The notes under the pieces: generated by a model | What the model was told of the DNA's origin: nothing | Seen by the model: the letters and a program-made list of their open reading frames with translations, nothing else | Databases searched by the model: none | Shown: positions 1 through 44,143 of the stretch, one piece after another | Layout of the letters: every line of letters starts with the position of its first letter | How positions within the stretch are numbered: the first letter of the stretch is position 1 | IMG/VR virus record: IMGVR_UViG_3300021375_000055 | Location: 1 to 44,143 of that record | Strand: one strand, 5' to 3' | Origin: a virus | DNA length: 44,143 nt | Made by a program: the position numbers and the translations under genes

Positions 1-930
1 GTAGTTAACTAGGTTAAACAACAGGAAACCACTGTTACGTGAGCTCCAATAGTCTATTAGATGGTGTAGGGTGTGTATGTTATACAGTTGTACCGTTGCC
101 ATTATGTTTACACGTATGCGATCTTGTTCACAATAGCTGTTGTATGCACCGTCAAGTTGCCGCCAATCAGCACCTGAACGTATATAATCGTTTGTTGCAC
201 CAGTACCACACATTGAAAACTGTATGTCTATATGTTCAAAGTGTTCTAGTAGTTTAAATGTCTTGCCCTGTAGGCGTGTACCATTAGTAGTAATGTCTAG
301 ATGTACACTAGTATAACCCTCCTCTGTCATCCAGCGTAGGAGTTTAAGTACGCCCGGCATGAACAAGGGTTCACCGCCTGCTAGTTTAAGTGTGCGTACA
401 TGTGGTATTAATCGTTTAACTGACTCCAGTGCTACTGGATCTTCTAACCAGTCTGATATGTCACGTGGTGTATCTCCCACTATGTCAGCTAGATGTGGGT
501 TAGCCACTATCTCATCATAGATAGCTGAACTAACATCACTGAAACACATTCTACACTTTAGGTTACACAGTCTGCCTGGTCTTAAATCCATCCAATAGGG
601 GTGATCAGTATCATTACCCGTTAGTTCATTTAGTTGCATGTCCGGGTATAGTTCTGCATAGCGAGTGTTGTGTGCTACTCTGTCTGATCCTGTACCCTGA
701 CTGTAACACAACGTACAGCGAGGTTCTGGCTTGTCAGCCAGCATACGAGCTCTAACACGTTGTAGTTCAGGATCCCTCCACTGTGTTTCTAGATCACCCA
801 CGGTGCCTAGATCATTTGCATAGTCAGCAATACAGCATAGGTTTACACGACCAGTCGTAGTTACATACTGGTGTGTAAAGGGCATAACACAGAAGTTATT
901 TTTTCTTATTTGCTGTTTTAAGTTTGGCAC
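1..930 (-). CDS. Radical SAM protein with N-terminal twitch-like Cys domain (partial, runs off window start)
   Basis: The frame is open to base 1, so the C-terminus is missing. Counting from GTG 930, the radical SAM 4Fe-4S motif CNLKCRMC is at residues 122-129 and a GGEP motif at 185-188. Ahead of the core are C14, the pair C32-C33, and CTLC at 72-75, an N-terminal twitch-like auxiliary Cys region. The next upstream gene has the same order and the same C-x17-CC spacing, so the two are paralogues. The GTG start is chosen over ATG 885 because the conserved first Cys lies upstream of that ATG, and AAGGA sits about 6 bases before the GTG. This makes the gene overlap its upstream neighbour by 35 bases. 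Radical SAM enzymes cleave SAM to start radical chemistry; the substrate here is unknown. Confidence 0.85.
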   Translation of the reverse strand, partial: MPNLKQQIRKNNFCVMPFTHQYVTTTGRVNLCCIADYANDLGTVGDLETQWRDPELQRVRARMLADKPEPRCTLCYSQGTGSDRVAHNTRYAELYPDMQLNELTGNDTDHPYWMDLRPGRLCNLKCRMCFSDVSSAIYDEIVANPHLADIVGDTPRDISDWLEDPVALESVKRLIPHVRTLKLAGGEPLFMPGVLKLLRWMTEEGYTSVHLDITTNGTRLQGKTFKLLEHFEHIDIQFSMCGTGATNDYIRSGADWRQLDGAYNSYCEQDRIRVNIMATVQLYNIHTLHHLIDYWSSRNSGFLLFNLVNY

Positions 931-2596
931 CCTGTTTCCTTGACTTTGTTGAACGTATTACCTCTATTAGGTTATACATTTCTGGACATGCTTGTTCGAA
1001 CTTCTCATTGCGGACTTCATCTAATTGTCTAGTCCAGAGTAGAAAGCGTCTCCACTCCTCCATGTCTGGTTCTTTATCCCACATGTGTTGTAGTACTGAA
1101 CGTAGGAAATGCATTGTTCTACGTTTCCAATAGCGATCCTCATCTTCTCTCCAGCGTTTATTAATGTCCTGCATGAATTGATTATAGCGTTTGTCAACCC
1201 ACTGTTTCATTTCAACAGGCATGTTCTGTATATTCATATAGTATGGACCATATAGATTGTGTACTGTAATAACAGGATCCAGTCTATTCCAGTCCTGTTC
1301 TTTCCACCACCAACAATAGTCCAGTAGGTGTAGCACATTGTATATGCTAAGTGTTAGACTTACAGTTGCAAACGTATTGTCCAGACCAGTTTCCGTATCC
1401 ATACGTCTTAGGTTCTTTTCAGCAGTTGACCACTTGCCCGGAGCTCTAATATATTCAAAGTGTTCATATATACCATCAACACTCATGCCAATCTGTACAC
1501 GTTTAAAGTGTTTCCACTGTTCAAATACTTTGTTGGGTAGGCTTGCCATGTTTGTGTTGTATTCAAGTACAACCTTATCAGCTACGCCTGCTTCAATGAT
1601 TAAATCCAGTAGTTCACGATGCTTCTGATTAATAGTAGGTTCACCACCTGTAAAGTAATAGCGATCTATTGATTTAATGTTTTTAACAATGTAATCCCAT
1701 AGTCCTGACTCATTCCACCATTCCAGCATGCCATCAACAGTATAGACACCATCCTTCTCTTCAATAGTCATAACATCATGTTCACGATACTTGTATGTGG
1801 GCTCTTCACCATTGGCTACTCGCATCTTATAGAAGTCTTCGTACCACAAGTTTGAATCTGTTGGTCCACAACTACGGCATTTTAGATTACATTTATTTCC
1901 AAACCTCAAGTCCAGATATTCAATGGGGAAGTCTGATGGATTAATATGTCCGTCTGATAGCGTTAGTTTGTTTGCTTTAGTCAACATACCCGGATAGTTC
2001 TTGCTTACACCTGTACGTCTTGAGCCAATACCATTGCCTTCTTCCTGTGTGCATAGTTTACATATACTAGGATCAATACCTTTTAGCATTGCACTACGTA
2101 TCTCTTTTAGTGCAGGGTGATTACGATACTCATCTGGATTATCCAGTCCTGTGTATGGTGTGCCATCTGGTTTGTATAGTGTTCCATATACAGGCTCTAT
2201 ATCAGGTTGTATCATCTGACAACACATGCGTACACTGCCATCAGCATTTGTTGATACATGGTTCCAGGGTATTGCACAGAACACTTTTGCTTTCTGTGCT
2301 ACTACTGGGTCTTGTTTAACTTCAGCAACAGCTTCTAGTTCTTGAACAGTCTTATCTAGTCGTGGTTTTAGTATACGTTTTACTGTTGTGGATAAATCTT
2401 TACGTGAGTATATTGCTTCCAGTACTTCTTGATCTAAGTCAAACTCTGCTACAATTTTAAGAACTTCAGCTGGGCAATCAGGATGTTCCACCATATTAAC
2501 ACGTTCTTCGCTTGTCCTATATATTGAAGGATCAAGATTAAAGAAGTTCTCTTTGGTTACGAGTCCCAAATCTTTAAAGTTATCTGTTTCTGGCAT
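896..2596 (-). CDS. Twitch-domain radical SAM protein, 566 aa
   Basis: The radical SAM motif CNLKCRSC lies at about residues 236-243 and TGGEP at 316-320. An N-terminal Cys-rich region precedes the core: C107, C125-C126 and C179-x2-C182. This fits the N-terminal twitch class of radical SAM proteins seen in phages. The first ~100 residues are extra and unrecognised. A longer frame begins at TTG 2620, but ATG 2596 is preferred because GGGAAG lies 6-7 bases upstream of it. It still overlaps the end of the preceding gene by 17 bases, suggesting coupled translation. The C-terminal ~190 residues are rich in Trp, Arg and Glu and match nothing I recognise. The function is redox/radical modification of an unknown substrate, possibly a peptide or sugar. 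Confidence 0.87.
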   Translation of the reverse strand: MPETDNFKDLGLVTKENFFNLDPSIYRTSEERVNMVEHPDCPAEVLKIVAEFDLDQEVLEAIYSRKDLSTTVKRILKPRLDKTVQELEAVAEVKQDPVVAQKAKVFCAIPWNHVSTNADGSVRMCCQMIQPDIEPVYGTLYKPDGTPYTGLDNPDEYRNHPALKEIRSAMLKGIDPSICKLCTQEEGNGIGSRRTGVSKNYPGMLTKANKLTLSDGHINPSDFPIEYLDLRFGNKCNLKCRSCGPTDSNLWYEDFYKMRVANGEEPTYKYREHDVMTIEEKDGVYTVDGMLEWWNESGLWDYIVKNIKSIDRYYFTGGEPTINQKHRELLDLIIEAGVADKVVLEYNTNMASLPNKVFEQWKHFKRVQIGMSVDGIYEHFEYIRAPGKWSTAEKNLRRMDTETGLDNTFATVSLTLSIYNVLHLLDYCWWWKEQDWNRLDPVITVHNLYGPYYMNIQNMPVEMKQWVDKRYNQFMQDINKRWREDEDRYWKRRTMHFLRSVLQHMWDKEPDMEEWRRFLLWTRQLDEVRNEKFEQACPEMYNLIEVIRSTKSRKQGAKLKTANKKK

Positions 2597-3404
2597 ACCA
2601 TACTTCCCATTCTTTAGCAAAACCCGCTGTGTCTAAGTCAGGCCATATCTCTCTACATCTCTCTGCAAACACGTTCCTATCACGATATACTAGATCCATG
2701 TTTAGTAGATGGTACTCTTCATTAAATATATCAGCACAAGTTAATTGTTCTGGACCAAACTTCTTCTCCATGAACTCAGTAATATGTCCTTTGATATGAT
2801 TTTTATGATCCTGTAGCATTGTACTTTTACGTAATATCCAGGACATATCAATACCAGACTCATATAGATCCCACTCTGTTTCATTCTCTTGTTCCCAAGT
2901 ATTCATTCTGTAATAGTAATTTAATATTTCTGGAATAGTATTATATTCCTGCATGTCTCTTAGTAGGTTATCCATAAAGCGTTGATTGAATCTAGGATCA
3001 ATCTTTTTTCGTAATATGTCTAGTGTTACATCATTCTTGTATATAAGTTCGTGATGTAATAGGTGCTGTCTCTTCTCCCACCATAGATCTATCTTTTGTG
3101 TAACAAGTACTACTGGTATTAGATTTTTACCCCAACCAGCAAAGCGATATATGTTATCACTTATATGATCTCGTGTTAGTGTGTCCAAGTTATTGTTCCA
3201 TTCGTAATCACCATTACGTAAATCTTCTTGCATAGCAAAGTTTGTTAAGCATTTAACTGTGGCTCTTCCACCTTCTCCAAGTTCCCATGGGTTATCATTC
3301 ATATTCTGACAATACTTACTAACCATAGCGGCTAGGAACTCACCACCCAATAGGGCAGGATATAATACAATAAAATTGCGTGTGTGAGGTTTGAATGTGA
3401 ACAC
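2580..3404 (-). CDS. Unknown protein between radical SAM genes, 274 aa
   Basis: I do not recognise this family. The start is GTG, directly after the TAA of the upstream gene, with CAGGAG 7-8 bases before it. The N-terminus (residues 11-28) reads as a hydrophobic strand followed by GGEFLAAM, loosely resembling the phosphosulfate-binding loop of sulfotransferase-like P-loop proteins; that is weak. The rest is rich in Asp, Glu, Arg, Trp and Tyr and looks globular and helical, without transmembrane segments or a Cys cluster. It lies inside a block of four radical SAM genes with near-zero spacing, so it probably works in the same pathway, perhaps as a partner or transferase. That role is inference. 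Confidence 0.7.
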   Translation of the reverse strand: MFTFKPHTRNFIVLYPALLGGEFLAAMVSKYCQNMNDNPWELGEGGRATVKCLTNFAMQEDLRNGDYEWNNNLDTLTRDHISDNIYRFAGWGKNLIPVVLVTQKIDLWWEKRQHLLHHELIYKNDVTLDILRKKIDPRFNQRFMDNLLRDMQEYNTIPEILNYYYRMNTWEQENETEWDLYESGIDMSWILRKSTMLQDHKNHIKGHITEFMEKKFGPEQLTCADIFNEEYHLLNMDLVYRDRNVFAERCREIWPDLDTAGFAKEWEVWYARNR

Positions 3405-4823
3405 TTATTGACTCCTGAAGTATTCAAGCTCGTTATTGGAATAATCTACCAGTTGTGAAGCGTCTGATATATCTCTGATAGGTACAAGGCTAATTGCTCC
3501 TATCTGTCTACCATTTGCTCCTAGTTCGTCTAATCCCATATCAACAATCTTATTTCTAAATTCTGTAGCACGATCCAACATACCCGGCGGTGTCATTAAC
3601 TTGATCTCCAACCAATGGTCTTTGTTTGTTGTCTTGTGATGATCTATAATTAGTTTACAGTTGTCAATGAATCTCTGCTCGTTACCAGGATATAAATCCA
3701 TACTACCGAAGTGAGCACTCATGTTAATACTATTTATATGCTGTACGGCTTGCCTCCAAAACTTACTACTGCGAGCACCGTTTGTAGTTACCAGTACCCA
3801 TTGCTTCTTTGCACTAAGGTGTTCTAGTATTTCCATAAACTGTGGATGCATGGTTGGTTCACCACCGCCAAAGTTCCAACGTATTTCATCTCCCTCTGCC
3901 CAGGTGTCTACTGCTTTGTTTATTGTCTGTAATATCTTATCGTATGCATGATGTGGTTCAACATTATTGTGTACACTTGGCCAACAGTATGAACAATCAT
4001 AATTACAACGTCTAGTAATATCCCAGAGTATCTGATGTACAATAGGAAAGTTCATTTCCATACCAGTGGGTTCTACTTCATGTTCTACTCTAATACCCCA
4101 CTCTTGCCCAACCGCACCCAAGTTAGTTACTGATAGACGCTCTACGGCATCAGCAGTACGGGCTTTGCTTAGTATTACATCTGCTCCACAACCACAGCTA
4201 CTATACGGACATACAAGCCATTGCTCTGGTGCTTGCCAATCTGTGTATATACTTCCTAGCAATCCCCACTCTTTATCTTCCTGTGTTGTCTTATAACTCC
4301 AGTTCTTATCGTCTTTTAAAAACTTTTTGTACAATGGGTTATTACGATCACCTACGTGAGCTTCTAATTTGTCAGGAGTAAAGAACTCCTTTTCAAGCCT
4401 TGTTATCTCAGCCATAAGTTTCTGGTGCTGTTCTTTCTCACGCCAGTCAGGACCACCTGCTGTAGCCCAGCCACCTTCTGTATTCTCATTTATCCATTTG
4501 ATTCTGAGATCACTGAAGTCTTTACCGATTATACTTTCTCTATATTCGTCCCAGGCTTCGTTTAAATGTTCTTTGTTGTTGAGTTTTTGTGTAAAGTCTT
4601 CAATGCGTTTAGCATGTACTTTACCATAGAAGTTTGAACTTGCACAATTGGCAACCCATACATTACCATCATAATCTATATAAAGGTTACGTGCGCCTGC
4701 TGAACAATGCCAGCCTTTGTGTTTGTTAAATCCTTTGGCAATTACTTCATCTACTGAATGTAATTTGTATTCGTTGTTGTTATTATAAACCCGTAACTGT
4801 TTATTACCTGTTGGTTGCGACAT
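3405..4823 (-). CDS. Radical SAM protein with the Cys-rich SPASM/twitch-like part at the N-terminus, 472 aa
   Basis: The radical SAM core is C-terminal: CNYDCSYC at 273-280 and GGGEP at 319-323. The N-terminal part has GWHC at 37-40, then C60 (C-x19-C), and later CPYSSCGC at 205-212 (C-x4-C-x-C). The downstream neighbour has the same Cys spacings (C261-x19-C281 and C305-x4-C310-x-C312) but after its core, so the two proteins look circularly permuted. About 145 residues separate the two Cys groups here, against 23 in the neighbour. The ATG overlaps the previous stop as TAATG, implying coupled expression. It probably binds auxiliary Fe-S clusters. The substrate is unknown. Confidence 0.87.
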   Translation of the reverse strand: MSQPTGNKQLRVYNNNNEYKLHSVDEVIAKGFNKHKGWHCSAGARNLYIDYDGNVWVANCASSNFYGKVHAKRIEDFTQKLNNKEHLNEAWDEYRESIIGKDFSDLRIKWINENTEGGWATAGGPDWREKEQHQKLMAEITRLEKEFFTPDKLEAHVGDRNNPLYKKFLKDDKNWSYKTTQEDKEWGLLGSIYTDWQAPEQWLVCPYSSCGCGADVILSKARTADAVERLSVTNLGAVGQEWGIRVEHEVEPTGMEMNFPIVHQILWDITRRCNYDCSYCWPSVHNNVEPHHAYDKILQTINKAVDTWAEGDEIRWNFGGGEPTMHPQFMEILEHLSAKKQWVLVTTNGARSSKFWRQAVQHINSINMSAHFGSMDLYPGNEQRFIDNCKLIIDHHKTTNKDHWLEIKLMTPPGMLDRATEFRNKIVDMGLDELGANGRQIGAISLVPIRDISDASQLVDYSNNELEYFRSQ

Positions 4824-5827
4824 TAGATATCCTCATCCAAAACCTCATAGCGTTCTGGAGGCAGAACCTTTTTACACATAATATCAAAGTTACAATGACA
4901 GTAACTCTTATTACAACGCACAGGTTTAGTAGGAAAGTTTATATCGTGTGGTCTTTTAATATTACCAAAGCTACCGCCTACTCTACACCAGCCTCTCCAT
5001 ATGCTACCATCAAAGTCAACTACAAATTGTTCGTTGCCGGCCCAACAATCCCAACCCTTCCAGTTGTTTTCATTGTCTGCAATAAAGCGATGTGCTGAAC
5101 TGTTTTGTTTTAAGTTGTTAACTTCATCAATCATATCCATACTACCTCTATAAATCTTAAACTCTTTAGTATGTTTAATTTTACTTCCGTAGTCTTTGAA
5201 CTGTGTATCAATGAGTGCTAGTTGTTCATCAGTATAAGGATAGCGTTCCTCACCAAAGTCAACCACTAATGGCTGTAATGCTATACTGATATTCTCACAG
5301 GCAATTACATCTTCTGCTAATTTTTTACCTATAATAAATTTGTCAGGATCATTATGCATCATAATGTTTACATGTGTACGACACTGTTTGCTCATTATTT
5401 GTACCACTTCAAGGAAGTGTTCATGATTGCCTTCTTCTGGATGGAAACTTAAACATACGTGATCAAAGTTTACTTTGTTCTTTTCCCACCAACGTATTGT
5501 TCTACTGCCATTACTAATGAAGCCTATGTCATGTCCTTGTTCTTTAATATACATTGCTGTCTTAACAAAGTCTTTCCATAGTGTAACTTCACCACCTGTA
5601 AACTCAAAGTATACTGTGCGTGGTGCGTATACTTTTATAACCTCATCAATAAAACTTTTAACCACATCATATTCGTTCCAACCAAAACTACCGTCGTTTA
5701 GTATACTAGGACAATAGCTACATGAGAAATTACACATGTTACCAAGGTTCCAGTTAACTACAACCCAGTCTTTAGTTGCTTCATGATGATGATCTAAAAC
5801 ATTATAGAATTTTTGTTCTGCTAACAT
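4823..5827 (-). CDS. Radical SAM/SPASM-like protein, 334 aa
   Basis: The canonical order is seen: radical SAM motif CNFSCSYC at residues 32-39, a GGEVT variant of GGEP at 78-82, then a C-terminal Cys-rich domain with GWDC at 258-261, C281, C305, C310, C312 and C318. That domain resembles SPASM/twitch auxiliary-cluster domains, which in known enzymes hold further Fe-S clusters and often act on peptides. It overlaps the end of thyX by 7 bases, and its stop overlaps the next start (TAATG). The GGEVT variant keeps the glycines and the glutamate. No precursor peptide gene is evident next to it, so a RiPP-like role is only a possibility. Confidence 0.88.
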   Translation of the reverse strand: MLAEQKFYNVLDHHHEATKDWVVVNWNLGNMCNFSCSYCPSILNDGSFGWNEYDVVKSFIDEVIKVYAPRTVYFEFTGGEVTLWKDFVKTAMYIKEQGHDIGFISNGSRTIRWWEKNKVNFDHVCLSFHPEEGNHEHFLEVVQIMSKQCRTHVNIMMHNDPDKFIIGKKLAEDVIACENISIALQPLVVDFGEERYPYTDEQLALIDTQFKDYGSKIKHTKEFKIYRGSMDMIDEVNNLKQNSSAHRFIADNENNWKGWDCWAGNEQFVVDFDGSIWRGWCRVGGSFGNIKRPHDINFPTKPVRCNKSYCHCNFDIMCKKVLPPERYEVLDEDI

Positions 5828-6489
5828 AAATCCTCAGCAATAGGAAATATCTCTGCGATAACTTTTGCACAAGCATGTGCAATTTCCATATGCTCTTTCT
5901 GAGTTCCATTTGCACCACGTAGTTGAATGTAGTGTACCCAACTACGGATAGTACCGTTCATATATAATCTTGTTCTAGTATTACCTTCTGGCAATACAAC
6001 ACGAGCCTGCTCTTTAGCAATGCCGTTTTCAATGGCCCACTCATATGCTTCCTTAGCCGCATTGATTACCATCTGTTGTTTGATTTCCCACATACGAGTT
6101 AACTCGCGATCGTCAGTATCAATACTGTTCTGTCTGTTCTTTGTATCCTGTAATCTACATTCACGTAATATAAACTGATCACCCATTTCAGCAGGGTTAG
6201 CATAACGTTGACTAAACTCTTGAAAAGCAAAACTACGATGTCGTACTACTTGGTGTGCAATGTCACGTGTTGTTTCAATTTCTAATACAGCGTTTACCAT
6301 TTCAAGTGGTGACCAATGTTGATGCTTAATGAGATACTTGATTAAACGTTCACTTGTCTCTGTATTAATTTGTGATGCAGGGTTTGATACCTTGGCACAA
6401 AATGCAATTAGTTCTTGTAGGTCTGTTAAACCCTCTGCTTCAAAGTCGTCTGATGCTTTACTATATGATACTAGTTTTACTGATGTCAT
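5821..6489 (-). CDS. thyX: Flavin-dependent thymidylate synthase ThyX, 222 aa
   Basis: ThyX makes dTMP from dUMP using methylene-tetrahydrofolate, FAD and NADPH. The diagnostic ThyX motif RHRxxSxxxxSxR is intact at residues 83-95 (RHRSFAFQEFSQR), and the length is typical for the family. The C-terminal part contains the expected Arg-rich segment (residues ~180-200, IRSWVHYIQLR). Its ATG overlaps the stop of the upstream glycosyltransferase gene (ATGA), and its end overlaps a radical SAM gene by 7 bases. Phages use ThyX to raise dTTP supply. The position inside a radical SAM/glycosyltransferase operon rather than beside replication genes is notable, but the motif gives no reason to suspect altered chemistry. 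Confidence 0.95.
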   Translation of the reverse strand: MTSVKLVSYSKASDDFEAEGLTDLQELIAFCAKVSNPASQINTETSERLIKYLIKHQHWSPLEMVNAVLEIETTRDIAHQVVRHRSFAFQEFSQRYANPAEMGDQFILRECRLQDTKNRQNSIDTDDRELTRMWEIKQQMVINAAKEAYEWAIENGIAKEQARVVLPEGNTRTRLYMNGTIRSWVHYIQLRGANGTQKEHMEIAHACAKVIAEIFPIAEDLC

Positions 6490-7466
6490 TCCAAAGTGTC
6501 CTCTACTTGATCTTCACGTACTTGTGCGCCAAGTCTGCTAGGGTTAATATATACTTCTTTAAAGAATTCAGATCCTTCTGGACCAATGTCTGCTATCTTT
6601 AATTTTAACTTCTTACGGATATCAATACCTAACTCTAATGTCTTAGCTTTAAGTTTATCTTTATCCCAACGCATGCCTGTATTAATACACAACTCTTCAC
6701 CGCCTTCAAACTCTGGGAATACTTCTTCCTCAAAATATTTTGTTAACCAGCGGAAGTCACGTACATTTTTCCAGTCCCATGCTTCTCGACTTACGTTAGT
6801 CATATGGCAACCAAGTCTAGCACCGTATACTGCCCATAAGCCATTAGTCACGTCTTCACCAACACTCATCCATGTTAATAGACGTTTAAAATTTTTATCA
6901 TGTATTAGATGTAATCTCTCTGGTGGTATAACATCACCGTCTTCTAATCCCATCTTTACACCTTCTCTAAAGCCTGCTCTCCAAGCCTGTAAGGGTGATG
7001 CGTTATTCATTACCTGACAATAGATATTATTCATTTGTACATAGTGAATATTCCAACAAAAGTCTACTTGTGCTTTGTGATCGTTCTCAGGCGCCGCTTC
7101 GTGTGTACGCATATTCATAACGACATCTTTAGGCCAGCATTTGATGCCACCATTGCCGTATACTAATCCGTTAACTTCGTTTTTACCTGCCCAGCTAATC
7201 ACATCCATATCTCTAACTTTAGACATGTCTAGTTCGCAGTTGAAAAATTCTGGGTCAACGATATTGTCGGCATCGATAGTTATAAATCTATCTGTCTCTG
7301 CCACTTGTGCCGCCGCCTTGTGTGCGGCATCGGAACCAAATACTCCATGACTACGTTTAGCCCATGGACATTTGTCCAATAAGTCTAAGTAGTTTGAATC
7401 AGCATTTGGTTCGTCGAATGAAATGAATACAATATCAAATTCATTTATACTAGTTAGCTGTGTCAT
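6486..7466 (-). CDS. Glycosyltransferase-like protein, 326 aa
   Basis: The N-terminal half looks like a GT-A fold: an FDIVFISFDEP strand-loop near residues 10-20 and FITIDADN at 61-68, giving a DAD (DxD-type) metal/nucleotide-sugar site at D65/D67. Further on come Trp-rich and Asp/Glu-rich segments. Such short glycosyltransferases are common in marine T4-like phages and are thought to modify virion proteins, host glycans or DNA; the target cannot be read here. The start is well supported by AGGAG followed by 6 bases before the ATG. Its start overlaps the upstream gene by 17 bases, and its stop overlaps the thyX start. Confidence 0.72.
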   Translation of the reverse strand: MTQLTSINEFDIVFISFDEPNADSNYLDLLDKCPWAKRSHGVFGSDAAHKAAAQVAETDRFITIDADNIVDPEFFNCELDMSKVRDMDVISWAGKNEVNGLVYGNGGIKCWPKDVVMNMRTHEAAPENDHKAQVDFCWNIHYVQMNNIYCQVMNNASPLQAWRAGFREGVKMGLEDGDVIPPERLHLIHDKNFKRLLTWMSVGEDVTNGLWAVYGARLGCHMTNVSREAWDWKNVRDFRWLTKYFEEEVFPEFEGGEELCINTGMRWDKDKLKAKTLELGIDIRKKLKLKIADIGPEGSEFFKEVYINPSRLGAQVREDQVEDTLE

Positions 7467-8445
7467 ATGTATCTCCTAAATAGCTAATAACGAAACCCGG
7501 TGCCTTATATAATATTAAAGGATCAGCCGGCCATGTGAAATCCAATGGGATTTCAATTTGTGCATGGTCATCAAGTTCAGTTGATTCAATAACAAACCCA
7601 CCAACGGGATTGTCTACATGCTTATCACATACTAAAAACTTTATGTTAGTAGATGATATGTGACCAATGGTACTCTCTACAAAACTTTGTATCTTTAGAG
7701 CGTTACCATTTCTAACAATAGTTAAGTGACTATCGTCATGTTCTTCCGCAACCTGTAATACTTTCATCTTGCCTAGATTTTTATCTGACTGTATAAACTT
7801 ATCAAGTATGTTTAAGTTATACGAATGAAAGACGGGTCTTGTAAATATACTTATGTTCTCAACTTCAGTGTGTTTTGCCATATCATCCGGCAACCTGTAC
7901 TGTAGTTTTTTAGATCTTAATAATATAACTGGATCTACTTGTACACTTGATATTAGGTAATCAGGATCACCTTTTCTTGTAAAGTATAAATTAAGCAATC
8001 CAGTTTCAGCACTCTTGCTTATGTCTGAGATATCTGCTAAGTTCATATTCTTTTTAATAATACCCAAGTTAGCTTTTATATCCATGGTACCGTCTTGTCT
8101 ATAAACAGTGACATTAATATCAGATGCTTCAGGTGCTTTATTATCTGTTACTTGTATTAAGCGTGTACTAAGTTCTCTAAGGTGTAGGTGTTTACTCTTT
8201 TCACCTATCTCCCATTTATTATTTTGTATATCAAATACTGGACCTATTTTTCGTTTGCTTATATTGCCACAGAGTACTTGCTCAACAATTTTATTTTCTG
8301 TTGTAATCGTGAGTATATGATCCAATGGTTCATCTTCAATTGGAGCAATAGACATTTGTAATATCTTACCAGAGTTTATATCAAACTTGACGTAATACTT
8401 TGGTTTGTAGTCTGTAACTGTTTCGTTGTCCATCATATATTTCAT
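7450..8445 (-). CDS. Unknown protein, 331 aa
   Basis: No family is recognised. The sequence is rich in alternating beta-strand patterns (Ile, Val, Leu with Lys, Asp) and looks like an all-beta or mixed protein without a signal peptide, transmembrane segment or Cys cluster. The annotated ATG gives a 65-base overlap with the upstream gene. In-frame ATGs at 8436 and 8433 would shorten this slightly, and no start has a clear ribosome-binding site. It lies between glycosyltransferase-like genes and is probably part of the same operon. Its form would fit a binding or structural component, but nothing in the sequence fixes a function. Confidence 0.65.
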   Translation of the reverse strand: MKYMMDNETVTDYKPKYYVKFDINSGKILQMSIAPIEDEPLDHILTITTENKIVEQVLCGNISKRKIGPVFDIQNNKWEIGEKSKHLHLRELSTRLIQVTDNKAPEASDINVTVYRQDGTMDIKANLGIIKKNMNLADISDISKSAETGLLNLYFTRKGDPDYLISSVQVDPVILLRSKKLQYRLPDDMAKHTEVENISIFTRPVFHSYNLNILDKFIQSDKNLGKMKVLQVAEEHDDSHLTIVRNGNALKIQSFVESTIGHISSTNIKFLVCDKHVDNPVGGFVIESTELDDHAQIEIPLDFTWPADPLILYKAPGFVISYLGDTYDTAN

Positions 8446-9229
8446 TTGTCAGGAAGTCTGCTTCCTTATAATACAGTATGCCTGTATTAGCATAGTTCTG
8501 TAACTTAACCGTTCCATTGGATCTATTCCATACGTTTAAGTAATCTGTCCATTTTTCTACTTTGTGTTTAAATTGGTAACTTACTAAATCCATATCTACA
8601 TAATGTAAATTATAATCAATACAATCCAACATTGCACTATCTTGTAGGATCATACTATGTGTAAGGTTACTATTATAATAATCCGGGACATATTGTGGTT
8701 CTAACTTGTGTTGATACAAATCAATATAATGTTGCATATATGGATCTGCTAGTTTAAAATAATCCATTGAAGTTTCATTCTTCTTAAAATAGAACCAACC
8801 TGTGTATACACTTGTTAACTTAAATTTATCATACCATTCTTTACGTGCATCATGTTTAATAGTAGTATGCTTGAAGTCTTTAATAGTACCTGGAAATACT
8901 AAGTCATATGAATTCTCACAGTAATCCCAGATTGTATCTAGGTTAGTGTTAACAATACTTGCACAATCAATGACAATAGTTTCATCATATGGTGTTACCC
9001 ACCAGCTCTGCCAATCATTTGCTCTAGCTATAGTTTTAGCATTGTATGGTAATTCAATTATATTATCAAATGCTTCTTCGTATTCTACTTCAACAGCATT
9101 TAAATCACTAACTACAAGACTTGTATTAGCACCAGGGTTTGCGTTCTTGATACTAAAAGCACAAGCACTTGCTTGTCTTCTATCTTGTTTTGTTTGTGCA
9201 ATTATTAGGTAGCCTCTATTCTTTTCCAT
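8381..9229 (-). CDS. Glycosyltransferase-fold protein with degenerate DxD, 282 aa
   Basis: The protein resembles its upstream neighbour in layout: an N-terminal strand (residues 6-12), then a segment ETIVIDCASIV (83-93) at the place where nucleotide-sugar transferases carry DxD. Here the site reads D88-C-A90, so the second acidic residue is missing. It may be an inactive partner, or use a different metal arrangement. The C-terminal half is rich in Tyr, Asp and Asn. The start is supported by GGGAG spaced 5-6 bases before the ATG, and it overlaps the preceding gene by 14 bases. The call as GT-fold rests on pattern similarity and neighbours only. Confidence 0.6.
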   Translation of the reverse strand: MEKNRGYLIIAQTKQDRRQASACAFSIKNANPGANTSLVVSDLNAVEVEYEEAFDNIIELPYNAKTIARANDWQSWWVTPYDETIVIDCASIVNTNLDTIWDYCENSYDLVFPGTIKDFKHTTIKHDARKEWYDKFKLTSVYTGWFYFKKNETSMDYFKLADPYMQHYIDLYQHKLEPQYVPDYYNSNLTHSMILQDSAMLDCIDYNLHYVDMDLVSYQFKHKVEKWTDYLNVWNRSNGTVKLQNYANTGILYYKEADFLTNEIYDGQRNSYRLQTKVLRQV

Positions 9230-10112
9230 CAGCTACTCCCATAATTGCATTCCACTGTCTATGCAATGCACGTTTATTCATAATATGTACATCTTGATCT
9301 TTTGATTTTGATAATATGTTCTTCCATTCGTCTTTACTATCGTTTGCTAGGAATATCCATTCATCATCACGTACTTCAACAAGGTCATCTGTTTGCATCA
9401 TGTTCATAAGTGGTGCACCACCAAAGTCTTTAATTACATCACCTGGTACCATACCATTCATAATATGTATAACAATACTAACACAATAGTCTGTACGGAA
9501 TAGTTTTCCAGGAAAATTATATAGATATTGGTAGAATGAATAGTTCTCTGCTACGTGAGCCCATGTGTTAAAGAATAACTGGCTTAGTTCTGATCTATCA
9601 AACATAATAACAGTGGACCACCACATAGGTACACCAGCATCATAAAGGAAACGTTCTCTACCATGTAAGCGTTCATTACGCATATTGTAACTATTGGAAA
9701 ACATACTAACGCCTTCTACTTCCCAAAATCCAGACAGGAAGTCACTACGTATCATATAGTCAATGTCAATTAATAGTGTTTTGTTGAATGGAGAATATTC
9801 ATATATCTTATGTTTATTTCCATTTGTAAATTGTGCTTGGAAATGAGCATAAGGTGAATCATAATGTTTTCTTACGTTCTTATCATTCTCTTCAGCAGTG
9901 ATTACCACTTCATCTATATTTGCATCAACCATCTCTTTTGGATGGGATTCATTCAGCCATGCCCATGTACCCTCGTCTGTAATTAAACATACGGGTATAT
10001 TGTTTAAATGTTGTTTTGCTTGTTTAGCCGCTAGTAATGCAAAGTGTCCATAATCAAGTTGATCGTTGTTATAGGCAAACATACAGACGCCTTTTTCTGC
10101 ACTGTACTCCAT
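9216..10112 (-). CDS. Glycosyltransferase (nucleotide-sugar transferase-like), 298 aa
   Basis: An N-terminal segment (VCMFAYNND, residues 9-17) is followed by PVCLITDEG (40-48) and KTLLIDIDYMI (111-121), giving a DID motif at D116/D118 typical of GT-A glycosyltransferases. A later segment with WWSTVIMFDRSE (around 164-175) resembles the acceptor/substrate region of GT8-like enzymes. These enzymes transfer a sugar from a nucleotide donor; the acceptor is unknown. The ATG follows directly after the previous stop (TAAATG), so translation is probably coupled. It is the second gene of the operon started by the sigma70 promoter at 10514-10486. Confidence 0.72.
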   Translation of the reverse strand: MEYSAEKGVCMFAYNNDQLDYGHFALLAAKQAKQHLNNIPVCLITDEGTWAWLNESHPKEMVDANIDEVVITAEENDKNVRKHYDSPYAHFQAQFTNGNKHKIYEYSPFNKTLLIDIDYMIRSDFLSGFWEVEGVSMFSNSYNMRNERLHGRERFLYDAGVPMWWSTVIMFDRSELSQLFFNTWAHVAENYSFYQYLYNFPGKLFRTDYCVSIVIHIMNGMVPGDVIKDFGGAPLMNMMQTDDLVEVRDDEWIFLANDSKDEWKNILSKSKDQDVHIMNKRALHRQWNAIMGVADGKE

Positions 10113-10460
10113 TTACCAGTCCATGATCTTCTTAATACTTCTCATCTTTTTAAGTTTTGCATACTCTGCTTCATACTCAGTTGTTGCACTTGTATAAGCA
10201 CTGATAAGTGTCTGGAAGAAATCGTTTAAGTTTTTGACTTCAATTGGATTTTCTTTATCATCAATAATTACACTCTCAGTAAGACCAGTATCCATTAATG
10301 TTTTGATAAAAGAAATTAGTGCAGGTTCTGCACTAAAGACTCCACCACTTACATGCACAATCTTAATTTGATTCACACGATTTTTGATGTTTTGTTTCTG
10401 GTTTGTAAATGTGAGATTATAATTAGAAAACTCCAGAGCTTTCTGTAGACGTTCGTCCAT
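10113..10460 (-). CDS. Small unknown protein, 115 aa, first gene of the accessory operon
   Basis: No function is recognised. The protein is mostly helical in character: a charged N-terminus, a central segment IKIVHVSGGVFSAEP (33-47), and a Lys/Met-rich C-terminus with Tyr- and Glu-rich helices. The start is clear: AGGAG seven bases upstream of the ATG, within a leader of about 20 bases from the predicted transcription start. As the promoter-proximal gene of a cluster with glycosyltransferases, ThyX and radical SAM enzymes, it is expressed with them. It could be a small regulator or scaffold, but there is no direct evidence. Confidence 0.65.
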   Translation of the reverse strand: MDERLQKALEFSNYNLTFTNQKQNIKNRVNQIKIVHVSGGVFSAEPALISFIKTLMDTGLTESVIIDDKENPIEVKNLNDFFQTLISAYTSATTEYEAEYAKLKKMRSIKKIMDW

Positions 10461-10485
10461 CTGTTTACTCCTAAATTATATTGTT

Positions 10486-10514
10486 ATTATACTATATTTA
10501 TGTGGGGGTGTCAA
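10486..10514 (-). promoter_or_regulatory. Consensus sigma70 promoter for the accessory operon
   Basis: Read on the minus strand, TTGACA (10514-10509) and TATAAT (10491-10486) are both exact consensus hexamers separated by 17 bases. Transcription would start near 10479 and run into the gene beginning at 10460. The -35 box begins six bases after the stop codon of the upstream gene, so no terminator intervenes. Confidence 0.9.
10495..10502 (-). promoter_or_regulatory. Late-promoter-like element CATAAATA inside the sigma70 spacer
   Basis: CATAAATA (minus strand, 10502-10495) differs by one base from the T4 late consensus TATAAATA read by gp55. It lies entirely inside the 17-base spacer of the sigma70 promoter at 10514-10486, so the two could not be occupied at the same time. 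It may be chance in AT-rich sequence. Confidence 0.35.
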
Positions 10515-10519
10515 GCACT

Positions 10520-11629
10520 TTATGGAGCCGCATATGTCCAAGCACTGCCCTGTGCTATTGCTGGCGCCTTTGTTGATTTATCTTCAAAGAGATAAGATAC
10601 GCCACCTACTTTGTGTTTATTGCCACTACTTGTAGCCATGTAACTTGTGTTAGGTGAAATTGCGGCATACTTGTGACCGCCGTACAGTGTAATGTTACAG
10701 TCAACTTTGAACTCATCATCAGGATCTTCTGTTAATATTACTTGTAGTGTTAATACGATACTACCACTTACTTCTTCTAACTTAGCGTTTACTGTTACTT
10801 CTCTTCCACCATATGTACTGTAGCCGCTACCTTGACCAGCATAATTTCCGCCATACAACGATGTGTCAAAGCCTACAGCGTTGAATATTTGTTGGTATGA
10901 AGTAGTAAGTTCATAGAAGCTCTTTGCACCTATGCCATTGGTTCCACCTCTGTATGTAGTTTTTGCACCAAAATAGATACTATCTATTTGATCAAATGCT
11001 AGATCCCATTCCGTAGCACCGTTAGTACCACCAACTGCCTCTAAGTCTAGTATACACTTGCCACCACTATTAAAGAAATGCCTTGCATCTGTATAGTTAG
11101 CCCATGTAAATGTTAATTCAGATGTTAGTGTACCACGTGTGTTTGATGTTGCTGGAACGGAAGGATCATCACCTGTGCCCCATTGGGCGCCACCGTTTGA
11201 AACACTGACTACTTGTGGTGTCAGTGTTGCATCAGCACCTAAATCAAATGCAGTACCAGTTGGTGTAACGGTGTAACCATTAATAACTGCTACCAGTGGA
11301 TCTAAGTCAGCCGCTAGGACATCTTGCCCAGTTGCTACATGTGTATGTGAGGTATAACTAGCATCAACCCTGTGATATTCAGCAGTGTTGATATGTGCCG
11401 CTAGGACATTGTAATGGTCTGCAAGTACTATTCCACTTACAGTTGCACCGGCAGACATATCTGAGTTTCCCCAGCCTTTACGTCTTTGAGTGTCAGTAGT
11501 ATGATTGCCATCATATGAGTAGACAACAATACTTCCTCCACTTTTTGGATCCTGCCACAGTTCATTAAACGAGTCTACGACTGTATTAAAATGCGTGGCC
11601 GCAATGAGATCACCGGTTACCCTTGCCAT
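10520..11629 (-). CDS. Virion/tail fibre-like structural protein, 369 aa
   Basis: Low-complexity, Gly/Thr/Ser/Asn-rich and strand-forming, with few charged helices; no enzymatic motif is visible. The N-terminal ~110 residues contain repeated short His-containing segments around HFNTVV, DHYNVLAAHINTA and TSHTHVATGQDV, typical of fibre shaft or attachment domains. The remainder looks like a beta-rich receptor-binding or capping domain. It is the last gene of the baseplate/tail transcription unit, where T4-like phages put fibre and baseplate-peripheral proteins. The exact role (fibre, adhesin or whisker) cannot be settled from the sequence. The upstream Shine-Dalgarno is weak; coupling to the previous gene, one base upstream, is likely. 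Confidence 0.7.
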   Translation of the reverse strand: MARVTGDLIAATHFNTVVDSFNELWQDPKSGGSIVVYSYDGNHTTDTQRRKGWGNSDMSAGATVSGIVLADHYNVLAAHINTAEYHRVDASYTSHTHVATGQDVLAADLDPLVAVINGYTVTPTGTAFDLGADATLTPQVVSVSNGGAQWGTGDDPSVPATSNTRGTLTSELTFTWANYTDARHFFNSGGKCILDLEAVGGTNGATEWDLAFDQIDSIYFGAKTTYRGGTNGIGAKSFYELTTSYQQIFNAVGFDTSLYGGNYAGQGSGYSTYGGREVTVNAKLEEVSGSIVLTLQVILTEDPDDEFKVDCNITLYGGHKYAAISPNTSYMATSSGNKHKVGGVSYLFEDKSTKAPAIAQGSAWTYAAP

Positions 11630-11630
11630 A

Positions 11631-12536
11631 TTACTTTATCCCAACTACTACTTCTACTAATTCAACGCCTTCACTGTCTTTGTTTGCTAACGCACGGCCA
11701 ACAATACGATACCAGTCTAATGCTTCTTGTCTTTCAAAATCTGAAACAGCTCTAGCCACTCCTGGTTCTTCACTACTTACAAGTCTTTGTCCCTTGCGTA
11801 CTGGGCCAATTATTTTGCATGGTACTCTACCTTCCAGAGCAACCGCAACGCCATTTGTTGTACTGTTCATTAAGTAAGCTGGATTTGTAGACACAATACC
11901 AAAAACGTTTGAACTAAACGCATCTGTTGTTTGTGTTACTTCTTCTGATCCACCAATCATTAAAACTGTACCCGGCTCATAGTCTGCATCACTTGTATAC
12001 ATTTCTGCCAAGTCAGCATATTCAGCCGCTGTTGCTGTTCCGTGAAACTTGAAGTCATCTCCAGAACCTGTTGTTGGATTAATGTTAATACCTTTTTTAA
12101 CTGCTGTCCAAATTGCTTGCACTGCCGCCGAAGGCGTGTCTACTGTGCTTACTGTGAATTCATCATGTGGACTAAGAATAGCAACCATTGTACCGTTTGC
12201 TTTCATAATCTGCACTTGCTTGTCATTCCCCAGATTGTCTTTAATAGTATGTAACTCTGATCCACCGCCTGCGGAAATCCAGTTAGTACCATCGTAGTAT
12301 TTTAATTCTTTATCATTCGCTGTTGTATCAAACCAAATCTGTCCTTCTACTGGATTCGATGGTGCAGAGGTATTTGCAAAGTGTTCTAGTAAGTGTAGAA
12401 AGTTCTCCGCAATAGCTTCTCCATAGCCGTAGTAGTTCTTACCTACAAGACTAAGGTCTGTGCTTGTATCTATTGTACCGTCATTAACAGTAATAGCAGT
12501 TTTGGTGTTGTTTGTATAATCAACTGTATAAGCCAT
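11631..12536 (-). CDS. Tail fibre-like protein with a C-terminal fibre/G2-type domain, 301 aa
   Basis: Residues ~35-90 (YGEAIAENFLHLLEHFAN, then PVEGQIWFD and YYDGTNWIS) form the repeat commonly seen in proximal tail fibre proteins. The C-terminal ~140 residues (AEYADLAEMYTSD, then YEPGTVLMIGG, VFGIVSTNPAYLMN, VALEGRVPCKIIGPVRKG) resemble the C-terminal domain shared by many marine phage fibres and related to peptidase G2/intramolecular-chaperone domains. Whether it self-cleaves cannot be told. The start has GGGAG 6-7 bases upstream. It probably forms a trimeric fibre or baseplate spike arm. Confidence 0.75.
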   Translation of the reverse strand: MAYTVDYTNNTKTAITVNDGTIDTSTDLSLVGKNYYGYGEAIAENFLHLLEHFANTSAPSNPVEGQIWFDTTANDKELKYYDGTNWISAGGGSELHTIKDNLGNDKQVQIMKANGTMVAILSPHDEFTVSTVDTPSAAVQAIWTAVKKGININPTTGSGDDFKFHGTATAAEYADLAEMYTSDADYEPGTVLMIGGSEEVTQTTDAFSSNVFGIVSTNPAYLMNSTTNGVAVALEGRVPCKIIGPVRKGQRLVSSEEPGVARAVSDFERQEALDWYRIVGRALANKDSEGVELVEVVVGIK

Positions 12537-12538
12537 TT

Positions 12539-13144
12539 TTAACTCCCTGCCTGTATTCTAATTGTATAAATCACTTTAATTTTTCTGTTTGCACTTTTTT
12601 CAATTGGGTGGAAACATATGTGACTTAATCTTGTAGTCGCCGCTGTCTGCAACGCTATTTCATCAAAGGTAAAATTACCATTCATTGATGTTGTTGTATC
12701 TGTTGTTTCTTGTCCACTTGGCTCTGCGTAGTCCAGTGTACATGTGACTACCACATCTGAGTATGGTTGTCCTGAATAAGTTTGAATTTCAACCTTATTA
12801 TTTGTTGTGTCTGTATTACCAGCATCATCTACATCAACTATCTTTTCATATGTTTGATTGTAGAGGTCTCCTAGTTTAGTATCTGTATTAGTTGTCTTAT
12901 ACTCAACATTTCCTGTAGCATCAATAACTGTTCCGCCATTACCAAATTTCATTTTAGTAATTTCGAATCCAGCACCTGTGCCACTATCAACAGTACCACT
13001 CAATAGACTTGCAATCGCAACCGAGAAGTTCTCATAATTGATTGCGTTGTGTTTATCTAATAATACTTCATTTGTATCGTAATCTTGAATTAGCACGTGA
13101 CCATCAATCAATGCTAAGGTACGATCAGCAAAACTATTGTTCAT
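12539..13144 (-). CDS. Virion structural protein, 201 aa
   Basis: A beta-rich protein whose N-terminus (ALIDGHVLIQDYDTNEVLL, 11-29, then KHNAINYENFSVAIA) and C-terminus (FHPIEKSANRKIKVIYTIRIQ) follow a pattern I associate with uncharacterised marine T4-like virion proteins. I cannot attach a gp number. The start is strong: TAGGAG followed by AATACA before the ATG. It follows the giant tail gene by a 25-base gap and precedes the fibre-like genes, so a role in linking fibres to the baseplate is plausible but inferred. Confidence 0.7.
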   Translation of the reverse strand: MNNSFADRTLALIDGHVLIQDYDTNEVLLDKHNAINYENFSVAIASLLSGTVDSGTGAGFEITKMKFGNGGTVIDATGNVEYKTTNTDTKLGDLYNQTYEKIVDVDDAGNTDTTNNKVEIQTYSGQPYSDVVVTCTLDYAEPSGQETTDTTTSMNGNFTFDEIALQTAATTRLSHICFHPIEKSANRKIKVIYTIRIQAGS

Positions 13145-13169
13145 TGTATTCTCCTAGTAGTATTTAGCA

Positions 13170-16100
13170 TTATAAATCAATGCCCTGTGTGCCTGACTGC
13201 ATCCTTGCAGACAATCTTCCTGTGCCTGTGAGGACACTTGTTACGCCCGTAACATTCCCACCGGACATTGTAATATCATTTAATTTGTTGCTATCAACAT
13301 ATTCGTTGCTTGCGTTTGTTGTTCCTTTTAGTGTTTCAGTATATACGTTTGCATCAGTAATATTTACTATTGTACTTCCACTTGCATGTGCTTTCTGTGA
13401 AGCATATCCTCTTGTAACTTCGTAGAGGTTGTTACTGTGTGCGTATGCGTACTTAATAACTTCGCCATTAATGTATGCGTATCCTTCATCACCGTTAAAC
13501 TGTGTGCTATCAGTTACTGGAATAGTTGTATCAGTATTAGTAACGTTAGCTGTTGTAGTTGTACTCTTAGCTGTTTCAAGTACATCAATAAAGTTGTTTA
13601 GCTTGCCATCCAATCTATATAGGAATGTTCTTGAGTCTGTGTTGTATGTACTTCCACTTGTATTTGTAATAACTGTTACAGTTAAATTTTCTGAGAAATC
13701 CCATTTTGCTAATGAGTTTCTATTATTTGGTACTGTTGTATCAGTAGTATGATTGTAATCTTCAGTATTAATAAATCCACCACCTTCAATTTGGGTAGAC
13801 GGGATTGTAGATGTAGTGAATACTTCACCATCATATTCTATTGTATTCGCCGTACCACTGAAGTCTGTTGCAAAAGTATCATTACCATAAACATTTGGTA
13901 ACATTGTTTTGTGTGTAGTTACTGATATGTCTGGTACGAATGTACCGTCAATCACATCACGCTTGGACTGCAATGTTGTATTACCATTATTAACATATGC
14001 ATCAGCACTAATTCTATCTTCTGCAGTTTGTGTTTGGAATTGGTTTAACTTGATAGTAGAAATTGATCTCATTGATTCAACAATGCCAACAGTTGCTTGT
14101 TCGTTTACAGTATTGTTATCAATTACATTACGTATCTTGGTATGGAAAGGCTTAACATCATTAATATATCCTAACAATGTGTTAATTGTTCCTCTCTTAT
14201 ATTTGTTCGTTGTTGTGTTAGTAGTTGTTGTAACATCAACTTGTATGTAAGTTGTTTTATAAACCCAGTCAACTTGTTTTTGTTCTGCCAAACAATGTCT
14301 AACTAATGCAAAGAAGAACTTGTTAAATTCATCAACATGTCTTTCAATTAAGATATCATTGCGTAATGTGTAGACTATGTAATGCCACCAAACTTGTAGT
14401 GTGCTATCCCAATTAGTAACGTCCCAACCAACAGAGTCCCAAGGTGTCTTTCCTTGTTTCCAGAGCCAGTCTTTAAATTCAATAGTAGCGTTTTTCTTTT
14501 CTTGTATTACCCATTCTGTACCATCCCATTTTAGGATCTCAGTTCTATCAAAACCATCTAGATCTATAATACGTAGTTCAACAATTCTATGTTTAGTAGT
14601 ATCAATACCTGATAATTCATTTTTATTTGTAATAATAAATGTAGGTTGTTCGTTTGTAAGCCTAGTTGGAATAATGTAGTCTGTGTAATCCCACATTGAT
14701 GTCATGTCATATATGCTTGCATATCTTCTCCATGTTGTATTATTACCAAATGCGGCATAGCTACTTGTTCCACTTGTATGTGCTGACTTTGCTCTATAAA
14801 TTACATTATTAAATTTAACTAGATCACCACCCGCATATACTGTGCTTGGTTGCCATGAAGCTAAGTTTGTATAGTCTAGATCAATATCAACAAAGTGTTT
14901 GTCACCACCAATAGTTCTATCCCATTTATTTTCTAAGTCTTGTACTAGATTAATATTGCGTAATCTTTTGTTAATATGTGCAACAGCTTCTTGTCTAGCT
15001 GACATTGTATCATAAAACCAACCCTGCCCTAGAGCTCGATCATCACCAAATCTATTATATTCATGTAAGTCTGTATTTGGAAATGCTTTGCCACTAGTTG
15101 CTTGTCTACCAACCAAGTTATCTAACATACCTTTATACCAATATTCTGGTATAAGTCCTGTACCTTCTTGTAGTACTGTCCAGCTATCATGTGCCGCTTT
15201 GCTTAATACTTTATTGATCTGTAGTACTGATGTATTAGTAACGCCGAATTGTACGTTAGCAACAATTAATTCTGTTGCACTAATACCAGCACACCAGCTA
15301 ATGCCATTTGCTGTTGGGTCTTTAATAATACTTGCTAACTGTTTTACGTTTAATGATCTATTTCCTGATTGGGCAAATGTTGTTTTATCTTTAACCCAGA
15401 AATAATACACTGTATCATATGATCCAGTTCTTTCATTGTAATCTTGATCTGTTGTATAGTAATAAGTTTCTTCTCCAGATGCTGTATCTACAATTTTATA
15501 TGGCGTTCCTGTAATTGCTACTCCATCAACCTCAACACCTGATGTTACTGATGAGTCCCATTCTTCTGGAAGTATTGTACTCTTTGTCCATTCATAAACA
15601 TCAATACTTGCACCTTCCCATAGTTTGCCCCAATACTCTTTCTTGTATTCAGCTGAACCTTGGTTGTAATCATAATATATTGCTGTACTTAAATCCCACC
15701 AAACTTGTCCTACTTCTTCTTTAGCCCAAGCATTTGGAACATTAAGTAATGTTTGTTCATTTAAATCTGTACTATGTGTATAACTTGCTCTATCAACAAA
15801 TGATCTAACATTAATTTGCATATCCGCGATGCCTGGTATCTTACGTAACATTGGATCAAACACTTCTAGTTCTAAACTAGTCTGTCTACCATTTTTACTT
15901 CCATCATATATTCTAGCGAATGCTAGAGCATTTAATGTTTCATCACGTGAGTTATTAATAGCACGGTCTAATACTGTTCTAGTTGTATCAATTACAAAAT
16001 CAGTACCATCATGTTTGTAAACATATGTGCCTCTGCCAGCGGATGAACTGTCAGTGTGTTGTGTACTCCAGGCATAATCACCTGATTTCCATTTATAATT

Positions 16101-19100
16101 TGTGTTAGCATTTGTTTTTCTAATGTCATCATAATCATTGAACCTTGCATTTCTCAATACATAAATCTGTGGTGCTGAACCACACTCTTCAATAAACATG
16201 TCAATGTAAAAAGCTCTTTGTCCAGCGGCACTTGAGTCACCTAGTTTAGTAACTTTATGTATACCATCACAGTTAGGTGTTGTTGTACTGTTAACAATCA
16301 TTACATAGTCGCCTATCTCTAGATTGTGTTGAAAGCCTGGTGTACCATCAGTAAGATTAACTTGTGCATCATTACCATCTATACTAGCTGTACCTGCACA
16401 AATACTACATATGTCTGTTAATGTACCTGTGCCATCATCTACTTGACTATACCAACCTAAGTTTTGTACTTGGAAAACATTCCAGCCGTTGAATACACTA
16501 GGTACTTGTGTTGATACACTGCCTAATCCTGTAACATTTAGTGTAGGGCCTGCTACTGATTGGTCTGCGTTGTGTGAGTTTGCATCATTAATAACTTGTA
16601 TATTAAACAATGCTTCATCATCATCTGATACGTCTGTCCACATACTAACATCAAAGGTATTTGCAACAGATGTGTTTTGTGCATACTGTATACCTGACTG
16701 TGCGAGTCCTGCTTGTGTATTCATATCATTTGTGCTTAACCCTAAGTCAACTGATACACTTGAAGTACTAGTAATAACTAATTGGTTATTTGAATTAACA
16801 CTTGCTGTTACATTTGTAATACCCGCATTGTTAATACTATCTCTTGCATCAAAGACAGTTTGTGGTACATTATTCTGTAATGAACTTGTTACCTGTGTGC
16901 TACTTGCTAATCCAGCTACGGTACTAATGTTTCCACCTAATGCGAGAACTGTATTTGCTGTTGTAGCCGTAGTTGGTGCTTTAATAATTTGTAATTGGTT
17001 GCTAACTTCAACCGCTGTAATATCAGCTGGTGTTTGGGCACTTGCGTTAATTTTTGCCGCTAATGTGGCCGCATCCATATTCTGTGCTTGGCTAACAAGT
17101 TTTGTTGTAGGTGTATATGTTCCACTGGTAAGATTTAAATCATTATTTGCAGAGCCGGTACCAATTACTAAGTCTGCATTTACATCACCATCTGCTCTAT
17201 ACTCAATAATAATATTACCACTACTTACCTTAGCTTCTAGTCTGTTGTCTGCTGTACCATTAATAAATGCAACAACGTTTGCTTTGGTTAATGAACTACC
17301 TGCTGGAAACGTTCCATCTATTAATGATATTGTAGCACCGTTAATAATTAAAGCTTCACCTGTATTATTTGATATTATTGGATCACTTGTGCTTGATAAG
17401 TTACATGTAACGAATGCATTACCATCTTCTGTAGCAGTTGTATCAATTACTTCTACTAGATTTACATTTGTTAATGTTACAGTTGTGCCATCAATAATAA
17501 TTGATTCACCACTATTGACACTAGGATTAGTAACACTACCAGTAACCACAATATTGTTGAATACTGTTGACTGTTCATCAAACCAAATGCTTGTACCATC
17601 AATAACTGCTGAAGCGGCATCACTTGCGGCTTCATTTGCGTATGTAAATGTTGGTGCTGGTGTTGATCCTGTAAATACTAATCCAGTTCCTTCTGTAGTG
17701 AAACCAATAGCATTTACGTTACATTTGTATAGGTAACCATTTCTTCTAACTAGATCACCACGCTTATAACTCTTTGTACCAATCCACGTTTCAGTATTAG
17801 CATAGTCTGCTGTACTGTCATAAATTGTTTTCATAGCTGGCAAGTTCTTAACAATATTGCCTTTGCTATTCTCAGTTTCATTTAAAACTTCACCAGCAGT
17901 TTTAACCAGGTATGCCCTGCTATTAAATGAGGACATTGATTCTGTGTTAAATGCTACACTTGTGCCGTTTACAAATTCAATGTCGGCATCACTAAAGTTA
18001 ATAACTTCAACGTTATTATCTACTTGTGATGGTTTGAGAGCAATCTCAGTTGCATTAACATTTGTGGTATCTCCATAATAACTATGTCTAAACATCCACT
18101 CTTCTTGTATGCTTGCTATACTGGCACCATCATTTAACATTGAACTTCTATTGAACGGAGTAATAGATCCTGTTGTACCTTTTGATTTTAACATACCCTG
18201 ATAAAATTTAGAGAATGTTTGATCATTAATTAATGTATCGTTTACCCACTTCTTATCGTAGTTTCCAATAGTTAAGTCTTGTGCCTTTTTATATTGTGCG
18301 TTTAATTTTCTAGCATCATAGTTATATAATTCATCTATTGCTCTAACACTTGTATCAAAGTTTTCAACAATTTTATTATCGAAAACAATATAACCAGGTG
18401 TACGTGTGTTGCCGTCCCAATTTTTAGTTCGCTGTCCTTGTAGTATCAATCTGTGATGTCTTTGATTAGTTACATCATTAAATAGCGTATCATTAAATTG
18501 TGTTGTGTTAGCGAATTCAACAATGTGTTCAAAGTCTATCTCAGCAAATGTTATTGAACCAAATTCATTTGCTGGGCCTACTAGTGTTACTATTGCTTCT
18601 TTCTTAAGTCTATCTACTTTAATTTCTTTATCGTTATATGGTTTACCATTTTCATTAAGAATACTATTCATGCCACCTGGTAATGTACCAAATGATATTA
18701 GTCTACCATTTGTACCTGTATATGTTACCTTAGCACCAATTAGTAATTCTTCTGTGTCATGTAGTGTTGCGCCTGTAGCCCATACCACTGCATCAGTAGC
18801 GTGTGCCGCACCTGCGTAATTATTTGCCACAACACCTTTTACTCTTAGATATTCATAATATCCTCTTACAAAGTCATATAGGTCTTGTACTTTTGCAAAC
18901 TCTCCATTAAATTCAATACTGCTTACACTGCTATAATCATACTCATTATATTTTTTAACTGTTGCACTGTTTGGCAATGTTATGTTGTCAAAGTTATTAC
19001 CTTTGCGTAATGGTTCATAAAAATAAAACTTCTGTTTACCAGCACTGTATCCTGAAACTGCATAACCACTTAATTTCTTTTTTAAATTAACTTGACTAAT

Positions 19101-22100
19101 ATTGACAAGTGACCTAGGCGTTGCTGTGTCATATAAATGTACAGCGTAATCATTATTGCTAACCTTGTATCTACCTTTAGCACCTGATTCTGTATAAAAC
19201 TTTAGTAGTGACTCACTTGTGAATCCACCAACTTTTTGCATAAGTTTTGTTGTTAGTGCTTTATATTCTTTTTCTACTGTGCTAGTGATATAGTTACGTT
19301 GCAAGTTGTTTGTGATAACTGCATTGATACCATTAGCTGTGAATATTGCTGGAGCCATAATAAATTCAAACGACATCAATGCGTCATTGTCTTTACCGCT
19401 TCCTAAATTTTGAACATCATATACTGGTGTACCTGAATAACCAATTGATCCTTCAAGCATTGAGATTGACTGAATTGTACCAGTTGAATCAATATTAAGT
19501 TTAACCTGGCCTTTGCGTATTGTATCTGAACTATATAAATCTAATGTACTAGTTGTACCCCAACCAGTTGTGGAGCTTTTTAGTTTAAGTTGCTTCACCT
19601 TTTCACCAAATACTTCTCCATCAAATAAGAAGTTAGTTGGATCAATAATTGTTTTGTTATATTTTTGTACTATCTTGTCAGTGTCTGAATCACCATTACG
19701 TACAAATAATCCAGGTTGGAAGAAGTCAGTCCATCCTCTTGCAGGATTAAGTTTTAACATTGCATCTACTAAGGCACTTTGTCCTTCAGAAGACATGCGC
19801 CATTCAATTTCATATGGTCCCCAGTCACCAAAGTCAAAGTCTTTGGCGGCGGCAATGGCCGCTGGTGTTCCCAATACTGTACTTCTCTCTTCTAATGCGC
19901 CTGCATTTGTTACTGGACTTTTGTTTGTCCAATCCCAATTATGTCTGGCATAACGGATATCAGTTGTTTGATTAGCATCAAGTGGATTACTTACTATACC
20001 ATTTGTTAGTGAATTTATCAACGCTGTACGTTTGGAGGCGTCTGTCCAACTATAATGAGTGTCCCACCATGTTGGCTTTTTATTATGGCCTAACATATGC
20101 CATGGAGTAATATCAGGTGTATCAGTACCAAATATATAGATGTACGCACCTCTCCAATACCCAGGAACAGTTTTTCCATTATGCGTTAATGAATTATAAT
20201 TCCAAGTTGTGTCATCTGTGCTATCATAATAATTTTCTGGATTATAAAACTCTAGCTTTTCTCTACTATAATAGTCTGCCCATAACTGTTCAATATAATT
20301 GTCTACTTTATTTTTATCATACCATGTGCTATTGTGTGGTGCTGGCAAATATACATTTGGAGAAACAGTGTTCTCTAAATCAACTAGTCCTGCCCATATA
20401 CGTTTTTCTAAATCCCACAATGTAGCAGTAACAACATCAAAGTCTGGTTGCGTAACATCATAAAGATCAGTTACTCCAGTCCACTTATGCCTTGAACCAT
20501 CATGTAATATAATTTCATCATTTTGTATTGTTGGTGGTACTGCACTTGCTAATCCTAATTTGACTGCACTTGCAGGAACGTAGCTCTTTTCTTCCTCATC
20601 AATAAATTGTATTGTTAGGAATGCTGGATCATTTGCACTTACAGCCGTTGAAGAACTTGCTAGTGTTATATTACTTCCTGAAATAGTGTAGTCTATATCT
20701 TTAATAAGTAAACGTTCGTAATAAGCACCTGCACCATTATTCTCTGACAAGTAAAGGTATGCATGATCCATTCCGTTAAACGAAGTATTAATTGGAACCT
20801 GGAATGTTATTGCTGTTTGGTTTGTTGCTAGGTTTGCTTTATATTGGCGACCATCAGCAAAGTATGCCATATTACTATTAGCATGTAACTCAGTACCTTT
20901 GCGTGTTGCTGTGATAGCCTTTAGTGCATCTCTTACAATATCCTTAACACTACCATATGTGTTTTGTCTGTAAAGCCTTAATACTTGTGCAATAAATCTT
21001 TTTCTAAATCCAGTAAATTCACGAGCTTGTTTGCTCAACGCTTCTCTAACGTCAAAGTTTCTGTTAGCAAATGTATAATCATGCATAATACTAATATCAT
21101 CATAAATGAATATTGTTCCGCCTGTATTTGTTAATTTAACAGACTTATGGTAATCATTAATACCAAAACTTTGTCCTGTTAGTCCAGGAGTTTTATATAT
21201 GATATCGTTCCAATGTTCAAACGTTTCAGCAATAGTAAATTCTTTTAGTACTTGGTTTCTAGCATTGTGTTCATGTACATCTGGAATAGAATATACACTT
21301 GTTTTATTTGTTGCATCTATATCTCTAAACTCTACATCAATAACACTATTTGCATTTACTAAACTTGCAGGAACAGAAATATCATTTGCATTAATCGTAT
21401 ACTTTGATTGTTGTATACGTTTACCATCAATATATAAATCATGGTACAAGTAATCGTCAGTATCTAAAACAATAATTTTACCTTTATTACTTGCTGAATA
21501 ACCATACCATATTGAACGCTCATTTGCTGGCATTACTATTGTATGTGTGTTACCACTTGATGTCACACCAGTTGTATATGCTGAGCCACCATCGTTATCA
21601 TAAAATGCAAAGCTACCTACTAGGTCTTCAAAAACATATGTTGCACCTGCTCTAACTACTAACGTAGGTTGTATAGATTTTTTATCATTATAGATTCCAG
21701 ATCCATAACTTTCTGTAACTGTAAATGTTCCTGTAACGCCATATCTATAAACATAGAACGCACGATCCGATCTCCAACTAGCATGACCAACAGGCACTGT
21801 TTGTGCTACTGTTGAATCTGTAACTGTATGTTTTATTTTTTCTTTTGCTCCACGCTGTATTGTGCTTGGAGTATATACATGTCTTGTGTTACCCTTCTGT
21901 TTATAGGAATAGTAACCAGGAATAGTATCTGTATCAACTAATCCACTGTCGTTTGTTAGTAGACTAAAAGTATATGTGTCGTTATGTAAGTGGTTTACAA
22001 ACTCGTAATTTGCTTTAGGACCTATGTCTTTAAAGCTCAACACCATGTCTAATTCTGTATCAATTGTAGTTCCTGTGCCTACTTTATATGCTAAAATTTT

Positions 22101-23885
22101 ATTACCAAGAAATGTGCTATCAGGATATTTTGTTGCATCATCAAGTCTAACATCATCACTGTCATATAATGTAAACAGTGGAGGTTGATTAACGTTCTGT
22201 TTTGTTTGTCCTATTTTTGTATAGTTGCCAGTGTCAACCCATAAATCATGTCTTACATATTTTGTAGTCAAGGCCGCTGTCTTAGCATCAGTATCACTCA
22301 ATGCCTGTCTAACTAGAAATGTATCACCTACTGCTAATACTGTCTTTACAGTATCTGCTATGCCGCTTTGTCTAATTTTAATTTCGTTTGTATCTAGTAC
22401 ATAATAAGTTTGTTGGTGTTGTACTTTAGTCTTTAAACTATCGTCTTCAAGTATAAAATCAACTGGACCTGCCCATGTGTTAGTGGAATATTGATTGCCG
22501 TGGTATAACATTTCCATACCACCCTCAAATTCAATAATAGGTCTTTTTGCTTGATTGTCTGTTTTTGCAAATTGACTTGCATCCATTTTCATTGTATCTA
22601 AATCAGCCAGGGCAAACAATGTATCTCTATGAATCCACATGTTTGATCTACTCCAAGCTGTAGCACTAGGACAACCTCTATCAATTACAAAGTAATCTTT
22701 TAGGGCAGTTGGCATATACAATGTATCCCAATTTACATTACTATCCCATGATTGACTTAGATAACTTTTTGCTACTGTTTCTTGAGCCGCAGTTAAAGTT
22801 CCTGGAATACTTTGTGTAATGGCTCCTGCTGATTGTGTTGCATCTACAATTGGTGTTAGGCTAACGCCACTTGCTGTAACCGTTACCCAATAAATTTTAT
22901 GTACGTCTACTGAATTAACAGTTGGCCATGATGTATCAAACTTAATAACTTGTCCATCAGCAAAGTATGCTTTCTCATCTCCGTTTGCATAATACCACAT
23001 AGCAGGGGCGGTGTTTGTACCTGTGTTTGCTAAGTCAGTATTATAATCTGTTATCAGTTGTTGTGGATCTGTTCCTCTTGAATCTGTTGCACTGCCTCTT
23101 TTATATGTCCATGTTACAACATCTATACTATCCCAATAGCCTTTTGTACTATTTGAGTATCTTGTTTCATCAGTCCATAAAGGATAACCAACAGCATTGC
23201 GTATATTAGTATATTCTATAAGTCTAATTTTATACCCAACACCAGTTACAAGATAAATGTGATTGTTATAATCTGTGCCATACCCGTTTATGAGTTTAAT
23301 ACGCATACCATCATGTAGTTCAAACGAGTTATCGTCATCTACAAATGTATGCGTTGGCTTGCCGTTAATATCTGCAATTACGTTTGTGTTATATGTAGTT
23401 GTACCATTTGTATTATCACTTTGGTATACTGGCAAGTTTTCTACCCAATAATAACTTGAGAAATTTAAAAACTTGTCTTTGTTAATAGGTGGATTATAGG
23501 AATAACTCTGCGTACTATATGCTGAGTTATAGTTGTATTCATCAAAGTATTGTTCTAAGCCTTGAGCAACATCATCATATGTAATACGATTTGTACTGCT
23601 AATACCTGGAGCAAGTTGTATGTTGGTGTTACCAGTGTTTAGATAACTTAACTGATCTTCTTTTTGTGTATGTCTACCACTGCTATCACCTACGTATGCA
23701 TCTATATCTTCAAGTGCGCCTTTGGAAATAAGAGTATCAAATGTTGAATCCAACCATTTCTGGTTGAGTCTAGACTTGAATACGTTTGGTAAAAAATCGC
23801 TACTCTTTAAGTCAACGGTTTTATAGGTACCCGGGTTGCGTTTGTTTTCCGCTTTAGTTTGCTTCTTACTTTTATATTCTGCCAT
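13170..23885 (-). CDS. Giant baseplate/tail structural protein, 3571 aa
   Basis: A single uninterrupted frame of 10.7 kb directly after gp6 (TAAATG junction), the position of baseplate wedge gp7 in T4. T4 gp7 has 1032 residues, so identity with gp7 is uncertain. The N-terminus (KSSDFLPNVFKSRLNQKW, 27-44) looks like an anchoring helical part. Around residues 2090-2400 is a Thr/Asn/Val/Ala-rich stretch with repeated units such as INGTADNRLEAKV, AAKINASAQTPAD and SINNAGITNV, like flagellin/hook-type beta repeats. Two segments, near 2030 (YKRGDLVRRNGYLYKC) and 3010 (YAGGDLVKFNNVIYRA), look like CBM5/12 chitin-binding-like modules. Residues ~3470-3530 resemble a fibre domain (TTIPVTDSTQFNGDEGY). 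It probably spans the baseplate periphery and may bind host glycans. Confidence 0.85.
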   Translation of the reverse strand: MAEYKSKKQTKAENKRNPGTYKTVDLKSSDFLPNVFKSRLNQKWLDSTFDTLISKGALEDIDAYVGDSSGRHTQKEDQLSYLNTGNTNIQLAPGISSTNRITYDDVAQGLEQYFDEYNYNSAYSTQSYSYNPPINKDKFLNFSSYYWVENLPVYQSDNTNGTTTYNTNVIADINGKPTHTFVDDDNSFELHDGMRIKLINGYGTDYNNHIYLVTGVGYKIRLIEYTNIRNAVGYPLWTDETRYSNSTKGYWDSIDVVTWTYKRGSATDSRGTDPQQLITDYNTDLANTGTNTAPAMWYYANGDEKAYFADGQVIKFDTSWPTVNSVDVHKIYWVTVTASGVSLTPIVDATQSAGAITQSIPGTLTAAQETVAKSYLSQSWDSNVNWDTLYMPTALKDYFVIDRGCPSATAWSRSNMWIHRDTLFALADLDTMKMDASQFAKTDNQAKRPIIEFEGGMEMLYHGNQYSTNTWAGPVDFILEDDSLKTKVQHQQTYYVLDTNEIKIRQSGIADTVKTVLAVGDTFLVRQALSDTDAKTAALTTKYVRHDLWVDTGNYTKIGQTKQNVNQPPLFTLYDSDDVRLDDATKYPDSTFLGNKILAYKVGTGTTIDTELDMVLSFKDIGPKANYEFVNHLHNDTYTFSLLTNDSGLVDTDTIPGYYSYKQKGNTRHVYTPSTIQRGAKEKIKHTVTDSTVAQTVPVGHASWRSDRAFYVYRYGVTGTFTVTESYGSGIYNDKKSIQPTLVVRAGATYVFEDLVGSFAFYDNDGGSAYTTGVTSSGNTHTIVMPANERSIWYGYSASNKGKIIVLDTDDYLYHDLYIDGKRIQQSKYTINANDISVPASLVNANSVIDVEFRDIDATNKTSVYSIPDVHEHNARNQVLKEFTIAETFEHWNDIIYKTPGLTGQSFGINDYHKSVKLTNTGGTIFIYDDISIMHDYTFANRNFDVREALSKQAREFTGFRKRFIAQVLRLYRQNTYGSVKDIVRDALKAITATRKGTELHANSNMAYFADGRQYKANLATNQTAITFQVPINTSFNGMDHAYLYLSENNGAGAYYERLLIKDIDYTISGSNITLASSSTAVSANDPAFLTIQFIDEEEKSYVPASAVKLGLASAVPPTIQNDEIILHDGSRHKWTGVTDLYDVTQPDFDVVTATLWDLEKRIWAGLVDLENTVSPNVYLPAPHNSTWYDKNKVDNYIEQLWADYYSREKLEFYNPENYYDSTDDTTWNYNSLTHNGKTVPGYWRGAYIYIFGTDTPDITPWHMLGHNKKPTWWDTHYSWTDASKRTALINSLTNGIVSNPLDANQTTDIRYARHNWDWTNKSPVTNAGALEERSTVLGTPAAIAAAKDFDFGDWGPYEIEWRMSSEGQSALVDAMLKLNPARGWTDFFQPGLFVRNGDSDTDKIVQKYNKTIIDPTNFLFDGEVFGEKVKQLKLKSSTTGWGTTSTLDLYSSDTIRKGQVKLNIDSTGTIQSISMLEGSIGYSGTPVYDVQNLGSGKDNDALMSFEFIMAPAIFTANGINAVITNNLQRNYITSTVEKEYKALTTKLMQKVGGFTSESLLKFYTESGAKGRYKVSNNDYAVHLYDTATPRSLVNISQVNLKKKLSGYAVSGYSAGKQKFYFYEPLRKGNNFDNITLPNSATVKKYNEYDYSSVSSIEFNGEFAKVQDLYDFVRGYYEYLRVKGVVANNYAGAAHATDAVVWATGATLHDTEELLIGAKVTYTGTNGRLISFGTLPGGMNSILNENGKPYNDKEIKVDRLKKEAIVTLVGPANEFGSITFAEIDFEHIVEFANTTQFNDTLFNDVTNQRHHRLILQGQRTKNWDGNTRTPGYIVFDNKIVENFDTSVRAIDELYNYDARKLNAQYKKAQDLTIGNYDKKWVNDTLINDQTFSKFYQGMLKSKGTTGSITPFNRSSMLNDGASIASIQEEWMFRHSYYGDTTNVNATEIALKPSQVDNNVEVINFSDADIEFVNGTSVAFNTESMSSFNSRAYLVKTAGEVLNETENSKGNIVKNLPAMKTIYDSTADYANTETWIGTKSYKRGDLVRRNGYLYKCNVNAIGFTTEGTGLVFTGSTPAPTFTYANEAASDAASAVIDGTSIWFDEQSTVFNNIVVTGSVTNPSVNSGESIIIDGTTVTLTNVNLVEVIDTTATEDGNAFVTCNLSSTSDPIISNNTGEALIINGATISLIDGTFPAGSSLTKANVVAFINGTADNRLEAKVSSGNIIIEYRADGDVNADLVIGTGSANNDLNLTSGTYTPTTKLVSQAQNMDAATLAAKINASAQTPADITAVEVSNQLQIIKAPTTATTANTVLALGGNISTVAGLASSTQVTSSLQNNVPQTVFDARDSINNAGITNVTASVNSNNQLVITSTSSVSVDLGLSTNDMNTQAGLAQSGIQYAQNTSVANTFDVSMWTDVSDDDEALFNIQVINDANSHNADQSVAGPTLNVTGLGSVSTQVPSVFNGWNVFQVQNLGWYSQVDDGTGTLTDICSICAGTASIDGNDAQVNLTDGTPGFQHNLEIGDYVMIVNSTTTPNCDGIHKVTKLGDSSAAGQRAFYIDMFIEECGSAPQIYVLRNARFNDYDDIRKTNANTNYKWKSGDYAWSTQHTDSSSAGRGTYVYKHDGTDFVIDTTRTVLDRAINNSRDETLNALAFARIYDGSKNGRQTSLELEVFDPMLRKIPGIADMQINVRSFVDRASYTHSTDLNEQTLLNVPNAWAKEEVGQVWWDLSTAIYYDYNQGSAEYKKEYWGKLWEGASIDVYEWTKSTILPEEWDSSVTSGVEVDGVAITGTPYKIVDTASGEETYYYTTDQDYNERTGSYDTVYYFWVKDKTTFAQSGNRSLNVKQLASIIKDPTANGISWCAGISATELIVANVQFGVTNTSVLQINKVLSKAAHDSWTVLQEGTGLIPEYWYKGMLDNLVGRQATSGKAFPNTDLHEYNRFGDDRALGQGWFYDTMSARQEAVAHINKRLRNINLVQDLENKWDRTIGGDKHFVDIDLDYTNLASWQPSTVYAGGDLVKFNNVIYRAKSAHTSGTSSYAAFGNNTTWRRYASIYDMTSMWDYTDYIIPTRLTNEQPTFIITNKNELSGIDTTKHRIVELRIIDLDGFDRTEILKWDGTEWVIQEKKNATIEFKDWLWKQGKTPWDSVGWDVTNWDSTLQVWWHYIVYTLRNDILIERHVDEFNKFFFALVRHCLAEQKQVDWVYKTTYIQVDVTTTTNTTTNKYKRGTINTLLGYINDVKPFHTKIRNVIDNNTVNEQATVGIVESMRSISTIKLNQFQTQTAEDRISADAYVNNGNTTLQSKRDVIDGTFVPDISVTTHKTMLPNVYGNDTFATDFSGTANTIEYDGEVFTTSTIPSTQIEGGGFINTEDYNHTTDTTVPNNRNSLAKWDFSENLTVTVITNTSGSTYNTDSRTFLYRLDGKLNNFIDVLETAKSTTTTANVTNTDTTIPVTDSTQFNGDEGYAYINGEVIKYAYAHSNNLYEVTRGYASQKAHASGSTIVNITDANVYTETLKGTTNASNEYVDSNKLNDITMSGGNVTGVTSVLTGTGRLSARMQSGTQGIDL

Positions 23886-26800
23886 TTAGACACCCTGCGC
23901 CTGATTAATATTCTCTTGTGTAATGCTGTCTATAATATCAATATCAGATATGCCTACATCTGGAATTAGTAATTCTCCTTTTAATGGCGTTATTTGAAAT
24001 AGGTCACCAAAGGAGGTGTCAGTACCAAGTGGCACAATAACAAAACTACTTATCACTCCAGAAAGCTCCTTGTGTATGTGAGCCGCAAGTTCTGTAAAGT
24101 AGAATGTTTCACCAAAGTCCCAATTACTAGGATCAAAATAAACTGCCATAGCATCTACTACTTTGTTTTTTATTTCATTGTCTGTAAACTGTGTTCCAGG
24201 TGTTTTAATAATTCTAAACTTAGCACGATGTTCTGCTTTTGATTTACTGCCAAACAGTGGAAGATATGTACAAGGTCTATAAATGATGCTATCACTCATT
24301 GCCTTTTTGCTTGTTTGATCTTCAAATCTAGAAGCAAGTGAGCTAATTGTATCTTCTGTTGGTGCTTGGACTTTTCCTGTTTCATCTGCTAACCATGTAC
24401 GAAACGCTGTATCATATGTTGACGTTAAAGTAAACACATCAATTAAATTTGTAAAGCTAGGATCAATAAGTTCATTTGAATCTGGAATATGGCTCCATTC
24501 AAATCTTAGATCACTGTTTTGTGTATGTGTCGCTTTTCCGCCACTACTATAAGTTCCTGTTGCAGTAGATGTAACAGTAAAGTCAGTTGATGTCGCCGCG
24601 GCAATAGTTGCTGTTAGTAAATTTAAATCACCAGCTGAACTAGCAATTGAATGGATACTAACTGTATCACCTACAGCAAATGTATTGTTTGCTGTATACG
24701 TAATAGTTCCACTGCCACCAACTACTGCGTTGGTTATAGTAACTTCAGGTGAAATACTTGCATATGAGTCTGGATTATCAGGTCTATCATTTGCATCAGA
24801 ATCTACAATAGATAAGATAACTTTTGTCGGATCATATATTCCTGATTTAGATCCATCAGTTACAAAGTCATATCCGTATATATAGAATGTTGCATTTGGT
24901 AACTCTGTTTTTGTTGTGTCTGTAATTGAAATAGTGTCACGTTTCTTTCTACGTGTTTCACCATCCATATAAAATTCATTAGTAATATTACTGAATTCAA
25001 TTTGTGATGATGCTAGTTTATATCTAACTACACGTTGAGTCATTGTCCACTTATCAATATTATTACTTGTTGTATAGTTAATATGCAATAACCAATTATT
25101 ATCCTTACCACTCTCAAGTGATGTAATATCAAAATCACCTGGCATTGCTGTGTCGCTTGCTGTTGGTAGTGGATCACGTTCTATAATTTCCCATTTAGTA
25201 TTGGCGTAATCAAACTTTAAAGCAAACGTTTGTTTTGCTTTAATGTAATCAATAACAGTAGAACGTTCACTTGCTGTAAATTGTCTGCTAAGAGCAGGTA
25301 CAATTAAATCTAATGTTGCATTGGTTGGGATAGCTCTATCAAGTCCTATTGCTCCTTGATCGTCTGGCGAGATACCTGTAGGGTTTCCACTTCCATTGTC
25401 AATACCAAGTCCTTGATTATAAACTTTGTTTACCTGTGCCCAATATGTTCTTGTACCAGAAGTAAATTTTAATAGTGCACCTTGTTTAAGAAATTTTAAG
25501 TATGAAGTTTGCTTATCACCAACACCATAAATTGGATAATTCTGTCCTGCATCATTTAATCTAAAATAACCAGTTAATGGATACTGTGTGCTTGCAGTCC
25601 ATAAGAAGTTATTAACAGTATAATTTGTTTTTAATGCTGTAAATGTATTCAAAAACTTATCGTAATATAAGTTAATCATCTCATCATCACTAACTGCTTT
25701 TCTAATATGTTTGTCAAAAACAACAGCCGCACTAACATCACTCATAATTGTTTCTTTAGTGTGTTCAGTTTTTGTTAATATACCATCTGTTGCAAATAAA
25801 CGTAAGTTGCTATATGCACCAGTTGGATCCTTCATGTCAACATAACGACTAAATCCGCTGTGTGTTCTATTGACTGCTTTAATTTTCTTAACGCTATCTG
25901 TTGTTGTAAGTAATAATCCGTTATAATCATTAGCAGTGATCATTCTGTTTTGGCTGGCAAATGCCTGCGGTGCAGATGTTTTAATGTCGTTTAATGATTC
26001 ACCAGAGCTTGCAGTGTTAATAGTTTTACGTAATTGCACTGTCATTGTTGCACTATACGTGTTGTTGTCTGCGCCTACGTACTTTACATTAATACGTTTA
26101 ATACCAATGTCATCTGGACGTAAGCTATATGTTTCGTTTAAACTTGTTCTATGCCAAACTCTTATAATTCCTTTTGGTAAATTACCTAATGTGCTATCAG
26201 CAAACTGAATTGAAACTTTATTTCCTGATAATGATTTTACACTAAAAATATCTCTAACTCCAGAAGCCAGGCTATTATATTGCACATTAGTTCCATGTAC
26301 TTGGTTTACTTTTGTCCAAGTTTTTGATACTGCGCCTTCTGTGTTAATTGTTTGAACCCACACATCTGTGTTGTTTATATTTTCTGAATCTAGATCAAGT
26401 GTCATTCCACTAATTGGATCACTAACATTAAAGTCTTGAAAATCTAAATTACCTTCTTTTAATCCAAAGAAGAAACCTGTGTTATCGCTAAGAATTCCTT
26501 GCCCATCATTTTTATATAACATAGTAAATGCATTGACTGGGTTTGGATCCTTCTCAACATAATTTTTCATATCAGTATCATAATCAACGCTGTATGCATT
26601 AAAAATTGTGCTTACACCTTGTGCAATGCCGTTGAATGAAAATGTAAGTTGATCAGAAGTATTGTTTAGATTATAGAATTGGTTTTGTACTCCGCCAATA
26701 GCTACTTGTTTTGTAGGTGATCCATATGGATTTGTACTTGAAAAAATTGCATTCATAACATTAACAAAGTTGTCTAAGTTATCTGCTGTTGTACTATTTT

Positions 26801-27233
26801 CAAAGTTAAATTCTTGTCCGGCTAGTGTTGTGCCGTTATTACCTATAACGTCTTCGTTTGTTTTTACAGAGATAACTTTAACAAAACCAGATGCAGTTGA
26901 ATTCCTTCTAGGAGTATATCCGAGGAACTCTGAAAGTTTATAAACTGATTCTGTTTTATCTGCTGTACTTAAAAAGTTATTACGTGCATTTAAATCTACA
27001 CGGAAAGCTAAACTATGTCCGAACCTTGCAATAACATCTAATAGGCTTACAAATTCTGCACTCTCTACCCAGTCAGTGTAACTTTCAGGATAGTTAGTTC
27101 TAATGTACTCCACCATGCTATCACGGATTGTATCATAATCATATGCTTGGAAATTTGCGTTTATGTAGGATTCATATACTGCCGTATAGTCCTCAGCCGC
27201 AAATAATTTTGTCTGTCTCTGTGTCTGTGCCAT
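23886..27233 (-). CDS. 6: Baseplate wedge subunit gp6, 1115 aa
   Basis: gp6 forms the dimeric ring of baseplate wedges in T4-like phages. The N-terminal ~110 residues match the gp6/J-like pattern: IRTNYPESYTDWVESAEFVS, then LLDVIARFGHSLAFRVDLNA, then FLSTADKTESVYKLSEFLGY and TPRRNS. The C-terminal part (FRIIKTPGTQFTDNEIKNKV followed by DPSNWDFGETFYFTEL) is the conserved end of this family. At 1115 residues it is considerably longer than T4 gp6 (660), as is usual in marine relatives. Its ATG overlaps the stop of gene 25 (TAATG), the same 25-then-6 order as many T4-like phages. A Thr/Ser-rich insertion (~residues 830-920) looks like an added surface domain. Confidence 0.92.
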   Translation of the reverse strand: MAQTQRQTKLFAAEDYTAVYESYINANFQAYDYDTIRDSMVEYIRTNYPESYTDWVESAEFVSLLDVIARFGHSLAFRVDLNARNNFLSTADKTESVYKLSEFLGYTPRRNSTASGFVKVISVKTNEDVIGNNGTTLAGQEFNFENSTTADNLDNFVNVMNAIFSSTNPYGSPTKQVAIGGVQNQFYNLNNTSDQLTFSFNGIAQGVSTIFNAYSVDYDTDMKNYVEKDPNPVNAFTMLYKNDGQGILSDNTGFFFGLKEGNLDFQDFNVSDPISGMTLDLDSENINNTDVWVQTINTEGAVSKTWTKVNQVHGTNVQYNSLASGVRDIFSVKSLSGNKVSIQFADSTLGNLPKGIIRVWHRTSLNETYSLRPDDIGIKRINVKYVGADNNTYSATMTVQLRKTINTASSGESLNDIKTSAPQAFASQNRMITANDYNGLLLTTTDSVKKIKAVNRTHSGFSRYVDMKDPTGAYSNLRLFATDGILTKTEHTKETIMSDVSAAVVFDKHIRKAVSDDEMINLYYDKFLNTFTALKTNYTVNNFLWTASTQYPLTGYFRLNDAGQNYPIYGVGDKQTSYLKFLKQGALLKFTSGTRTYWAQVNKVYNQGLGIDNGSGNPTGISPDDQGAIGLDRAIPTNATLDLIVPALSRQFTASERSTVIDYIKAKQTFALKFDYANTKWEIIERDPLPTASDTAMPGDFDITSLESGKDNNWLLHINYTTSNNIDKWTMTQRVVRYKLASSQIEFSNITNEFYMDGETRRKKRDTISITDTTKTELPNATFYIYGYDFVTDGSKSGIYDPTKVILSIVDSDANDRPDNPDSYASISPEVTITNAVVGGSGTITYTANNTFAVGDTVSIHSIASSAGDLNLLTATIAAATSTDFTVTSTATGTYSSGGKATHTQNSDLRFEWSHIPDSNELIDPSFTNLIDVFTLTSTYDTAFRTWLADETGKVQAPTEDTISSLASRFEDQTSKKAMSDSIIYRPCTYLPLFGSKSKAEHRAKFRIIKTPGTQFTDNEIKNKVVDAMAVYFDPSNWDFGETFYFTELAAHIHKELSGVISSFVIVPLGTDTSFGDLFQITPLKGELLIPDVGISDIDIIDSITQENINQAQGV

Positions 27234-27607
27234 TATTGATCCTCAAACTCTCTGTCAAATTTTAGTTCTAAAGTTGTTTTAGTTGCAGTAGGAACATATG
27301 TTAATGTACAGTTAACTTCAATTTTTTGTTCATCAAAGTCAACAGCTATTGTACTGCTATCAACTGTAAAACGTGGATCATAGCTTACAACATCCATAAC
27401 ATCTGTCTTTACTGCATCCACTGTAATCATATCAAGTGGTTGCATTAACATATATGGTAGTATGCTACCAAAGTTTGGATTAGTCCATTTCTCACCTTTG
27501 CGAATACTAAAATGATTTTTTAAATCACGCTTTGCTAGATCCAAACCAGTTAGCTGTGTTGGTGTAAATGACTTACCTATTGTACTATATCCGTATATCT
27601 TACTCAT
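27233..27607 (-). CDS. 25: Baseplate wedge subunit gp25, 124 aa
   Basis: A small gp25/W-like wedge protein: DLAKRDLKNHFSIRKGEKW (around 23-41), then NFGSILPYMLMQPLD, then VVSYDPRF, and a final strand-rich half. This is the conserved core of the gp25 family, shared by T4, P2 and type VI secretion sheath initiators. The frame extends up to TTG 27625, but ATG 27607 gives the normal N-terminus and family length. The stop overlaps the gp6 start. A late-promoter-like CATAAATA lies just five bases upstream of the ATG, which would leave almost no leader, so expression may instead rely on read-through from upstream. Confidence 0.93.
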   Translation of the reverse strand: MSKIYGYSTIGKSFTPTQLTGLDLAKRDLKNHFSIRKGEKWTNPNFGSILPYMLMQPLDMITVDAVKTDVMDVVSYDPRFTVDSSTIAVDFDEQKIEVNCTLTYVPTATKTTLELKFDREFEDQ

Positions 27608-27612
27608 ACTAA

Positions 27613-27620
27613 TATTTATG
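27613..27620 (-). promoter_or_regulatory. Late-promoter-like element CATAAATA before gene 25
   Basis: CATAAATA (minus strand) is one mismatch from the gp55-dependent TATAAATA consensus. It sits between a terminator-like hairpin and the gp25 ATG. Start of transcription here would give a nearly leaderless message, which weakens the call. Confidence 0.35.
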
Positions 27621-27623
27621 CAC

Positions 27624-27640
27624 AAAAAACCTCGGTTTTT
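27624..27640 (-). terminator. Terminator-like hairpin after the HNH gene
   Basis: On the minus strand the HNH stop codon runs into AAAAAC-CGAG-GTTTTT plus one further T: a six-pair stem with a four-base loop ending in a run of six T. The stem is A/T-rich, and the reverse orientation is nearly as good. It separates the upstream baseplate genes from gp25/gp6. Confidence 0.55.
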
Positions 27641-28187
27641 AAGCCGCTTGCTTATTGAGGAAAATTAACTCATCTGGCCAACTAATGTAAGTTTTCCAGC
27701 TGTCGTCTTGTATATGTAGGGGGATATTCTTGAATTTATGATTTAATTCGTGATATGTTGGCTTTATTGGTTTGTTTTTAGGACGGTAAAGCTCGCCACC
27801 CTTTTTCCAGTTGCAGGACTTACAGGCTGTAGTACAGTTTTCCCATGTACTAGCCCCGCCTAACCGCCGGGGCAATACGTGATCTATAGTGAGCTCATCT
27901 TGGGGGAATACATCATGACAATACTGACATGTAAACTTATCACGTATAAACATGTTCCTGCGAGTAAACTTTGCTGATGAAGGAAGTTTATGATAACGTT
28001 TTAGCATAACAATACTTGGTTTTTGCATACTAAAATTTGCACTACGAATTAAATCATCATAGCTCTCAATAATTCTAACTTTGTCTAAGAAATAGGCTTT
28101 GATTGCAAGTTGCCAACTGATTGTACTCAGTGGACATAAACTTACAGGTTGTGCGTCAGCATTTAACAACAATACTGGTTTGCTCAT
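27639..28187 (-). CDS. HNH endonuclease, 182 aa
   Basis: A McrA-type HNH domain is complete: CQYC at 87-90, then DELTIDHVLPRR at 97-108 (catalytic His within IDH), ENC at 116-118, and CKSC at 122-125. The four Cys would hold a structural zinc. The N-terminus (VLLLNADAQPVSL, then WQLAIKAYFLDKVRII) is the usual lead-in of this phage/cyanobacterial HNH group. It may be a free-standing homing endonuclease or a nuclease with a packaging or exclusion role. It is inserted between baseplate genes 5/lysozyme and 25 and is followed immediately by a terminator-like hairpin, as expected of a mobile insertion, but it is in the same orientation and well spaced. RBS AGGAT precedes the ATG. Confidence 0.9.
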   Translation of the reverse strand: MSKPVLLLNADAQPVSLCPLSTISWQLAIKAYFLDKVRIIESYDDLIRSANFSMQKPSIVMLKRYHKLPSSAKFTRRNMFIRDKFTCQYCHDVFPQDELTIDHVLPRRLGGASTWENCTTACKSCNWKKGGELYRPKNKPIKPTYHELNHKFKNIPLHIQDDSWKTYISWPDELIFLNKQAA

Positions 28188-28192
28188 TTATT

Positions 28193-28924
28193 TTATCCTG
28201 TATTTTCTTTGTATAGTGCTACTATACGTCTCATTCTAGTTTGTGACATTTTTGGCAAGAACCTTTGCAGTTCTGCGTAGTATACATATTCAGCTTGTTC
28301 TTTTGCTGTTTCACTTTCAAATCTATTTGGATATAGTTGTCTAATGCGTTGTATGCCTTCTGCTTTAATTATAGTTCTGTCTTTTGTTCTTCCATAATCT
28401 CCAAGCATCATAATTTTAGCTTCACCTTGTCTTATATTTCTTTGATATCCTGACAATACTAATGCTGTTGCGTAGTACTCCCATTGTTTATTATCAAAAT
28501 AATCTTTTACATTAAATTTTCTATCTGCGGTACCAATGCTAAAAACTTCACCTGTATGATAAAATAAACTTAACATTGCATCATACTGTCCTTGGGTAAA
28601 CATAACATTGGAGTCAAATCCTATTTTAGCTTTGAATCTTCTTTCAGTTGCTTTAAATTTGTCTATCCAAAAGTTATATGATTTCTTTTCAGTAAGACCA
28701 ATACCATTTAATTGTTCAGTTGTTCCGTATCCAATAAGTGTTCCGTTAGAATATTGATATCCTCTCCACTCATTCTGTCTTAATATAAAATTTATTAATG
28801 CCGAACTTGCTTCAAGATTTTGTAAAATAACAAGTGTGTCAGCCACAGTTTTATCCATCTTAGTGAATAAATCAAATTCTATCAGATCATTTTCTGTTAA
28901 TGTATTTGGTAATTTAATTTGCAT
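28193..28924 (-). CDS. GH24-like (T4-type) lysozyme, baseplate-associated, 243 aa
   Basis: Residues ~45-185 follow the T4-lysozyme/GH24 pattern: NEWRGYQYSNGTLIGYGTTE (51-70; E52 would be the catalytic Glu, GTLIGYG the following strand), FTQGQYDAMLSLFYHTG (109-125), and GYQRNIRQGEAKIMMLGDYG near 158-177. These enzymes cleave peptidoglycan. The first ~40 residues are extra, perhaps for docking. The ATG overlaps the stop of the gp5-like gene (TAATG). In T4 the lysozyme domain is inside gp5; here the gp5-like protein lacks it and this gene lies next to it, so it is probably the separated tail lysozyme. A holin-linked lysis role is less likely given the position. Confidence 0.75.
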   Translation of the reverse strand: MQIKLPNTLTENDLIEFDLFTKMDKTVADTLVILQNLEASSALINFILRQNEWRGYQYSNGTLIGYGTTEQLNGIGLTEKKSYNFWIDKFKATERRFKAKIGFDSNVMFTQGQYDAMLSLFYHTGEVFSIGTADRKFNVKDYFDNKQWEYYATALVLSGYQRNIRQGEAKIMMLGDYGRTKDRTIIKAEGIQRIRQLYPNRFESETAKEQAEYVYYAELQRFLPKMSQTRMRRIVALYKENTG

Positions 28925-30141
28925 TAGTTTGTATTACCTTTTGCTACTGTAAATGTTTCTTGTACGCCGTCTGCACCTTTCCAAGGGTGATGCTCAGGAA
29001 CTCTAGTTGCCGCACTTGCTAGTACATTTGTATTTTCTACTAATTGGTTATCTATAATCTTTGTAGCAGACGTTGGGACAGGCCCGTTCATATCAATTCG
29101 TCCTGCTTGCTCTTTATAATTACCAGCCGCTATTACGTTGCCGTTTACACCTGCTTCAAATTTAAAGTCCTTTGCAGTATATAAATCATAGTCACCAGCA
29201 GTGGCTTCTACTTTAACTCCATCTGCACCTGTACTTTTTATTTGTACACCATTATCGGCTTGCATATTAATATTTCCTTTGGCGTGTAAGTTGAAGTCAC
29301 CCTCACAGTGATAGCTAATATCTTTTTGGCTGTATACATCTATTTTACCTTCACCATCCATTTCAATATATGCATTGCCTTTATGGTTAATAATGAAAAC
29401 AGTTTGGTTTGTATCGTCCATTAATACTTGGGCGCCACCTTTTGTTCTTACTCTAATATTTTTACTATTGCTCTGTGCATCACCATCATCCATTGAAATA
29501 GTATGACCGTCTGCTGTTGTAATACCAAATACTCTACTTGGTGATTCTCGCCTAGCACTTGACATGCTATGCCCTCGTACAAAGTCATTCTCAAGTCCTT
29601 GATTAAGTAAGTTTTGACTTGAGTTTGGATCAGTAGGTTTTGTATCTGCATCAGTTGCATCATAAGGATTTTTCTCTGATACAGGTAATACTGTTCCTTG
29701 CTGTGAATAATTTAATGCACTTGCTTTGCCACCCATCATATGATTTCTGTCAATGCCTATTGCACTTCCTATTAGATATCCTACTTGGTGTCTAGTAGTA
29801 AAAGCAACTAGAACTTCAGTACCTGTAGCTGGTGGTTGTGGCCACATGCCGTAACTTTTGGGTGAACCACTTTCGCTAGATTCATCTGATCCATATTGTG
29901 TAGGATCACCACTTGAATCTTTAGGATTAGTGTATCCACCGAATGGTGTTATTAGCAATACATAGCGAGGAGTATCTTCAGCACCAAATTCTGGAAACTT
30001 AACTTTAATTCTTCCAGTGTAAATTGCATCTGCTGTATCAGTAACTACACCAACATAAACTCCATTTAATATATTAACTCCACCAAGACTGCCCTGTTGC
30101 ATTTTTTGAGGTAATCTTGAATTACTACTTTGATATGCCAC
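28924..30141 (-). CDS. 5: gp5-like baseplate hub/puncturing protein without lysozyme domain, 405 aa
   Basis: The N-terminal ~140 residues form an OB-fold pattern (GVNILNGVYVGVVTDTADA, GRIKVKFPEFG, then GTEVLVAF at ~106-113) as in gp5 and VgrG. After a linker the C-terminal part is a repeated strand pattern, GKIDVYSQKDISYHCEG, NLHAKGNINMQADNGVQIK and VEATAGDYDLYTAKDFKFEA, consistent with the triple-stranded beta-helix needle. No lysozyme motif is found inside; the GH24-like enzyme is the next gene. T4 gp5 has 575 residues, and the missing lysozyme domain accounts for the difference. The start is GTG overlapping the previous stop (TAGTG), with GGAG upstream. It should trimerise at the tail tip and pierce the outer membrane. 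Confidence 0.83.
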   Translation of the reverse strand: MAYQSSNSRLPQKMQQGSLGGVNILNGVYVGVVTDTADAIYTGRIKVKFPEFGAEDTPRYVLLITPFGGYTNPKDSSGDPTQYGSDESSESGSPKSYGMWPQPPATGTEVLVAFTTRHQVGYLIGSAIGIDRNHMMGGKASALNYSQQGTVLPVSEKNPYDATDADTKPTDPNSSQNLLNQGLENDFVRGHSMSSARRESPSRVFGITTADGHTISMDDGDAQSNSKNIRVRTKGGAQVLMDDTNQTVFIINHKGNAYIEMDGEGKIDVYSQKDISYHCEGDFNLHAKGNINMQADNGVQIKSTGADGVKVEATAGDYDLYTAKDFKFEAGVNGNVIAAGNYKEQAGRIDMNGPVPTSATKIIDNQLVENTNVLASAATRVPEHHPWKGADGVQETFTVAKGNTN

Positions 30142-31964
30142 TACATCATCTCCAATTCTGTTTGCATTAGATACGTACTAAAGTTTCTATTTCTCATAGT
30201 GTGTAACGTTTGTGTAAACTGCCCTTGTGATAATTTTTGGTCTACTTTAAAAACTTCATATAATCCACTGGCCGCTGTATCCATATCTCCACGACGTTGT
30301 CCCTCTAAGTATGTAACTGTTTCCTCAGGCTTATAGGTTACAAATCCTATGTATACTGTTGAATTTTGTACATCCATTAATTTCACCTCAGTACCCAATA
30401 CGGTTGTACCGTTGCCCATCCAAAATGGATCTCCTCTTATTTCAAGTGTCATATTAAGAAAATCCTCTTCTCGTCTTGACATATTTCTATCAGCCATTGC
30501 ATCAGTGCCTTTAGCCTGTGTAACGTCTTCACTAGTATTTTGTATTTTACTACCTGTTGCATCTGTACCATATACTGGTCTTTCTATTGGCTGTTGTACC
30601 AATTCAGTCTGACTAAGGAAAGCCTGCTGAGTAGGTCTAATAGTAGTTTTTTGTAACTGACTTGTGGTTTTCATACCACTTGCTTCCGGCAAGAATGCTC
30701 CAGCGTTTGGATCCTGTGCTACGAAAAATGCATTGTTAACATTTAAATCAAACTGTAGCACTTCTGTATTTTGTCCTGTATACAACCAATTATATTTTTT
30801 AACAACCTGCTCTGATACGGATTCTGTATATGATTGTTGATTTTGTTTTAATGTAATATGTTTTTCTTGATCAGCGGCGATTGATGATACTTGAGCAGTA
30901 TCGTTATATAAATCTACAACAATTTTAATTTCCATTTCAGATGTGTTAGTTTTTGGATCGTCTCTTTCCAACAGTCTTATTTTTGTAGATGATTTAATAA
31001 TAGGTGTTGTGCCAATCTCTGTTCTTTTCTGTGCCGCATACTCACCAAATAGTGGACTATTTTTTGTTAACATAACTTCAACATAATCTGCAATATTTGT
31101 ATTTGGATTAATAGGTACAGTTCTAGAACCATCTGGGTTAGCAGTCATTTTAGTTGCACTTCCACTATCACCTGTTCCTTGCATTGGACTTTGACCTAGA
31201 GGTATACCTGCTACTCGTTGCAAGTTAGGTGGCCCACCACCATCAACTTGTCCTCGAGATTTAATTCCTTTTAGTGTTGGCCCTAGTTCAATAATCCACT
31301 TCTTTCTAGGTTGTGGATTTGCTTGCCCTACTGTTCCAATATCATTTTCATATTTGTTGCAAGCGGCCTGTAATGCTGTGATAAAATCATCAACTGTCGT
31401 AAAGTTTTCAACATTAATGTCTTGATATACACTTGATTGATACTTTGCCATTCGTTGATTGTTAAGGGCAATGATATCATACGATGTTCCTTCTGCTCCT
31501 ACACTTGCTTGTATTTCCTGAAACGTTAGTGAGTACATAAACATATTAGGATATACAACTCTTGTATCTGATTCTGGATCTCTACCTACAAATTCTATCT
31601 TCATTACGTACCTAGCACTTGCTATTGTACTAAATCCAAATTGTCCACTTAATGCTAAAAGTTTATCAAGTAAATTAAAACCTAATACTTCCTGCATTTG
31701 AAATTGTATTACACCAGTTGAACCTTCAACATTTTTCTGTCCACCCCTAACAAATGTAGTCATGTTTACATTGTCAATACTGAATACAGTAGTTGCTCCA
31801 GTTTCAGCAATAATAATCGCTTCACCATTTTGTACTGGCGCACTATCGTTTGCTAGTGGATCAGGCATATTCCATAATCTTTTATTCACTAGATAGAGTG
31901 TTAACTTATAGCTAGTTAGGTTGTTCTGGTTCATCCAGTTTGGTTTGATATTTGTTTTATACAT
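30141..31964 (-). CDS. Baseplate hub/structural protein candidate, 607 aa
   Basis: Not firmly recognised. The N-terminal half has strand-rich segments resembling hub or tube-initiation proteins: TTVFSIDNVNMTTFVRGG (58-75) and MKIEFVGRDPESDTRVVYPN (~122-141). It lies directly upstream of the gp5-like gene and after gp53, so a gp27-like hub role is plausible, though T4 gp27 has only 391 residues. A Gln/Thr-rich C-terminal part (~410-500) may be a flexible arm. The ATG overlaps the gp53 stop (TAATG) and its stop overlaps the gp5-like start (TAGTG), so translation is tightly coupled. Confidence 0.6.
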   Translation of the reverse strand: MYKTNIKPNWMNQNNLTSYKLTLYLVNKRLWNMPDPLANDSAPVQNGEAIIIAETGATTVFSIDNVNMTTFVRGGQKNVEGSTGVIQFQMQEVLGFNLLDKLLALSGQFGFSTIASARYVMKIEFVGRDPESDTRVVYPNMFMYSLTFQEIQASVGAEGTSYDIIALNNQRMAKYQSSVYQDINVENFTTVDDFITALQAACNKYENDIGTVGQANPQPRKKWIIELGPTLKGIKSRGQVDGGGPPNLQRVAGIPLGQSPMQGTGDSGSATKMTANPDGSRTVPINPNTNIADYVEVMLTKNSPLFGEYAAQKRTEIGTTPIIKSSTKIRLLERDDPKTNTSEMEIKIVVDLYNDTAQVSSIAADQEKHITLKQNQQSYTESVSEQVVKKYNWLYTGQNTEVLQFDLNVNNAFFVAQDPNAGAFLPEASGMKTTSQLQKTTIRPTQQAFLSQTELVQQPIERPVYGTDATGSKIQNTSEDVTQAKGTDAMADRNMSRREEDFLNMTLEIRGDPFWMGNGTTVLGTEVKLMDVQNSTVYIGFVTYKPEETVTYLEGQRRGDMDTAASGLYEVFKVDQKLSQGQFTQTLHTMRNRNFSTYLMQTELEMM

Positions 31965-32254
31965 TATGAGAATTTTTCTGGTACAATTAGAGACATTCCA
32001 GACTTTAAGTCTAGTATAGGATCAACTAATGTATCAGGATTGAACTCTGCAAATACCCACCATAACTTTGGGTTACTGTATAGGTCATTTGCGAGAACAT
32101 CAGGGCGTAGATCGTATTTTGGATCTACTGTTATTGTCTTTGTTACTACATCCGATTTATTGCTGATAACGTCTTGGTATATGTCAAGATATTTATTATC
32201 AATAATATTGGTGGTCCTGTAGTTACTATCTGGTCTGTATTCTGTTCTAGCCAT
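31964..32254 (-). CDS. 53: Baseplate wedge subunit gp53-like, 96 aa
   Basis: The sequence YDLRPDVLANDLYSNPKLWW followed by VFAEFN matches the conserved gp53 segment (T4: RPEELANAIYGNPQLYWVLLMCN). It is a short version of the wedge protein, with an N-terminal tyrosine-rich part (RTEYRPDSNYRTT) and a C-terminal strand LKSGMSLIVPE similar to LysM-type ends. A longer frame starts at 32308, but ATG 32254 is preferred because AAAGGA precedes it at 8-9 bases and it abuts the previous gene's stop. gp53 finishes the wedge in T4 baseplates. Confidence 0.85.
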   Translation of the reverse strand: MARTEYRPDSNYRTTNIIDNKYLDIYQDVISNKSDVVTKTITVDPKYDLRPDVLANDLYSNPKLWWVFAEFNPDTLVDPILDLKSGMSLIVPEKFS

Positions 32255-34008
32255 TAGATATATCCTTTTCTCAATAGGTCTCCTGACGCATATTTTTTCA
32301 GATTCCATTCATCACGCAATCTACCTGGTGGATATTGTGGTGCTATATCAAAAGCAAATAGCATACTTGTCGGCACTGAACTTGATTCGCCTGGTATAGC
32401 TACTTCAGTTGTATCAAAGCCTTCTACAATGCTTGCTTCTGCACCTGCATTGAATATGGATTGTTCTTCTGCACCATACCCACTGTTTTGCATAGTACCA
32501 TTCATTATCTCACCGTCCTGTGTATACACTGTTTGTGATCCATTTTCTTGTGTTACTACTGAAACATAGTCAACATCTTCTGGTAATGTAAAGTTAACAT
32601 TTCGTACTATTACTGGTATGTTATTAAACATCTCATCTCCGTATCCACTGAATACCAAAACAGGAGGAGGTGTTCCAGCATCTGTTCTACGTACTCCATC
32701 TACATACGCACCAAAGTCACTCTTAGTAACTGTGCGGAAAAAATGCATAGCCGCCAACAAATATGAAGCTTCTTCTGCTGTGTTTGCTGTGAATATAGCT
32801 GTTACACTTAAACTAATATTTGGTGTCATCATATAATAATGTGGTTGATTGACACTTTGGTTAATATCATATGTTCCATAACTTGCGGTATGGTTTATGT
32901 TAATAGTTGGTGTATATGGAAATGTAATACCATGTCCTGTTTTTATTAGAGGGCGTAGTGTTCCTTCAAACCAATCTGTTGTTTTAGAATATAATCTAAT
33001 CTTGTGATCGCTGGGTACACCAGCAATTCCTTTTGCCACTCTAGCTGGTTTAACTGAATTTGCAATTCTTGTTTGTAGGTCAGGCCTATTGTCACGTGGT
33101 GCTAAATTAAGACCTAATGCCATTGTTTCATTTGTCTCAGCATTCGTAACTTCTCCAGTAAGAGTGTCAATAGTTCCCATATATTGAATACCAGTATGTG
33201 GATTAATAAACATTTGCTGGTTTTCAGCAGTATTGTCCATTCCAGTCACTGGCCAATTTCCAGCCAGTTTTGCCTTCTGTTGCGAGTCAACTCTTTTCTT
33301 GTGTGCCTTTGCGTTGCTTGCTGAAATTCTTCCTTGATCTTGTAGTGCTTTAACTTCGGCTTTGGTTAGGTATTGATCTCCGCCGGTACCATCAATAATA
33401 TCACCTAAACCATCCACTTCTGGATTAACGTAAACCTTTGCTAGATCTGCATTTTCTGTGACTTCTTTTGCTGATACACTATTAGTTTCAAGTGGTTCAC
33501 CATCAGCACCAATTTTGTTTTTGTCTGCATTCGTACCTTGTGTGTTGCTACTAGTAACTGGAACTGTTTCTGTCTCCACTTTTCTTGTTACACTATAATT
33601 TGAACTCTTAGCACTATCTGGTGGTTCAATAGTTCCTTCAACAACACCGCTTTTATATTTTAAATCTGATTTGCCATTGATAATTTTTTCATCAAGGGAA
33701 GACCGGTTGGGTAGGTTTCTACTTTCAGGATATTGATAATATTTTCCGGTTTTTGGATCATAAACTTTTAAACTACCATTTTCTAAAGTTTCTTCTTTTT
33801 GTAGATCCTTATACCTTGGGTTACGATCAAATTGCCTTTCAACAATATCAGCTCTGATATCAGCATATTCTGGAGAAGTTCTAGCACCGTCTTGGCCATA
33901 CATTTGTAGACCAGAAATAGTACCAGTTACTCTTTTCTTACTAGTTGTATTGTTTGTGGCTACTACTGGTTGAAATCCATTGCTGTTGCCTGTTCCTTTA
34001 CCGGGCAT
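32254..34008 (-). CDS. Tail-tube/baseplate cap-like protein (gp48/gp54-type), 584 aa
   Basis: The C-terminal ~250 residues carry a conserved pattern of phage tail-tube-proximal baseplate proteins: GHGITFPYTPTININHTASY, then QPHYYMMTPNISLSVTAIFT, EEASYLLAAMHFFRTVTKSD, and GTPPPVLVFSGYG followed by IPVIVRNVNFTLPEDVDYV. These features suit the cap that starts the tail tube (gp48/gp54 in T4). The N-terminal ~330 residues are low complexity, Lys/Asp/Thr/Asn-rich and probably disordered, with no domain recognised. The ATG overlaps the stop of the nucleotidyltransferase gene (TAATG). A gp number would be a guess. Confidence 0.65.
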   Translation of the reverse strand: MPGKGTGNSNGFQPVVATNNTTSKKRVTGTISGLQMYGQDGARTSPEYADIRADIVERQFDRNPRYKDLQKEETLENGSLKVYDPKTGKYYQYPESRNLPNRSSLDEKIINGKSDLKYKSGVVEGTIEPPDSAKSSNYSVTRKVETETVPVTSSNTQGTNADKNKIGADGEPLETNSVSAKEVTENADLAKVYVNPEVDGLGDIIDGTGGDQYLTKAEVKALQDQGRISASNAKAHKKRVDSQQKAKLAGNWPVTGMDNTAENQQMFINPHTGIQYMGTIDTLTGEVTNAETNETMALGLNLAPRDNRPDLQTRIANSVKPARVAKGIAGVPSDHKIRLYSKTTDWFEGTLRPLIKTGHGITFPYTPTININHTASYGTYDINQSVNQPHYYMMTPNISLSVTAIFTANTAEEASYLLAAMHFFRTVTKSDFGAYVDGVRRTDAGTPPPVLVFSGYGDEMFNNIPVIVRNVNFTLPEDVDYVSVVTQENGSQTVYTQDGEIMNGTMQNSGYGAEEQSIFNAGAEASIVEGFDTTEVAIPGESSSVPTSMLFAFDIAPQYPPGRLRDEWNLKKYASGDLLRKGYI

Positions 34009-34616
34009 TATGTTAACCTCTGTTCAATAAATTTAAAAACTCTATCATTCATTTTACCAAAAAACTGTGTGAATACTTTTTTCTTTTCTGCTTCTGGTAT
34101 TTCACTTGCCATTGTTTGGCGGAAATCTGTTGCACTCATACCACCTTCATTAACTGGCATTGTTACAAAATATACACGATTCTCATCAGGTGTTTGTAAT
34201 CTACTTGTATCATCTGGTAATGGTGCAAGTACTCCACCTGATTTAAGTCTACCAGCATCCTTTTCACTGAATGCTAGGACTATTGCATACTCTGCATCAC
34301 TTCTACCAACCTTTGTTTGTTCAGGACGGTAGGGCTGTGTGTTAACAAAGTGATTTGTTGGGATACCAAACATCTCATTTGCAATACTTGCCTTTTCTTC
34401 AAACGTAAATGGATCAGTACTGTGATCGCCTGCTTTGTGCATAGCCTGTTGCTTTTGCCCAAATGTAGAGGCGATAAATACATTGTCAGCGCCAAACCGT
34501 TGCGTTAAGTTATTGTATAATGCAAAGTGCCCTTTGTGCATAGGTTGAAACCTACCACCGTAAAACACTGTGACACGATTTGTTGTGGCTTCCATTAATA
34601 AATCTGTATATCGCAT
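34008..34616 (-). CDS. Nucleotidyltransferase (cytidylyltransferase-like), 202 aa
   Basis: GGRFQPMHKGH at residues 20-30 is the GxFxPxHxGH motif of the nucleotidylyltransferase superfamily (NMN adenylyltransferases, CTP:glycerol-phosphate and phosphopantetheine enzymes). A second motif, GGMSATDFRQ (about 158-167), is the C-terminal ISSTxxR-type signature. The enzyme would transfer AMP or CMP to a phosphorylated substrate and release pyrophosphate; the substrate is open. The gene opens the baseplate operon, with TAGGAG before the ATG and an exact late promoter 19 bases upstream. It may feed an NAD-salvage or glycan pathway, or be a virion protein, since related genes occur within tail modules of marine T4-like phages. 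Confidence 0.85.
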   Translation of the reverse strand: MRYTDLLMEATTNRVTVFYGGRFQPMHKGHFALYNNLTQRFGADNVFIASTFGQKQQAMHKAGDHSTDPFTFEEKASIANEMFGIPTNHFVNTQPYRPEQTKVGRSDAEYAIVLAFSEKDAGRLKSGGVLAPLPDDTSRLQTPDENRVYFVTMPVNEGGMSATDFRQTMASEIPEAEKKKVFTQFFGKMNDRVFKFIEQRLT

Positions 34617-34634
34617 TTTCGTTCTCCTATATTG

Positions 34635-34642
34635 TATTTATA
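34635..34642 (-). promoter_or_regulatory. T4-type late promoter TATAAATA
   Basis: An exact TATAAATA on the minus strand, the element recognised by the gp55-gp33-RNA polymerase complex in T4. Transcription would begin about six bases downstream (near 34629), leaving a short leader that still holds the ribosome-binding site TAGGAG of the gene at 34616. It drives the baseplate operon and is divergent from the sigma70 promoter of gp55. Confidence 0.75.
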
Positions 34643-34655
34643 CACCAGAAAACAC

Positions 34656-34684
34656 TTGACAACGGCACCAATAGTAGTTATAAT
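34656..34684 (+). promoter_or_regulatory. Consensus sigma70 promoter for gp55-gp47-gp46
   Basis: TTGACA (34656-34661) and TATAAT (34679-34684) are both exact, with a 17-base spacer. Start of transcription is expected near 34691, with TAGGAG and the gp55 ATG at 34714 just downstream. This points to early/middle expression by host RNA polymerase. Confidence 0.9.
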
Positions 34685-34713
34685 AGATACTACGCATACA
34701 TATAGGAGCCAAT

Positions 34714-35589
34714 ATGGCAAAAAATTACTTAAACAATAAAGATATGTTATTAGAGATTCATAAATCTAAGATGTCATACTGCAATGATGGTGTCGAAGAA
34801 GAGCATTTTATGTACGATTTAATTTTAGATCATGTAGATGAAATTGATAACGATAAGATTGAAGAGGCAAAAGTCAATAGAGCAAGCAGGCTTACCAAAC
34901 TCGCACATGAAGAAGCTGTGAAGAAATGGGAGCAAGGACTATGGGATAAGAAAAGAAAGCCCAGAGCCGCCGAATTTGCAGTAGATCCTGATACAATTAC
35001 AGAAAAAGAACTAGTATTTAGGATTAATACATATGAACACATTCCATTGGAACAAAGGAAGACAAATCCAAAGACTGTGGCAGACCACCATACTAAAGTT
35101 AACTTTCCACCATTCAGCCACTATGCGTTAGTAGGAAATAATTGGAAAGAAGTTGTACGTAGTCACTGGAAAGGAGACTTGACAGATGGATATTTCTCTG
35201 TTACACATGGTAAAACAAATACAAACCTTGCTAAGATGTACTTAATGCTATGCCACAGGTATAGTATGAGAGGGAATTGGCGAGGATACACTTATGTAGA
35301 TGAGATGCGTGGACAGGCTATTCTTCAGCTGAGTCAAATTGGTTTACAATTTAACGAAGCAAAGTCTAATAATCCATTTGCATATTATACTGCGGCCGTT
35401 AACAACAGCTTTACAAGAGTTCTTAACTTAGAAAAGCGTAGTCAAAATATTAGAGATGACCTACTAGAAGAAGCTGGTCTCAATCCAAGTCACACTAGAA
35501 CATTCAATGCGGAATGGGAAGCACAAAATGCTTTGGAGTTGAAAAAAGCACTTGAGGCTAAAGCTAAAGCTAACCAATCGGAGAAGTAA
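34714..35589 (+). CDS. 55: Late transcription sigma factor gp55, 291 aa
   Basis: gp55 is the T4-type sigma factor that reads TATAAATA late promoters, a reduced sigma70 relative. The N-terminus (KNYLNNKDMLLEIH, 3-16) and the region-2-like core (residues ~170-265: LAKMYLMLCHRYSMRGNWRG, YTYVDEMRGQAILQLSQIGL, then NNPFAYYTAAVNNSFTRVLN) match T4 gp55. T4 gp55 has 185 residues; here an extra charged and aromatic segment of about 110 residues lies between, at ~45-160, including RINTYEHIPLEQRKTNPKT. Start ATG with AGGAG nine bases upstream. It is the first gene of the plus-strand group with gp47 and gp46. Confidence 0.92.
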   Translation: MAKNYLNNKDMLLEIHKSKMSYCNDGVEEEHFMYDLILDHVDEIDNDKIEEAKVNRASRLTKLAHEEAVKKWEQGLWDKKRKPRAAEFAVDPDTITEKELVFRINTYEHIPLEQRKTNPKTVADHHTKVNFPPFSHYALVGNNWKEVVRSHWKGDLTDGYFSVTHGKTNTNLAKMYLMLCHRYSMRGNWRGYTYVDEMRGQAILQLSQIGLQFNEAKSNNPFAYYTAAVNNSFTRVLNLEKRSQNIRDDLLEEAGLNPSHTRTFNAEWEAQNALELKKALEAKAKANQSEK

Positions 35590-35591
35590 AC

Positions 35592-36611
35592 TTGTTATTT
35601 GATGAAGTAGTAGTCTTCACAGACATTCATTTTGGAATGAAGAATAATAGTCGCTTACATAATAAGGACTGTGAAGATTTTATTATATGGATGATTGACG
35701 AAGCCAAGAAGAGAGGCATTAAAAAATGCATCTTTATGGGCGATTGGCATCACCATAGAGCGACTATAAATGTTAGTACACTCAACTATACTGTAAGTAA
35801 TTTACGTAGGTTGGATGAGAACTTCGACGAAGTATACATGATTATGGGAAATCACGATCTCTATTATAGAGAAAAACGTGAGATACATAGTATTCCAATG
35901 GCTGATGAATATAAAAATATTCACGTGATCACGGAAGATATACTAGTCAAAGACGACGTTGCCATTATACCGTGGCTCGTAGATGATGAATGGAAAAAGC
36001 TAAAGCATATTGAATGCAAATATATGTTTGGCCATTTTGAACTCCCCTCGTTCTATATGAACGCAATGGTACAAATGCCTGATTTAGGACATGGTCTAAA
36101 AGCCGACGATCTCCGTAAACCAGAATTTGTTTTTTCCGGACACTTCCACAAGCGACAGAAAGATGGCAACGTCATTTATACCGGCAACGCCTTCCCACAT
36201 AACTATTCAGATGCGTGGGACGATGAACGTGGTCTCATGTTTTTGAAGTGGGGAGGCGAACCCGAATTTGTATCCTGGCCGGATGCACCTAAGTACAGAA
36301 CGTTACCACTTAGTAAACTTATTGATAAACCAGAGGAAGTCTTATCTAACAAAACTCACTGCAGAGTTACATTAGATGTTCCAATTACATATGAAGAAGC
36401 AAACTATATTAAAGAAACGTTTGCACAACAATATGAATTGCGTGAGATTTCTTTGATGCCCAGCAAGAAAGAAGAACATGCTACTGACTGGAACAATGGA
36501 CAAGAAATCCAAATTGAGAATGTAGATCAAATTGTAATGAATCAATTAGAAGCTATAGATTCTCCCACCATAAAAAATCAACAACTAATAGAGATATATA
36601 ATAGTCTATAA
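35592..36611 (+). CDS. 47: Recombination endonuclease subunit gp47 (Mre11/SbcD-like), 339 aa
   Basis: A calcineurin-like metallophosphoesterase with all expected motifs: DIH at 11-13, GDWHHH at 50-55, GNHD at 86-89, GHF at 147-149, and GHFH at 183-186. With gp46 it processes DNA ends for recombination-dependent replication and host DNA degradation. The start is TTG at 35592, two bases after the gp55 stop with GGAG upstream; no later start keeps the DIH motif. The length equals T4 gp47 (339). The stop overlaps the gp46 start (TAATG). Confidence 0.95.
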   Translation: MLFDEVVVFTDIHFGMKNNSRLHNKDCEDFIIWMIDEAKKRGIKKCIFMGDWHHHRATINVSTLNYTVSNLRRLDENFDEVYMIMGNHDLYYREKREIHSIPMADEYKNIHVITEDILVKDDVAIIPWLVDDEWKKLKHIECKYMFGHFELPSFYMNAMVQMPDLGHGLKADDLRKPEFVFSGHFHKRQKDGNVIYTGNAFPHNYSDAWDDERGLMFLKWGGEPEFVSWPDAPKYRTLPLSKLIDKPEEVLSNKTHCRVTLDVPITYEEANYIKETFAQQYELREISLMPSKKEEHATDWNNGQEIQIENVDQIVMNQLEAIDSPTIKNQQLIEIYNSL

Positions 36612-38380
36612 TGCTAAAAATTAAAAATATCACCGTAAAGAATTTTATGAGTGTCGGTAACGTCACTCAGGCTATCACATTTGATGATGCAGGATTAACA
36701 CTTGTATTAGGAAATAACTTGGACCTCGGTGGTGATGGTTCACGTAATGGCACTGGTAAAACAACTATTGTTAACGCATTAAGCTATGCGTTATACGGAA
36801 ATGCATTGTACAATATCCGTAAGGATAACCTAGTTAATAAAACCAACAATAAACAAATGCTGGTTACAGTTGACTTTGAAAAAGATGGTATTGAATATAG
36901 AATTGAACGTGGGCGAAAGCCAAACGTATTTCGTTTTATGGTTAACAATACTGATACTACAGATACAGATGAAATGCAGGGTGAGGGTAGAGAAAGCCAA
37001 GCAGTAATTGAACGTATACTTGGTATGACACATACCATGTTCAAACATATTTGTGCATTAAACACTTATACTGAACCTTTCCTAAGTATGCGAGCCAACG
37101 ATCAGAAAGATATGATTGAGCAGTTACTTGGTATTACACAGCTTAGTGAGAAAGCTGAAACTTTAAAAGAACAAGTCAAGGCTTCTAAGGATGGCATTGT
37201 AGAAGAAACACACCGTATTCGTGCTAATGAAGAAGCAAATGAACGTATTGCTAATAGCATTAAAGATGTAGAAAGACGTAGGAAAGTTTGGGCTGATCGT
37301 AACGTAAAAGACATTGAAGATATGGAAACTGATCTACGTTCTTTAAATGCTATTAACATTGAAGATGAACTAAAAGCACATGCTGATTTTGAAGTTTTTA
37401 ATAATAAACGAACACAAATAGATACTTTAAACAGTGAGATATCTAGACTTGAAACTGCTATGAGTAGAGAGCAGAAACGTTTAGATAAAGCACAAAAGGA
37501 CCTAGACACTACACAAGATCATAAATGTCACGCATGTGGACAAGAGATACATGACGATCAACACGACAAAATGGTTGCTGAAAAGACTGAATTAGTGGAA
37601 GAATCTGTAAGACATCTTGCTTCTGACACCGAACAGATAAATGAATATAAGAGTGCATTAAAAGATATCGGTGAACTAGGTATTGCACCTATATTGCATT
37701 ATAATTCTATTAATGATGCATATGAACACCAAACAAAAATAAACTCTTTAGAATCAAGTATTCAAGAAAAACAATCAATGGATGATCCATATGAGGATCA
37801 AATACAGGGCCTAAAAGAAACTGGCTTACAAGAGATTGATTGGAGTGAAGTTAATAGACTCACAGAACTTAAAGACCATCAGGACTTCTTAATGAAACTC
37901 CTGACAAGTAAAGACAGTTTTATCCGTAAAAAGATTATTGAACAAAACTTACAGTTTTTAAATACAAGACTTGAATATTACATTACTAGGTTAGGATTGC
38001 CTCATGAAGTGCAATTCCAATCAGACTTAACAGTAAGTATTGTACAACTAGGACAAGACTTAGACTTTGATAATTTATCACGTGGTGAACGTAATAGACT
38101 TATACTAGGACTAAGTTGGGCATTTAGAGATGTATTTGAGAGTATGAATCATCCTATTAACCTAGTTTGTATTGACGAACTAGTTGACAGTGGTATGGAT
38201 ACCATTGGAGTTGAAAGTGCATTAAGTGTGTTAAAGAAGATGGAACGTGATAGACATAAAAACATTTTGCTTATTTCTCATCGTGATGAACTTGTTGGCC
38301 GTGTTAATAGTGTACTACAAGTTACAAAAGAAAATGGCTTTACCACATTCAATACAGACGTGGAAATAGTAGATGCCTGA
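36611..38380 (+). CDS. 46: Recombination endonuclease subunit gp46 (Rad50/SbcC-like ATPase), 589 aa
   Basis: An SMC-like ATPase partner of gp47. Walker A is NGTGKTT at 46-52. A long coiled-coil (~170-440) is interrupted by a zinc-hook CHAC, near residue 308. The signature region LSRGERNRLILGLSWAFRD (around 492-510) and Walker B INLVCIDELVDSG follow. Length is close to T4 gp46 (560). The ATG shares bases with the gp47 stop. The end overlaps the next small gene by 8 bases. Confidence 0.95.
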   Translation: MLKIKNITVKNFMSVGNVTQAITFDDAGLTLVLGNNLDLGGDGSRNGTGKTTIVNALSYALYGNALYNIRKDNLVNKTNNKQMLVTVDFEKDGIEYRIERGRKPNVFRFMVNNTDTTDTDEMQGEGRESQAVIERILGMTHTMFKHICALNTYTEPFLSMRANDQKDMIEQLLGITQLSEKAETLKEQVKASKDGIVEETHRIRANEEANERIANSIKDVERRRKVWADRNVKDIEDMETDLRSLNAINIEDELKAHADFEVFNNKRTQIDTLNSEISRLETAMSREQKRLDKAQKDLDTTQDHKCHACGQEIHDDQHDKMVAEKTELVEESVRHLASDTEQINEYKSALKDIGELGIAPILHYNSINDAYEHQTKINSLESSIQEKQSMDDPYEDQIQGLKETGLQEIDWSEVNRLTELKDHQDFLMKLLTSKDSFIRKKIIEQNLQFLNTRLEYYITRLGLPHEVQFQSDLTVSIVQLGQDLDFDNLSRGERNRLILGLSWAFRDVFESMNHPINLVCIDELVDSGMDTIGVESALSVLKKMERDRHKNILLISHRDELVGRVNSVLQVTKENGFTTFNTDVEIVDA

Positions 38381-38603
38381 TGACAAAGCAACAACTTACA
38401 CAATTTCATCAGATACGGGTGTTGAGTTAACTTACAATATTAATGACTATCTCGTTGATACTGTTACTATACCCAATACCACTACAATAACTATTGATGA
38501 TGAAGTGTTTACAACTACACCAGATTATGAATCAAAGAAAATGAAATCTGAGATTGGTGTTGATATGATACAAAACGTAAAAAGAAAATTTGAGAATGAA
38601 TGA
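38373..38603 (+). CDS. Small unknown protein, 76 aa
   Basis: Its ATG lies 8 bases inside the end of gp46 and its stop overlaps the next gene, so it is likely translated by coupling. The sequence is Thr/Asp/Val-rich in its first 50 residues (DTVTIPNTTTITIDDEVF), probably beta, and ends with a basic helix (MIQNVKRKFENE). No homologue is recognised. It may act with gp46/47 or the nearby replication genes, but there is no direct evidence. Confidence 0.7.
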   Translation: MPDDKATTYTISSDTGVELTYNINDYLVDTVTIPNTTTITIDDEVFTTTPDYESKKMKSEIGVDMIQNVKRKFENE

Positions 38604-39027
38604 TTGGATATTTGAGAATAAAACAGTTACAGATTTACCGGAAGATTGTACTGGATTTGTTTATCTAATCACTAATACTATTACTGGCAGAAAATACATA
38701 GGCAAAAAACTAGCAAGATTTAAAAGATCAAGGCCCCCACTTAAAGGCAGAAAAAACAAAAGACGATACACAATAGAATCAGATTGGCAAACATACTACG
38801 GCTCAAACGACGAACTAAACAATGACGTGGCTGAATTAGGCGAAGAAAAATTTACAAGAGAAATATTATATTACTGTAAAACTAAGTCAGAATGTAGCTA
38901 TATAGAAGCGAGAGAACAATTTGCAAGAGGCGTTCTCGAAACAAGCGACTACTATAATGGCATAATACAAGTAAAAGTACACGGCAAAGGCATCCTAGGC
39001 ATAAACAAAACACAAATTAATGGCTAA
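38596..39027 (+). CDS. GIY-YIG nuclease-like protein, 143 aa
   Basis: The N-terminus carries the GIY-YIG pattern: GFVYLI at 20-25 and KYIG at 33-36, followed by a basic stretch (RFKRSRPPLKGRKNKRR, ~41-57) and SYIEAREQF near 108-116, whose Glu would be the catalytic metal ligand. This resembles Seg-type free-standing homing endonucleases of T4-like phages, without an obvious separate DNA-binding domain, so it may also be a repair nuclease. The frame reaches back to TTG 38590, but ATG 38596 is chosen because it leaves an 8-base overlap with the upstream stop. It lies directly upstream of the hairpin-rich noncoding stretch. Confidence 0.78.
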   Translation: MNDWIFENKTVTDLPEDCTGFVYLITNTITGRKYIGKKLARFKRSRPPLKGRKNKRRYTIESDWQTYYGSNDELNNDVAELGEEKFTREILYYCKTKSECSYIEAREQFARGVLETSDYYNGIIQVKVHGKGILGINKTQING

Positions 39028-39504
39028 TACAGAACCCTTCATGCTCCGTTTGGTCGAGGTTGCTCGACCCATCTTGAGGATATAGGCTAATTCCTATGTC
39101 CGGACTGATGTGCTAGAAAATTAAATAATGAGTGAGCTCTCCTGACAATTTGGAACTCACGGGTAGTCTTTAGTCGTTACTAAGGCAAAAGATGTTCCTG
39201 CGTTGTTTAGCAGTATATAAAGTCGTATCGCACAACCCCGACTTCCTATAAAAAGGTTATACTTTAGTAATGTGGTTGATTCCGAGGCGAAATGTCATGG
39301 AATTCGATTTACACTTGGCCGTATCAGGCTAAGTGTGATTGAAACACTCGGCGAAATAATCGAGTATATTAATCCAATAAATATAATAGTAATTAACTTT
39401 AGACCATCGAAGATAAAGAATATACATCAAGTATCACGAAGTGATACGAAGATGTGATGTTCGTAGAACATCAACTAGATGGATTTAAGCATTAGAAAGA
39501 TATT
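39028..39504 (+). ncRNA. Candidate structured RNA in a 477-base gene-free stretch
   Basis: There is no convincing gene, but at least ten stable helices: 39052-39069 (7 pairs, 4-base loop), 39078-39101 (9 pairs with one U-G), 39132-39160, 39168-39185 (7 pairs with U-G, loop CGTT), 39220-39244, 39278-39304 (with G-U), 39311-39336 (10 pairs with G-U), 39346-39365, 39424-39455 (5+7 pairs, GAA loop) and 39456-39472 (7 pairs). The four wobble pairs become A-C mismatches on the opposite strand, so RNA from the plus strand is favoured. The loop of the 39220-39244 helix (CAACC) could pair with GGTTG at 39274-39278. I find no tRNA, tmRNA tag, group I core or known riboswitch. Ends, promoter and terminator are not defined; boundaries are simply the flanking genes. 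Confidence 0.6.
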
Positions 39505-39948
39505 ATGACATTCGATACATTTATTGCCACCTTTCTGACTTGGACGGAAAGTGCGGTAGAAGCAAAAAAAGACGATGGATATCCTGTATGTCCATTTGCT
39601 CGTAAAGCGAGACTCCAAGATAAAATTCAATTTATAGATGCCCGAAGTTTCAGCGAGTATGAACTGTTATCGTTCGACAAGGAACGATATGAAATAGGTA
39701 TTGCGTGGATGGGTGATGGTGTTGATTCAGAAGCAATGGAAGCTCTAGCAAAACAGATGGAGGAAACAAATCCAGATCTGTTCTATTTTACTAGTACAAA
39801 CAAAAGCGGACACTTCGTTAAAAACTTTACGAACTGTATCTTTATTCAACTAAAGGGTGATATTATGGAAAAGAGAGGATATCTCAAAGGAACAAAATAT
39901 TACGACAGTTGGCCTATAGATTATTACAAATTAATTACCGGCGAGTAG
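39505..39948 (+). CDS. Unknown protein, 147 aa
   Basis: No family is recognised with certainty. The N-terminus has TFIATFLTWTESAVEAKKDD (5-24), CPFARKARLQDKIQF (29-43), then alternating strands and helices. A single Cys at 29 and one near 116 do not make a motif. It starts after the noncoding hairpin region with only a weak AGAAAG site. Its stop overlaps the end of the convergent minus-strand reading frame by 14 bases. It looks like a conserved small cytoplasmic phage protein, but I cannot assign a role. Confidence 0.7.
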   Translation: MTFDTFIATFLTWTESAVEAKKDDGYPVCPFARKARLQDKIQFIDARSFSEYELLSFDKERYEIGIAWMGDGVDSEAMEALAKQMEETNPDLFYFTSTNKSGHFVKNFTNCIFIQLKGDIMEKRGYLKGTKYYDSWPIDYYKLITGE

Positions 39949-40168
39949 ATTTCTTCTGCATAGCCTGATTTCGTTCTTCTGTTTGTTTATTAAGTTGATT
40001 AGTTAGGATTCGAACAGAGGGTAACGGCATAGACATAAGTTCTGTCCATGTTGTAGCACCTCCACTTACCAATATTAAGTCCATTAAATTGGCTTCAATG
40101 CGTTCGAGATCCTCTTTATATCCCTCTACAATATTAATTACGTCTTGCGGTTGACTAGTGGCGATCAA
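39935..40168 (-). CDS. 77-codon frame, probably the -1 frameshift extension of the gp26-like protein
   Basis: The frame opens at a TTG that overlaps the stop of the upstream gp26-like gene (TTGA) and has no convincing ribosome-binding site. It lies in the -1 frame relative to that gene, and a T TTT TTC slippery site sits nine bases ahead of the upstream stop. A slip there would give a 357-residue fusion (278 + RR + 77). The product is helical, with a conserved-looking core (YKEDLERIEANLMDLI, then TTWTELMSMPLPSVRILTNQ). The position and size suit a tail/baseplate assembly chaperone extension, perhaps analogous to T4 gp51, which follows gene 26 in T4. Independent translation by coupling is the alternative. 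Confidence 0.7.
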   Translation of the reverse strand: MIATSQPQDVINIVEGYKEDLERIEANLMDLILVSGGATTWTELMSMPLPSVRILTNQLNKQTEERNQAMQKKSTRR

Positions 40169-40180
40169 CCTGCGAAAAAA
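40149..40180 (-). other. Candidate -1 programmed ribosomal frameshift site
   Basis: On the minus strand the heptamer T TTT TTC (40180-40174) stands in the correct X XXY YYZ register of the gp26-like frame (gcT TTT TTC). Three bases further, GGTTGA (40170-40165) can pair with TCAACC (40154-40149), a 6-pair hairpin with a 10-base loop. A -1 slip continues into the 77-codon frame beyond the TGA at 40167-40165. The spacer is shorter than usual for stimulatory hairpins. Confidence 0.65.
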
Positions 40181-41007
40181 GCCGCTATATCTAGTTCAAT
40201 ATTTGTCTTGTAGTCTTTCCCACATTCCAAACATTTGGCTTCCATTTCTGTGTTTAGATTATTTTCACTGAGACTTTCAACTCGTTCTCTAATTGTATCA
40301 TAATCTTTTCTTGTAATAGTTTTAACCCATTCATAAATCGTTTCTGGATTCGTAACTTCTTCTGAACTTTCTTCAGGTGTCTGTACACTTAATACACAGT
40401 TTGAAACTAACTGTACAGTTAATTCTGCAATATCAACAAATGCTTTGCCGAACTGTTCTGAGTTACTGGCTTCGCCACTTTGTTCTGCTTGCATAAGATT
40501 TGCTACAACTTGTTGTTGTTTAACTTGTTGTATTTGTAGTCTAGTTCTATCTTCAATGTTGTATGGTTTGACCTTAATTTTAAAACCATTTTCTAATTTA
40601 ATATTAGGATCAGTCTCATTTACGGTAACACGTGATAATAAAACGTTACTGTCTACAGCCATTTGATTAACGTGATCACACTCAGTACACTTGATGTCTA
40701 CTGAAATTTCTTGTCCGTAACTAGCCTGTCTAATACCCAAAAGCACAACTAACAAGTCGTTAATTGGCATTTGTCGTGGATTGGGAATATCCGGACAGCA
40801 ACTTTCAATAAGGGCTACAGTAGCCTCTCCGTTGAATAATGCGTCTGGAGTTTTCGTAATAAGTTCGTCTTTTGCACTCATAGGATAGATTGCAAGTTCG
40901 TCATCCACGCTTAGTTTTGGCTTTGGATCGTACCATTTGCCCATACTGGGTAGTGCAACATACACTGCGGGCTTTTTATATGCCGCAATTAGGGTATTTG
41001 TTGTCAT
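40165..41007 (-). CDS. 26: Baseplate hub subunit gp26-like, 280 aa
   Basis: The pattern PAVYVALPSMGKWY (13-26), DELAIYPMSAKDELITKTPD (36-55), NDLLVVLLGIRQASYGQEIS (83-102) resembles the gp26 baseplate hub/assembly protein of T4-like marine phages. Two Cys pairs, CTEC (around 107-110) and CLEC near 261-264, could form a zinc ribbon. Such proteins are needed for hub assembly in T4. The ATG has GGAG ten bases upstream; an exact late promoter lies at 41060-41053. The 3' end carries a slippery site leading into the next frame. The T4 number is by resemblance, not certain. Confidence 0.68.
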   Translation of the reverse strand: MTTNTLIAAYKKPAVYVALPSMGKWYDPKPKLSVDDELAIYPMSAKDELITKTPDALFNGEATVALIESCCPDIPNPRQMPINDLLVVLLGIRQASYGQEISVDIKCTECDHVNQMAVDSNVLLSRVTVNETDPNIKLENGFKIKVKPYNIEDRTRLQIQQVKQQQVVANLMQAEQSGEASNSEQFGKAFVDIAELTVQLVSNCVLSVQTPEESSEEVTNPETIYEWVKTITRKDYDTIRERVESLSENNLNTEMEAKCLECGKDYKTNIELDIAAFFAG

Positions 41008-41035
41008 AGGGTGTTTTCTCCAAATAAATACATTA

Positions 41036-41043
41036 TATAAATG
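41036..41043 (+). promoter_or_regulatory. Late-promoter-like element TATAAATG for the tape-measure-like gene
   Basis: TATAAATG on the plus strand is one mismatch from TATAAATA and lies 37 bases ahead of the GTG start at 41081. It would make the gap a divergent pair of late promoters. It is weak by itself. Confidence 0.3.
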
Positions 41044-41052
41044 CTTCTTCTG

Positions 41053-41060
41053 TATTTATA
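41053..41060 (-). promoter_or_regulatory. T4-type late promoter TATAAATA for the gp26-like gene
   Basis: An exact TATAAATA on the minus strand, about 45 bases upstream of the gp26-like ATG, in the 73-base gap between divergent genes. Start of transcription is expected near 41047. Confidence 0.7.
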
Positions 41061-41080
41061 CATTAAATAGGTAGTTAATT

Positions 41081-43978
41081 GTGAATCAAGACGAAATACT
41101 AAATCTTATACGTATGTTACCCAAATGGGCTAAGGAGGATACCCTCAAAGGTATCGTGACACAAGAAGGTACTGACCTCCAAAAGAATATTACTGCCGTT
41201 AATAGTTTAGCTAGGAAATTAGGCCTAAAAGAAATTACAATTAATGTACAAGATACTATTTCTGGTACTAAGAAGATGAACCAGAAATTTCAGCGTACCC
41301 TAGATAATATTTCTAAAGGTATGAACGATGTGTCAGCAATTAGATCAACAAATGGTATTGAAGCATTAGGTGAAATAGCTGATATTACTGGATCTGTTTT
41401 AGGACAGGCTGGTGGTGGGGTATCAGCTTTATCCAAATTCTTTGGAAGAAGAGCCGCAGTCGCTGGTAAAATAACTGGCGCAGTATCAAAGACTGCTGGT
41501 GGATTTTTAAAAGCATTCGGTGGCTTAACAGCCGCGATAGCACCATTAATTTATAATCAAGAAAAAAATGTTAGAGCCTCATTGGATTTCGGTTTGGTGT
41601 TTGATAATAGTTATGTTGGAGGTCCGTTGGGTGGGGTAACAGCACTAAGGGGATCAACAGCAAACATGGGAATGGGTATGGGAGAGATGCTAAAAGGTGG
41701 CGAACTATATCGTACCTCTCTAGTTAACCTTGAAGGTCCTATGACTGGAAATATACTGACTATGAATAACTTTATGTCTACATTAGCAAAGAATAGTAGA
41801 GAAGATGCTGGCTTTAATCAAATGGGATTAGTAGCTACAGAATTTCAAGCTTCAATGGGTCAACAAGCAAACCTATTATTCCAATTAGGTGAAATGACAA
41901 AGTTTAATATACCTGCTAGAAAAAGAATGGTATCGTTGTTTAACACAACACAATCAATAGCACTTGGCTTAGCTGATATGACTGGTATTAATAGACAACA
42001 GTTACTTGATAATGCCCTAAGTGCTGAAGCCACAGAAAGTGTACGATCAAGTTTATTAAGGCAGAAAGATATTATTGAAGAAAAGTACGGTGAACATGCG
42101 GTTGAGCAGATTGCTGTTAATGCAGATATGATTGGATCATTATTTAAAAATATGGTACCAGCACTTGGACCAGCAATAGAAACAACACTTATGAATGCTA
42201 CATCAATGTTGGGAACAACTGATAATATTAATGCCGCTATTACACCAGAACTACAAGAAATATTGGCATTAATGAATAATGGAGCATCAAACAAATTATT
42301 GGCATTATTACAAGATGGTTTAACTAGTAAGATTGATAGACATGAACTGGTAAACCGTGCTCGTGATATGTTAAAGGACATGCAAAAACTTGAATATGTA
42401 CCAGCAACGGCAAATGCAGACCCTACAATGAAAGCATACAATAGGATAATTAATGAATCTCTGATGGTGAGCGATGCATTTATTAATTCAACTGATGATG
42501 TTGTTGCGGCAAAAATAAAGGGAGCCGCCGACGCTGTAGAACAAGGTGATGATAGCGTTGAAGGAATGGAAGGCGTTAAAGTAGGTCTTAGAAATTTACA
42601 ACACAATATTACTCCAGGCTTTGAAACACTTTCTGGTTTGTTTGCTGATATGGCAAATGGACTTGGTGATTTTAGAGATTTCCTAATAGAAAAAGAAATA
42701 TTTGGATTTAAAGCAGATGATAAAAAGATAGCAGATAAACTAAAACCTGAGATTGATCGTGATATAAGAGAAAAATTTGATCCATATAGAACTAGGTACA
42801 CGATGGAACCAGGCACATTTGATCCAAATATAACATTGGATGATGATGATCCAAACGTAAAACAAGATAGGTATATACCACAACTTCATGTTGATCCTAA
42901 ATCTAGAACAGTCGCACCCAGCACTGAGATAACAAAAGAGCAAGCAGAGGAAAGACTCGAAGGTGGAAGAGTTTCACAACACCAGATTGGACAAAATAAA
43001 TTTAGATCCAAACCACTTGCTGACGCATTGTTGACAGTATTAGAAAATGCGGCAATAGTAACTGATCCAAATATACAAGTTGTTGTTACTAGTGGCGGAC
43101 AAATGCCATTAGAAGAATGGATGACAACACCTGGTAGATCCCAGAGAGGTAATGAATATTTTGTAGATGGAAAAAAAGCACGTAAAGGAAGTAGACGACA
43201 TGATGGTGGAAATGCCGCAGATTTTAAATTAAAAAAGGATGGAAAATTTTTAGGTATTAAAAGCCCTGAGTTTTTAAGTTTTGTAGAAGCCGCCTTTGCA
43301 TTAGGTGCCAAAGCAGGTAGTGCGGCACACGGATATATGGGAAGCGAAACTGCACATATTGATATTGTAGGAACTTCCCTTGGTGGTGGAATCACTTGGT
43401 CTAATGCAGATGCAGGATTTAGACAAGCACAGGAACGTGGATTAGTTATGCAACAGCATAATGCTGACGACAACATGTATCAGAAAAGATTAAAAGAGTT
43501 GCGAGCTGTCGCAGAAGGAGAAGTTACACCAACTACTTCAGAAGTTGAGGTAGACACAAACAACGTTGTACCAGCAGTAGAAGGTGATGGAAATAATAAT
43601 ACAGAAACAAAAACAGAAACCATAAAAACAAATGATAAAAAACACCCACTTTCCAAAGAGCATTTACGTGCTAAAACCGAGGCAGAGAATAATAATGTAA
43701 TTCCATTATATCCTGATGGTAGTCCGTTTGATGGCAATACAACTACATCGGAATCATCTGTACCTGATGATGGAATGAATGCACGTATAGAAGAAATACA
43801 AGCATTAAAGAAAGCAGAAGAAGAACGTATCAATAGATCATTATCTGGTGAAGATGAATATTGGGGTAGAGAAGCAGGCGGCAGGCGCAAGTCAAAAAGA
43901 AAGATTCAACAATTATTAAAAGAGATGGAAGAGATAACAAGAGAAATGTCTAGAGATCAAATTATGGAGGCACAATAA
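41081..43978 (+). CDS. Tape-measure-like tail protein with M15-type peptidase domain, 965 aa
   Basis: The start is GTG, with a modest AGG site. The N-terminus contains LPKWAKEDTLKG (13-24), echoed in the next gene. A Gly/Ala-rich hydrophobic segment (~105-160) and a long helical middle (~200-560) are in the manner of tape-measure proteins. Residues ~700-765 look like a peptidoglycan peptidase of the M15/VanY type: RRHDGGNAADF (H707, D714) and HID (759-761), the HxxxxxxD...HxD zinc pattern. The rest is acidic, Thr-rich and ends in a basic helical tail. Its place beside the gp26-like gene suits a tail-length or tip protein that digests the cell wall during entry. The tape-measure call is inference; gp29 similarity is not evident by eye. 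Confidence 0.7.
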   Translation: MNQDEILNLIRMLPKWAKEDTLKGIVTQEGTDLQKNITAVNSLARKLGLKEITINVQDTISGTKKMNQKFQRTLDNISKGMNDVSAIRSTNGIEALGEIADITGSVLGQAGGGVSALSKFFGRRAAVAGKITGAVSKTAGGFLKAFGGLTAAIAPLIYNQEKNVRASLDFGLVFDNSYVGGPLGGVTALRGSTANMGMGMGEMLKGGELYRTSLVNLEGPMTGNILTMNNFMSTLAKNSREDAGFNQMGLVATEFQASMGQQANLLFQLGEMTKFNIPARKRMVSLFNTTQSIALGLADMTGINRQQLLDNALSAEATESVRSSLLRQKDIIEEKYGEHAVEQIAVNADMIGSLFKNMVPALGPAIETTLMNATSMLGTTDNINAAITPELQEILALMNNGASNKLLALLQDGLTSKIDRHELVNRARDMLKDMQKLEYVPATANADPTMKAYNRIINESLMVSDAFINSTDDVVAAKIKGAADAVEQGDDSVEGMEGVKVGLRNLQHNITPGFETLSGLFADMANGLGDFRDFLIEKEIFGFKADDKKIADKLKPEIDRDIREKFDPYRTRYTMEPGTFDPNITLDDDDPNVKQDRYIPQLHVDPKSRTVAPSTEITKEQAEERLEGGRVSQHQIGQNKFRSKPLADALLTVLENAAIVTDPNIQVVVTSGGQMPLEEWMTTPGRSQRGNEYFVDGKKARKGSRRHDGGNAADFKLKKDGKFLGIKSPEFLSFVEAAFALGAKAGSAAHGYMGSETAHIDIVGTSLGGGITWSNADAGFRQAQERGLVMQQHNADDNMYQKRLKELRAVAEGEVTPTTSEVEVDTNNVVPAVEGDGNNNTETKTETIKTNDKKHPLSKEHLRAKTEAENNNVIPLYPDGSPFDGNTTTSESSVPDDGMNARIEEIQALKKAEEERINRSLSGEDEYWGREAGGRRKSKRKIQQLLKEMEEITREMSRDQIMEAQ

Positions 43979-44143
43979 TGGCAGACATGCAAATACCTAT
44001 GCCAGATGGTGAACAGTTAAATTTACCACAATGGGCAACGGAACAAACGCTACAGTCGTTAGCCTCTGTTCTCAGAGCAAATAACAGTTCAAGAGATATA
44101 TTAATTAGTGCTGTTAATGCTCAAACAATGGATATAGACGGCT
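43978..44143 (+). CDS. Start of a further tail protein (partial)
   Basis: The ATG overlaps the preceding stop (TAATG), and the frame stays open to the end of the window (55 codons). The N-terminus reads MADMQIPMPDGEQLNLPQWA, then TEQTLQSLASVLRA. It shares an LPxWAxExTL motif with the preceding protein, suggesting a common N-terminal docking segment. The remainder and function lie outside the window. Confidence 0.75.
   Translation, partial: MADMQIPMPDGEQLNLPQWATEQTLQSLASVLRANNSSRDILISAVNAQTMDIDG

Follow-up and report, generated by a model that had tools for sequence, protein, structure and literature searches.

A conserved, structured RNA at a fixed place in the genomes of T4-like phages

What occupies the stretch of a T4-like gene block in which no gene is found? 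The window analysed here is the whole 44,143-base virus record IMGVR_UViG_3300021375_000055. Its T4-like block runs in the order late sigma factor, gp47, gp46, small open reading frame (ORF), SegE-type GIY-YIG nuclease, gene-free stretch, 147-amino-acid ORF and baseplate hub, with the hub gene on the opposite strand. The named phages nearest to the window by gp46 are PA5oct and Paride (50% identity), followed by Phosso and Atu_ph07. An original prediction, made without database searches, held that positions 39028-39504 are gene-free, dense in hairpins and oriented like the gp46 and GIY-YIG genes, and that they are a candidate for an undescribed large non-coding RNA. We conclude that a conserved, structured, plus-strand RNA is very likely here, and that it is kept at one fixed genome place by a large set of T4-like phages from marine and fresh waters. 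The features of the locus are as follows.

38590 to 39027, plus strand: SegE-type GIY-YIG nuclease (PF19835, E = 1.4e-36), 5′ of the RNA
39022 to 39478, plus strand: whole proposed RNA gene, based on homologue conservation and fold; ends inferred from conservation
39377 to 39383, plus strand: ATAAATA, a sequence like a T4-type late promoter that would serve the downstream ORF (function inferred from sequence)
39505 to 39948, plus strand: 147-amino-acid ORF of unknown family, 3′ of the RNA and variably present (18 viral loci; absent from L100, L105 and L107)

Conservation places the inferred 5′ end of the RNA near GGCTAATACAG, overlapping the final GIY-YIG codons, and the inferred 3′ end after a hairpin that we call B; a folded length of up to about 450 letters is inferred from sequence alone. 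The ATAAATA element is found in aligned members that have the 147-amino-acid ORF and was not seen in L100 or L105, in which the ORF is missing. The ORF itself has no Pfam or PHROG match and also occurs in other contexts without the RNA (L011-L014, L017 and L018).

The stretch is gene-free and shares the orientation of gp46 and the GIY-YIG gene, as had been claimed. The only ORF inside it, a GTG-initiated frame of 61 amino acids (39272-39457), is not kept in aligned homologues apart from the near-identical L001. The claimed density of structure also held: the 477 bases fold on the plus strand with a minimum free energy of −135.2 kcal/mol, compared with −104.6 ± 6.2 for shuffled sequences (z = −4.95), and the minus strand folds less well (z = −3.19). 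The stated absence of a tRNA, a tmRNA and a group I core was confirmed: ARAGORN found no tRNA or tmRNA in the window or in 13 homologous loci, and no Rfam tmRNA or group I or II intron catalytic core matched the window RNA. No Rfam model matched the window at gathering score, and none matched 38950-39600 at E ≤ 5; naming the window RNA directly from Rfam was thus rejected. Three outcomes were to refute the original prediction: a lack of covarying pairs in homologous loci, translation of the region, or a match to a known RNA family. Covarying pairs were found in quantity, there was no sign of translation, and the window RNA itself matches no Rfam family. The candidacy is therefore supported, with the qualification that the 5′ domain of other members is RF01718 (Polynucleobacter-1).

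Homologues were detected by DNA pattern, blastn and covariance model, giving more than 40 distinct viral sequences close to the window and more than 100 when remote relatives are counted. Querying viral contigs with the 147-amino-acid protein returned 18 loci, with the RNA upstream in 12 (blastn) and coding sequence in that place in the rest. A DNA pattern drawn from one hairpin returned 61 stretches; combined with the protein-found loci these amount to 45 distinct sequences, 36 of which have the full core. With a covariance model of the core (R1), additional copies turned up next to SegE in other T4-like phages, with E values down to 3e-11 and on either strand relative to SegE. One R1 match, in a Variovorax phage, was rejected because it reads by eye like a terminase coding region. 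The conserved-loop pattern occurs in at least 120 viral stretches and in five metagenome-assembled genomes. Five members of the family compared with cultured phage records by blastn gave no match.

By sequence the family falls into three clades: the window type, a type with the Polynucleobacter-1 5′ end (62 sequences) and a mostly divergent-SegE type, SIG (43 sequences). The sorting is rough, as simple patterns were used and some loci with co-directional SegE were placed in the third set. The block of late sigma factor, gp47, gp46, nuclease, RNA and hub is common to all three. The exception to this synteny is L156, in which the RNA lies among unrelated neighbours; on this 158-kb contig (3700-13963) it is upstream of two ORFs that resemble, by eye, a split CCA-adding enzyme.

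Covariation was scored over 33 pairs, including a pseudoknot, in 26 of the sequences near the window. Paired cells make up 95.7% of the total, and both sides have changed in 21 of the 33 pairs. The covariation score is 0.515, against 0.204 for shuffles and at most 0.132 for slid controls; there are 153 cells with two-sided changes, against a shuffle mean of 43.8 and at most 30 when the partner is slid by 1-3 columns. The number of further pair types did not exceed that of shuffles in this alignment. A de novo covariation scan ranked these helices first or close to first in every clade. The possible loop-to-strand pseudoknot of the original prediction is confirmed as a pairing of 39176-39182 with 39265-39271. 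The parts of the RNA, in order, are these.

39036 to 39125, plus strand: 5′ domain of the window type, without an RF01718 match
39052-39058 with 39063-39069, within 39044-39046 with 39076-39078, plus strand: hairpin of the 5′ domain (two-sided changes in 39052-39069, 40 sequences)
39070-39073 with 39107-39110, plus strand: closing helix of the 5′ domain (two-sided changes, 40 sequences)
39078 to 39101, plus strand: variable hairpin of the 5′ domain
39132 to 39160, plus strand: hairpin GTGAGCTC...CTCAC with inner TCC/GGA (100% and 98.7% of cells paired, two-sided changes)
39162 to 39200, plus strand: stem GG..GTCTTT / AAAGAT..CC, its loop holding the pseudoknot 5′ strand (two-sided changes in 6 of 7 inner pairs)
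39176 to 39182, plus strand: pseudoknot 5′ strand GTTACTA (6 of 6 counted pairs changed on both sides in the 26 sequences, 95.9% paired)
39198 to 39213, plus strand: small hairpin CTGC...GCAG bearing a near-universal GCGTTG (alignments)
39221 to 39243, plus strand: hairpin AGTCG...CGACT with a covarying stem and the conserved loop UAYMGCNNAACCG (GGTACMGSACAACCGCC in remote members)
39245 to 39256, plus strand: hairpin CCT...AGG (two-sided changes)
39265 to 39271, plus strand: pseudoknot 3′ strand TAGTAAT (covariation with 39176-39182)
39311 to 39336, plus strand: terminal hairpin ACACTTGGCC...GGCTAAGTGT (two-sided and one-sided changes, 40 sequences)
39425 to 39473, plus strand: double hairpin, A (39425-39454) and B (39455-39473); a similar pair lies downstream of the RNA in the inspected members of all clades

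The loop letters of hairpin 39221-39243 are invariant across clades. Four helices with G-U pairs had been proposed to define a plus-strand structure, and this claim held only in part. Support is good for helix 39311-39336; 39078-39101 forms a hairpin whose sequence and alignment differ among relatives. The other two failed: 39168-39185 is not a conserved pairing and uses the pseudoknot 5′ strand, and 39278-39304 is not kept by relatives (it falls in a deletion in L005 and L008) and overlaps one copy of a repeated word described below. Across the conserved pairs, G-U cells outnumber A-C cells by about 74 to 16 (hand count), so the plus strand is favoured.

Promoters bear on the same question. 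Among the 31 loci with divergent SegE, 24 have a sigma-70 promoter at a nearly constant place, 229-262 bases ahead of the loop motif; none of the 82 with co-directional SegE has one, loci without SegE in reach being left out. By comparison, 0.28 promoters are expected by shuffling for the SIG clade as a whole. An intrinsic terminator follows the RNA in 12 of 43 SIG members (0.6 expected). Because the promoter is present only where SegE is divergent, we infer that the RNA is read on this strand and has its own promoter when the upstream operon cannot supply one. No plus-strand promoter was found at the RNA of the window, which is consistent with co-transcription in a gp47-gp46-segE operon. A promoter of its own, independent of the flanking genes, is thus seen in the divergent-SegE clade only, and there are no transcript data. 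Conservation, fold, pseudoknot, strand and independence from the flanking genes are shown.

SegE lies on the 5′ side in 105 of the 111 RNA loci found by DNA pattern. As an obligate partner of the RNA it was rejected, since cultured phages can have SegE with no RNA detected, and some RNA loci lack SegE or have another gene in its place; the adjacency is mostly shared synteny. The nuclease slot holds SegE or, by eye, a resolvase-like protein, and endonuclease VII or RusA in cultured jumbo phages. This alternation of SegE with resolvase-type genes (Hjc-like by eye, RusA or endonuclease VII) was noted at 38590-39027 of the window and at L006, L015, L121, L302, L304 and L311, and it raises the possibility that SegE here takes the role of a Holliday-junction resolvase. 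Phage records often label SegE GIY-YIG proteins 'NAD synthetase', a name that phrog_447 also carries.

The 5′ domain links the family to a catalogued motif. RF01718 matches at full model length immediately upstream of the core in five loci, L134, L093, L027, L067 and L036, with E values of about 1e-10 to 1e-26 and all five meeting the 37-bit covariance-model cut-off. The core 3′ of RF01718 is strong in L134, which is itself in the R1 alignment, and weaker in the other four, which are outside it (E = 0.02 to 0.3). The window RNA shares a homologous 3′ domain with these RF01718 carriers, which the common loop motif and its spacing support. The RF01718 core motif is present in 59 of the 121 loci with enough sequence, colinear and 148-192 nucleotides (mostly 149-170) before the loop motif; RF01718 is therefore the 5′ part of a longer phage RNA. 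The window RNA does not meet the 37-bit criterion and has no RF01718 match at E ≤ 5; it is not a member of RF01718 as defined, and it carries a different type of 5′ domain. Roughly a third of the wider family had previously been catalogued as a 141-nucleotide motif, not as part of a large phage RNA. A 2010 paper lists Polynucleobacter-1 for Burkholderiales and for fresh water or estuary. None of 201 genomes in the family of one Burkholderiaceae metagenome-assembled genome matched RF01718; the positive control gave no signal in that search. No description of the full-length RNA was found in the literature searched.

Near the 3′ end, two 7-nucleotide words follow ACTC and ATCT elements and flank the terminal hairpin. 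In the window they are assigned by position, which fits the two-copy word of the family.

39286 to 39293, plus strand: repeat word, copy 1 (GGCGAAAT)
39350 to 39357, plus strand: repeat word, copy 2 (GGCGAAAT)

In all clades the words are hypervariable between phages and match within each phage. The two copies are identical in 98 of the 101 members in which both anchors were found, over more than 12 different words, with a mean identity of 0.996 compared with 0.57 after permutation of the copies among phages. Because each clade contains related words, the 101 members do not count as independent events; most of the anchored members lie outside the clade of the window. The word columns covary strongly without being complementary. 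An intramolecular partner for the word was rejected (49 members have a match, against 52 expected), and neither the word nor its complement is enriched in flanking phage DNA.

Cultured jumbo phages have gene-free, unannotated gaps in the same slot (PA5oct/Paride, 121Q, GAP32, Serratia BF and Phosso), placed, like the window RNA, after gp46 and a resolvase-type gene and before the baseplate hub. Fold z-scores are −5.1 for PA5oct (L302:7867-8531; 76516-77180 of NC_071039), −3.0 for Phosso (20 shuffles only) and −2.3 for Serratia BF (L306:6700-7260). The PA5oct gap recurs with little or no change in 11 Pseudomonas phage records, in some of which short ORFs are called there. Conservation of the BF gap extends to 58 records and runs at 68-77% outside its own genus, coliphages 121Q and PBECO4 among them. 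The gap of 121Q is located as follows.

L311:2826-3663 (326508-327345 of NC_025447): gene-free gap of coliphage 121Q

The BF group has a conserved TATAAT and a terminator, and both sides have changed in 28 of 87 predicted pairs, a count that rests on few independent lineages and on a structure predicted from the same alignment. An unannotated structured gap with promoter and terminator was seen in L311 (121Q), L306 (BF), L307 and L308. Models R1 and R2, with filters off, detected no homology in the PA5oct, BF, Phosso or Atu_ph07 gaps. Only the slot is certainly shared with the window RNA family; homology is not shown.

The best-supported reading is a standing RNA gene with early or middle expression, its function unproven. 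In this reading, a large group of T4-like phages would carry a non-coding RNA gene at the block of late sigma factor, gp47, gp46, nuclease, RNA and baseplate hub. Its plus strand would be read through the gp47-gp46-segE operon in the window type or from its own sigma-70 promoter in divergent-SegE types, and on either route expression is probably early or middle in infection. The RNA folds into a pseudoknotted core with a lineage-specific 5′ domain, which in about half of members is Polynucleobacter-1, and it may act in trans as a structured RNA or ribonucleoprotein. It would display two copies of a phage-specific word of 7-8 nucleotides, one after a conserved GUGACUG..ACUC element and the other after GUGACUG..AUCU, and one putative partner, of which none has been found, would be bound twice and co-evolve with the word. 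For the non-coding RNA gene and this bivalent role in trans taken jointly we put the probability at roughly 0.55, in the absence of transcript data. That the RNA acts in trans through a bivalent word is an inference that we hold with less than even confidence: the repeated word may be a structural need and not a binding site, and members of the window and Polynucleobacter types could serve as a 3′ element of the operon mRNA. A bolder reading, which we regard only as a possibility, is a new superfamily of large phage RNAs acting in trans, which would go back to the ancestor of a broad set of T4-like and jumbo phages, coliphage 121Q and Pseudomonas phage PA5oct among them; the duplicated, fast-changing word would be a per-phage recognition code for a bivalent partner.

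A rival that remains possible is a cis-acting 3′ element of the gp47-gp46-segE mRNA, serving stability, termination or feedback, with no separate RNA. It is favoured by the position of the RNA closely after co-directional SegE without its own promoter in the window and Polynucleobacter-type clades, and by the hairpins downstream of the RNA. Against it, in the divergent-SegE clade the RNA comes with a sigma-70 promoter of its own and, in some members, a terminator, the RNA stays while the upstream gene is exchanged (SegE or resolvase-like) or unrelated (L156), and the fold is much more elaborate than an element of this sort would need. An RNA-only assembly, a cage or ring similar to ROOL or GOLLD with the words as intermolecular contacts, would suit a large, ornate, phage-borne, pseudoknotted RNA whose 3′ part is conserved and whose 5′ part varies, a pattern also reported for GOLLD (PMC12286853). 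However, any oligomeric state is inferred only by analogy, there is no sequence match to ROOL or GOLLD, no tRNA lies in the window or the sampled loci, and identical words are unable to pair with one another; we consider it unlikely.

Still less probable is a DNA-level site (for recombination, resolvase action, packaging or an origin) with cruciform hairpins. The variable word in direct repeats and the alternation of Holliday-junction-resolvase-type genes in the neighbouring slot speak for such a site, but the large excess of G-U over A-C in conserved pairs, the better fold of the plus strand, the pseudoknot (a feature of RNA) and promoters that point one way make it very hard to sustain. If the RNA were what is left of a self-splicing intron or homing element that travelled with the GIY-YIG gene, its position beside SegE at most loci would be explained. 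This reading is all but excluded, as there is no group I or II match in Rfam, the RNA is not inside a gene, its inheritance is syntenic, and SegE can be inverted or exchanged without loss of the RNA.

Few large, ornate RNAs are known from phages, and little is understood of what they do. The fixed genomic address of this one points to cultured phages that have a structured, unannotated gap in the same place, and the two-copy variable word makes a specific binding hypothesis testable. Among known systems, GOLLD and ROOL (RF01998 and RF03087) have Rfam models that do not match the window RNA, and their location near tRNA islands is not shared, with no tRNA in the window or 13 homologous loci. 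GOLLD resembles this family in being a large phage RNA with a conserved 3′ and a variable 5′ part; the window RNA differs in having no sequence match to it, in having no tRNA nearby and in being about half as long. ROOL is likewise a large, pseudoknotted phage RNA of unknown function, but without a sequence match and at a different locus. The closest relation is to Polynucleobacter-1, which occupies the same phage locus, shares the 3′ core of the window RNA and makes up the colinear 5′ domain of roughly half the homologues. The RF01718 model covers only 141 nucleotides, without the 3′ two thirds, the pseudoknot, the word pair or the phage origin; a motif attributed to bacteria is thus the end piece of an RNA that is widespread in phages and for the most part missing from family libraries.
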